Assembly (NCBI GenBank): GCA_963931925.1
Contig: OZ007567.1
Span: 85,677,677 to 85,741,676, forward strand
Reading direction: 5' to 3'
Length of the DNA: 64,000 nucleotides
Source of the DNA: Onchidella celtica
Lineage: Eukaryota; Mollusca; Gastropoda; Systellommatophora; Onchidiidae
In this document: positions 1-64,000 of the stretch, one piece after another
How positions within the stretch are numbered: the first letter of the stretch is position 1
Layout of the letters: every line of letters starts with the position of its first letter
Position numbers and translations under genes: made by a program
The notes under the pieces: model-generated
Database searches by the model: none
What the model was told of the DNA's origin: nothing
The model's input: the letters and a program-made list of their open reading frames with translations, nothing else

Positions 1-144
1 AGTTTTCCTTGAAAATGAATCGATGAAGTTTCTTGCATTTGGAAAGCGCTGCTTTCTCCTATCCCAGTCTGCTTCTTTTTGTTTCGCACATACTCACCAA
101 CAGCTGTCTATAAAAGTTCTGTTTTCTTACGCTATGCTTAATAT

Positions 145-392
145 TTAAGAAGCCAAGTCAAAATATAGCTAAACGAAAAGTTGTATATAGCAAAGCCTTG
201 CCTAAGAAATAATACGTGTACAGAAACGATACATTAAAAGGCAAAGCAAAAGGAAGGTGAGGCTTTGCTACATACAGCCTTTTCTTTTTGCTACGTGTTG
301 ATTGTGTTTCAAGCCTTGCTGTGACACCTCCCCCACCCCCCCCCCCCATTCAGATTTCTGTGTTTTTCTTTTTTAATTTTTCGTCAATATTC
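145..392. repeat. Fold-back (inverted-repeat) element, family FB-A copy 1
   Basis: An arm around 171-199 (AAAAGTTGTATATAGCAAAG) is repeated in inverted form at 259-289 (GGCTTTGCTACATACAGCC). The outer flanks also match the copies near 15.0 and 35.5 kb, including an end that reads roughly TTCGTCAATATTC. A 12-C run at 336-347 interrupts the right flank. No coding capacity is seen, so it is a MITE-like non-autonomous element. Boundaries are approximate because no clear target duplication was found. Confidence 0.6.
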
Positions 393-2105
393 AAGAAGTA
401 AAGTGCAGATTTGGCCTGGGGTGTAATGAGATTAGTATTATTGATTGAAATCACCCACATATTTTTCTCACTTACGTTCACCTGATAGTGAAGACTAGAT
501 TTAAATGTGCCTCAATAATAGGATCTCAAACAGAAACTATGTATCTAAAGTAGCCCACTATGACAAGGCGTCCACGAAAACTTACTGGACATGTTTTTCT
601 GTTTGTGTAGAAAATGTCAGGATTTTGTATTGTCGAGTTCTGTACTGTCATTGCTTCTTTCGGTAAACGCACTTAAAGATAAAAAAAAAGTAGATGAAGA
701 AAAAAGAATCCAGTCGGTTATTTGCAATGTTCGTTAAGCGACCGACTGCATAATAAACGGAATAACATAGTAGCTGAGCTTTGATCTGTACATAACATAG
801 TAGCTGAGCTTTGATCTAAGTTCATTTAACGTGACAAATTGATATGTTCGGGCTTGAGCTCGCACATCAAAGCATATCTGTCCTTCATCATCTGGAGAAA
901 GGCAGAAACGCTGCTAGCAATAAATCATCTCCTAGGATATACGTCTATTAGGTCTATGCCGCTGCTTTACCTGTTTCTTACAGGAAATTGTTAAGGGAGA
1001 CAACAAAACATGAAAACGTCTCCAGAGACTAAAACGCCCCAGTCAAATACGCGCTTCGGCTCATTGCTTGTTAACCCCTGAAAGACAGAGCCATGAGACA
1101 CACAAACCTTTTACTCTCATGCGTCCTGCCGTCGGTTTCTCGTAACGTGATATTTTAAGCCGCCTTCACTGTCATGATTTCCCCTCTGACGAGTACATTA
1201 CCGATTGTCAGGTACACTGACGACATCCCCAGCACCCAATGCTAGACACTAAAAGTGAAATTGAAACATTCACTGTTCTCAGCCAATCCTGTGCTGGCTC
1301 GAGATCATCCATAGACTGTTAGAATCTTCATCATATTTCAGGACTGCCATACCTGTCTCTGCACTCAAAAGATTCTTGCTCTCTGTTCCCTCCCTTTCTA
1401 TAGCATGATCAATAGGATTAATATGGAAGAATCCATTTTCGAAAAATTCCATCCAGTATCTTAGCATTCAAACTTGCAAATTCAGTGCAAGAGTGTAAAA
1501 TCTCACCTTGACAGTAAATGCACGTTTTGTTTTTCATCTCGAAACTAGTTATTTTCCACAGTCCACTTTGAGAATCCCTTTCAAGAACACATTATTGCGA
1601 AAAATTACGTGACAACGCTGATGGCAATCCTACATTATCTATAGTTATCCAAAGATACTGCTGCCAACAGCTGGCTGGATAAAGGGAGCACAAGAAGGGA
1701 ACCTGGGTCCACCATAATTTCATTGCTAGCTTTGCATCCTTTCTGAGCCAGAAGCAACATGCAGGCATGTCGATATCTTACACCCACGCGGCCGTGACAG
1801 ACAAACCGAAATATCTGAAAATTATGCACAGGCCGTATTAAAACCAGCAAGAGCAAAACCTTTTCAACTAGAATGGTCGGACAGGCAGAAATAGAATTAT
1901 TGTTAAGTCTTCTCAGGGGATTGTGTTATGTTTGCCAAGTCAGAGCTCATCTAATGCCTTAGACCAAAATGAGTCGCGACTGGTAGATCCGGGAACTCCC
2001 ATACATGATTGTATTACTGTGTTGCCCACAATACGTCTAACGGCCGTCCAGCTCAATGTACTGAGCGAAATGCTTGGTTGTAATTGGCATTGAAATGAAT
2101 AGACA
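393..2105. other. Unassigned AT-rich DNA
   Basis: I see no credible coding frame, RNA gene or element end here apart from the short 30-bp duplication at 762-817. The frames on the minus strand (about 60-73 codons) show no protein-like motif. Confidence 0.5.
762..817. repeat. Two-copy 30-bp tandem duplication
   Basis: ATAACATAGTAGCTGAGCTT begins at 762 and again at 792, and each copy continues TGATCT. The 26 matching bases are identical, so the duplication is recent. Confidence 0.85.
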
Positions 2106-2750
2106 GTGCCACTCAAACCTGACATCTAGTAAACTGACATGTCATATAGTGCCACTCAAACCTGACATCTAGTAAACTGACATGTCATATAGTGCCACTC
2201 AAACCTGACATCTAGTAAACTGACATGTCATATAGTGCCACTCAAACCTGACATCTAGTAAACTGACATGTCATATAGTGCCACTCAAACCTGACATCTA
2301 GTAAACTGACATGTCATATAGTGCCACTCAAACCTGACATCTAGTAAACTGACATGTCATATAGTGCCACTCAAACCTGACATCTAGTAAACTGACATGT
2401 CATATAGTGCCACTCAAACCTGACACCTAGTAAACTGACATGTCATATAGTGCCACTCAAACCTGACATCTAGTAAACTGACATGTCGTATAGTGCCACT
2501 CAAACCTGACATCTAGTAAACTGACATGTCATATAGTGCCACTCAAACCTGACATCTAGTAAACTGACATGTCATATAGTGCCACTCAAACCTGACATCT
2601 AGTAAACTGACATGTCATATAGTGCCACTCAAACCTGACATCTAGTAAAGTGACATGTCATATAGTGCCACTCAAACCTGACATCTAGTAAACTGACATG
2701 TCATATAGTGCCACTCAAACCTGACATCTAGTAAACTGACATGTCATAAT
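2106..2750. repeat. 43-bp minisatellite, 15 copies
   Basis: The unit starts GTGCCACTCAAACCTGACAT and recurs every 43 bp from 2106 to 2750, which is 15 copies. Copies are almost identical: I see only isolated changes (one ACACCTAG near 2423, one GTCGTATA near 2486, one GTAAAGTG near 2646). Each unit contains the perfect palindrome TGACATGTCA. There are no unique spacers, so it is a satellite and not a CRISPR array. The first unit overlaps the end of a meaningless minus-strand frame. Confidence 0.97.
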
Positions 2751-3685
2751 AATTGATTCCGCCCCACGCTTCACCTCAACAGCGGGAACATCATGAAACT
2801 TGCAGTTATGGAATCACTTTCTGCTGTATGAAGATTTATCAAAGATTTGGTAGAAGCCCCACCCCAAGACCGGACAACACCGCCTACAATTCACACATAC
2901 CATGCAAGTAAGAACAAACATATTGCTGTCAAGGAATAAACCATACACGTAGGCCTAAACTTCTGAAAACCTGGATTCGCCCCGCTAAAGAATTCTGCAG
3001 AAAGTACAGTTATTTCGCATTAGCGCCCGGGGGCTTCCTGCCAGGCACAAACTGGTATCGTACAAACCTAGGACAAACTGTGAAACGTCCCCGGACTTCT
3101 GGTGACATTTTCAGACTGTGGTTCCAGACAAAAGTTTTTAATATGTGCCCTCGATTGCGGAAAGGGTAAAATTAAGATGCCTATTTAGTCCTCCAGGAGA
3201 ACCAGACAGGATTTAACGTGTTTCAGACAAGAAGAAAAATCTCCATCGTAACATTTGAAATGTTTTTGGTAGTGATTAGTTCCCGCCTTCAAATACTGTT
3301 ATTTAGACTCACGAACTACCTGAATAGGATTGAAGCTAAAACGGGCGCACGACGAATATTTACTTTAGCTGACATTTAAGCTGAGAAAATAATGTTTCAT
3401 ATTACATCTTAAATGCAATTTAGGGTCATATTTCAATAGAGAAACATGCTGACTCTCAAAATAAGAAAGTCTTCAATAATTCTTTTGTCCAGAAACTGAC
3501 GAAATCGCGTACATCGTGAGATTATGTTGCAGTGCATCAACAGTGAATGAATACTACAGTAAAACTTTACTTAACACAGAGACAGACAAATAATATTTTC
3601 TGAAGAGGCAACCTTTCTTACGATTGAAAGGCAATATATACCACGTACCAAAACGCTTCCCTTCTTGTCAAGGAAATAGTACATG
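2751..3685. other. Unassigned DNA
   Basis: No coding frame above 60 codons, no repeat pair and no element ends were recognised. Confidence 0.5.
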
Positions 3686-3939
3686 TCGAGGGGTATTTGC
3701 CATAATGTTGTATGTTACATTTTGCCGATTTTGAGGTTTTGTCATGAAGGTGGTTCTCTCACTCCTAATTTCATTATGTATAAGCGTCATTCCAATCGGT
3801 TAAATCGGTTAAAAACTTTTCGAGACATGTTTGTGACGTCATTTTATATGCGTTTTAGCCCTTTTGCCGACCAAACTTCAATTCTCGTTTTCTCGAAAAG
3901 GCAAAAATAAACATACAACAATGTGGCAAATACCCGACG
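3686..3939. mobile_element. MITE with about 40-bp terminal inverted repeats
   Basis: The left end GGGTATTTGCCATAATGTTG (from 3691) is mirrored at the right end by ATACAACAATGTGGCAAATA (3913-3932). The match extends inward through TTTTGCC/GGCAAAA with a few mismatches. The interior has no meaningful frame: the 75-codon plus-strand frame simply reads across the element. Target duplications are not clear, so the superfamily is not assigned. Confidence 0.7.
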
Positions 3940-5237
3940 ATATTTTTCAAAACCTGGCGCATGGGAAACTTAACAAGCCCCCAGTGTAGGATTTGACATG
4001 CAACCGGCGCTGGAGTAGAGTTCTGTAATTTTCAAGTAAAGCCCCCAGAAGAGATGCACGAATGCGAACTCTCATTTTGATGCCAGCTTCAAGTCCATGC
4101 CTGACACTGATATATAAAAACTAACGATTGAACCACCGCCATTACATGATGTGAAAACTTGAAGTAAATAAACTATAAAAGAAAACTACAGTTCATTATT
4201 TCCCTATGTTCAATATATTCAACATTTCCACATTAATTAAACTGTCTTATGAAAAAAAAAAATCGTTAATTGTTTACGGGCTTGCTGAAATAAACCGTTA
4301 CAACACTATAATGGAAAAATTCTGATGGTAATTTCATCTTGAACGCACCCTATAAAGATTGCAATAATACTTCAGAATTGCCGTAACTTCTATTCTTTTT
4401 TCAGCACTCAGGAATTGTCCACGCCGACATATTATTTTCATTAGATTTTTTCCTCTCTTTCTCCTCGTTCTCTTACTTTTTACGTCATCAGACTCCTGCA
4501 TTCACTCGCCTTGTTCCCACAGCCATACATTTTTGAAACAGAACGACTTTTACGTACTATAGTTCGTCTTAGCTCCAGGGCATGTCATGTTATATTATTG
4601 TAATTTAATATAATGCCCTTAACAAGCGATTCTGTCTAGTGTTGCCTTCACTTTGATGTTGTCAATGTGCCATTCTCTCACCCCCCCCCCGGCACTTGCT
4701 GTCTTTGCTTCTGTTTCCCCCCCCTCTCTTCCCCCTCCTTTAGCGAATGCCTTCATCCTCTGTATTCTCTCGTAACCCAGGTGTGCATCAGCAGATCTTG
4801 ATCCGTCGGCTATTTAGATGCTAACGCCCCGACTTTGACTTTCAACGAGACCACGTGCTGACCAACTAGTTTTTTTTTTCTGTTATTTTCTCATTGAAAC
4901 TCAACATCGTGACGTCACCATTCAACTATCTGGCCAATCAAAATCGTTTGGAGCGCGGTTAGGCTAATTCCCCCCTTTTGGTCCCATTTCCGCTTTCCCA
5001 AGTTCGAACATCAGCGCATTAGTTCAATTACTCACACACGTTTCTGCCATTGTTCTGTGTATGTGTTATTTGTTTCGAAGACTTAAATATCTGTTTTCAA
5101 AAGCTAATGAAAACAAATGTCCCCATAATTAGTGGACGTCTGAATGGCAGTGAAAAAGATGTCTAATTCCCGAAAGAATTACCCTCAATTCATCCAGCGC
5201 TGTCTGCCCTTTGTTTTAATACCTTATCGTGCAAAAT
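3940..5237. other. Unassigned DNA with scattered promoter-type motifs
   Basis: No gene was recognised. A cluster at 4852-4938 holds an E-box CACGTG (4852), a CRE palindrome TGACGTCA (4910) and a CCAAT box (about 4934). This could be a promoter fragment, but no exon follows. A 10-C run lies at 4681-4690. Confidence 0.4.
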
Positions 5238-5285
5238 ACACACAAACACACACACACACACATCCACACACGAACACACACACAG
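5238..5285. repeat. Imperfect (CA)n microsatellite
   Basis: CA dinucleotides interrupted by AA, TC and GA. It gives rise to a meaningless His/Thr-rich frame. Confidence 0.9.
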
Positions 5286-5702
5286 TCTGAACTCATGAAC
5301 AAAAAACAACAACAACAACAAAATAAACAACGCCAATACAAATTACATCTGGAGGAAACAAATCACATGATCGTGTACAGTAAAATTTATTACCGGAAAT
5401 TGCTGGCTGCGTAATAAATCCTTTTTCTCGAGTTCTGAGACACTTACCCCCCCCCCCCTCCCCTTCCTCCTCCTCCCCCAAGTGTCGTAAGACAGACCAC
5501 TAAATCTTCAGCTCTGATTGCCCAATCAAGATTCTATACGTTGCTCTCAGAGAAACACAGTTTTCCCCTTTAGCCCATGACACGTCCCTAACAGTATGTA
5601 AGGAAATAAGTGACACATATTTCACATCACCAGGGCTGATGTTCTCATGTGCGTAATGGTTTATTGAAGTACGTCATGGTACCCCGGGTACATGGGCCGT
5701 GA
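5286..5702. other. Unassigned DNA
   Basis: An (AAC)-rich stretch at 5301-5330 and a 12-C run at 5447-5458. No gene or element end was recognised. Confidence 0.5.
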
Positions 5703-5710
5703 TATCTAGC

Positions 5711-5894
5711 CAGTGGCGGACCTACATTTTTGGGACCTTGAAGCTTGAACTTTATGGGGGCCCCTTCGCAACCAGCAACAATAGGGCAACATCCAAAATT
5801 CACTCAATAAAAAACAACAACTTCCTCGGGGCCCCTACGGGATTAGGGGCCCTAAAGCATACACTTCATTAGTTTCAAAGTAGATCTGCCACTG
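5711..5894 (+). mobile_element. hAT-type MITE, 184 bp, with 8-bp target duplication
   Basis: The ends are CAGTGGCGGACCTAC and its near-perfect inverse GTAGATCTGCCACTG. The directly flanking 8-mers are identical (TATCTAGC at 5703-5710 and 5895-5902). An 8-bp duplication with CAGTGGCGG ends is typical of hAT transposons. There is no transposase, so it is non-autonomous. A diverged copy in the opposite orientation lies at 20528-20700 and shares the interior, for example the CAACATCCAAAATT segment. Confidence 0.92.
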
Positions 5895-5902
5895 TATCTA
5901 GC

Positions 5903-6345
5903 CCATCCAAGCCTCAAAGCACTGACATTATCTGGAACGAGTTGAAATTGACGGGTAGTGCCCCCTTCAATCCACAAATTGCAAGGGCAGTGAAGTGAAC
6001 ACTGTTGTAGGTTATGACTGGGATTGATGGTAGACTGAGTCAAGTCCGTTCCGTTCTAGTTTGGTGTAAGTTGTGAACTATGAAGTTAAGCGGGACCTCG
6101 CACATTGGCGAGACGGAAACAAGTCTGCCTGACCAGTTCGGTCGCGTCAAGCCTGTCTTGAGCTAGCTGGGGGATAGAGAGACCTCACGCTCTGAGCCAA
6201 AACTGACGCAAAACATATTTGTCTCCGTGCGCCACCAGCCCTATAGAAAAATGGGTTTTGCGAAGTTTTGTCGACAATGGGATTATATGTTTGTGGAAAG
6301 GGTAGAGATGGAGTGGGGGGTTACGAAGTTATTACAGCCCTGACA
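5903..6345. other. Unassigned DNA
   Basis: Nothing recognised between the hAT MITE and the SINE. Confidence 0.5.
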
Positions 6346-6359
6346 TCTCATAAGTAAAA

Positions 6360-6709
6360 GTGCTTAGGTCTTTATTTTAGGGGGGTTCGCTGCCCTTGGC
6401 ATTTACACCCCCACTTATTCTTGTTGTGGTAGGGATTAGTTTTTTTTTTTTTAGAGTTTTGCCCGGGCAGCGGCCTTGTACGGCCTGCTCTTCACGATTT
6501 CCATCTGCCAAGGTACCTTTAACGTGCGCAACGTGCACACGGGCCCTCCGAATTTTTCGTCCGTATCTGAGAAGACTGGATGCTCGATCCTACCTACCAT
6601 AGGAAAATCCCAAACTTCCAACATGCCTGCAACGACCGGGATTCGAACCCGGTATCTTCGGCATAAGAGGCGAACACCTTGCCTCCATACCACGGTGTCC
6701 CCCATGGTG
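6360..6709 (-). mobile_element. tRNA-derived SINE, about 350 bp, with 14-bp target duplication
   Basis: Read on the minus strand, the 5' part (about 6703 down to 6632) is tRNA-like. It has a perfect B box GGTTCGAATCC (plus 6639-6649) and a putative anticodon loop CTCTTAT, giving CTT (Lys-like), although the anticodon stem has a mismatch. A body region follows, then an A-run (plus-strand T-run 6440-6452) and about 80 bp of 3' tail ending in AATAAAGACCTAAGCAC. The identical 14-mers TCTCATAAGTAAAA at 6346-6359 and 6710-6723 are target-site duplications and fix both ends. It would be transcribed by RNA polymerase III and mobilised by a partner LINE in trans. It is not a functional tRNA gene. The SINE superfamily was not determined. 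Confidence 0.92.
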
Positions 6710-6723
6710 TCTCATAAGTAAAA

Positions 6724-7709
6724 TTATTAGAGGAATCATTTTATATCTTAATCCACAGCCACGTGGCGTCATGAAAGCGGAATACCCAGCGAGTTAAGAT
6801 TATTTAATCTCCAGACTCCTTCGGCTATTAGTATCTCCTAAAGGGCGGATGTGGCGGATAATCTCTCAGTTTAAGACCAGCATTGTTACCACCCTGCCGC
6901 GCCTGCTCATTGATAACCAGTGCACACATTGTGTCGACTTAACTCAGCGTCGCCAGGTGGCACGCTAGGAATTCATCTAAAATACTGCAGGGGAAAGAGC
7001 CGGGATCAGACAGCTGATCCCGGTCAATGTAGGAAACGCCTAAGATTGAGTGAATTCATAAGACTTCGGCAACAGCAGGGCGTGTACAGTGTAAGTGCAG
7101 TTTTCTCGTTCACGTTCTTTTTTACTCTCTTACTCATCCTCGATTTCTTTATAAAATCATTCCACCCCCTTACATAACAACAGCTTGCCATTAACAAGAA
7201 AAATAATAACAAGAAACTTGAGTTGTAAATGTCAAGAGCAGCGAACCTCCTAGAGTAAAGACTTAAAACTACAAAATTACATAACAACAGCAACTACTAT
7301 GACAACAACGACAACAACAACAACATATACACCCACACACAAAAAGACCCCGGCCTCAAAACCACAAAAAGACCCCGGCCCTCTCCCAAATCACGAACAT
7401 GGGCAGCATGTAACTATTAAGTAAAACTGATAATCGACACTGAAACTGGAAGGGTCATGACGTTCTGGAAAACCCCGGGTTCCTTAATACAAATTTCCAC
7501 CCCCACACGCCAGACAGACATTAACTATTACTTTTAGTGCTATAAAGTCAATTGTCCAATGAATGACGTCTGAGAACACAGCTAAAGGGCAAACTAATCC
7601 GCACTTCTATGTCGAAAAATTGATACTGATGGATTCTGAATGACGTCCATCAGAGACTTTTCATGTCTTCAGCATAGATGGGTTCACACCGGAGATAATT
7701 ATCTCCTTA
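6724..7709. other. Unassigned DNA with one perfect hairpin
   Basis: A short perfect inverted repeat at about 7001-7024 (CCGGGATCA, a 6-nt loop, TGATCCCGG) is the only marked structure. Short (AAC)n runs lie near 7300-7325, and the 15-mer AAAAAGACCCCGGCC is duplicated within 7338-7380. No gene was recognised. Confidence 0.5.
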
Positions 7710-9237
7710 TCTATTTTAATAAAAGTGAAACCTTGCGACAATTGCAGCGCGCCTTTCGCTACTCCTCTCTTAATGCTGATTCGGTGGCCCTCAGATTTTA
7801 TACAACGCTTAGTATAGACTGTCGTCGTGTCCCCGGCACAAAAAATACAAAAAAAAATTAATAACTCGCAGAACGTTGGTATTAGTTTCCAGGTTGCGAC
7901 ACATTGGCTTCGGTCTATTTTTTCGGCAAATTAACTAAAATTGGTTCCGGTATAGACTGTATCACACTACTTGCGGCTAACTGCAGGGCGTCAGCCACAC
8001 GGTGATTGGCTGCTTTTATTTCCGGGGCGGGAGTTGCGAATGTCAACAATTGAGTTCAGACGGGTCATTCTCTCGGCTAGCCCCATAGATATACACTAGT
8101 GAACGGCTAGCCCTCGTTTCTACCTCTTTTGAAGTTTAATTGTGTAGACCAAGACCTCTCTCCTTTTGACTGATTTGCTGGATGAAAACTGTTCTGACTC
8201 CAGTTTCATCGACCTTACCGTACATTTACTGCGGTATTCGACTGATAGATCTAGATCTAGAACTAGTAGGGGTAAGTGTATGACAGTCATCGTGTACTAG
8301 GAAGTTATATTTTAAGTGTCAATGCAGGAAGGACTATTACTTGAAAACTTGCTGTTTGTAGTTAAAGTTTGTTTCAAACGTCTTTTCACTGAGTTAACTG
8401 TGTGCAAAACCAATTTTTTCAGTGATTTGAAAACTAACGTTTACGTCATTGTTATGCCAGATCAAGATACAGTTCGAATGTTAGGTAGAATCTAGATCTG
8501 ATAGTGCTTTAGTGAACTAATTGTCAGCTGTTTTCTTGTCTTATTTATTTATTTGTCTATTTATTTATTTACTGTGCTTATTAGCAGAGAAATGACCTGC
8601 TCAGCTGGAAGCTCAAGCGAGTAATTGCCTGCTACGCATGACAAGACTAGCATACATGTAGTTTGAATCACCTTGCTGACTATTTTTGTTTCTAGGTTGC
8701 GACACATTGGCGTTCGGTCTATTTTTTCGGCAAATTAATGTAACTAAGATTGGTTCCGGTGTCTGTATCACACTCACAAAACAACTTCCGGTTAGGACTG
8801 GTTTGAATGGTGAGATTGAGTTCTAAGACTATCAAGTATGAAACTTTGTGTGTTCTCAATGTGCCTCGACTAGGAAAAAGAATGGGTCTGGAATTGGGAG
8901 ATTGACGCTGCAGTGCCAAAAGTACAGGTTTGTGTTTTCAATATGCCTAGGAAAATATTATAATATTTCTTTTCCATTAACACATGACGTTATCACTTCC
9001 TGCGATGTGCAAACAAACTAACCCGTGCGCAAATCATAGCCATTTGACGGATGCTGGCGGGACGCGCAGGACGTGAACGCGCAAAGGGAGAGCAGTAAAA
9101 CGTATCTCAAAACAAACAAACAAACAAAAATAAAATAAAGCAAAAGGAACAGGCAAAATGAAGCAGGTCCATAATAATCACCCAGAACTGAAACTAATAA
9201 ATCGATTTATCCCGGGCAGGACCGGGAACTCAGCTAG
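7710..9237 (+). mobile_element. Non-autonomous Helitron, enlarged copy carrying extra DNA
   Basis: The left end reads A|TCTATTTTAATAAAAGTG at 7710. The right end has the hairpin CCCGG-GCAGGA-CCGGG followed by AACTCAG and CTAG at 9237, then a host T. This is the Helitron signature: 5' TC, a 3' hairpin plus CTRR, and A/T insertion without duplication. Left homology to the 725-bp copies runs to about 7969, and right homology restarts at about 8687. About 85 bp are present in both parts, so this is either one element with about 717 bp of captured DNA and a local duplication, or two truncated copies side by side. It encodes no Rep/helicase. Confidence 0.75.
7970..8686 (+). promoter_or_regulatory. 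Promoter-like DNA inside the enlarged Helitron
   Basis: This segment is absent from the other three copies. It contains an inverted CCAAT box (GATTGGC, 8004-8010), a GC box (GGGGCGGG, 8024-8031) and, about 240 bp later, a consensus splice donor (GGTAAGT from 8271). That order resembles a gene's promoter and first exon. The exon is not identified and no long frame is present, so capture of a gene fragment is inference. Confidence 0.3.
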
Positions 9238-11303
9238 TAAGTAATAAAATAAGTACTTTCTGTAACGCCGGGGCTTTAGACAAGACAAAATTTTATCTAG
9301 GAAACTCCTCCCTAGGGCCTGTGTGTTAATTGTACGTGCACTTGAGACGATAACTGGTTTTCTATGCAAGAAAAAAAAAAAAGATGCCGTTCATAGTTAG
9401 TTTCAGGCGAAGATTCGTTTCGTACACTTCAGTGACAGCATTTAAATAAGCCCTTCGGTGCACTGTACTCATTACCCATTCTTGTATGTGGGCTTGTTAG
9501 GTAACCGAACATAAACTTAAAAGTTCGGAACGCCCGAAAAGTATTAAACCGCTTGTTTTATTTATCTGCAAGCTTGGTTTCGTGGAGCTCACCCGCTTGC
9601 TTTTAGACATTCAGAAACAAGTTTAACGCTCAGTGCCTTTAATTTAATTACTCTGTAGAAGACACAAAATGCCGCATAAACATTGCAATCTGGGGGAAAA
9701 CAAGTTTTAGAACGAGATTTTGTAATGCTGTCACATGCAGGCATCAGGTTCCACTCGATTTAGAACATAATTCAATAATAATTTTAAAAAAGAAAAAGAA
9801 AGGTGTAAGTTGGAAATACGTTAATGAAATATAAATGATATGGCATGATGGCATGTGGATTGTACCTTTGTGCTTTTAATCTATTTGAACCAGGCATTAC
9901 ATTCACACTAAAATATTCCTTTTATCACATCAATAATGCCCCTGAGACTTACAAAGGACATAATAAAGGCAGAATGGAGGAAAATTGGACATTAATATAT
10001 CATTTAACAAAAAAAAAAAAAAAGGTAATTGTCGCATAAGTTCACATGGAAAATGGTATGATAAAGTTCTAACACTCTCAAGTTCGGCATTTGTCTGAAA
10101 TAATTGAAGAATTGCCAAGCATATTAGATCTTTTATTCATTACGCTCCGATCTGATAGAGGAAAGAGTAATATACACGTATAAGCATTGTCAGGTGGGGC
10201 CAGTTGGGGTTTAGTGTTGGACAAAGGAATAATTACTAAAAAGAATGTCATGTTGCCATATAGTAGTTCCAGAACCCCCACAGTGCTATGGTGAATGTTT
10301 AAGTTAATTATTAAGTGATTCTACCAAAGTAAGGCACTGCTCTAGATTTGCACTTTCAAACTCTGGTTCACCACAAGTCGAGTTATGCATGCATTGTAGC
10401 GAGCGACATTAATAATTTGAAGATGTTAACTCAACTGAAGGCTTGGATTAAACCATTATCTAACTTCAGTGATGGTATTTTTTTTTTATACTTCATTTTT
10501 TTTTATTCAGCGATGGTATACATTTTTCAAAGCCAGTGGCAATCTTTGTGGCCTTTACTCATTCCTGTGTCTTTTGGAATTTATCCATTTAAAAGAAAAA
10601 AAAAGAAAAGAAAAAAAAAAGCAACAAAGTTTTTGTAAGGCGTTACCGGTAAATAGTGTACAACTTAATGGTGAACCCCTAGATTTTTGTGTATCCCTTT
10701 AACTTAAGTTAGACTTTTTTAATTGTTCGGTCAAAATAATTTCTTTGGAACGTAGCTCGTTTTACTTTTAAATCTCAAATACCCACACTATCTGCAAAAA
10801 GTGCGAAACAAAGACTCAAGTATTGGCAGATCGGGGGGTTACAGATAATGATAGTAAACAAATTTATGGACACATTTTAAATAACCTCAATCTACGTTGA
10901 TAAGTCAGGGAATTCCTCATTAAATACTAGTAAGTGTTCTAAAATTAAACGTGTTAATTTGCACTATTACGGATATCAGACTTCGTGTGAACTTTATGCT
11001 TTTGTCGAAAACAAATATTTTATATGGCTGAATGGAGTCTGTGCCTGTCCCCGAAGTAAAGAAAAGAAATGAACATTTCACATTCTATTGACGCCTTTAT
11101 TTGCTGTAAAATCTAGCCCTAACATCAGTTTTGTGATACTGAGAGAGAAAAAAAAAGTTTCCATTTTAATTACAAAAATTTTGTCTAAAAAATTCAAAGA
11201 TTTCAGAATCCACAACGCCGAGAAAAACATGTTAGAACGTGATAGAATAGAGCATTCTTTTTCCATCCTACTTTTTTCCTCTTGTGCATATATTTCATCA
11301 TGT
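9238..11303. other. Unassigned AT-rich DNA
   Basis: Long A and T runs (9369-9382, 10009-10023, 10479-10505, 10590-10620) but no gene, element end or repeated unit recognised. Confidence 0.5.
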
Positions 11304-11375
11304 TATTGTAAAGCGCCTTGAGGCATGGCTAAAGGCGCTATATAAATCTACTTTATTATTATTATTATTATTATT
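11304..11375 (+). mobile_element. 3' tail of an L2-like LINE or its partner SINE
   Basis: A hairpin-forming GTAAAGCGCCTTGAGGC... AAAGGCGCTATATAAAT is followed by a (TTA)n tail. This is the common 3' end of L2-type non-LTR elements and SINEs that borrow it. Only the tail is present. A related tail lies in the other orientation at 24395-24492. Confidence 0.65.
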
Positions 11376-12100
11376 ATACTAATAAAAGTGAAACTTTACG
11401 ACAATTGCAGCGCGCTTTTCGCTACTCCTCCGTTAATGCTGATTTGGTGGCCCTCAGATTTTATACAGGGCTTAGTATAGACCGTGGTCGTGTCCCCGGC
11501 ACAGAAAAAACAAAAATAATTAATAACTCGCAGAACGTTTGTATTAGTTTCTAGGCTGGGACACATTGGCGTTCGGTCTATTTTTTCGGCAAATTAATGT
11601 AACTAAGATTGGTTCCGGTGTCTGTATCACACTCACAAAACAACTTCCGGTTAGGACTGGTTTGAAATGATGAGATTGAGTTCTAAGACTATCAAGTATG
11701 AAACTTTGTGTGTTCTCAATGTGCCTCGACTAGGAAAGAGAATGGGTCTGGAATTGGGAGATTGACGCTGCAGGGCCAAAAGTACAGGTTTGTGTTTTCA
11801 ATATGCCTAGGAAAATATTATAATATTTCTTTTCCATTAACACATGATGTTATCACTTCCTGCGATGTGCAAACAAACTAACCCGTGCGCAAATCATAGC
11901 CATAATTTGACGGGTGCTGGCGGGACGCGCAGGACGTCAGTGCGCAAAGGGAGAGCAGTAAAACTTATCTAAAAACAAACAAACAAACAAAAATAAAATA
12001 AAGCTAAAGGAACAGGCAAAATGAAGCAGGTCCATAATAATCACCCAGAACTGAAACTAATAAATCGATTTATCCCGGGCAGGGCCGGGAACTCAGCTAG
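11376..12100 (+). mobile_element. Non-autonomous Helitron, about 725 bp
   Basis: The left end TATACTAATAAAAGTGAAAC lies directly in the (TTA)n tail of the preceding element. The right end is hairpin CCCGG-GCAGGG-CCGGG, AACTCAG, CTAG, then host T. The body is about 90% or more identical by eye to the copies at 16055 and 44119. The 5' TC dinucleotide is blurred here. No transposase is encoded. Confidence 0.88.
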
Positions 12101-13107
12101 TAATTTATAAATGGCATGACTTTCCATATAGTTTTTCTTTAGGGGCGGAGGTTGGTGGGTGTGGAGTGGGTTTTAATTGGGGTAACCCGAGATTGATACA
12201 AGTTCCGTTTTTCCGCCCCAAAAGGGTAGAATTTCTCTCGTTTACCACGAGAATCTACGAGAAACTGTTTGTTAACTGAACTTGTGATTTATGGCCTCGG
12301 AACTATGGACGTCATTATTAGTCATGTTTTTAGTTTCCCCGGAGTTTACTCAGTCTATGCTTGTGCCATTACTCGGCGGAAAAGTACCTTCAGCATGATT
12401 TATAGTTTGTGAAGGAGAGGAAGTTTAGGAAACTCCGAAGATCTATCTTGTTAGAACACATGATTCTGAATGTACTAAACAAGTGTAGTCCAGGTATTAG
12501 ACTTCAGTTCAAAGAAGAGAAAGAGAAGATTCGGACATCAAAGGTAATAATTTAGTGTTAGGTTGAACTAAAATTGTCGGACAGGAGAGTAAAAACTGAT
12601 TTATGGTTTCTTTGACTTCAGAATAGATTATTTAACAAGCTTGTTTAAACTTGTGGGTGAAAAATGAAACAAAAAAAACAACAACAAAAAATTCTTCATG
12701 TGATTATTTTAATTTTTCTGAAACTTCTTGGTGGGGCAAGACAAGATATTAAAATCCATAGCATTAACTCCTTGACATCCATCGCCCCGTTGGTTTTGGT
12801 AAGTAATGCTTATTGCCTCAGATCGAACTATGGAGGAATACAGCTAACACTGTGAGAAAAGGGTTCAGGTTTTTTTTTCTTACACGTATTTGCTTCAGCT
12901 CTTGAAATATCTGTTATTAAACTATTTGTCTTTGACCCTAAAAATGGTAGAGAATAATTATGGCATGCCCGTATCCCCCCTCCCCCACTGCCCCCTCTGC
13001 CCCCTCTCCACCACTTAGTTTTGTGCATGTGTCTGAATTTTTAACACAATTCTCTGTTATGCTGCACTCGCATCGTAGGCGCGCCGCATTAAAAAATCAG
13101 ATGCGTA
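12101..13107. other. Unassigned DNA
   Basis: A C-rich stretch at about 12973-13012 (CCCC(T) clusters). No gene or element end recognised. Confidence 0.5.
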
Positions 13108-13205
13108 CACATGCGAAAGACACGAGTACATTACAGAGTCACGAGGAACACGAGACTAGGACGAGACTGCAACACGACAGCAAGTCACATCTGCACACCT
13201 GTCTT
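13108..13205 (+). repeat. Dispersed repeat fragment (pair with 38677-38764)
   Basis: Contains ACACGAGTAC and, about 50 bp on, GACGAGACTGCAA. The minus strand at 38.7 kb carries the same landmarks in the same order (ACACGAGTACG, ACAAGACTGCAATA). Identity is roughly 70%, so this is an old repeat of unknown class. Confidence 0.45.
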
Positions 13206-13229
13206 TAAATGCTGGTGTGTAAGGTGGGT

Positions 13230-13231
<2 letters not shown>

Positions 13232-13304
<73 letters not shown>

Positions 13305-13316
13305 ACACACACACAA
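13232..13316. repeat. (CA)n microsatellite
   Basis: More than 30 uninterrupted CA units, then CGCA-interrupted units. Confidence 0.97.
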
Positions 13317-13802
13317 AATACTTTAGCAGCGTGTGTTACGAGCCAATTAATTCAGGGGCGTATCTCTTTGTGAACACAGCGGACGGTTCCTAAGCCTTCC
13401 CAGATCAGCATTTATCAGCATTTACAATGATTAGGCATGGCGTGAGCAACATCACTTTGTAGGACGACTCGCTGTGGAGTAATAAGGTCAAGTCTCTTGA
13501 ACCAACGAAGTCTGAATTCAGGACGAATACAGGCGATTTGTACAAACGATAACGATAGCTACAGTATGACATACTTCTCGGTCATAACACACAAAGCTCA
13601 TTTGAACTTAAGAGATAGGTCTTATAAAAAAAGAAAGCACAACTTTCAGAATTTGCAAACGGCAAGGCTTAGTGTAGACCCCAGGGGAAAAGCCGACTAT
13701 GAGCTTGCTGACAAGTCAGCGCCTATAATGCAAATTCATGTAAAGAGAGAAAGCAGAAAATCACATCATGTGAATCAAAATGGCCTCTTTGTCTGATTTA
13801 AG
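13317..13802. other. Unassigned DNA
   Basis: A 99-codon plus-strand frame (13497-13796) has no recognisable motif. Nothing else was seen. Confidence 0.45.
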
Positions 13803-13977
13803 CTGAATTTTCATGTGTACGGAAACGGAAACGGCAAAAAAATCCCTCATATAGTAAAAAGAAAGAGTGTTTCCGTGTGTACGGAAACGGCATGCGGAAA
13901 TATGCTTCTGTTTCATCACTTGAAGCCTCTTTGACGTTTCCGTTGCCGTTTCCGTTTCCTTATACACGAGAACCCAG
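13803..13977. mobile_element. Fold-back MITE rich in GGAAAC motifs
   Basis: The left arm GTGTACGGAAACGGAAACGG (from 13815) is mirrored by the right arm CCGTTTCCGTTTCCTTATAC (from 13947). The middle holds a second perfect inverted repeat (GTTTCCGT-GTGT-ACGGAAAC near 13869). It has no coding capacity and no clear target duplication. Confidence 0.65.
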
Positions 13978-14371
13978 ATTAAGAATGTTCATAATTGCTG
14001 GACGGCGCTCTTCCAAACTTAAGAAGAGAAGACTCGGTGTTCACAATATAAACAAAGACAGAAACGATTTAAGTAGATATCATCACCTCTTATGTCAATT
14101 CAAAATCTAGATCTATTTTGGGAAGTTTAATTCATACACCAGAATGAATCTGAAGACATTTCAGTACGTTTTAAGTCGAACCCAGACTGATCAAAAGCAT
14201 GGTGCAAATGGCACGCCAATTTAATGCAGCTCATCATTACGTTGAGGGAAAGTAAAACTGTCAACGTTCAAAACAGACGTTAATTTATAACAAATGAAAG
14301 CTGTCGGTATTTATGTAAACTCTACCAAAAACGAGTGTCACACAGTATAAGAGCCCGAAGACAATAGCTCC
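13978..14371. other. Unassigned DNA
   Basis: Nothing recognised. Confidence 0.45.
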
Positions 14372-14566
14372 GGTTTTGTTTGAGTTTCGTCTCGCTTTCT
14401 GTAGTTTTGTCGAATGACGCCAGTCACGACGAAAGCGGACGCATTGTGCGCGCTAAAAAGCACACTGGAGGTTTTTGACATCTTCCCGGCTTTTCGGAGA
14501 GTCGGGCCTAACGTCATTCGGCAGAACTACAGAAAACGAGCCGAAAGCAAAACGAAATCGAACCAC
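14372..14566. mobile_element. Inverted-repeat element, about 195 bp
   Basis: The left arm contains TTTCTGTAGTTTTGTCGAAT (from 14397). The right arm contains its inverse ATTCGGCAGAACTACAGAAA (about 14516-14535). Similarity extends outward through GTTTCG-like sequence for about 50 bp per arm, around a GC-rich spacer of about 95 bp. This is MITE-like and unclassified. Confidence 0.6.
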
Positions 14567-14615
14567 AGTGTCTGGGATCTGAAACAGTGAACACAATCAA
14601 CGGATCACCACCTCT

Positions 14616-14784
14616 CAGGGGTGAAGCAGAATAAGGCTGCTGTAGGCGCCAGACTGGTGGCTCGCCGCCCATCACACTAATACACGCGGTGCGAGCAGTG
14701 CCTAGTATACTGGTGTGATGCATAATTTATGGGGAGCAAGCCAGAAGTCTGGCGGCTACGTCAGCATTGGTCTCTTTCACCCCT
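14616..14784. mobile_element. Fold-back MITE family FB-B, copy 1
   Basis: The arms start CAGGGGTGAAGCAGA (14616) and end TCTCTTTCACCCCT (14784), and are inverted over about 55 bp each (GCGCCAGACTGGTGGCT against AGCCAGAAGTCTGGCGG). The same arm sequence, with AGGGGTAAG at the tip, forms the element at 38384-38573. The arms here are more diverged, so this is the older or more decayed copy. Confidence 0.7.
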
Positions 14785-14956
14785 AAAGGTAAAGGCCGAA
14801 GAAAAAGAAAGGCGCGTTGATGCCATTGGATTGGTGGTACAAAATGAAACAGTTTGACAAGCTGTATTTTTTCTTTTTTTGAAACTCAGAATGCAAGAAT
14901 CAGTTAAGCTTGAGTAAATGTTTCAGTGAGAAATTAACTGTAATGCTACCACTAAG

Positions 14957-15208
14957 CCTAGTCAAACGATACAATGAAACACAAACGAAAAGGGAAGGCA
15001 GAAAAATGTCCAACAGCTGTTTCCGAAATATCGGCCATTTTCTGTCTTCCATTTTAGTTTGCATTTCATTGTATCGTTTGGGTATTATTTCTTACGCCAG
15101 ACTTTGCTACATACAACTTTTTCTTTTTGACAGTTTTTGTCTTTGCTCTAAGCCTTGCTGCGATCCCACAGTTTTTCTGTGGTTTTTATAATATTTTGTC
15201 AATACCGC
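14957..15208. repeat. Fold-back element, family FB-A copy 2
   Basis: It carries the family's arm as CTTTGCTACATACAACTTTT (15105 on) and the flank CTAAGCCTTGCTGCGATCC. An inner inverted repeat pairs AAACGATACAATGAAACACA (14963 on) with TGCATTTCATTGTATCGTTT (15060 on). The left outer arm appears missing. Confidence 0.65.
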
Positions 15209-16054
15209 AAAGCCTAGGCATACGCCAACTGAGTTGATCGGCCGACTAGTTGGAAAGAAAACAACAACAACAAAAAACCCGCGCTAGATCTCCAAGTCTC
15301 TGATTAACATTTATCTGAACATAATCGAGTTTCGAGTTGTACGTGTGCTCGCCGTACACGAATGAGAAACTGTATATAACAATAACAAATCTCAACCACT
15401 GAACTGCTTAAAGCCCACTTCGATCCTTGAAGACATCCACAACACAATAATGATAACATTTGGTATTCCCGTCATTGATGCCTTTCCGTCGCTCAAGGCA
15501 AATGACATAGTCGCTGTAACAATATGTTATAGAAACTAACAGAACAAGTCAACTTTTCTGGAGCGTGTGGTCAATACAAACTCCAGATTCCTCGTTAACT
15601 TTGTTTGAAAACCTCGAAGAGGCTAAGAGAGGACCAACGGGCTTAAGTCATCATGCTATAAAGGAATTAAAGTCTCCAGTGTAATCATAAAAGGCTTTTT
15701 AATCGCGGAGCGTTAAATTTTACGAAATATCATATTGCATATAAAGACAAAAAGGTGCACATGGATATTTTTTCTAAAAAGTTCTTGAAGTTCGTTATAT
15801 TTTCAATGCTTTCGTTGACTTTGCAAATTTGAGCCACAACTGTGTTGAACCAGTGGTTGAACAGAAGAAAGTGTTCCAACGTTTTGAACTGGAAGAAAAA
15901 AAGACGCATTTTCTTCGAGTAGAATTAAAAAGTATGATGGGAAATTTCGTTCTGCACATCAATTTACATATTGGGATCGAAACTCAACTTTAAAAATCAG
16001 ATCTTTATATTCCCTGAGTCCGAGGGTCAACTAGTACAAATAATAACAATAATA
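15209..16054. other. Unassigned DNA
   Basis: Nothing recognised. AT-rich. Confidence 0.5.
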
Positions 16055-16779
16055 TCTATATTAATAAAAGTGAAACCTTACGACAATTGCAGCGCGCCTT
16101 TCGCTACTCCTCTCTTAATGCTGATTCGGTGGCCCTCAGATTTTATACAACGCTTAGTATAGACTGTCGTCGTGTCCCCGGCACAGAAAATAAAAAAATA
16201 ATTAATAACTCGCAGAACGTTGGTCCTAGTTTCTAGGTTGCGACACATTGGCGTTCGGTCTATCTTTTCGGCAAATTAATGTAACTAAGATTGGTTCCGG
16301 TATAGACTGTATCACACTCACAAAACAACTTCCGGTTAGGACTGGTTTGAATGATGAGATTGAGTTTTAAGACGATCAAGTATAAAACTTTATGTGTTCT
16401 CAATGTGCCTAGACTGGGAAAAAGAAAGGGTCTGGAATTGGGAGATTGACGCTGCAGGGCCAAAAGTACAAGTTTGTGTTTTCAATATTATTCCTAGGAA
16501 AATACATTTCTTTTCCATTAACACATGACGTTATCACTTCCTGCGATATGCAAACAAACTAACCCATGTGCAAATCATAGCCATTTATTTTGACAGATGC
16601 TGGCGGGACGCGCAGGACGTGAACGCGCAAAGGGAGAGCAGTAAAACGTATCTAAAAACATACAAACAAAAATAAAATAAAGCTAAAGGAACAGGCAAAA
16701 TGAAGCAGGTCCATAATAATCACCCAGAACTGAAACTAATAAATCGATTTATCCCGGGCAGGGCCGGGAACTCAGCTAG
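16055..16779 (+). mobile_element. Non-autonomous Helitron, 725 bp, complete
   Basis: The 5' end A|TCTATATTAATAAAAGTG (16055) and the 3' hairpin CCCGG-GCAGGG-CCGGG, AACTCAG, CTAG|T (16779) are both intact. This makes it the clearest reference copy of the family, also seen at 7710, 11376 and (reversed) 44119. No transposase frame is present. It would depend on a Rep/helicase made elsewhere. Confidence 0.93.
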
Positions 16780-19700
16780 TTAGTAATAATTATAGCCGTC
16801 TTAGACGCCCTTTCCACCTTTCTGTACACCTGTGTAGACTGTTTACCATGAACTAACAGAGCACAGGAAAGTCATTTGAATGGTACAAAGGCAATGGACG
16901 CTGTTGGCCGAAGTGCACCTGGGTCATCAGTTATATTGGGAAACAGATAATGGGGGCTTAATAATCATAATTCCGATGTATGAAACCTTCACTTGATTGA
17001 AGGTTATGAATTGGTTATACGGAAGAAGGAGCTTACAAAGAGAAACATACTGACAGCTGCATGTTAAACTATCGTAACTCGCCGTTTTTCAAAATTGAGA
17101 TATTTGGCATACTGGCAGCCTTTGACAGATTTTAGCTTGTTCTATAAGTTCGGGATTAAATTCTGAAATCTTATTTTATATGGATAAAATCAACACAAAT
17201 CTCCCTCCCAAGCCCTCATCAGTAGGAACTCTCTGCTCTGTCTTACTCTAACTCTTCAGGCGCCTGACGAAACAGCTCTTTTGAAGGCTAGGAAGAAGAA
17301 CAAGGAGAAAAACAGAAGGAAAGGAAGAACACTATGGAAGAAAAGGAAGCATTGAATATAAGAAACCTGCTCTCTCAGACTCTTTCATTGATAATGAGCC
17401 ATGGTAGTAATTAATTTAACCCAACAAGAAGGGACAGTTTGCAACCACCGGAAAATCGAATGTAATGAGATATGTAATGCTTTGCTATATGCCTTCAGCG
17501 GGTAAAAAGAAATATTTAATGAAGACTTATTTGCATCATATAATCTTTTGGCCTCCGATACATCTTTCCGTTTCGCGGATAACCCAGAAACCACACTACT
17601 TGTGTACTGTTTTAGCTGTAGGTATGGTAAACTGTCCGAGCATTTTCCAGCTTTACCTGATAATGAAGCTTACTACGGTGTGCCTACACGGTATAGCCAT
17701 TTCCACCACCAGCATCGACATAATGTCCTCATTTTCACCATCATTTATGATACAGATGTCCATGAAAGAGAACAGTGTTAATTATTTATATATCAGTCAT
17801 CATCAGCAATATCTTTATCACTATCGCCATCTGCATAATCTCTATCCTCACCGTAACAGCATCTTCAGCATCATCGAGGTGAACAATCTTGCTGACATGA
17901 TAAGCTGGCTTTTGCCATCGGTAGCCACACTGAAAGGCAATTTTACACTGATGACTAATGTTTTTCAATGTGTTGGAAATGCTATTCTCTACAGTAAATT
18001 TGTTGACATCTGAGGTGGAAAGGATATGTACGGTGAAGATAACAGAGTCTTAGAATAACTGGTTATGTGACTCATAGAATTCAAAAGAAACCAGATGTAC
18101 AATGTCGAAACGGTTCACGGAAAAAGAAACGCAGAGAAAGAACGAGAGGAAGAGTTGAGAGTCTTGGAAGACCTTGAACAGGACAGACTGAAGATAGTGT
18201 TTTACCATTAGCAAGTAAATTACTATCTACTTGAGTAGTGCCAACGGATATAATCTAGTAGCAGGTCGTACACAAGAGGAAGATGTTTTAGTGCGAAGTG
18301 AACTCACTTCTGTGAAAAGCTGTCATTTACCGTGCTTGACAGAAAGGGCCATGAATTGAGATAATAGTTGTATATTGGGGAAAGCGCTGAAAGCCAGCAC
18401 TGAGCAAAAAAAAAACAAAAAACAAAAGAAGATAAAACCAGAGAAAGAAAACCTGAAGCTAGTTGATTTACTAAGTAGATAGACGTTTGATAAGTAGATA
18501 GGTGGCTATACTGACAGATATATAGTCAGACAGACAGCTAGAAAAGCAGGTCTTTAGACAGATGTACACAGACGTACTTACAAAAACGTTTGTATAATCC
18601 AGGCATAGGTAAACTCAATGCCTGTCCGTGGAGAGTAATATCCACAATATAGACGATAATTTCCCCAGAAACGAACCTGATCGTTTAGACTCAAACTCCT
18701 TGCCTATTAATTAAAGCACGTATCTACGGGAATTCGTCGATGAGAAGGAAGCAGTGGTGTCGGTCTTAGCTTGTTGACACGGGCGGAATCTGGTTTCGAT
18801 ATCTGATATTATGTCCTGGTTATAAAAAATCCCTGGACGTAAACATTGTCTGTGACGTCAGTGCAGCATGCCCAGCGCCTATCCAATCATTTTGTTTACT
18901 TACTCGGCCTGACAACATAAAACCACTCCTGGAAGATTGACCCGGTCTAAGTGTATGATCTGTGGCAGACAGAGGGTAAAACCGGCTGCTTGGGTTACGA
19001 CAGCCAACCCCAGGGCAACCCATCAGTATGAAATGTAATTACTAACATCCGGGGATCCAGGCCTTGCAGTTCCCGGGGAACCAGTGCGGCCCTCTTTCAT
19101 TTTGTCTTTGACCTACTAACGATTTGATTTCCCTTCGGCGAAAGGTAGGGGAAAATGAATGAGTCAATGCTTAAATTTTGTTTCTTGGATTCTGGTAGAC
19201 CCACTTTATAGTCGTTCAGTATAAATGTTGTTGTCTTCGACTCATGTATCCCTCGTGAGCTGTTAGCGTCAGAATGGTCAGGTCTCTGTAATTAGTTATC
19301 TTTTATCATAACATGGTTTTGGACATTTTATTTGATGCCCTGACATTGAAATTCAGTGTCTTATTTTAGTAAGTGCCCTATAGTTTCACGATTGAGGGCT
19401 GGTTTCTGCTTAGGTAACTTTTTCCTAGATGATTATAGGTTTGTTTTCTTCCCCCGTGAACTTCAGAAAGAGCATTTTTGTGTATGTCCGAGCAGCTGGT
19501 ATACTCAGTACATTATAATGTGCGTCTGTGACAGACTTGTGTTTGGCTTCAGAAATTTAAAGTTCTAATGTCTAACAGCTGATTGTGTCCTGGTAAACTT
19601 GAGGCAAAATAACCAGGCCACCATCAGTTTGGCAAATTTCATGAAAACTGTTATGAAAAGAATTAAGTCTCAATAAACAGGTCAGGGGGAGCAATTCGCG

Positions 19701-20527
19701 GGTACTGGAGAAACTCAGAGATCAGCGACTTTTCTTGAACAGATCATGTTTGCTCTTTATTCATCTAGGTAAGGTGAACTCTAACCAAAGAATTTATAAT
19801 GCTTCATACTTCCATTGTACATCTGGGATCTGAATAAATGGGAAAGGTGCCGATAGCCAGCAAACTACCTCTAAACTCCCCTCCCCCCCCCCCCCCCCAA
19901 GGCAGATCAGGAATACATTTGATAAGATTTTCGCACTGTCAAGCTATGGAATGGTCTTGAGTTTCACGACCAAGTGTAATGAAATGGAATTTGCAGGGAA
20001 CTTGAAGCGAAACATTAGGGGTAATTCTGTTCCCAATCTCCATAGCTGACGGCATGTTTCGTCTCAATATTTGCGCAGCTGTACTGGCAATAGAAACCTT
20101 TCAGGAGGGTATTGTGAAATGCATGAGGTCACACTGCAATTTACTGATTGAACTTTCGATCAAGCATCAAAACTGACGTGGATCTAAAAATATATCTTAC
20201 CTCAGTAATGTTGAAGGTAGTTCAGCTGAGTTCGGCATCAATATTTTCTTTATGTCGGGAATGCAATGGATTTTGCACGACTGTACACAAGAGCAAAGGC
20301 TATGGTGTCTGTCACTTGAACGAGACCAGAAATTTAAAATCGAAGATAATAGTAAATTGGCAGTAAACAAAAGGGAAAAAGTACCAAATTATTAGATTTG
20401 ATGAACTAGATGATATTGTGAAGTTATTTTAAACTTTCATATTTTCCGTACTTTGTCAAACCAAAGATCTACAATTGTCCTCGTGCCTTTGGTCCACCTT
20501 TAATTTAGCTTTTGCTTGAGACATTAT
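16780..20527. other. Unassigned DNA, 3.7 kb
   Basis: The longest frame (182 codons, 17465-18013, plus) has low-complexity, His/Ile/Leu-rich content and no motif, and it overlaps other equally long frames. I take it as chance. A CRE-like TGACGTCA (about 18853) and a CCAAT motif (about 18884) occur without a recognisable exon. A 16-C run lies at 19883-19898. Confidence 0.45.
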
Positions 20528-20700
20528 CTGGCGGATCTACTGTGAAACTAATGAAGCGTAAATCTCATGACCCCTAATCCCCGAAATGCCCTGAAGAAAC
20601 ATAATGAGCAAATTTTGGATGTTGCCCCATTTTTGCTGGTTGCAAAGGGGCTCCATAACAGTTCAAGCTTTAGGGTCCCAAAAATGTAGGTCCACCACTG
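20528..20700 (-). mobile_element. hAT-type MITE, diverged second copy
   Basis: On the minus strand it begins CAGTGGTGGACCTACATTTT and ends GTAGATCCGCCAG, matching the 5711-5894 element throughout in the opposite orientation. The left tip is damaged and no target duplication survives. Confidence 0.85.
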
Positions 20701-23700
20701 CACAGTGTGAAATTTCATACCGGAACCGTAAAACGTCTCTCTGTACTAGTGCAAGGTGATTTCTGTACATTTTCCGACTTTGTTAAATCAACAGATTGTG
20801 TAATCAGACAAAGTATGTAACATCACAGTGTAAACCTGAAGCACTGATGTTGGCTAAGTTCACGACGGCAATGGTAATTCTTAACCTTTTTCATGGGGTT
20901 TTAATGACATCTTGAGTGTACGAAAATTTAGTCAGTTAAATGCATTTTTTTCATTCCGTCAGTGCCGCCCACATGCTGTGTTTCGTGTAGCCTTTGATGT
21001 AGCCCGAATGTATCAAATTCAGAATATTGTTTCATATCTTTGTCAGGTTGTGAAACATTTCATTCAGATAGAATAGATATCCTCAGTTTCTATCTCCGTG
21101 GGTGAGAAGTGCTTAAATAATATAACACTTTTCCGAGCGTTGCCGCTGGGAGCAAACATGATTATATTCTGCAGCAGGAAATTGAATGATATACATGTAT
21201 ATGTATAATGTATTAGCTTCCATCAAGAATACTAAATTATAGCTTAAATAAAAATCCAGAGTAGTCCTAATTAGGTCTGTCTAGGTACAAGTGCAGAAGG
21301 ACCAGCATTGGGCAACTTGAGAAGAGATGGCAATAGACATACAATCAAGTATATTGACGAGGCGCGATTCACCCTGTCCTACGAGCAAACGAGGGGAAGG
21401 GGGTGGGGGGGGGGGGTCTCATATTTTCTACTTTATTAATTATGAACTTGCATGTCAGGGACATTTTTTTTCATTTGTCTTTCTGATTATTGCTCTCATG
21501 TGAGACTTGAGCAGCCAATGAATCTGTCACAACAGTTTTATAGCTTCAAGCATTCTTTGCTTGGATGGGGATGATTGCTAGTTATTGATTTGATGTAATC
21601 GAACATCCTGTAAAGTTTGGAATCTCTAAGGTTACCGGCTTAATACTGCCAGATCTAGTTTATTTATTTTTTTTTTTTTTCAAACAGATGTATCAGGTGG
21701 AGAAACGGTGTGAATGTGCATTAATAACACATTGTGTATAGCTATCTATGAAAACAGATTATCAAATTACATTCATTGACACCAAAAGCTTGAACAACCA
21801 AATGACACCGCCAAGTAAAATTCATAATATAGATCTCCAACCAAGAAAGCTATAACAAGGGCTATCGTGAAATTAGCGGTGTTTTCTTCCCAGCAAATGC
21901 AATTAAACAAGTCGTTATCACAGTTGCTAGAAAATTAAGTTTAAAGGTCCAGGAAAAAAAATAAAAAAAAATAAAACGAATTGAAATAAGGAGCACGATG
22001 AGGTACAGTAAACGTTTTCCAGTGTTATGTCTTGGATATCTGCTGAAGAGCAATTTTACTATGGTGGCTAAGGAAAGAGACATTGCAACAGCACCAATAT
22101 TAACAGAAACAACAACAACAACAAAAATTATAACAACCGCAAAATTAGCTCCACTAACAACTACAATAGCAACAACACCAAATCGACAACAATAGCACAA
22201 AAGAACGGTGACAGAAATTGATTTTCTCACTGAATATTATTTCTATGGAATCGTCAATGAAAATCGTGCATAATAGAATATATAGAGAATTATTACTGCA
22301 GTTGCTACCAGGTATCGCCCTAGAGCTCCACAGAAAATAACCGAGTTGTTTCACGGGTAATTTCAACAAATTTCACACAAACGCTTGCATAAAAATACAA
22401 ATAATGCCCTGGAGAGAGCATAATCTTAAAGAGCTCATTTAATCTGACAGCACATGCGAAGCCTCTGGCATTCTGTCATCGAGAAATATGACATTTAGTG
22501 CATGAAAACTCCGATCATATTTTAAACGTTTTTTCTCACATGGCTAACTAGTGACGCAATTGGCTGTTTCTGAGAACACGCTGTTATGATTGTAAAATTG
22601 CAATCTCAGAACGTAGGCTTTAAAAATATGTAAATCTCGCTGTCATTGTTGTTCTTGCGTTCTGTATTCCGATGATTTTGATCTTCATGAATTTAATGTG
22701 CACTGAATTTGCGGTCAGGGCTTTGGCGCTTTAAAAAAAATTATTATTATTTATGTGGAAACACAACTGTCAGAGAAAAGTGGACTAGAGAAAAAGAATG
22801 AAAATAAAAAAGAAAGTAAATGCAAGAAAATGATTCGTGAGGCTCTTTCTGTATGAGGACACATGAAAATAACATGAATCATTATGAACACTGACATGCA
22901 GGGCTATATGTCTTGATCCTAGTATGAGAAAATGGTTAAGTGTGCTTCTCTTTTACGCCAGTCCCATTTCCCAGAAGTACAATTTTCTAGAAGTGAGTGG
23001 TCAATGTATCTGTATGCGATACAGTCAAATATACAAACACCCAATTTTTATACAATAATGTCTCAAGCAATTTTCTATAGATTCGAATCGAAAGTTTGCA
23101 GGTTCGGAGTGTCAGTATCGAAATATAGCTCTTCATTTAGGAAAAATACACAAGACACAAATCTGGGTGGAATACAAATTTTGTCACACGTCAGTCAAAT
23201 TCAAATGTACAATGTCCACACATGTAGCAAATGTGAATGTAATGAAACTGCGCTGAGTTTGTCAACACAAAACTGACCAAGTGCATTCCTCATGTGATCG
23301 CATTTATTAAACAATTACAACAAGAACAACAAAGTTGTTTCTTCCGCCCCTCTCCACCAGGCTTAAAAAACAACAACAACAGAACAAAACGCTTGGCTCT
23401 AAGACACAGACATACCCGGTCGGGATAAGAACTGAAATTGATTCGTTGGATAACGCAATTTGTTTTCATTGACAATTTAGGGGGAAAAAGATTCTTCCGT
23501 ATTTCTGTTTGAGTGGGTATACATCTATGTGTGAAAAACAGCGAGAGAGACAAAGAGAAAAATGGAAGATGGAGCTTTCCACGTCCGTTCCTCTCCCAAG
23601 CATCCACTTTTATTTAAATACACTCTGGAATATTCAGGACGAGAAATTCACATCAAAATGAAATAAATGCGTGCCTGCGTGTGATTGTTTGAGGTGTCAA

Positions 23701-24195
23701 TACAGACAGGACATACACTGATGAGAGCCTGGGAGCCAGAGCTGTGTCGTATTTGTGTTACATTTGCATTGTGTACGTTCAACATTTGAATAGTTATTAA
23801 ATATTATGTTATCCGGAGAACCAAACACCAAAAACTGCTCTGACGGCCAGATCAAATTCCAACTGATTCCGTACGGGAAGAGGAAAAAATTAGCCGAAGA
23901 GTCTTTCCTGACGGTTTCACATCTGTTATATCCTGGGAACTGGCCCAAGTATAAAGGCGTTTGCAGATATCAGTGCAGAAAATCTGGGTGTTCAGACTGC
24001 AGGCAGAGCAGAGTACTCGAGCAGGCCTACACTAATGCACAGTAAAGTGATTGAACTGTAAATGTTCTCACTTGATGAGTAGATCTATACATCCTCCCAA
24101 GGCCGAGCAGACCGAGCAGAAATGAAGTCCCGCTAATTTCGAACCGCTCTGCTCTGTTATGTTCGCAGTCCGATGACATTTACCGTAACACACTC
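20701..24195. other. Unassigned DNA, 3.5 kb
   Basis: Contains a 12-G run (21405-21416), a T-run near 21668 and (AAC)n near 22108. Minus-strand (21862-22230) and plus-strand (22932-23276) frames of 114-122 codons have no recognisable domain. A TATAAAGG motif at about 23951 is followed by a weak TCAGT initiator-like site, but no gene can be attached. Confidence 0.4.
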
Positions 24196-24222
24196 TGCCC
24201 TGCCCTGCCCTGCCCTGCCCTG
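24196..24222. repeat. (TGCCC)5 pentanucleotide repeat
   Basis: Five perfect units followed by TGCTC. Confidence 0.95.
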
Positions 24223-24254
24223 CTCGCGGGTGGTTGGTCGTCGCCTCTGGTAGC

Positions 24255-24688
24255 GTCTCCTTCTGCTCCATCATTCTGCTATATTCTGCCTATCGCCTTG
24301 CTTCTTCCTGGCTCAATACGGCCGTTACCGTTTTCTCCAAACTCAAACTCAAACCCTGCTCTGATCTGCTGACGGTCTTTGAGGCCCTAGTCTGTCATCA
24401 TCATCATCATCATAATAATAATAATAACAATAATAATGAAGATCGTTTATATAATGCCCAATCCCAAAAAAATTTGCTCCAGGCGCTTTACAGAAAGTCT
24501 TGTTGTCTTCATCTGCACTTCACCTCCTTTCTTTCTCTCTCTCATGCACAATCTATTGCATACATCCTTGTACTGGACACACATATGCAAGAAAAAGGAC
24601 TGGCCATTTTTGACTGGGCTGTCTCCTTCTGTCCCATCATTCTGCTATACTCTCTCCATTGTCTTGCTTCTTCCTAACACAACATGGC
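24255..24688. repeat. Direct repeat pair of about 68 bp
   Basis: 24255-24322 and 24621-24688 match at about 80%. Both hold CATCATTCTGCTATA and CTTGCTTCTTCCT. They bracket the L2-like tail at 24395-24492. This could be a segmental duplication, or two copies of a short repeat either side of the insertion. Confidence 0.6.
24395..24492 (-). mobile_element. 3' tail of an L2-like LINE/SINE, reverse
   Basis: On the minus strand: CTGTAAAGCGCCTGGAGC, then ATTATATAAACGATC, then an ATT/ATG trinucleotide tail. This is the same kind of end as at 11304-11375. The body is missing. Confidence 0.6.
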
Positions 24689-24975
24689 TGAACTTTTCGT
24701 GATAATTGTCACCGTCAGTGTGGTCGACATGTACTGAAAAGCTCAGTAAGGTAATTAGACAGATCTGCTTAAATTTCCCGATGCTTGGCAATGGATACAG
24801 AAGGTTCCTTCTATCCAGAAACGGGAATGATTAAAATCTTGATCTTGCAAGGCACACCTTCAGTTAAAGCTGACATTTATTGGAATAAGGATTTGGAACT
24901 GTGATTCTAATGTAAGACGATCGGCTTATCATGACATCGTGATAATCGAGGCAATTAATGCGTTAAACACAGACC

Positions 24976-26116
24976 GGATCTGGTGATAAACGACAGCTGA
25001 TTCCCTACAATTTCAGTGGAAAATAAACGAATGGGCAAATAATATCTTTCCCTCGCTGTTTACGATCAGAAAAATGGCGTATGCAGAAAATCATCATTAA
25101 TTCTTGAAAATAGGATGTACCGACATTTGGGCATTTCTTCATCACACACCAAGAAAAAATGTTCTTGACAGAAATATACTGAAAGAAAAAAATTATAATC
25201 AAAACTCTTTTTGTCATAATTATTTGACATAGTAAGTTGTACTGCATTCAACAATAAGACAACTCACCGTATAAAAATAAAGTCCCCAAAGCTCAAAAAC
25301 GAAACTTTGGAGATTCACTAGTTTGTGAGAAACTGAATGAATCGAGCTTGTTGTAGACTAGCAGCTATAATTTATCGATGTGCTGTTAACTGGCTGTCCG
25401 CGAGCTCGGCGTTGTTTATTTCGTGCGGCAGACAGACTCCTACATCATTCTGTAAACCCACGCACAGTTTGAGAGCCAAGCGGTGAATTACATAACATGT
25501 CTGCTGAAACTTAAAAGAAAGTACTTAAATTTTGTGGAACAAAGACAGTAATCAAATTTTTATAACAAACTGAAATAATTATTGTTTAAATACTTGAACC
25601 GGATCTGAACTTTCTACTCTTTTTAAAATCTGGTAATTCTTCCGGGAGACAAAAATAATGGCATTGTTTTTCGCCCGCCTTTGTCAATACCCACCCAGTG
25701 TCCAAATTTTAGATCCGTTTCCTTTTTTTTTTTTTTCATTTCATTTTGTTTTCACCCATTCATGAGAACTAAGACCTTATCCTCCCTCCCCTCACCCCCT
25801 CCCAGCATACATAATATTGTCCTATTATTGTATTATTCGGCTTTGCCTAACTGCTGTCCATATACTTTAAAAATCGCTGAAAATCTGTCGGGTCGCGGCA
25901 TACTTGGAACAACAGCAACAATAACAGCTACAACAACAGTTTATATTGCAGATCCTCGCGCGGAACCAACAATATTTAATATTATACTTCTTTTTTTTCA
26001 TTATTATTATTCGCCATTTTTCTGACCGTAATCGGGGATGGAAACACTGTTTTGGTCATTGGTTTTTATTTTCCAGTGATATCACAAGGAATCAGCTGTC
26101 GTTTATCACCAGATCC
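24976..26116. mobile_element. 1.14-kb element with perfect 29-bp terminal inverted repeats
   Basis: 24976-25004 begins GGATCTGGTGATAAACGACA, and 26088-26116 is its exact inverse, ending in AGATCC. Weaker similarity continues inward (a shared TGGAAAATAAA about 20 bp further in). The interior shows no recognisable transposase, so it is probably a non-autonomous DNA transposon. No matching target duplication lies right at the ends, so the true boundary may be a few bases out and the superfamily is open. Confidence 0.75.
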
Positions 26117-27500
26117 AATTAATTATGTTTAGGGGTCTTCCATGAAGTACGCGCGCTCCGAAGGGGGGAAAGGGTGGGCGGCGTATATTTCCACTGTACG
26201 AGAAGTGCACATTGAGGAATAGGGGAGGGGGTGTTCTGGTGGGCGTTTGTCTGCTTTTCAATTATGTAAATAAATTAAAACGTTTTGTCTTTTTTCATAT
26301 TTTTTCCCCCCAACAAATAAGGTTGTTACTTTATATAAAAATCATGTCTTTCATGAAGAAGTCAAATAACTCACGCAAAATACTATTTAAGGTGTTCAAA
26401 CATCAAGACTTTATCATAGACATTCAACCTTCTAATGGCTGGATGTTCACACAAGCGTTGAGGCGGAAGAGGTTGAGGCCAAATATGCAAACAGGGAACA
26501 TGGTGACGTGGTCGGGCTGGGTGGGTGGGTGGGAGGCAAAAATTGCCAAAATCGAACTTACGCACTTTATGAATCCCCCCTCCCCTCCCCCAACAACCCA
26601 TTAATTGCCTCGGTTCTGGCGATGTCACGATAATCAGATCGACTTACATTACAATCGCAGTTCAAAATCTTTATCGCAGCAAAATTTGGGGATCACATAT
26701 TTATTTTTTGTATTATGCGGGGGTTTTGCAAAATATATCTTTTTCCATTTGCTGGGAACATTTTATTTGGTATCCAGTTTCTTTGACCGATCTCATCAAT
26801 TCTGGGAAAATGACCACTCAAATAGAGTCCGTATGTCATACGATTCCAGATCCGGTTTTACCAATTTTTTTTTCTTCATATTTATCTGACCCGTATTGCC
26901 TTACATGTCATGGAACAGTTAATCTCAGACATTTCTCCGTAAGTTTGATTCTATGCCGTGAGGGGATTACACAGAATTACGTCGACACTTTTCATCGTTA
27001 AAATTTAAGTTGCCTCATTAGTAGATTTTTCCTCCCTCGCAGGAAGAAAAACTGATTTCGTAAACTCGCCCGAGGCTACTAGTCGGGGAAGGATATCATT
27101 GTAGTTTTATTGTGTATAGCCGTAAGGTCTTTGTTCGATCTATTTCTTCCGATTTAAAAAAAAAAAATTATTGTTTCAGATCTTGCAATATTATTGTGGT
27201 ATCTTTTTTTAACACCGTGGTTTTCACAGAGAAACAGTTTTGAACTCAAGGCGAAGTGCTTGATTGATGGCTTAGGAGGCCAACAACTCCAGGCTGAGGT
27301 ACTTGACAATGAAAAGATCTTCAACTGGATTAATGGTTTGCGAAGGTCCTGAATCATGAACAATCGTTGCGAGAAAGGTTTTGACATAGCACTGTTTTGA
27401 GGGGAGAATATCGTCTTCTTTTAATAGCGTTTTTTTTTTCTTTCTGTACCGCGAGTCAAATTTAAACAATGAAATTAATAGTAGGTCATAGAAGCACATG
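26117..27500. other. Unassigned DNA
   Basis: Frames of 80-130 codons on both strands overlap one another and lack motifs. Nothing else recognised. Confidence 0.45.
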
Positions 27501-29113
<1,613 letters not shown>

Positions 29114-29155
29114 CCCCGCCCGCGAGATTCTGTTTTACACAGCGTTGCCGGAAAG

Positions 29156-29395
29156 CCAAACAAAGCTCTACGTCACCACCTCACCCTTTGTGACGATAAT
29201 AAAATATCGCATGCGCAGTAGGAGGCATTTCCCTCTCCGCCATCGGCCAACTCTAGGCTAACTTATAGCTAGAATGCGCATGACGTCACATTGTGCTTTT
29301 GTTTAGTTTTTCCGCCATCGCGATTGTTTGGCCGGTGGATCAGCTGATTAGTGTAACTTAGAGATAATTATATCGAAGCGGTTTTGTTAATTAAA
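29156..29395 (+). promoter_or_regulatory. Promoter-like block upstream of the THAP exon
   Basis: CpG-richer than its surroundings. Contains an NRF1-like GCATGCGC (29209-29216), two YY1-like CCGCCAT motifs (29237 and 29312) and a perfect CRE TGACGTCA (29281-29288), all within 190 bp upstream of the THAP ATG at 29396. The cluster suggests that the element carried its own TATA-less promoter. Confidence 0.5.
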
Positions 29396-29640
29396 ATGCC
29401 TAATAGCTGCATTGTCGTTGATTGCTACGCGCGACAGGGGTGGAAAGGATGGATAAAAGTTGGTCAGATTCCCCACCATTCGTGTAAACAAAGGAAAGGA
29501 AGTGAAAGAATTGACCGAACGTCGTTCGACTGTGGTGTGGTTGACAAGCTACCAACCAGCAGGAGTGGCATAGATTTAGATCTAGACATTAAAAAAAAGT
29601 GAGTCGACCCATTCTGTTTGTGCCGAGCACTTCATCTCAG
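29396..29640 (+). pseudogene. THAP-domain first exon, frameshifted
   Basis: The frame starting at ATG 29396 opens MPNSCIVVDCYARQG, the typical start of a THAP (C2CH zinc-binding, sequence-specific DNA-binding) domain with its first two cysteines spaced C-x4-C. About 20 codons on, the expected continuation is found one base out of phase (LVRFPTIRVNKGKEV followed by KELTERR). The closing signature VCAEHFISG, which supplies the last Cys and His, lies at 29616-29642 in that same shifted phase. Between them are in-phase stops (around 29571-29585), and GIDLDLDIKKK reads in the first phase. So at least one, probably three, frame changes separate the blocks. The exon ends at a plausible donor (CAG|GTAGTT at 29640). 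The family is known; a decayed transposase exon is inferred from its position just inside the inverted end. Confidence 0.7.
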
Positions 29641-29984
29641 GTAGTTGTCAGTTTTAATAATTTATGAACAACGTGATGAAAGTAAGCCCGTCATTTCGGT
29701 CACAGAAGAGTTAGATCTAGATCAGATATGTGCAATGTACATTTCTCCACTCTGCAGGCTAGTTAGAGCTGTAGGCTTAGAGGTCTAGGGCGTGCGGTTA
29801 TCTTCATTTTTACCGCGCAATAAAGTCACCGACTAATAAATCTCAGTAATAATTAAAAACTTTCCTGTTGACTTGCTTTTAAGCAGTTCTAGATTTACAC
29901 TGTGGCCTACAATGAATTGAAGATGATGCACTGGTAAGATAGGCTACTGATTAAAATTCACCAGAGATAGCCAGAATGCAGTAG

Positions 29985-31995
29985 TATAAGGAAGTGAGTC
30001 CTGAGTGATGAGGTATGGAATCACAGTTAGATCTAGATCTGATCACACAGATGTTGAATTGCAGCAGTATGAGAGACAGAGAGTGAGCCTTGAATTGTGA
30101 GATACAACATAATAATTCAATCTATCTGTATTACACAGATATGAATAATAAAATATGAAATCATAGGCCTAATTAAATCTAATCCCCTATCACAGAGCTG
30201 TTGACCAGCAGCAATAAATATGAGAGATTGAGCCATGAGCGATGAAAGATAAAATTATGCTCAGATCTAGCCAGCATCACACAGATATGAGAGGGTGAGT
30301 CTTGAGTGACGAGATATGTAAGGATAATGGGTACCTATTTACCGCGAAACCCCACGAAACCCCGCGAAACCCCACGAAACCCCGCGGAACCCCGCGAAAC
30401 CCCACGCAATTTTTAATTTCAGTTCCTATTTTTTAAGTGTTGTCCGAAAAGTGAAACTGTAACGATACATTGTTTTCATAATTATGGTTTATTTACCATA
30501 AAATATACATGTAGCAACTTTTTAAAACTAAAAGTTTGGCTTAGTTTTGGTGTTTTAAAAGAATAATTTGACATTTTGTGTCGATGACCATCTGGCAATA
30601 TTGTTCAATGGTCACTTCGTGTTGCTAACCGCGTTTGCAACAAAAGAGAAAATTTCTGATTTTCAATTTCATTCCGCATCTTAAGGTTCGCAACTAAAGA
30701 GCAGGTAAGCATATGTTGTACTTCTGTTCTATTACGGTATTATATTTACGAATTAAGCTTTTAATAACGCTATTTACTTTTTTGGGGGGGGGGGGGATGT
30801 CACGTAAGATTTATCAACGGGCGTAGGAATTTGACTACCGAGCCTACATCAAGATCTACAATCTGGATCTAGATTTTAGCAGAGAATCTACTAGATCTAG
30901 ATTCTAGTCGATCTAGATTTCAGATTAAGTTTATGTTGTACTTTCTTTCATTTTCATTGTTTTTCCTTTTTATTGTTTTGGAATTTTCCGTTAGGCAGAT
31001 GCCGCACCGGACTCAAATCAGGAATGAAATTATCATAAAACAAATTTACATTTCAATGAACGGAAACACTAGGTGGTTTTGCGGAGTTTCGCTGGGTTTC
31101 GCGGGGTTTCATGGGGTTTCGCGGGGTTTCGCGGGGTTTCGTGGGGTTTCGTGGGGTTTCGCGGTAAATAGGTACCGAGGATAATTAAGTCTATATCAAT
31201 ACCACACAGATATGAGAGTGTGAGGCTCGAGTGATGAGATATGTAATGATAATGAAATCTAGATCTAGATTTATATCACACAGATATGAGAGTGTGAGCC
31301 TTGAGTCATGAGATATTTAATGATAATTAAATCTAGATCTAGATTTATATCACACAGGTATGACAGTGGGAGTCTTGAGTCATGAGATATGTAATGATAT
31401 TTAAATCTAGATCTAGATTTATATCACACAGATAAGACAGTGTGAGCCTTGAGTCATGAAAGATATGTAATGATATTTAAATCTAGATCTAGATTTATAC
31501 CATACAGGTATAAGAGTGTGCGCCTTGAGTGATGAGATATGTGTAATGATATTTAAATCTAGATCTTCATTTGTACCATACAGGTATGAGAGTGTGAGCT
31601 TTGGGTGATGAGATATGCAAGGATAATTAAATCTAGATCTAGATTTATATCACACAGATATGAGAGTGTGAGCCTTGAGTCATGAGATATGTAATTTGTA
31701 AAGATAATTAAATTTGGATCTAGATTTATATATTGCATAACAGGAGAGTGTGAGCCATGAGTGCTGAGTAGATCCAGATTTCTATTACACTGATATGAGA
31801 GTGTGACTTGAGTGATGAGATATGTAACCTAATGATAATTAAATCTAGATCCAGATTTCTATCACACAGATATGAGGGTGTGAGCTTTGACTGATGAGAT
31901 ATCTAATGACAGTTGAATCTAGATCAAGATCTAGATCTAGATTTATACCACACAGGTGGGAACCACAGCAATGTGTGAGAGCGGGTCTCGAGGGA
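29985..31995. repeat. 74-bp tandem array (interrupted)
   Basis: From 31203 to about 31725 the unit (CACACAGATATGAGAGTGTG ... TGATGAGATATGTAATGATA, then ATCTAGATCTAGATTT) recurs every 74-76 bp. For example, the CACACAG landmarks lie at 31203, 31277, 31351 and 31425, then 31501 and 31577 as CATACAG, and 31651. Longer, degenerate units extend left to about 29985 and right to about 31995. The array is split by the element at 30329-31177. The AGATCTAGATCT core is self-complementary. Confidence 0.88.
30329..31177. mobile_element. 849-bp hAT-like element with G-rich repeat-built inverted ends
   Basis: 8-bp direct repeats AGGATAAT (30321-30328 and 31178-31185) flank inverted ends that begin GGTACCTATTTACCGCG. 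Each end then continues as 7-8 copies of a 10-bp unit (GCGAAACCCC or ACGAAACCCC on the left, GGGGTTTCGC on the right), giving inverted arms of about 85 bp. The interior (about 30420-31070) is AT-rich with a 13-G run at 30784-30796 and no transposase. The 8-bp duplication suggests hAT or P type. It lies inside the 74-bp array, so it inserted after the array formed. Confidence 0.88.
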
Positions 31996-32150
31996 TGAGA
32001 CGCAAAGAGTGTGTTCAACAACATTCTGCCACCAAGGAAAGTTTCCACGTTCTCGCGGCTATTTCTTTAGACTATTACATTAGAGTGGGCATTACCCAAG
32101 GAATTCACCGTTTGTTCGGCTGTTATAAAAAATATGCAAGCAGTTATTTA

Positions 32151-32444
32151 CAAGGCATACCTTGAAACTAATTCCAGCGTTATTTTCAAGGCATACCTAC
32201 TTGTGTGTACATCAATCGCCAGGGCTACCCCAGCCCCTTTTCGCCTGACTAGTCAAGCAAGCCGTTATTTACAAGGCATACCTTGAAACTAACTCCAGGT
32301 TTCAGATTTATATTTTTCCAACTTTGATATAAAATCGGAATAGGATGCATAAACGTCGCCTACCTTAATACTGAAACAGCTTCTGATTGGTCAATGAAAC
32401 CTGCCTTGAAAATAACGCTGGCGTTATTTCCAAGGCATACCTTG
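32151..32444. repeat. Dispersed palindromic CAAGGCATACCTT motif, four copies
   Basis: CAAGGCATACC occurs at 32151, 32188, 32272 and 32431, three times completing the palindrome CAAGG-CATA-CCTTG. At 32404-32435 a 32-bp near-perfect palindrome (CCTTGAAAATAACGC / GCGTTATTTCCAAGG) precedes the last copy. The cluster is subterminal in the 3.5-kb element and may be a transposase-binding region or a decayed small insert. Confidence 0.6.
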
Positions 32445-32633
32445 AAAATAACCACTTAGAAAAAGCATAGCCATGTTAAAGGGAGGTGACTCCCAATTCC
32501 AATTAACAGGCTTTACCCAAAGAATTCGGTGACGTAATGATCGCCTGTGCGGTTATTATAAATAGTCACGGGGATTCCAAAGAAGTACCTCCTTTCCGGC
32601 AACGCTGTGTAAAAAAGAATCTCGCGCCCCGCC

Positions 32634-33770
32634 CACACAACAGGAAATGGTATGTAGATATGAAATGTTGCAAACATAAAATGAAAGTGTATTTAATAAA
32701 TAATCTGCAGATATCCGGAATGTCTGACTTGATGTCCAAAAATCTGATGTTTTACATTTTATCTACGTATTGAAACTCCCGTAAGTTTTTTATCTGTTTA
32801 TCCATTGACCCCATTTTGGTGAAAATTCCAGGGAGACAATGATACATAGAACTTGGGAAGTACTTTAACCGAACTAGGACATTCTGGGAGTGGCGTGAAT
32901 CCATGGTCGTAGGTGACGACCTCATATGGTATTAACCCTCTGGAATCCACTTTATTTTCAAAGAAGCCTGAAAGGCATCATGTCTGCACTATCAATGTTC
33001 TATGGCGTTCCTAGCAATGTCGCCATGATGAAATAGACGATCATACCACTGGAGATATGAAATGAATCTGTGGTCTTCAAGAAGTACAGTGAAATACTGC
33101 TGATGGCTGGCTACTTTTTCATTATACTGTGCTATAAAACTCTGGGAGGTAATGAAGACACAGCATTTTCCACAGTAAATCTAATGAAGCAGTTTCCAGA
33201 ATGGCAGAGTCCTATTCAGGGCTGTATGAGAGGGCAAGTGATGGGATGGTACTGTCTCTTCAGGCACTGAAAGAAAGTACACAGAGAACAGGTACTTAAG
33301 TTATCCTGAATGTCAAGAAAACGACCTAATTATGTAAAAATTCGGGACTATCGGGGTCAGTTCAGCTACCCTCCCAGCTTGGCGAGTACAGTAAATCAAT
33401 CACTATCCCTTTCATTAAGTTCTGCCCATGCGAGCTTTGTAGACTACTTTTGCGGTCAATGATCGCTTAGATCAATATGTTATAGTACACCCATGTCACG
33501 TAAATGTCGGACACTCTACTCCCAAATGGTAACAGTGATATATATCCCATCTGTATTCTCAAATGATATAAAATGGGACAGCCTCACCCAATACCCTGTA
33601 TTAATAATGTTGTCATCTGCCCTTTTATGAATACCTGTATGAGGTCCTGTATGAGGCAAATTTTATGTATTTTAGTGTTGTTGTGGTCTTTTTTCAGAAC
33701 TGACGACTGTGCTTGGAGTAGTAGTGTTAACTGATTTGAGTCTCGTAATCTAAAATTTAGTTTGCAACAA
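32634..33770. other. Unassigned DNA
   Basis: Nothing recognised to the right of the 3.5-kb element. Confidence 0.5.
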
Positions 33771-33874
33771 TAAAAAGAGAAAGAGAGGAAGAGGCAAAAA
33801 GAGAGGGAAGGGGCGGAAGGAGGGGGGGGGGAGGGAGAAAGAGAGTATGTTTGTATGGAGAGAGATGCAGAGAC

Positions 33875-33905
<31 letters not shown>

Positions 33906-33928
33906 GAGAGAGAGAGAGAGAGAGAAAG
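33771..33928. repeat. (GA)n-rich microsatellite
   Basis: Purine-rich, with near-pure GA at 33875-33894 and 33900-33926. The 159-, 114- and 97-codon minus-strand Ser/Leu frames here are artefacts of it. Confidence 0.9.
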
Positions 33929-34162
33929 TGAGAAAAGGGGCAAAAAGCATAATAAAAAAAAAGAAGAAAGAGCAAACCAACAAAACCAAGAAAACCGAAA
34001 ACAATACAAAAACATAACACAACACAACAAAACAAAACAAAACAAGACAAGATTGCATATCATTTATGTCATTTACAGGTCGAGTTAGCTGCATGAAAAT
34101 CTAGTTTTGTAGTCAAGGCAAACTGACTTGCCGGCCCTTCGCAAAAGCCGTACTATAGTTTA

Positions 34163-34245
34163 CTAGATGACCTACCGGCATTGCCCGGAATAAACAATCA
34201 TGTGCCCTCTCTCTCTCTCTTTCATATAATAATAAAAGTAATAAA
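34163..34245. mobile_element. Possible Helitron termini of a second family
   Basis: On the minus strand, sequence ending at 34163 shows a hairpin CCGGG-CAATG-CCGG, then TAGGTCAT and CTAG|T, a Helitron-type 3' end. A (CT)n run lies at about 34207-34220. On the plus strand at 34222 TCATATAATAATAAAAGTAA looks like a Helitron 5' end. Matching opposite ends were not found for either, so these may be fragments. Confidence 0.4.
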
Positions 34246-35112
34246 CTACAGTCTTGCTTCATAACTCATGCGCACCAGAACACTACGCACCAAACTGAAC
34301 GCTTGATACGGTTACTTTTTATGACATGCACGGTACTGTATATTACGAAACAAACATGCAAAAATACAGATGTTACATAGTATTCAACATTGTTATTTTT
34401 TAAAAATACATGCTTGAAGTAAACAACTTTTAATTATAGCCATCATCTTCCTTATCTCAATTGCCACCTTCCTGCTAAATTTAAGGCCTGAACAGTGTAC
34501 AGTTTGGTCAGTTAGTCATGCCAAAGGTTGCAAGTTACTGAAATATATAATAGATACTCCATCCCACAAGTACGACTGACTTGGGCTTCTAATATCCCCT
34601 GATAAAGTGTTTTCGAGTTACATACCAAAGCTTCTCGAAAGCCTTATAACTACACTGTATCGCCGTCACCATGGATCTGTGCCAGTAAATAAATACGAGT
34701 TATAATAAGTAATCCATGAATAAAGCAAACACGGGTGACCTTTTTGCCTCTACATCAATGGACTAGATCTGTTCTAACAAGGATAAAGCATATTGAAAGA
34801 AATTCGAGTGAATAGGCCTGTGACTTGCTCACCTTTCTAATCAATTCCTTTGAGAACTACATCATCCTGCTGAGAGACTTTGTTTTTAAAAATTATCCCT
34901 TTTTCTATAATACCCACCCACCAATAGCACGGCGCATCATTTCTTATCAAGTAAAAGCAAATGCATTTCAGAATCCTAAATTCATGACACAGGGCAGGTC
35001 TGTCCCCCCCCACCCCTCTTTTGAGACGCTCGCGTAAGAAACTGCATGAAACAATTCAAGATAAGAAGCAGCACCAGGAGGTGGGTGGGGGTAGGGGTGG
35101 GCCATACAGTTA
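34246..35112. other. Unassigned DNA
   Basis: No gene or element end recognised. Confidence 0.5.
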
Positions 35113-35215
35113 AGGGGTTGTTGCTAGGGACGCGTGGTATTTTACATAGAAAGCTATAGCTGAACAGTCAACACAATTCAGTATTTTCTCTATTTAGCTT
35201 TGTAATGAGACCCCC
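35113..35215 (+). repeat. Dispersed repeat of about 103 bp (pair with 60601-60702)
   Basis: Shares TTGCTAGGG, AGCTATAGCTGAACAGT and CAGTATTTTCTCTATTTAGC with the 60.6-kb copy, at about 80% identity. Class unknown; possibly a SINE or MITE fragment. Confidence 0.7.
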
Positions 35216-35504
35216 CCCCCCGCCCCAATACCATTCTATAGTTAATGCTACGTCTTTATGCTGTGACCTCTGAATAATCCGTCTCAACAAAAAGTTTCGA
35301 AGACGGGGCCCCAGATTCTAAATTGCACGTCACATGTGACAAATCATACCCGGACAACGGAAATTAGTTGTCTACACTGACAAAATAACCTCTGTCTTAT
35401 TAATCTGACCTCATACTTCTTTCTAGTATTGTTCTCTTTGTTCTCCAATTCGTCAGTTAGAAAGACTACTTGCACTTTTTTCCCCGCAGCAGGAGAAGAT
35501 CTCA

Positions 35505-35745
35505 AAATGTTATAAAACCACAGAAAATCTGCGGGGTCGCAGAAAGGCTCGAAGCAAAGTCGAAATGTGGTAAAAAGAAAAAGTTGTATGTAGCAAAACC
35601 TCTTGTAAGAGGTAATATTATTTCTGTATTATTTCTTTCGCGGAGGCTTTGCCACACAATCGTTTCTGTTCTGTTGCTTACTGGAGGCTTTGCTACAACA
35701 ACTTTTTCTGTTTATCATATTTTGACTATCACAGTAGAAAATCTC
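35505..35745. repeat. Fold-back element, family FB-A copy 3
   Basis: The left arm AAAAAGTTGTATGTAGCAAA (about 35578) is mirrored by GGCTTTGCTACAACAACTTT (35686 on). A partial extra copy of the right arm (GGAGGCTTTGCCACACAA) lies at 35642. The left flank ATAAAACCACAGAAAATCTG matches the inverse of copy 2's right flank. Confidence 0.7.
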
Positions 35746-35765
35746 AGCCCGATTAACAATTTTTG

Positions 35766-35772
35766 TGTGTGT

Positions 35773-35863
<91 letters not shown>
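35766..35863. repeat. Compound (GT)n-(GA)n microsatellite
   Basis: GT units to 35787, then about 38 GA units to 35863. Confidence 0.97.
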
Positions 35864-35868
<5 letters not shown>

Positions 35869-36200
35869 TTGTGTGTTTGACAATTTCTGTGGCGATATGA
35901 AAATGCTTTAAATAATGATGAAATATAACTCAGCCAGTCTCCTTTGTCTTCTTGGCAAAGATGTCAGTGCTGGGTCGAATAGTAAATGGCATTATTCGAA
36001 CAAATATCGATATTCGTTAATCATTCATCGAACATTCGACACTGTTACGCTGTCTTAGCGCTGCCATACAATAAATACTTCGTGGTCGACATCGATTGAG
36101 ACAAGTGAATGTATTGTATTTCTTGCTTCCTCCCTTCAATAATTCACACTGCACGATGACTGTCGTCGAAATTTTTAAGACGAATATGTTAAATTTCGAA
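35864..36200. other. Unassigned DNA with ATTCGAA motifs
   Basis: Several ATTCGAA/ATTCG motifs near 35990-36030 recur to the right of the next fold-back (36390). They may belong to a larger element around it. Confidence 0.35.
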
Positions 36201-36349
36201 ATTGAGGGGTTTCAATTAGAAGAGGTCTAAGTACCACTGGCTCTTAGATCCCTTGTAATCCTAAGCTCTCAATTTATTCAAGAGTTAAAATTACAAGGGA
36301 TCTAATGCCAGTGGCACTTAGACCCATTCTAATTCGAACGCCTCTCAAT
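36201..36349. mobile_element. Fold-back MITE, 149 bp
   Basis: 36201-36259 and 36290-36349 are inverted arms of about 59 bp (for example GGTCTAAGTACCACTGGC against GCCAGTGGCACTTAGACC and TAGATCCCTTGTAAT against ATTACAAGGGATCTA). The loop is about 30 bp. A transcript would form a long, nearly perfect hairpin. Confidence 0.85.
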
Positions 36350-37310
36350 AATTGTCTCCGCATCCACTGTATCGAAAGAATATTCCACACAAATCACTAT
36401 TCGAATATACCCCATCGCTAAAGGGCGTGCATGCGGTGTTATGAAAAGAGTTTGGAAATAGAAATTGCAAGATTAGGCGTAATGCCCAGCATCCTCACCC
36501 CAGGATACTCTTGTACTGGAGAGAAGTCGCCATTTTCTGAACATAAAAGTAGACTAAGGTCAACACACAGAGAGCTGTGATGGCCTGGGTGAACAAAGAC
36601 AGATACAAAGAAAATTCGAGTCATTCTAGCTCTGATGGCCCTCGGATCGGAAAAAAGAAGACCAAAAAACAACAACAACAACAACAACAACAACAAAAGA
36701 ACACAACATGAGTTCATATCTGGACATCCTGCAGTGCATAATACGGAATTTCTTTGCAAACAGAACGAACATTTAGACGAATCATGTCTGCTTCGATTTC
36801 GTGATGCACAGGAAACAAATGTTTTAAATGTGATAATACTCGGTAGGAAAGTCCTGGCTGAATTTATAATGCAACTGCTTAAAATGCCCAATGGGGATTT
36901 CCCCTTCCTGTCTTCGCCATGTGAGAACACTGTTTTTGTGCTTACAATTATTACTCCTCTAGCTCCCTACATCTCCCCTCCCCCTTTTTTTTTTCTTCTC
37001 TTTAATCCACCTCTGAGATTTCCGCTCCTTTACCTTGTCATGAATTTGTCTGCAAAAAAAAAATAAAAAACACCTGTCAGGAAGCTACAGATAATATTGT
37101 TATTAAAAGAAATTGCATTTAAAATGAAATTTGATCGCAATGAATGTCCCATTTTAATAATGAAATGTCATCTTGACCCATGAAATATTTATGACATTGA
37201 ATTATTAGATTTTTGCTCCAACTGGTTTTGTGCTTTCTTTTTCTTCAAAGTCTAGTTTTACTTGCAGTTTTATCTTACTTCGTAAGTGCAGGAAATGTAA
37301 GCAGTTTCAT
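36350..37310. other. Unassigned DNA
   Basis: The 163-codon minus-strand and 143-codon plus-strand frames overlap each other across an (AAC)9-type run (36668-36695) and show no domain. I do not call either as a gene. Confidence 0.45.
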
Positions 37311-37625
37311 TTAAACACAAGACGCGACAAGACAAGAAACTCTTTATTATGCCATGGAGGAAATTTATTTCCACACAGCACATACATATTTATCAGTAGT
37401 ATAAACATCTTACGTATAATGAACATGTCATAACTCAGTAACAGACATAATACATTACCTAACATAGCATGGTGTCTTTATGATTCAAGTCACAAGTCTA
37501 GCTAGAGTGCCCTGTTCAGGCGAAATTGCAGATGGTCAGAACGATCTTCTAATATACAAAGGGCAATGCTTATCAATTGGCTTATATCATATCCAACTCT
37601 CATTTTGTTACATAGTACATGTATT
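37311..37625 (-). mobile_element. LINE 3' end fragment, family L-A copy 1
   Basis: Aligned with 49475-49792: shared landmarks (plus strand) are CTTTATTAT, GGAAATT, TCTTACGTAT, CAGTAACAGACAT and CAGAACGATCTTC in the same order. On the minus strand it ends with an AATAAA-type signal followed by short CTTGT repeats, as expected of the 3' end of a non-LTR retrotransposon. Only about 300 bp remains and there is no coding part. Confidence 0.65.
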
Positions 37626-37780
37626 TGTTTCTAGAATGTCAGTATGTCTAGTGGTATTTCGTAGACAGTAATGAAGGTTCCGGAAATGACTGTACTCGAG
37701 GATGCCGATGGCCATTTTTTGCCTCTCGTGGTTCTGCTAATGCTTATAGAAATCAACAAAATGACCAACAATTACTGTTA

Positions 37781-38053
37781 TTAACCTCGGCATTCCCGAG
37801 TTTTCTTCTTCAACTCGTGTGGGCATGGAACAACGTCAGTCGTTCTAATTAAACCGAGATCCAAATAGATGGAGAAATTGGTCAGTGTGAGTCTATTCCC
37901 CTTCGCTTGCACGGCAGTGCACTCGGTGACCTTGATTGAAAAATCTGGTTTAGTGAGGAAACGGCGAAGCCCTGTCGTGATGGACTTGTCGCTTTTCGTC
38001 GTTTTGTCCTGGTGCTGAACATTTAAAAACTGCAACAGAGTAATTTGCTCCAC
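37781..38053 (-). CDS. Candidate terminal exon of an unknown gene
   Basis: The frame ends at TAA 37781-37783 and is open for about 90 codons. I do not recognise the protein. Evidence for coding is indirect. From about 38030 downward, codons are unusually rich in C/G at third positions for this AT-rich window (AAG, TCC, ATC, ACC, CTC, GTC, GAG). The composition is mixed and protein-like (FSIKVTECTAVQAKG, IYLDLGLIRTTDVVP), with two cysteines at the end (PCPHELKKKTRECRG). Acceptor-like AGs (CTGTTGCAG, AATGTTCAG) lie at the upstream edge. This would be a last exon with the stop inside it; upstream exons would lie at higher coordinates. The internal Met need not be a start. A decayed or chance frame is the alternative. 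Confidence 0.3.
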   Translation of the reverse strand: MEQITLLQFLNVQHQDKTTKSDKSITTGLRRFLTKPDFSIKVTECTAVQAKGNRLTLTNFSIYLDLGLIRTTDVVPCPHELKKKTRECRG

Positions 38054-38383
38054 ATTATATTAAGTACCATGTGTATAGCAATTCTTACGCTCCATAGCAC
38101 CTGACTCTGTTATTTTGTATCGGAATGATAATTTCCTAGAATACCATGCGATGCATATCTTTTCACTTAGTGTTAATTCATTTGTTTAAGATATAATTTA
38201 TTGTGTGGCTTTCATAGTGTAACCTTGTGTTAGTTTTCTCAGATAGTAAATGACAAAGCATTCAGTTTCCTGGACATTTTAACAATAGAAAGGGGGATGG
38301 GGGGGGGGGGGCGGAGAAAATGGACATCTACCCGTACCCTTCACACAGGTGTATTCAATACAATAACACCAATTCTCCAACTA
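38054..38383. other. Unassigned DNA
   Basis: A 13-G run at 38299-38311. Nothing else recognised. Confidence 0.5.
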
Positions 38384-38573
38384 AGGGGTAAGCTAGACCA
38401 AGGCTGGCGTAGGCCCTGCACTGGTGGCTAACCACCTAATTACTATGCATCAAGCTATAACACTACTCACAACCCACACCACGGCTTGTGAGTAGTGTTT
38501 TAGTGTGATTCATAATAATTAGATGGTGAGCCACCAGTGTGGGGCCTACGCTAGGCTTGGTCTGACTTACCCT
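38384..38573. mobile_element. Fold-back MITE family FB-B, copy 2, about 190 bp
   Basis: Two inverted arms of about 88 bp surround a 13-bp loop at 38473-38485. Examples of pairing are AGCTAGACCAAGGCTGGCGT (left) with ACGCTAGGCTTGGTCTGA (right), and CACTACTCACAA with TTGTGAGTAGTG at the loop. Better preserved than the 14616-14784 copy. Confidence 0.85.
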
Positions 38574-38676
38574 GAACTTGGCCTCGAACATACATGTACA
38601 CTGCAGGGATATTTTTAACATCATGACCACATGGAATTCCCGAATTTCTCAGTGTTCATTCATGTTAGTTGGGCGA

Positions 38677-38764
38677 GGCGCACACTTGTGAGTTAAATTC
38701 ATATTGCAGTCTTGTCTTAATTTCATTTCCCTATCGACTTTGCAGCGTACTCGTGTCTCGCATA
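38677..38764 (-). repeat. Dispersed repeat fragment (pair with 13108-13205)
   Basis: The minus strand shares ACACGAGTAC and AAGACTGCAA landmarks at the same spacing with the 13.1-kb copy. A 112-codon frame reads through it and is therefore probably not a gene. Confidence 0.45.
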
Positions 38765-40616
38765 TACTTACAACTCCTGTTATTTGCCTAGAATTAGAGA
38801 AGAAAAATGCGATGAGACTGCAAGTCAACTGAGTCTCATGTGGGCGCTCCGGCTTGAGGCAGTAAATCTGAGGATCGGGTCGATCTTTTCTATACGCTCT
38901 CTTTAGCTTTTGATGTAAAATATCTTTGCTATTGAGAAAAGAAATCGGATTATCATTTCCTCCGTTTTGAAATCTGACACCAAACATTTCTTTTGTGGTG
39001 GTCGAGGCAGCAGCTGGTTCTCAATATCTTTCAACCACATTTGATTTTATGGCATATTTATAGTACATGTACTGGCAAAAAATAATTACCACAAGTTTGG
39101 GAAGTTCTTGAGCACGGTATAAAGATTCAAGGTGTACCTAATATTTCTGATATATGTTACCGCTGTATTAAGACTTCGTCTTTTTCATGGAAGAGACCTG
39201 TAAATTTGGGAGGGGACTGTCGCTTTAAAAAGCACTAATTTAGTACGTCTCAGCGTCAGAAATCTGACGGACGAGATGGACGGCTGTTTTGATAATATGT
39301 GTGCATATGTGGGCTTAGTATATCACTGTATAATCAATGAATGTTTTTTTATTTTTTAATGACATTTATCCAGGTGATGTAAACCAACAACAAAAGTTTG
39401 GACTTTAAATTTCTACATGAACCCCCGTTTTTTGTTTGTTTGTCTTTTTTTGTTTGTTTCGTGTTCAGATTGTAGCATGGGAAGAAAACTGGATTAGGCA
39501 TGAAATTAGAACAAGAGTGTTTACCATTTCAAATTTATCTCAAAGCTCGTGATAATCACCAATATCAGGTTCCTGCGTCCTAGTGTATGTTGCTTATCGG
39601 AGAATCCAGAATGAGGCATATATTCCAAAGAGACCCATGTAACCAATGAATATTTAAAGCTAGGTCTCTGGATAGACGGTATCGGGTGCTCTGGGATACA
39701 TGTTACACATGAAGAATATCTGAAATGACCGATCAAGCTCGAATGAATTACTGTCAGTTTTAAAAAAAATGAAAATTGTAGTTCCAACTGCAAGTCAAAC
39801 AGCTTCCTTCTTGAAGATTACTTAAGTCCATGGCTGATCCCCCTCCCCCCACCCCGCTTTCCACCGTGAAACAACATCTGAGGGACAAAATACCTAAGTC
39901 ATATTGACAACAGAAAAATTTAGTGAAAGCATCTGCTACTATCGTCTAATCTTGAATAATCATGACACTTGGATGATGCAAATGAAGTAGAGGGATAAGT
40001 GCACGCCCTTTTCGAACTTCACCTCTAAGTTGCAGTCGGTGTTTCCAGAATTATTCTGAGAAAGGGATGCTAAGGTGAGACCAGCAAATTCATAAAACTC
40101 ATGTGATTGTTACAAAGAAAAAAAAAAGTCAATGGATGGAACTGAGGAGAAAAAAAAGAACACAAATAAAAACAACACCAAAAAAGAAATACAAACAACA
40201 GGGGTGGGGGGGGGGGCGGGGGCGAAAATGCGGAAAATAATTGCAAATATTCAGGGGAAACTTGCAAACTTGCTCGTCTCTCTATTTCTATAATATAAAA
40301 ACTTGTCCTGGAACTAGAGGTTCAGTACATATCAGATCCATGACGTATTTCTAATGCGCAAGTTCTATCAATAGACTATTACTCGCAACAATACATGCCA
40401 AGGCAGTTTTTATTCATGAATATTGATGAAACAAACGAATAGATCAAGGACTTGCTCGAGGGCTGTTCTAGGTATCATCAGCTGGAGATGGAAGCGGCCA
40501 TTATTTAATGTATTGGCCTAAGGCGCCCGCACCTACACTGGCTGAGTTTAGGATGGACAGTCTAGGGCTCAGATGATAGCCACTGTCACGCAAGTTACGA
40601 CATTTTTACCCAGGGC
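38765..40616. other. Unassigned DNA with weak minus-strand coding hints
   Basis: The 90-codon minus-strand frame at 39521-39793 has mixed composition but no motif. It could be an exon of the same putative gene as 37781-38053. Nothing else was recognised. G/A-rich 40075-40230 is low complexity. Confidence 0.35.
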
Positions 40617-40823
40617 CTAAGAAATTTTCCTCTTGGGAATTCGGTCATAGATGAGATCGATTATGCACTTCTCAGCTCGTGAACAGGTATTCCTGACGTA
40701 TTGGCTGCCAGGGAAATGGTGGCGACAGACTACATCCATAGTTTTATGTGGGGACGTTGCAATTAAATCACTGACAACACACCTCAGCAGGAAGACAGTT
40801 GTATATTTTAAAACATATATCAT
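40617..40823 (-). CDS. Candidate cysteine-containing terminal exon, unknown protein
   Basis: The frame ends at TAG 40617-40619. Its last 55 or so codons have a mixed, protein-like composition with four cysteines (CVVSDL, VVCRHHFPG, NTCSRAEKC) and a basic C-terminus (PKRKIS). Possible splice acceptors (TTCCTGCTGAG, GTTGTCAG) lie just upstream on the minus strand, within the frame, so it could be a last exon. I do not recognise a family. It lies on the same strand as, and about 2.6 kb upstream of, the 37781 candidate; because both contain stops they would be alternative ends or separate genes. Chance is a real alternative. Confidence 0.25.
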   Translation of the reverse strand: MIYVLKYTTVFLLRCVVSDLIATSPHKTMDVVCRHHFPGSQYVRNTCSRAEKCIIDLIYDRIPKRKIS

Positions 40824-42760
40824 TCTAAAGTTAAATAAATTGAATGGTAATTAACCCATCAAAATGTTCTCTTCAACAGCTAGCGAAAATATCTAATTCT
40901 CCGTAATGATTTTGGATTGGCGTCGACAGTATTACTAATGGTTTGTTCCAATAAATATAATCACAAGAGACAATCGTTTTAAGTCAAGAGGAATGAACAG
41001 ATTTGGGAATGGTTAGATTTCGAGTAATACCTTCCAGTCCTGGGACCGGGGTCTGAGGTGGTGGGGGTGGGGAGGGCAGCTTGGCTTATGAAAACTGTTA
41101 TCTGTGGATTTACTGAACAGAAAGATACTACAGCATCTATGTGTATCAATTTTGGATGAAAAGTGCTTTGCCACAGACATAGGCAGCATTGGTTGTTGTA
41201 GAAATGGCAATCTTCTGAACTTGCAATACTGAAAATGGCTATTCGAAATCTTTCACCATTAACTATTACGAAAGTCGGAGGTACTTGGCCAGCGACAAAG
41301 CTAAAACTTTCAGTATGATTAATGTAAGATCATGGAATTTTTGAATGAATAGTCTGACGCTTCTTCCCTGCAAAAACATTTCAGACCAGATAAGTGTGTA
41401 ATAAAATATAATTGTAGTAAGTTGGAAGGAAGAACTAATTCATCACTGTCAAGAGGCTTTTCCTCTGGCAGGAATTTCTCTTCACTAAGAACCTGAATCG
41501 GAGTTATCATATTCTTGAACGAGGACAAGTTCGCCACAGAGGGCAAAAACTCGTAGCAAAATTAGATGAAATTGTTGTGAACACTGGTTCTTTGGCGCCT
41601 ATTTCTACAACTTTCTCCATTTTACGGACGAATGTATCGATCGTAGCCCAGTCTTTTCTTTTCGACAATTATCTCTCCCCCCAGCCCCTGCCTACTTTGC
41701 CTCTTCCATAGTCCATTTAAAATTCCCGTTCTTCAAGGAACTGAGATTCATACACGGTATGTGTGGAAACTTAAAAGTGACATTAATCAGATTCAGTCTT
41801 AATGTGAAAGACACCTCGAAGCACAATTTTACCCCAGTTCTCTTTTCACTAGCATGTTGTTTTGTATCTTTTCCGTTGTCATTGTTTCCCTGATCAAGCC
41901 AAAGTGGAATGTCTGTCAGGCAGAGAAAGCAATTATTTTCTCCAGTGCATTTAGATCTCCTCACACACAGATTTCCTTTATGAGCCAGGGTTATTGTTTG
42001 TGACAGTATCCGTTTAGTGTTAGTGTTAGCTAGCCCAGTGATACTTGTATGCGTATTGATATATACTGGGAAACGGGCATATGGAGAGTGGAGGTGGGGG
42101 TGGGGATGGGGATTGAGTGGGCATGTAAGGGGGGGGGGTGGTCGAACATTTGACCAGTTCAGTCAAGTGAAGATGGACACTCACGAAACAGTACCCTGGC
42201 GGTTTATTTATGCTTCGATGGAGATTGAGCCAGATATCTTCGTCTGTCTAAACATCTACATGGAATATGTCCCAGCGATTTATTCGCTGGTCTTTAATCA
42301 GCGTTTTCGCTTCGTCGATTCTGTCTGTCGAGATATGCGCTTCCCCATTCATGCCCTTTTTGCGTTGCCAACTTGCACTCCTTCTCATTTCCGGCTAGTC
42401 TACTGAGGTCAGAACTACATAATATTATGATAGTATTTGCGCTGCTGCTGGAAAGTATTTAAGAGAACTGCTTTGCTTCGTGTTTGCCGGTCTGTTTCGT
42501 GATTTTTCGGGTGTGTAGGTAACTAATGAGGTGGTGAGAATAAATATTTCTGGTGTTTTTCTCAGTACCTAATGTAGTGCAGGATAAACTGGATTGTTTT
42601 GTAGTTCTGCTCGATGTTATTAGAAAACGGATCGGTCTGGACGCTGCTATTGTGGGCATATCTGATGGACGCACTAACTGGCCAGCCAGTCCTGGCCTTT
42701 GTCCGTGCATCTGATATGTCCATCGGTCCTCCCTGTTTATGGTGGCAAATCTGTGTCTGA
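40824..42760. other. Unassigned DNA with weak minus-strand coding hints
   Basis: Minus-strand frames at 41013-41210, 41319-41546 and 41692-41964 (65-90 codons) have non-repetitive composition and nearby splice-like sites (for example a CTGACAG acceptor near 41918), but no motif. G-rich low complexity at 42083-42142. Confidence 0.3.
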
Positions 42761-42811
42761 ACCATGGAGCTATTAATAACTAATAATTGTTATTAGTACC
42801 TCCATGGTCTG
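42761..42811. repeat. Imperfect palindrome, about 50 bp
   Basis: ACCATGGAG ... TTAATAAC is followed by a short loop and GTTATTAG ... CTCCATGGT. It is a self-complementary stretch of unknown role. Confidence 0.7.
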
Positions 42812-44118
42812 AACTGTTATTGTGGGCTTTTATCTTCACGTCAAAAGGTCGGGGTCTGGGAGATGGTGTGAGTGGTTTGGTCGTGAACGTTCTGGCTATC
42901 ACAATCATTTCTGATGTTGATAAGCAAGCAGAGTTTCAGCTGCTTGCTTTCATGTAGGAACAGTCTCCCAAGAATATTATGTCTGGAGTTGGTTGTACAA
43001 AATGAACGTTTATTATTTCTATTTCCAGGAGTTTATAGCTAAATTTGACAGAAATAGGGTCTCTTTATGTACTGCCAGAAGGTTCCTTTGCTTGAGCAGA
43101 AATCTTTGTTCTTGGAGGATCAATTATTGCAGGACATTTTCACCTTACTGTACTTGTTTTGTTTACTGGTTGCTGTTGAACGCTGTGTTCGTCATCCTCA
43201 TCGCCTTCTCGGCCCCAAAAAAGGGCTACCTTCTTCTCTGCTGGTCTATCTTGTCTCTCTTTCTTGTTGTTCTGTAGCCCTCAAATGAGCTGCTTTGGGC
43301 TGGTGCCAATAGTGTACGTGAGATGTAGGAGCAAGGACAGATGGTGTCTTTTCCCTTGCCTAGGCATACACATACAGTTTGAACACCTCCTGAAACAGCA
43401 TTATCAAATTTAAACGTGGAACAATATATCTTCATTGTACACTCTGACATTTATATACCACGTATTCCAGAATGAAATTGAAAACTGCTTCAAAAACCAT
43501 GATTTATCAGAAATCGTTCATTGCCAATCAATCACCATTCTCCCGGGGTCTCACAAAACTCTATTACAGCCATCTGTACATGCATTTTCCTTATTTTTCT
43601 GTCCGGAGCACTGATCACGCCAGTGGGCCCTCCCGCGGCACTTCTCTTTTAACGGATCCTTCATTCAAACATTTTTGTTGGGATGCTTCCTCCAGTGATA
43701 TGAAAGCGAGATATGAATGCAATGCCCTCGTGAATCTGTCCTTGGTGAGCGCTTGTTTGTCACCCCATCACAGCCATGCGTGATCGAGAACTCTCGATGA
43801 ACTTGCACTCTTAGGAAAAAGGCATTATTGAGCAATTTATATGAATGCCAATTTATCGGTCGTCGCCCCAAGAGCTTTCTTTTGCATCTGTGAATCGATC
43901 TGATAGGGAAAGGGGATAGGGGAAGCTCTACCAGTTCGATTCACAATAAATCAAGGTAAAACATTCCACCTCATTCTGTATAAGTTTAAAAAATGTGTCC
44001 AGCATCACTGAAAAACATAAGGAAGATAATGGAAGGACAGAAAGGCTTTATGAAACTTAGGTTCGTTCGCGAAGGGACAGTCATAATATCTGTCGTTCGA
44101 GTGCAATCTTATAATATA
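42812..44118. other. Unassigned DNA
   Basis: Overlapping 70-100-codon frames on both strands, none with a recognisable domain. Confidence 0.4.
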
Positions 44119-44832
44119 CTAGCTGAGTTCCCGGCCCTGCCCGGGATAAATCGATTTATTAGTTTCAGTTCTGGGTGATTATTATGGACCTGCTTCATTT
44201 TGCCTGTTCCTTTAGCTTTTTTTTTTTTTAGATACGTTTTACTGCTCTGCCTTTGCGCGTTGCCGTCCTGCGCGTCCCGCCAGCATCCGTCAAATGGCTA
44301 TGATTTGCGCACGGGTTAGTTTGTTTGCACATCATAGGAAATGATAACGTCATGTGTAAATGGAAAAGAAATATTATAATATTTTCTTAGGCATATATTA
44401 TTGAAAACACAAACCTGTACTTTTGGCCCTGCAGCGTCAATCTCCCAATTCCAGACCCTTTCTTTTTCCTGGTCTAAGCACATTGAGAACACACATACAC
44501 AGTTTCATACTTGATAGTCTTAGAATTCAATCTCATCATTCAAACCAGACCTAACAGGAAGTTGTTTTGTGAGTGTGATACAGACACCGGAACCAATCTT
44601 AGTTACATTAATTTGCCAAAAAAATAGACCGAACGCCAATGTGTCGCAACCTAAAAACTAATACAAACGTTCTGCGAGTTGTTAATTATTTTTTTATTTT
44701 CTGTGCCTTGGACACGACCACAGTCTATACTAAGCTGTGTATAAAATCTGAGGGCCACCAAATCAGCATTAACGGAGGAGTAGCGAAAGGCGCGCTGCAA
44801 TTGTCGTAAGGTTTCACTTTTATTAGTATAGA
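44119..44832 (-). mobile_element. Non-autonomous Helitron, 714 bp, reverse copy
   Basis: Read on the minus strand it runs from TCTATACTAATAAAAGTG (44832) to CCCGG-GCAGGG-CCGGG, AACTCAG, CTAG|T (44119), like the forward copies. There are small internal differences, for example a longer T-run at 44218-44230. Non-coding. Confidence 0.92.
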
Positions 44833-45984
44833 ATAGATAATATTAATAATAAGATGCTTTTCAAAAAAAAAGAAAAAAAAAAGTTCGTATCACGGTTATA
44901 TAATATATTCTGATATTGCTTATAACTCTTATAAGAGGAAATGGTATCCTCCTCCAAATCAACACGAGTGTTTGCGTTTGGGTTCGGAGACATGTCGACA
45001 CGTTAACGTTGACATTGTGCTAGGAAAGAGCAAGACCATGGACAGAAATATAACACTATAAATGTAATTAATTCAACTCTATTGTAGATAATTTCACAAG
45101 TTCATCGCCCACATCTCCTTCTAGCTTGGTTTGAAATGAAGACACTCCAATACTTGCCTTACCACAATCACATTAACCGCAAATCTTGAAATGGATGACA
45201 ATACTCATTTTGTGATAGCTCATTTCCGTAATTTACTATTCACAATGGGAACACACTTATTCAGCCACCCCATCCCTCCCCGTCGGACCTACCTATTTCC
45301 CATGCTGAAACACACAAACACACACACAACGTGCTAAACGCAAGGAAAAGTGCACATACAGATCCATACATAATCAGCCTAGAGGAACAGTGTGGTTTTT
45401 AATTATACATCAATACCCAAGCCAATGACACAAATTCTGAACCCAGGAGAACGACTTCATGATGAAATGTATATTGTATACCTTTCTGTTCTTTCCTCGT
45501 TTGCCAATAGACGAGATAGAGAGATGGAAACCCCGAAAGTTCCCGTAAAACATTGAACTCGTCCGTGGAAAAATAAAACTTAATGAACCCAAGGGGAAAC
45601 TAAACTATTGTTTGCTGTGCACATTCCTTGCCTTTATATCATAATAAGGTGAGTTAATCAAGGCAGGCACACAATGAATATTTCAAAAATAGCTATATGT
45701 CTGCATTTTCAGGCCTTTGGGATAATACAACTCACACTTTCAATCACAGGGCAGAATATGGAAACACAATACCTGGGGACTGAGAAAGTGCCAGGCTGGC
45801 TGTGCTATTGTCTTGTGAACAAAAGAAAAATGTGATAACGAAAGGGGTGGGAGAGCGGGGTGAGGCTGAGACAAAAAGGGGAATTTGGACCTGGAAAATA
45901 AACATGAAAATGACTTCGGAAAATGGAAAAAAAGCTAGAGTTGAGCTCTTTGGATACATCAGGGCTTGATGCAGACAGACAGTC
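44833..45984. other. Unassigned DNA
   Basis: Nothing recognised. Confidence 0.5.
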
Positions 45985-46321
<337 letters not shown>

Positions 46322-48541
46322 AAAATTCTTTATTTCCATGTGAATACAATACAGATTGTACAGATATAATATCGAAACATTACATCTAAGTGGAAATTGT
46401 GCCATGGTGGGTGGCTTTACTTTATCTCTTCTATGGAAGGGATGGACAAAACTGGAACATGTTTTTAAATAGAGTTAATAATTCCTATTATACGACCCGC
46501 ATCTTTTATTCCAGATTTTGAATGATCCAATAACTGAACTGATACTACAGTACTTAGATATGAACTTACTTTCTGAATTGTTAATGTTTAGTTTCTTCAG
46601 CCCAGTAATAAATCTTCTGTGAACATTTCCCAAACTTCCAATTAGTAAAACTATTATATCACATTGGTATCCCATAGCACTGATTTCAATGGCTAATGGG
46701 AAATATTTGTCAAATTTGCCTTGATAACATCTATCAATGTAACAGTCGTATGGTACTGCTACTTCAACGATCTGGACTTTCTTATTAGTATTGTCTATAA
46801 CTGTGATGTCAGGACGTGTTGCTCTGGTGGTAAAGGATGTTGCATCTGATCCAAACATTGATGGGTTGATGAGTCTGTCTTTTAGTACTTCTTTGTTACG
46901 ATTGTAATAAGTGATCTTCCTTTCAATAATGTCCATTATTCTGTTGTGTCTTGCTTGGTACATGCCGCTGAATTTCGTGCACCCGTTCAATGCATGGCAT
47001 ACTGTTTCCGAGTGGTGGTGGCATAACTTGCATGATTTATTATAGGCGTTGGGGTAGTACAGGGACAGTAGGGTCTCGACTTCTAGGATCTGCAGTCGCC
47101 CACGTGTGACAAATGATCTGATCTTGTCATCCAAACTATGGTTAGTCAAATGTTCGTATGACACACTGTGGTTGATATCTTTTGCCTCGCGGACAATGAG
47201 GCCTTGAGATGACTTTGACAACAGTTCCTCCTGGCATCTTTTTAAACGATCTCTCTTAAACGTAGAGGAGAACTTGTTTGAATCAGTAAACATGTAGGAG
47301 ACTTCGTCGTCAATTTTTATTTCCAGTGCGTATTCATTATGGCGACACAGCATGAGGATGTTATTTCTGGTACACATTTCATTCAGAAAGATCCATTCAG
47401 ATCTTCCCCATTTGACATTGGTATTCTTCACTACAGCTCCTTTATTGTTGACTGCATACCCAGCAAAATTTGGGTAGTCTTCGGTGGCGATCGCTTTGCG
47501 TTGGTCCATATGTAAATGGATGGATCTTCTTGCTGTCTCTTTCACGACAGGATCATCACTGTTTAGGAGTGATAAGTGGAAAGACATATACTTGGCATAA
47601 TAGATGACTCGAGGGTTCAAGATCCCAAGGCCACCTTTTGACTTAGGGCTGAAAAAATATGATCTGGTGGATGATGAGTTGAGCCCAAGCCAGTGTCTGA
47701 TGTGAAAGACCATGGTGTCTTCCAAGTGATCAAGATTCATTTCTGTAAACATTAAGTTGGAGAAGTAAAATATCAGCTTAGACAGACACATCACGGTGAT
47801 AGTTTGCAGTTTTGCTGACGTTGGTAACAAAGATGTGTCAATATTTGCCATGGTTGTATCAAAATCTGCAATTAGTTTTTCCACTTGCTGATTGTTGCTG
47901 GTGTTTGTGATGTTCATTTCATGACCAAGATAGATGTACTGCTGGTCACTTTCGTACATTGGAATAGGTGCACCTTGGATATAAAGGTTAAGCTCTCCAG
48001 TCTTAGCGTTTTTCTTCCATTTATTCCCTGTGCGCTGGCCGTGAAGAATCGCGCATTTCCTATGCTTCACTTCCATGCAGGAAGTTTTCATAAATATGTC
48101 CGTTTTCCTTATCATTTCTTCCATTTCACGCTCATCAGCTGCGCAGATGCTAACGTCGTCGACGCAACCCTGGACTGGATTAAGACTGCTCCTAATTAGT
48201 CCCTGTACATCATAAGGCTGGTTAATCCATCGAAGCCATTTATCTATGCCCTGTTCAAAAACGATAACTGACCAAGGACAGCCTTGAATTACCCCCCTTC
48301 CTCTTGATATTATATTGGTTGCTCCCCTTGCGGTCTTGACTTGAAAACTAGACCCGTTGTATATATCATGTGTTAACCGTATGTATTTATTGGGGTAGCC
48401 ACTTTCTTGTAGTTGTTCTATCATGAAAGAGTGTTCAATGCTTCCAAAAGCATCTTTGATGTCAATGAAGCCCATAAATAGCTTTCCAGTTTTGTTGAGA
48501 AAGTTGCTGATAACTGACTTAAAGCAGAATACGTGTTCCTG
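46322..48541 (-). mobile_element. 5'-truncated non-LTR retrotransposon (REL-endonuclease LINE)
   Basis: About 2.2 kb, read on the minus strand. The 5' end breaks off inside the reverse transcriptase at about 48541, where sequence turns into GATA/GACA repeat. The 3' UTR (46474 to about 46322) ends GGAAATAAAGAATTTTT and passes straight into (ATCT)n. The coding part is uninterrupted, so insertion is recent. Both flanks are the same tetranucleotide in the same orientation, which is what insertion into an existing microsatellite would leave. The 3' repeat could alternatively be the element's own tail. Confidence 0.85.
46475..48541 (-). CDS. Reverse transcriptase / restriction-like endonuclease, 5'-partial
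   Basis: Open for 688 codons to TAA at 46475-46477. Residues are numbered from the first internal Met (48475); 22 in-frame residues upstream (beginning QEHVFCFKS) also match the LINE reverse transcriptase fold, so that Met is not the start. Visible motifs are RT block A FIDIKDAF with Asp5, block B RGVIQGCPWS (60-69), and the catalytic Asp pair in CVDD (106-107; Val-Asp-Asp where most LINEs have Ala-Asp-Asp). Then come a CCHC knuckle C482-x2-C485-x8-H494-x4-C499, and a PD-(D/E)XK-type nuclease core RPD (554-556), Glu571 in VEVAVP and K587/K590-Y591. RT plus a C-terminal CCHC and such a nuclease defines the R2/R4/NeSL-type lineages, which nick target DNA and reverse-transcribe their RNA onto it. 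The N-terminal DNA-binding region and early RT blocks are missing, so the copy cannot be autonomous. The exact clade needs a tree. Confidence 0.92.
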   Translation of the reverse strand, partial: QEHVFCFKSVISNFLNKTGKLFMGFIDIKDAFGSIEHSFMIEQLQESGYPNKYIRLTHDIYNGSSFQVKTARGATNIISRGRGVIQGCPWSVIVFEQGIDKWLRWINQPYDVQGLIRSSLNPVQGCVDDVSICAADEREMEEMIRKTDIFMKTSCMEVKHRKCAILHGQRTGNKWKKNAKTGELNLYIQGAPIPMYESDQQYIYLGHEMNITNTSNNQQVEKLIADFDTTMANIDTSLLPTSAKLQTITVMCLSKLIFYFSNLMFTEMNLDHLEDTMVFHIRHWLGLNSSSTRSYFFSPKSKGGLGILNPRVIYYAKYMSFHLSLLNSDDPVVKETARRSIHLHMDQRKAIATEDYPNFAGYAVNNKGAVVKNTNVKWGRSEWIFLNEMCTRNNILMLCRHNEYALEIKIDDEVSYMFTDSNKFSSTFKRDRLKRCQEELLSKSSQGLIVREAKDINHSVSYEHLTNHSLDDKIRSFVTRGRLQILEVETLLSLYYPNAYNKSCKLCHHHSETVCHALNGCTKFSGMYQARHNRIMDIIERKITYYNRNKEVLKDRLINPSMFGSDATSFTTRATRPDITVIDNTNKKVQIVEVAVPYDCYIDRCYQGKFDKYFPLAIEISAMGYQCDIIVLLIGSLGNVHRRFITGLKKLNINNSESKFISKYCSISSVIGSFKIWNKRCGSYNRNY

Positions 48542-48640
48542 TATAGATAATAGATAGATAGATAGATAGATAGACAGACAGACAAACAGATAGGTAGTTA
48601 GATAGACAAACAGACAGACAAACAGATAGGTAGATAAACG
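48542..48640. repeat. Degenerate (GATA)n/(GACA)n array at the LINE 5' side
   Basis: GATA units then GACA/AACA/GGTA variants to about 48640. Same strand phase as the array on the 3' side. Confidence 0.93.
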
Positions 48641-49474
48641 AGTGAGTGATTACTTTTAAAGGCCGCCATGGAAAGCAGAAATAATTCATTCATTATCGTC
48701 AACGAGTACATGATATTTATTCTGTAAATAATTGTTTACTTCAAAAGAGGTGAGCATTTCTGGTCGTTGCCTTTGATAAATACAGTGCAGTACAGTCCTC
48801 GCACTGGCCAGTGCTATATTAATATCTGGTCTTTCTATCCAATTTTCTTGACGCTCTCACTTTCAGGTGGAGACCAGGGCCCGTTGATGAGTTGGTCATA
48901 CTATACCATTCACTCTAAGCATACTTCGTACCGTTTTAATAAGCGCAGGTTCAAGTATCAGGATATTCGGGAGACTGTTACCATCGATACCACTTTTCAT
49001 TTAAACCAGTCCGACATTTGAGATGACGTAAATTTGGTAGCCAACATTTTGCTGTCGCATGCCTGAACTTTAAAAATGTTAATAGTCAAGAAAATATGTC
49101 ATTTATGATCTCATTTTCAGGTAGCTTGAAAACAGGAAGCTTTGAATTATATACTGTTTTCTAACACGAATTCAACGCTCTAGTGGTTTAGTTACCACAC
49201 CATATTTAGAGAGCATAACACATGACATTTCTTCATAATAGTTCTTAACAGTGAGACATCCGCTTCTCTCTTACATGTTAAACTTTTCAATATGACCTGA
49301 TAAGCATGAGCTTAATTTGTTTTCCTATGCCATTCAGTTGAAACTGTATTCCTTATCATTCATTTCTAATGTCATCATCTTATTTTAAATGTTGACGTGA
49401 CCCAATTAACACTCTGGGTTTACATAATTCTCTTTGAATGATAAATGGACATCGAGGTTAGATCAAATAACATA
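48641..49474. other. Unassigned DNA
   Basis: Nothing recognised. Confidence 0.5.
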
Positions 49475-49792
49475 ATATAAGATAAGGTAAGATAAGAAGC
49501 ACTTTATTATCCCATATGGGAAATTCTTTTTCACAGGGTGTTTAACAGCACACACGTGGTACATATATCTTACGTATCATCATAAACAAACTCAATAAGT
49601 CAATAACAGACATACATGGAGTGACATGGAAAGAACCGCAATGAAATGTGGCACACATCTATCTAGTGAGATGACTTGCTGAGGTGAATTGCTGAAGGCC
49701 AGAACGATCTTCCGTATATTTCCCTGTTTGTTTTCATGTGTATTATTTTGTAATATGAGACTGACAGGTGATCGACATTCTACTGGGAACAT
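49475..49792 (-). mobile_element. LINE 3' end fragment, family L-A copy 2
   Basis: On the minus strand it ends ATGGGATAATAAAGTGCTTC followed by CTTATCTTACC-type short repeats, a non-LTR 3' tail. The CCCATATGGG palindrome lies at about 49511-49520. Homologous to 37311-37625 over about 300 bp. No coding region is left. Confidence 0.68.
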
Positions 49793-50049
49793 AAAAAATA
49801 TGGTTAAGTCCTACACGCTTACGCAAAATAGAAATTTATGAGAAAAACAACAACTCCCTTAATGTCTTCAGCATACGAACTTGTCTATTTGGAACAATAC
49901 AAAGTAGCAATACCTCAGGTCAACTCCTCCTCCCCCACCTACCAAATCGGTAGCAAACAAGTATTCTTTTGAGTAACTGTTGCAAAAAAAAAATATTTAA
50001 AAAACTTCAATAGTTTCTAGCCCAGCTGGAGGGCCCTTAAGGCTTTTTT

Positions 50050-50360
50050 CTTTACTTTACTTTAAAGTTTTCTTGCTGTTTGTTTACAAACGTGAGGTTT
50101 TGTGAACTATAACTTTTTTTTTCTTCTTTTTTTTTTTCTAACTTTGTAGAAAACTTTTGTCGTTGTTTATTTACTCAAGTGGGAATTTGCGAAATATAAC
50201 TTTGGAAAAAAAATTTACAGTAAAGTTTCGTTGTTGTTAGTTTACAAACGCAGGGCTCTGCGAATTATAGTTTTTTTTTTTGTTTCTACTTTAAAGTAAC
50301 GTTTTGTAGTTCTCTGTTTACAAAAATGAGACTTTACGAAATGTAACTTCTTTTTCTTTT
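50050..50360. repeat. Degenerate tandem repeat, four units of 75-83 bp
   Basis: The landmark GTTTACAAA(CG) or its variant occurs at 50082, 50165, 50240 and 50316. Each is preceded by a TTTAAAGTTT-like box and followed by GCGAATTATA/GTGAACTATA and a T-run. Confidence 0.75.
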
Positions 50361-53300
50361 TTGCCATATTTTAAACTTACATTAATTAGAAACCTTATAT
50401 TATTGCCATACACAAGATACTCATATCTCCTTGGAAACATGCAGAGGCAAATTAATGTGAACCACACGTTTCTCGTTAAGGGAGAAAAAAAAGGGCATTT
50501 CACTAATTAGCTCCATGGTGACTGATGTCAGAGCTGTGGCATCATTTGATTAATGAATATTGAGTTTACACTGAATTACTCATCCACCTAGCCTGGTAGG
50601 TTTACCACACATGTCACGTTTTTTGGTACCTGAGTCTACAGGCAGGACCAATCAAACCTTTCTGAACATGTTAGAAATTGCACATAATAAATATTTCGAT
50701 CTTAGTTCCTTTTTGCTCTGTCCCCATTTTCTGAAAACTTGAGATCTTTTAGTGCGTAGGAGAGGTAAAACATATGCACACTTTGTCACTTGTTTAAAAT
50801 GCGTTGTGGCACTTATCAAGTTTCACAACTCCGATTTTTAAAAACTCCTTATTAATATAATACTAAGGCCGCGCGCACTGTCCTGTTTCGCCCGTGGCTT
50901 GGCTGCGAATGAGGGTTTTTCGCGCGGCCTAGAGCAGCAAAATTCAACTACGAATTTCTCAATTGTGCAAAAAGTGGAGTTGAACAAACAAGAATTGAGG
51001 TCTCCATAACAAAATTTAGCATATTTCTGGTATCATGAAATATCCTCTTTTTTCAAGCATATGTATAAGGCCTCTCGTAGGAAGGGTACAGGAAATATAT
51101 AATTAAATTGTTGTGATAAAGACGCTTGTGAAACCTCGGCAAGAATAAAAGCCCACCTTTTCCACCGCAGGGCAGGCTAAAGAACCACTTCTGTATTATA
51201 AAAGTCATCTTAAATCTATGTGCTCTTATGTCTGCCACAACAAATGATGAAGAGAGTAACAATTCAGGATATGAAAGTGTGTTTGAAAAATAGTTGTCAA
51301 AGAAATAAAGCGAAATAACACGTAAAATACAGCATTTAATTGGCGGGCCTTCAAAATCACTCGTAGAGCTGTTCGTGAAATTAAAATGAAGCATGGCTGA
51401 AAGCCCCGGGCATGCTTTGGTCTACACAGATCTGTCAGATACAAATTTTTACAGTTTGGAATCAGAAGTAAGACTGCAGCCTAATGATTTCACCTCGGAC
51501 ACACGTCATTTTCGCTGTTTCAACTTTTTACCTTTAAAAAAAAAAAGCTCTTGAAGGACATCGTGTTTCGTATCTGTAGACTTGCACGGTTTTTTTGTCG
51601 CCATCTGCAACTTTGATTCAGCCAACAACATACTTAACAAGGACAAAACACGCTAAAAATATTAATCATAAAATAAAATAAATTAAAAATCAGCGACCGT
51701 ACAAATACATCTATAAACGCACACACACGTACACATACACAAACACACAGACAGTAACACGTGCATTCATTGTGAATTCGGACTGGACGTGAATCGATGT
51801 CGTAATGAGTACGCAAGCGTCGCACATATCAGCCTTCGAACTGAGTGCAATCACCGCAGTCTAAGTCGATACTGATCGATTCGTTGCTATATTTAAATCC
51901 TGAATTTAGTGGGGGCAACATTATTAGTTGGAGGCCCATCTGACCACTTATTTTGAACTCTATAAAGATGACATGGCTTTTTCTAGACCCTAATTTCCAG
52001 AGAGATCTCAAGAAGGACAAGGGAAACTTGAATCTTTCCTAAGCACGTACAAGTTCTATTTTTATTCTAATATTCAAAAACTCCACGAAGAGCAGAAATA
52101 TATCTTCTTTGTTTCCACACATTACAATTTATTTTCTTCTTGCTGCGTTTACTGACTTTTCATACTACTATCGACTATCGATTATTGCTTTTATCTTGTT
52201 GGATAACCCAAAATATCAAGTTCAAGTTCAAGTTTTTGATAGGCCTGACGACGAATTCAAAATACACAAAAGAATCATGCAAAACAAGTTTTGAAAAGAC
52301 ATTTTAAAAAGAAAAAACAACAACAACGCACTCAGTTATTCACTCTCTCCGTTCCTTGCCACCTTTACAATTTATACATTGAAATAATATACAATCAAAT
52401 GTAACGTGATTGGTGATTGCCATCAACAGTCATAATTATTCACCAGCCCCTCTCACCCAGGTCTTTCCTCCACCTTTGTCTGTCACAAATTTACTTTACA
52501 TGGAAATATCACTAAAGTCTACAGTTTTTCACAACGAAGAATTCAGTTCTCAGACTATCCTCCAGCTCCAAGAGGCACTTTCTGTCCTGGTCATATTTAT
52601 AACTGTCTTCCTTGATAGATCATTCTAATTTCCTATTCATACAGCTCAGCCCCGGAGGACGTGTTACAGCTAGACTTCAACCACCATTTTGACTCGCCTT
52701 GCAACGAACAATCTCACACACCACAAGTACGCGACACACACAAACACGCACAACAAAATACGACACCAGGACGACATAATAAGGTCATGCTGACATATAT
52801 CATTTCTCGCGTAAACACGAGGTCAGAGCGCCTAATCCAATGAAGTTCTCGCCCAGCCTGTTGATTGACAGCGTCATGAAAGTTGGTTATTATGCCCAGT
52901 CTCCACAGAGTACAGATTGGCACTCACCCCCGCCTTTGTCACATTTTACTATTGTCATTTTTAAAGTGATTTGTCTGCGCTGCCGGTCTCTCTTATCCCC
53001 TAAGGATATTCTGGTCAGGTACATACACCGGAGACCCACAATACATTTTTTCTAAAATGGAAGTAATCAGTCTGACTACATTTGGACAAAGTTTCCGATG
53101 CTGTAGTTCCCAGAACCCTAACCTTATTCTTCACTATAACCCTTACACAAAACCTGCTCCTAACTTTGACACCCCTAGTCTAATGAAAAAAGATCAAACA
53201 TACTCAGGTGTGACCACTTAGAATTAACCACAAAACAGCACCATCTGAGTTTATTCTCAGTGTGGTCAATACTGTCCATTGACGTGAGGACGTGTCATGT

Positions 53301-54220
53301 CTTTAAGCTCATTAGTAATCTCTTCAAACACTCCCGCCCCATCACAAAAAAATAAAAAAATAAAATCTCCTCTTTATTCCAGGCTCTGGTCATTTCACCG
53401 ATGATCAGAACTATGTCAGTGGCCGCTAGTATTGGTTAACATACCTGCAAATTTCGTAACCTTGACCATCGGACATCAGCAGCTGCTCACAGACAAGGTG
53501 TTCATGATTTAATTAAAAAGTCGGAGGAGCTTTCTCTCTCTCTCTCTCCCTCCCCCACCCCCCCCCCCCCCCAAAGTTTCTGTGTGGGCCAGGGACACGT
53601 ACAAAACTAACAAACATTTGCAATAACGGCAGTTACTAAAAAGTAAAAACTACAAAACTAAACCAAAAATAATAATAATAAAAAAGGCAGTTAACAAGAT
53701 TACACAATACAGACAATCTTAACATAAACTCGTTGGACGAAGTTAAACTCACACACTGGTAGGGTAACCCCACCCTAAAGTACATAGTGAACTCGGGTAA
53801 AAAATAAATAAATGAATGAATAAAAAGAAGATGCCTCGTTTGAGAATTCTGTCCAGCAATCAAGTCAATCCCGAACTCTTCTGGTCTGTCATTATTTTCA
53901 TATGTCACATTACAGTTAAGAGTTTCCACTAATAACATCGGCCATGAAAGTCTGGGAATCCTTTCTTTTATATGTCTTGTCACATGAAAGAAGGTTGCAA
54001 TAACATTGTGAATGGAATGCTTATTAGCGTCTTCTATGAGGTTTTACTGTCATAGTGCACTGTCTCAAGACTATTGGATGTTCGATTTGACCCAGACTTG
54101 GTCAGTCTTGAAGACAAAATATTGCATAAAAAAGTTGTATGTTGCACAGACCCACATAAGAAACAATAAATACTAATAAAAAGAGTTAGAAAGGAAACAA
54201 GCTTTCGGTCCTGAAAGATT
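50361..54220. other. Unassigned DNA, 3.9 kb
   Basis: One small GC-rich hairpin at about 50866-50931 (AGGCCGCGCG against CGCGCGGCCT). A 15-C run at 53558-53572 after a (CT)n stretch. The 115-codon minus-strand frame at 53636-53983 and the 113-codon frame at 51053-51394 have no domain. Confidence 0.45.
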
Positions 54221-57200
54221 TTCTTCATGCAAAAATAAATAAATAAATAAATTAGTAAAATAGAAACAGAATTTGAAAGTTCTGACAGTTATTAAAAAGA
54301 CAGTTGCTTCACTCTTAGTACACATGCTCGAGGTCTGTGTACATAATCTCATAGTCCACAGCTCACACTCAAACCGAAGCGAAGCAGACTTTGCCCAGTG
54401 CACCCCCCAGTGCACCCCTAATCTCAGTTTCCGTAAAATTATCATCATTTTTTTTTTGTTGTGCTCACAATTTGGCAGCATGCAGAAGAAAGGATAGTAC
54501 TTGACAAAGACGAATTTTCTTGTAACTTCTTTTCACGATCAGCAATATCAGATGTCCCGACAGCCATAGCACCCCCTTGTTCCCGATGAAATCTCGTTGG
54601 TCTGTTGTCAGACTATTGATCAAACATACACCCAATAAATGTGAAAACAGTGCACTTGTGGTCTGGGCGGAAGAAGACACGTCTCTTGTGGCTGTTCGTA
54701 TTCATCTTCCTCCCATTAAGATGACAACTTAGTATGTACAGGGAAGTCGCTACATTTACTTATCGTCACAAAGACAAAACTTGCTTTGGGGGTGCGGGGG
54801 GGGGGGGGGGTTGGTTGAAATTCTGTCTGAATAGCAAACTTTGGTCTGGTCTTCTTTTTTTTTCTTCTGTTTTTTTGAAAGAGAAATTTCTCACAAGGCC
54901 GGTCCTACAGTAGGACAAAAACAAGATTATCATTCACCTTCGGAGACAAACGATTAGTAAAGACCTGTTGAACAGACAAGGAAATGGAATCAATATTTTA
55001 TCGCGTTATTCATCATCATGCTCCCTCCTTTCCTGTTTCCTCTTCACCTCCCAGCTCCAGACAGTTGGCGTACGCATTTTTCGAACATTTCTATTATTTC
55101 GTCTGTCTGAGCCGACCGCTGATCTGAAAGACAAAGATCCCCGGAAATCTCGGTCAATAAATAAGAAAGAGTGCAAGTGACACGTTCACCATTGTGTCAC
55201 CACAGAAGGAAATGTCATTAAATTCTACTGCTTGCTTTTTTTCCCTTTAGATTTCACCTTGGCAAACGGAGCCAAATCAAATCAATTGAGGTCGGTTTTA
55301 AGAGTGCGCTTTGGTGGTAGGTCCTCATTCATGGAGTCCTTTGCTCAGAGTGAAAAGGGGTGAACTAGAGGAAGAATAAAAAAAAGTAAATATTTTTTAA
55401 TTGGAACGTCCGATTCAATTTTTTTCTTCTAAAAGTAATAAAAAAAATATTTTGAACCTCCGTGCGTATGTGGGAGATTGTGGTTAAAATTAGTGCATCA
55501 TTCGAATGTTCTGTTGCCAGAACCGGAAATCCTACGCTTCAAGCAATCATATTTGAAAACGAAATTGCTCAGTTTTGCGAGTCCACTTAGAAGTTAAATT
55601 TTCTTCATCCAGAAAAGAAGCAGTAAAATGGCACGTCTTTTCTTCTCTAACGAGACGCTGGAAACGTAAAGCAACTCTTACTGCATCAGCCCGAGCAACG
55701 AATCTAAGTCCATTTCCACTGAAAATTGTTTATTTGTTGATGCTACTTCTACAATTTAGAATGGTCTTATTCAATTTCAGGTTATTTGTGGCTCGTAATT
55801 CGTGTCAAACTAAAGAGAAATGTCACACCAAAGGAAACCAAATTGTTGACACTCCTGGCTTGTGACTTCCATAGTGCACTGAATTATGGACAAAAAATGC
55901 GGCCATTGGACTAGGCGAAAAATGAAAGACTGAAATTTAAGTTTTTCCACGAGGCAATCAAAACCCAGTGTGTGCATTTTCTTAGGCATTACTGCACTGC
56001 TGAAACATCATCCTCTGACTGATCAGATGTAATGACAGTGATGAGACAGAAGGTGGAAGTTAGCAGGGAATTTCTTTCTTTCTTTTTTAAAAATATTTTT
56101 TGTACGAAAGTTAAGTGTAAGGGTAAAAAAAAACAAACAACCTCTTAAAACATTGAGTTTTGTATTTTAAATTAAGTTTGTAGTATTGCAGAATTTTATT
56201 TGAGAGCGGATGAGGAAGCGGGAAACAGACGGAAGGTTTTGGTTGTCCGAAATGAACCTTTCCCGACTGATTGTTTGTGGTGGTCTTAAATAAATCCAGT
56301 GATTTTTATTTTTGCCCCGGTCAGCTATCAGGAAGTTGTTCATGATTTGCAGATTTTTGATAGAATTAATGTCACGGGTAATTACAATAGCAATAGACCA
56401 GCTGACAACATAATCAGTTATGGCATGTCAAGGATGGATGGAGGCTTCCTCAGGCACATGGAATGATGTTATATATCTCTACATTTTTCTGATCTCTAGA
56501 TTTTCTGATTATTAATTGTTTTTCTTTAGCAAACACAAATGATAAAAAACATTTCTTTCATGACAGCGACGATATTGTTTCTGTCATTGCTGTCGATGTC
56601 TGGACAACCAGCAGATATCACAAAGGACTAAGTGGTGAATTTGTGGCACTTAACGGCCGAACCATCAACATGGAGGGGATCTACAAAACGGAAAGCCAAC
56701 CGAAAGAGAAGTACTCAAAGTGGATGGCGTGAGCCGACGGGGAAAAACTTCGTGACGTGCGGATATTGAAGGCTGATGTCTTCATAGTGTATGAGCACTG
56801 GAGATTTCCGGTTCTTGAGTGAAGACATGCTGTTCCCTTCATTACTACTGTTCCTTGTCTCTCCACGACCTGACATCCTGCGAGGCATCCCGCGCGCTAA
56901 TATCCTCAAGCCAAAACAGGGAACAAAACAAAACAAAAAAATGACCAAGCACAACCATTTTCCACAGACACTGCCCTGTTAGAAATATAAACAAGAGGGA
57001 TCTTCGCTTGTAAAAGTCTGGGGTTAGAGCGAGAGGCAAGGGAAAGTCTGGAACAAATGAAGAAAGCTGTGAAATTGTCAATCAATATGACTTTGCATGT
57101 CTTGACTTTCTCTGTTCTGAATGTCACTTCTCAGGTACGTTCAGTAAATTTGGCATTAGGAGTAGATCGATAAGTGAGCATGAAAAAAAGATCAAACATC

Positions 57201-58777
57201 TTCTTCTTCTTCTTCTTCAGCGTTCAGAGTTCAAACATCTAAAAGGGTACAAATATTTCATAGAAATTTACATCAGAACAATTGAAATTGAGAAGGTTAA
57301 CCACAATTGTGGGCCAAGTTGATGCCTAGTAGATCTTCAGTACTCTCGTAGGAATGTCATCCCAGGTTTTCTTTAATACAGGGGCTCTTGCTGTCAAACT
57401 GCATGTTTATGGAGTAGTAATTTGCAAACGCTATGCCGATTTCAAAGAGGATGAACATAATATTCATAAAATGAAGTAGATAATATGTATCTGAATCCCA
57501 TGTCTTTTCTCTGCAATCAGTCAGCTAATGCAGCTGCGTACACAGCTCGTCAATCAGGTGCTCACAAACATGCATCATCTACTCGTACCTGCAGTAAAAT
57601 ACTTGTAACTCACTGTCAATTCAAAATCCATATTTCACAGTTGGGTGGCTACATGTCTGTGCTTTCAGAAACGATTGCTAAGAATTGTAACCAATGTCTG
57701 TTCTTTTTGAAATTGGAAAAAAAAAATACAATGGTCAAACTTTGATCGCTCTATTCCCTGAATTTCCCTAGACACATTTCCAAAGACACGGACATACTCT
57801 CACAGGGATTTTTGGAGAGGGAAGGAGAGCAAACAGGCTCTGCATTTAAATAAAGAGATTTTACATGTCGTACAAGTTTCCCCACCTTGTTATTTGTCAG
57901 AGAAAAGAAGAACAGAGAGAAAAAAATCAGTGTTTCCCCATTCCGGCCAATGGTTTCGGGATCGATTTTCACAACAACCGTGTCAAAACATCTCCGACAG
58001 CGCAGGAAGACTTATAAAGAGAGAACAGCAGTTCTTCCGAATCCTCTTTTGAAACCTGACGGTCATCTCTGACAGATAGTAACGTCATAGTTTGAAACAA
58101 AAACACCTTTGACGACAGCGAAAATAAAGAGGGATCATAATTCATTATACTGTCCGCCCCTTTTAGTCTCCTTGGCGGACAAAACTCCCTGAGATAACAT
58201 AGCACTGTGGGTCGGGTGTAATTACATAGCAATTTGCCAAAGACTGGACATTTACAGCTTGTCCTAAGGTAACATCTTAATAATTATTGTTTTCACCATT
58301 TAAACTGTAACACTACGCAGTAACAAGAAACTACCCATCTATGGCTAATTTTGTTTGCTGACTTTGCTACGAGGACAAAGCAGAAATTCACATTTCAAGA
58401 CTGGATGGTTTTATTGCGCAGCTAGTCAGGGCTCTGAGAGCTAGAGTAATTCTGTAGCGTGACAGAACACTCATTTTTGTTACTTAACTCTTGCTAGAAA
58501 CAACTTAAAGAGGGTCATTTGAAGCCATTTCTGCTGATTTAACACGCCTTCGAGAAGTTGCTAAAGTGCCCTTAAACTGCACCAAGGAGACACTTAACTT
58601 GCTGCAAAAACTAATACATGAGTGTTGACTCCACGTAGATCGAAGCAGAATGTATTCTATGTTGGCCGGTCTGACTGGAAATAGTATTATACAAGTAAAA
58701 TTTCGCACGAACAAATTAAAACAAAAAAAGATATTTTGATTTCGCAGTAATGAATGGAAAATGACCGTAAAACATGC
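54221..58777. other. Unassigned DNA, 4.6 kb
   Basis: (AAAT)n at 54233-54252, a 15-G run at 54796-54810, (CTT)n at 57198-57220. No gene or element end recognised. All frames are under 105 codons and unremarkable. Confidence 0.45.
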
Positions 58778-59208
<431 letters not shown>

Positions 59209-59302
59209 ATGTCTGCCTGCTGCCTGCCTGTCTGTTCTATTTATCTATCTATTTCTCTCTCCGCTCTCTCTCTCTCTATCTGTTTGTCTGTCTGTCTGTC
59301 TA

Positions 59303-60442
<1,140 letters not shown>

Positions 60443-60600
60443 CTTGTGGGTGGTTTTTTTTTTTTTACTATACAGCTGAAATCAAAAGCCCTTGATATTG
60501 CGATGGTACAGATTTTAGAGTGAGGCATACAAGATTTTCTGCCGCTGTGCTTTCCCTGTAACCTACCTAAATCTAACTATGTGCTGTGGTTTCGGGTTTT

Positions 60601-60702
60601 GAGGGAAGCTGTTGCTAGGGGGACATAGTGTTTACATGGACAGCTGTAGCTAAACAGTGGACACAGCTCAGTATTTTCTCTACTTGGCTTTATAATAAGA
60701 CC
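60601..60702 (+). repeat. Dispersed repeat (pair with 35113-35215)
   Basis: Shares CAGTATTTTCTCTACTTGGC and GTTGCTAGGG landmarks. Same orientation as its partner. Confidence 0.7.
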
Positions 60703-61378
60703 ACGTCCTCCGAACAGCATTATTTGAGGAAACAATTATCTATAAGAATGTGACTTACATGCCTGGTTGAAATTTGAAAGCAGGTCTTTCGAGTTCAAAT
60801 GCCATCCGGCAGCACGACAATTATCCCCGATGATTCTGGTCTCTGAATGAACAGTAATTTACAGTGCAATTTCAAGGATAAAGATCGATAAAATGGAACT
60901 TGATCCTGCACTGCAAGAGAAATGACAGCGGTTTTCATTGTGAGCTGAGTTTCCTCACTACACGTTGAACACATTTTGGGACCGGGGGGGGGGGGGCATT
61001 TAAAAAAAATATATTTATATACAGATATGGACACTGGTCTGTCGAATGTGTCACTCATTTTACAAGCACATTGACTCAAATGAATGGGATGTGACCAGAA
61101 AGTCCTTTGTTCGAACAAACTTCGGTATATAATTTTAGGATTTTGATTATGGAGTTAGGTTTGTATAATTTCAAAGCTCTGTCTACATCATTTTGGTATA
61201 CGATATCTTTGATTTTTTTAAACGCCAAATTTAAACTAAATCTTGACTTACTTTCTTTTGAAATTATTGTCTTTTTCTCTGGTGTCATTTTCAGTCTCCA
61301 GAGTCCAGCCATGATTCTCTCCAAGTGTGTGCCTGCATCTTTCTCCTTTCCCTTTCTTCCCCTTCCTCCTCTCTCTGT
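60703..61378. other. Unassigned DNA
   Basis: A 13-G run at 60984-60996. A Lys-rich minus-strand frame of 82 codons (61076-61324) has no motif. Confidence 0.45.
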
Positions 61379-61562
61379 GTCTGTGCATGTCTACCTCTGT
61401 CTCTGCCTGTCTGTCTGTCTCCCTCTCTGTCTGGCTCTCTGCCTTTGTCTCTCAGCCTGGAAATGTCTGCCCCTGTCTCTCTGCATGTCTTTCTGTCTGA
61501 CTGTATCTGTCTCTCTGTGTGTCTGTTTCTGTCTCTGTCTGTCTATCTGTCTGTCTCCCCCT
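61379..61562. repeat. Degenerate (TCTG)/(TC)-rich region
   Basis: Irregular TCTG, TCTC and TGCC units. It produces Cys/Leu/Ser-rich frames in several phases. Confidence 0.85.
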
Positions 61563-61878
61563 TTTATTTCTCTCTCCTCTGTGTTCTCGTTCAGATTACA
61601 CAGCTCTTGTGAAAGGTGAAATTCCATACCTCTTTCAAACCATCAACAGAATTGACCCTACTTTTTCCATGTCAGTTCTTTTGTTTCTCCTCTTTCCAGA
61701 TCGTGTCACATTCTATTTAACATTTTACCCTCTGACGTCGCAACCCCTGCGAAATCACGACGTAGTTCAAACAGTTTCAGGTGGCAAATGTCAGTGTCAG
61801 GTTATAACTCTCAGTAGTCCTTATTGACTGGAAGAAAGTGACATTTCCACAGGCAGGGTGACAACAGACTGTCCACGG
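61563..61878. other. Unassigned DNA
   Basis: Nothing recognised. Confidence 0.5.
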
Positions 61879-62295
61879 CAGTGTTTCTCAAAGTGGGACA
61901 CATGCACCACCGGTGGGGTGAGGTAATATTTTGGTGGGGCGTGGGACTTCAGAATGGGACGTGGGCATATTTCATAGAAGTCTAATTATTTCATAGTGGA
62001 TATCATTAAATGTGGAGATTTAAGGCTAAAACTGCCGAAATTGGTCCCTCGAATCAAACAAATCTACAGCCAGCATCATGAGCAAGACTCTCATCGAAGC
62101 AAGAAACTCGTGCAGAGAGCTTCAAATGAAGTTTTAATTAAAACGTTTTTTGAATGTATACATATTGAATATATAAATATTTTAAAAGTCTTTCAGTGTA
62201 TACTGAATTCTAACGTTGTCCAACCATTGTGGGACGCAGGCTGTTTTTTTAAAAATTGAAATGTGACGTGGGACAAAAAAGGTTAAGAAACACTG
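61879..62295. mobile_element. hAT-type non-autonomous element, 417 bp
   Basis: It starts CAGTGTTTCTCAAAGTGGG and ends GGTTAAGAAACACTG, the well-known CAGTGTTTCTCAA inverted end of many animal hAT elements. The flanking 8-mers (GTCCACGG and TTCCTGGA) agree only partly, so the target duplication has decayed. An 87-codon frame inside (61996-62259) has no transposase motif that I recognise. Confidence 0.8.
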
Positions 62296-64000
62296 TTCCT
62301 GGAGCACACAATTCCGGAATTTGCAAGGGTGAAATGACGCACAGTATGAGAAGTGGAAAGATCTTGTTTCAATTTAAGCTTACTTTCTTTTCATAGACAA
62401 ACAAAAACTTCATTATTGTTATTATTTTTAATCGCATTGAATTAAACCCACTGGTTCGACGAAACTCGTAAAACCACCAAGAATCAAGAACGACAATTCC
62501 ATTGGGACGTCTCGAAAAGAGAACTTAACACCTCGTGGAAGTCGAGAAAATATTTGGAATGGTATTAGCTCAAATTCTGGACAAGTCTATATAATCCCCC
62601 GTGCGTCAAGTGAAAGGGGAGCTCAGCCAAACAACTGCTGCGACCTACGGGGAGAAAGCCCTGTCATGTTCTTGAAACTGTTCGTCACTAGCGAAACATG
62701 AGAAGATAATAAAATCCACTATCTGAAGCTCCATTTTCTGTGACATCCTGATAAAAAAAAAATGCCGGTTGAGAAATTGGGATCACGAGCATCTATTGCC
62801 TAGGGGAAGAGACGAACTTTCTGGACATTCATATTGTCGAACTTTGATGGTAGCACCAACCTCTCTGGTAACACCAAGTGATCACGATGTCGTGTTCTTG
62901 GGAAATACAATTCTTTCACTGAAATTTTCCACTGTTATTTGAAAAGGTGAAGTGGCGAATTTCTTGAAAGCCGTTCCAAAGTACAGCAAATACACCCCAA
63001 CCCTGCCTTTTTTTAAAAAGCATTGACGTAACAATTTTAGCTTCAGGTAAGAAAGCGATTCTCCTGTTCCTCGATTACAGATTTGATATCTTTCTTGTGG
63101 CTATCTTTAAAACACAATGTTATTCCACAGAATACGGTAAATTGGTTGCGAAACCCAAAAGTCACCCTTTATTGGGCTGGTGAACAGCCTTTGTTATCGG
63201 AAATCTGATACTAGGCAAAATGATATTACAAAATACACTTAAACCTGTTTGATCTCAAAAGCACATTCGTTAAATACTTATTTGTTTTAAAATAAAATGC
63301 TGTGAAATTTGTCATCATTGACGCGTAAATTTGTTTCCACTAAAACAAAACATTAAAGAAAATATGAAACATAATGAATTAGTCAAGTTACTAGTACAGG
63401 AGCACATTCCTCCACACCCCCTCCTCCCCTAAGTATGCCTGGCGTAACTCAATTTTGCGTTTCATTTTTCGAGACGACTCAGTTTTTAACCCATTAACAA
63501 CTAACACAGCATTGACGTCACCACTCAGTTTATCTCAGTCTGGCCTCTCCATTGTAATATTCAGTTTTATTTAGCATATTTTATTTACATACTAATTTTG
63601 ACTATTTAAGGTAACTAAAATAACCAGATCTAAATGTAGCCAGGACTTTGGAAACTTTCAGCTTTCACAGCATTAACCCCAGTCCAAGGTTACAAGACAG
63701 ATTATTGAAGACTATCGACTGTTCCGACAGTCGCACTTGGCCACTGAAATCAGTTGATCTTCCACCACTGTGAGGTTCAACGGCATTAAAAATTCAAACT
63801 CTAACTTTTGTCATGTCGAATGAAACCTGCTATTCAAGTTTATTATAACTATCACTGCAATCTTAGAAATCTGTTTCTCGCGACATTGTACGCACTTTCT
63901 CGAGGTCGTTGAGTTTATTAGTGAACACACGTCATGAAGCTTGAAGATTAAAACAACAACAGTGTCAACAAAGCAACAACAATAAAAAAAGATCCTGGGT
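62296..64000. other. Unassigned DNA, 1.7 kb
   Basis: No frame above 60 codons and no repeat or element end recognised. Confidence 0.5.

Follow-up and report, generated by a model that had tools for sequence, protein, structure and literature searches.

A multi-copy inverted-repeat transposon with a 9-bp target footprint and a decayed THAP exon in Onchidella celtica

In the genome of the gastropod Onchidella celtica, a 3.5-kb stretch bounded by near-perfect inverted repeats, with a GC-rich direct repeat outside them and THAP-like sequence just inside, raises the question of whether it descends from a P element or has come to resemble one. The locus lies within a 64,000-nucleotide region of contig OZ007567.1 (assembly GCA_963931925.1, positions 85,677,677 to 85,741,676, forward strand; hereafter, “the window,” with coordinates counted from its first letter). 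The original prediction was that of a P-element-like remnant. Its broader content, a DNA transposon present in multiple copies that has paired ends, duplicates its target, and carries THAP-derived sequence but no transposase, is upheld here: we find paired terminal inverted repeats (TIRs), duplications of constant length, dispersed copies, and no transposase of the element’s own in the seven copies searched. The reading that we favor, with a probability of about 0.7, is that the outer element is a non-autonomous, composite TIR DNA transposon that was moved in trans and whose THAP piece is a passenger.

Termini, copies, and interior of the outer element

The inverted termini match at 34 of 35 positions (29,121-29,155 and 32,592-32,626), as had been claimed. 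Written as GCGAG...CTCGC, the left TIR, GCGAGATTC...GGAAAG, occupies 29,122-29,155 on the forward strand and the right TIR 32,592-32,625 on the reverse strand, both identified by the inverted-repeat match and by their recurrence in the genome. Inverted pairs of exact 20-mers separated by 1-10 kb are confined to two places in the window, these termini being one of them, and the terminal match is beyond chance. With up to 3 mismatches allowed, the terminus 34-mer matches the 1.14-Gb assembly (43 contigs) at 329 sites, 161 of them forward and 168 reverse, and the reversed 34-mer, used as a control at the same threshold, gave none in either orientation. The first 187 bp of the element returned 227 candidates and the last 201 bp returned 303; in each case the best 40 were scored and, apart from the window itself, were 94-97% identical. 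The family comprises at least some 160 copies. Pairing was based on the 100 listed of the 329 sites, among which at least 25 copies could be paired by eye. These span 1.6-9.8 kb, with 14 of the 25 falling between 2.2 and 2.45 kb; the window copy, once its two nested inserts are subtracted, measures about 2.31 kb. The original prediction had named a genome search with the terminus as its check, expecting many paired copies, and had taken a terminus occurring only once as evidence to the contrary; with hundreds of termini genome-wide and 26 paired copies examined, the outcome was the former.

Sibling copies share with the window copy the left 1.2 kb, a region of 74-bp repeats, and the right end. 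In the window, the left terminal segment (29,122-29,266, forward) runs up to a T-AT target at which the THAP segment begins, and the right terminal segment lies at 32,469-32,625 (forward). The repeat region, in units of about 74 bp, starts at 29,975-30,328, is broken by insert 1, and resumes at 31,178-31,960 (31,199-31,695 by TRF). Insert 1 (30,329-31,177) is an 849-bp nested element with ends GGGTACCTATTTACCGCG, 10-bp subterminal repeats, and an 8-bp direct repeat, AGGATAAT. Insert 2 (32,136-32,466) is a 331-bp nested element with inverted-repeat arms and AT on both sides. Both inserts are private to the window copy: the two sides of insert 1 join directly in 8 of 13 family loci (L004, L006-L008, L012-L014, and L016), the join in the other five being blurred by the repeat array or lying beyond the locus, and insert 2 is absent from all seven sibling right-end loci. 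The prediction that satellite-like DNA had replaced the transposase was therefore correct about the 74-bp units between the ends, but siblings have the array too, so it is no replacement specific to this locus. The window gave no matches in Rfam and tRNA scans.

Over the left 1.1 kb, the median pairwise difference among 19 copies is 6% (L039 was left out for an indel in its terminus). Eleven of the 19 are within 2% of the majority sequence, from which the window copy differs by 2.5%, and the larger differences in a few copies probably stem in part from insertions and misalignment. The main cluster was amplified fairly recently.

A 9-bp duplication at a palindromic target

Directly abutting the termini are two copies of GCCCCGCCC, at 29,113-29,121 and 32,626-32,634. 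The CCCCGCC that had been noted outside both ends is present, but its proposed length of 7 or 8 bp does not hold, as the repeat is 9 bp. We examined 26 copies: 20 of the 25 pairs, fetched at both ends; L053 and L054, fetched whole; and the window, L050, L037, and L005/L010, with three of the 25 pairs left out. A 9-bp direct repeat flush with GCGAG...CTCGC is exact in 20 of the 26, where 8-bp duplications had been expected, and carries one or two mismatches in a further five; L037 has three mismatches at 9 bp and also three at 6 bp. Because the base immediately flanking the termini varies, the 9 bp cannot be explained as a shorter duplication next to an invariant base.

The insertion target reads as a palindrome with a CCSGG-like consensus. 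The 20 exact duplications are 79% GC, versus 46% for the 25 bp further out. When the left duplication copy is read in both orientations (n = 26), C at position 4 and G at position 6 are invariant, and C at position 3 and G at position 7 occur in 81%. The full CCSGG is found in 14 of the 20 exact duplications, so the target is not strictly CCSGG; the window’s GCCCCGCCC is among the six that depart from it. Joined flanks place L057, L095, and L054 in a single repeated sequence, where they share a CCCGGG core and occur in both orientations, and L050 and L077 in a second, tRNA-like one. Because these five copies sit at or near the same CCSGG within two repeated sequences, insertions of either orientation are seen at the same target. 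This footprint is specific enough to aid the hunt for the missing transposase.

As a separate observation on the tRNA-like landing sites, an exact B-box-like motif occurs at 3 of the 26 sites (L077, L091, and L050), and no tRNA was called in the six landing-site loci scanned.

Origin of the THAP segment

The THAP sequence lies 274 bp from the left end of the outer element. It forms part of a fragment (29,267-29,723, forward) homologous to the 5′ part of a 1.13-kb THAP transposon, comprising that transposon’s terminus (AGGTAGAATGCGCATGACGTCAC), leader, THAP exon, and the start of an intron. Within it, the remnant of the exon’s ATG frame (29,396-29,605, forward) runs to its stop; Pfam gives no match to it at E up to 1. 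The codons for CAEHF, the C..H of the THAP C2CH motif, follow in another frame (29,619-29,633, forward), and a GT near 29,641, after these codons, could be a splice donor. The exon is thus decayed in the window, with the ATG frame stopping before CAEHF and no single frame spanning the exon. A THAP-domain start just inside the terminus, as originally proposed, is present as a decayed exon but has neither a single coding frame nor a Pfam match.

Outer copies share lesions in the THAP exon. Among the 24 in which it was translated, stops or a frame switch divide the halves in 20. The remaining copies (L003, L037, L049, and L050) run from the ATG to CAEHF without a stop, only L037 keeping the middle in the real THAP register, by way of a deletion; Pfam, at the thresholds used, detected THAP in none of these four. 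In L038, a diverged copy, the first two thirds of THAP remain in one frame and are then cut by a stop, so the frame has not been broken in the same way in every copy; this in-register piece also has no Pfam match. Searching the genome with the exon read-through gave 6412 candidates. Among the 150 listed, outer-family copies come first, followed by a set about 50% identical in which many matches have one common score.

The 1.13-kb unit, which we call THAP50, is a young and independently mobile transposon. It has 804 genome candidates, and among the best 40 scored, the 39 besides the query are 98-99% identical. It is bounded by AGGTAGAATGCGCAT...ATGCGCATTCTACCT, contains an intact THAP ORF (42 bits in Pfam), and duplicates AT, as read at both ends in L099, L101, and L105; TATA as the duplication was excluded by L101 and L105. 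In two outer copies, L044 and L053, THAP50 has landed at one and the same TATA site, which lies 12 bp from the ancestral THAP junction, with its orientation opposite in the two. The prediction that other copies might encode a THAP-only protein finds a counterpart in this second transposon, a mobile THAP-only unit, but not in the outer family itself, whose frame is interrupted in 20 of 24 copies.

Homology between the outer element and THAP50 starts at THAP50 base 1, which corresponds to window position 29,267, directly after T-AT. Their alignment score is 510, versus at most 229 in 100 base shuffles, and BLAST of THAP50 against the window gives 68% identity over 29,267-29,723 with no other match in the window. 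A pattern search for THAP50-type termini with upstream bases unlike those of the outer family found 10 places. Two of these adjoin outer-copy matches to the THAP exon, and eight are preceded by different bases, mostly with THAP50-like variants. One place among the pattern matches, C4:75693505, has the outer subtype. An outer copy free of the THAP segment was not found among three read of five pattern matches, which proved to be a deletion derivative, a mutated site, and an insertion at the site. We conclude that the THAP segment was probably borrowed from a second transposon and infer from the left junction that the exon came with an older THAP50-type insertion that has since lost its right end. 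With a THAP exon that apparently arrived through nesting, the family shows that an element can resemble a P relic without the THAP sequence being its own, and that “TIR plus THAP equals P” is an unsafe annotation rule.

Search for a mover and weighing of the alternatives

We searched seven copies (the window, L037, L049, L050, L053, L054, and L097) by tblastn at E up to 1 with two P proteins, two MULE proteins, and one ISL2EU-type protein from the same genome. No transposase of the outer family’s own was found in these seven, where introns or divergence could hide one; the two MULE proteins had no match, and the only match at all, in L049, falls within a nested unit. Nested in L049 (6.3 kb) is an insertion of 4290 bp whose inverted ends (CATAGATATAG...) are perfect over 24 bp and which is flanked by an exact repeat of 8 bp, GTTAGACT. 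A large part of this insertion shares 98-99% identity with loci around P-type frames (L025, L026, and L028-L031 among them), and its 271-codon frame, antisense to the outer element, matches the P protein of L055 at 28% over 95 residues. As the nested unit is P-like and flanked by an 8-bp repeat, a P-type unit here duplicates 8 bp and has other ends. The expectation that some copies would encode a P/THAP9-type transposase was accordingly disappointed in the seven copies searched, apart from that nested unit.

Several loci were considered as the autonomous partner and rejected: L049, as its P-like frame belongs to the nested insertion with its own ends; L053 (7.3 kb), which contains THAP50 and a 952-codon frame that is LINE-like by eye; L097 (9.7 kb), with a reverse transcriptase frame inside; L054 (5.4 kb), with undefined filler; and the P unit L055 and the MULE unit L112, whose ends are different. 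No autonomous partner was found with 100 of the 329 termini listed. A search for other subterminal sequence, in which the terminus is followed by A/T, gave 312 matches, four of them without mismatches, including two in L052 and L013. Genome-wide, there are 1146 P (PF21787), 1893 THAP, and 453 MULE domain candidates, 150 of each being listed. On contigs C1-C6, we compared the 59 P, 62 THAP, and 47 MULE listed matches with 111 typed termini. The nearest P match is 56 kb and the nearest THAP match 30 kb from any typed terminus; the nearest MULE match is 6.7 kb away and outside a terminus pair, with the next at 38 kb, and none of the listed MULE matches on these contigs lies inside a pair.

These results bear on who moved the family. 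Mutator-like elements make duplications of about 9 bp, the length found in the outer family, and a Mutator-like non-autonomous element with a captured transposon fragment would account for it; MULE transposases with long open frames occur in the genome (453 candidates), and fragment capture by TIR elements is described in animals (PMC8277862). The distances just given speak against this account, as do L112, the only MULE unit with its ends read, which has other termini and no clean duplication, and PMC8277862, which found no Pack-MULE among the 100 animal genomes surveyed. We consider a Mutator-like origin possible but doubtful. That the structure is a chance inverted repeat beside a host THAP gene is refuted by the hundreds of termini and by the 9-bp duplications common to the copies; no host gene was identified among the 150 listed of 6412 THAP-exon candidates, a minority of which were read individually, and we give this account practically no weight.

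The P superfamily is another candidate, either as the family of the element itself or as the source of the transposase for a MITE with a 9-bp stagger; in its strong form, the THAP exon would be the element’s own first exon. The GC-rich palindromic footprint resembles that of P, GTCCGGAC, and the THAP sequence stands close to the left end. P transposases are abundant in this genome (1146 candidates), and in L055 an open P frame of 991 codons lies between perfect 31-bp TIRs. The chief objection is that homology of the THAP segment begins exactly at the terminus of another mobile THAP transposon. In addition, the P-type units read here (L055 and the insertion in L049) duplicate 7-8 bp and have other ends, and the nearest listed P and THAP matches on C1-C6 are distant from typed termini. 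A rule that P means 7-8 bp is not a valid refutation, because BuT5, a P-associated MITE, is reported with 9-bp duplications (PMC3355041, PMC4079207), so a 9-bp footprint does not by itself rule against a P-type mover. The P-element identity originally proposed is nonetheless not demonstrated: the duplication is 9 bp in place of 8, a length that does not decide the matter, and the THAP sequence starts at another transposon’s terminus. We judge P unlikely as the mover.

Under the favored reading of a composite element moved in trans, a transposase encoded elsewhere would recognize the 34-bp ends and act by cut-and-paste, cutting palindromic CC(C/G)GG-like targets with a 9-bp stagger; of these steps, the duplication and the target are observed. 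A founder copy may have taken in the second transposon’s 5′ end (terminus, leader, and THAP exon) when that transposon inserted, some 145 bp in from the outer element’s left end, at a T-AT target, its own right end later being lost. The main cluster would then have been amplified with the THAP frame already damaged, and the window copy would have gained its two further insertions after landing. More speculatively, and with long odds against it, the family could be the imprint left by a P-like or undescribed transposase lineage marked by 9-bp staggers, a CCSGG-like palindrome, and an invariant C-N-G core, with THAP exons shuffled between transposon groups by nesting. If so, such shuffling would be shown by the family’s recurrent encounters with THAP transposons, which comprise one ancestral insertion and two later ones within 12 bp.

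Comparison with known systems

The outer family shares with the P superfamily (P, Galileo, 1360, and BuT5) its TIRs, a palindromic motif at the target, sequence related to THAP close to the left end, and repeat-bearing non-autonomous copies. It differs in its CCSGG-like core, in a THAP sequence that is apparently borrowed, and in that no P transposase is linked to its ends. In Mutator-like elements and Pack-MULEs, the likeness is the 9-bp duplication and a TIR element with foreign sequence, while no MULE transposase is linked to the outer family and its cargo is a transposon fragment rather than a host gene. Duplications of 1360 are 7-8 bp. Those of P are 8 bp and those of Galileo 7 bp, rarely 8, according to PMC4168063, versus 9 bp here. 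For BuT5, described as a MITE associated with a P element (PMC4079207), duplications of 9 bp are reported at an inversion (PMC3355041) and of 8 bp at another copy (PMC2775673).

THAP domains are described in P, Kolobok, and ISL2EU transposases (PMC4168063, PMC6004289, and PMC4482050). Kolobok carries THAP and targets TTAA (PMC6004289), and our literature searches returned no paper joining Kolobok, THAP, TTAA, transposase, and target site duplication and none joining a THAP domain, a 9-bp target site duplication, and a transposon. ISL2EU, a group of PHIS transposons, has a THAP or HTH domain (PMC9179366); it carries THAP and duplicates AT within AATT (PMC4482050). It resembles THAP50, not the outer element, in its AT duplication and THAP domain. 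The targets differ, T|AT|N in THAP50 versus A|AT|T in ISL2EU (PMC4482050), as does the coding content, since no transposase was found in the 1.13-kb unit. The same genome has an ISL2EU-like locus (L116, with YqaJ and HTH_Tnp_4/DDE_Tnp_4 frames), and neither the ends of THAP50 nor its THAP occur in the five HTH_Tnp_4 loci read (150 listed of 406 candidates). Animal Pack-TIRs, as PMC8277862 describes them, are like the outer family in being TIR transposons that amplify an internal foreign fragment; they hold non-TE sequence, whereas the cargo of the outer family is TE-derived and may be explained by plain nested insertion.

A mobile unit carrying THAP only

The second transposon, a young element of 1.13 kb whose THAP ORF is intact, was read at L099:1445-2578, with further copies at L051, L056 and L098-L105. 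It has 804 candidates in the genome, with an identity of 98-99% among those scored. No transposase was found for this element, a mobile unit with THAP only.

Outer-family landing sites and repeats of the window

A motif like the tRNA B box lies in the sequence around 3 of 26 outer-family insertions (L050, L077 and L091), which suggests that tRNA-derived repeats can serve as landing sites. Nested within the outer element is an 849-bp element (window 30329-31177). Its termini read GGGTACC, its subterminal repeats are 10 bp long, and its duplication measures 8 bp.

Elsewhere in the window, a perfect inverted repeat of ~29 bp (24976-25004/26088-26116, arms 1.1 kb apart) is possibly another MITE, and a LINE-type element on the minus strand has an open reverse-transcriptase frame (RVT_1; 46475-48649).

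Transposase units

A MULE unit (L112:381-7262) has an open frame of 839 codons and 64-bp inverted ends (94%), at which no clean duplication was seen. A P-type transposase copy (L055:213-4468) combines an open frame of 991 codons, a length found again in additional matches among those listed, with perfect 31-bp TIRs and a 7-8-bp repeat. The outer-family copy L049 holds a 4290-bp nested insertion (599-4888, reverse strand) with perfect 24-bp inverted ends, an 8-bp repeat (GTTAGACT) and a P-like frame of 271 codons; its end sequence recurs within L020, L025, L026 and L028.
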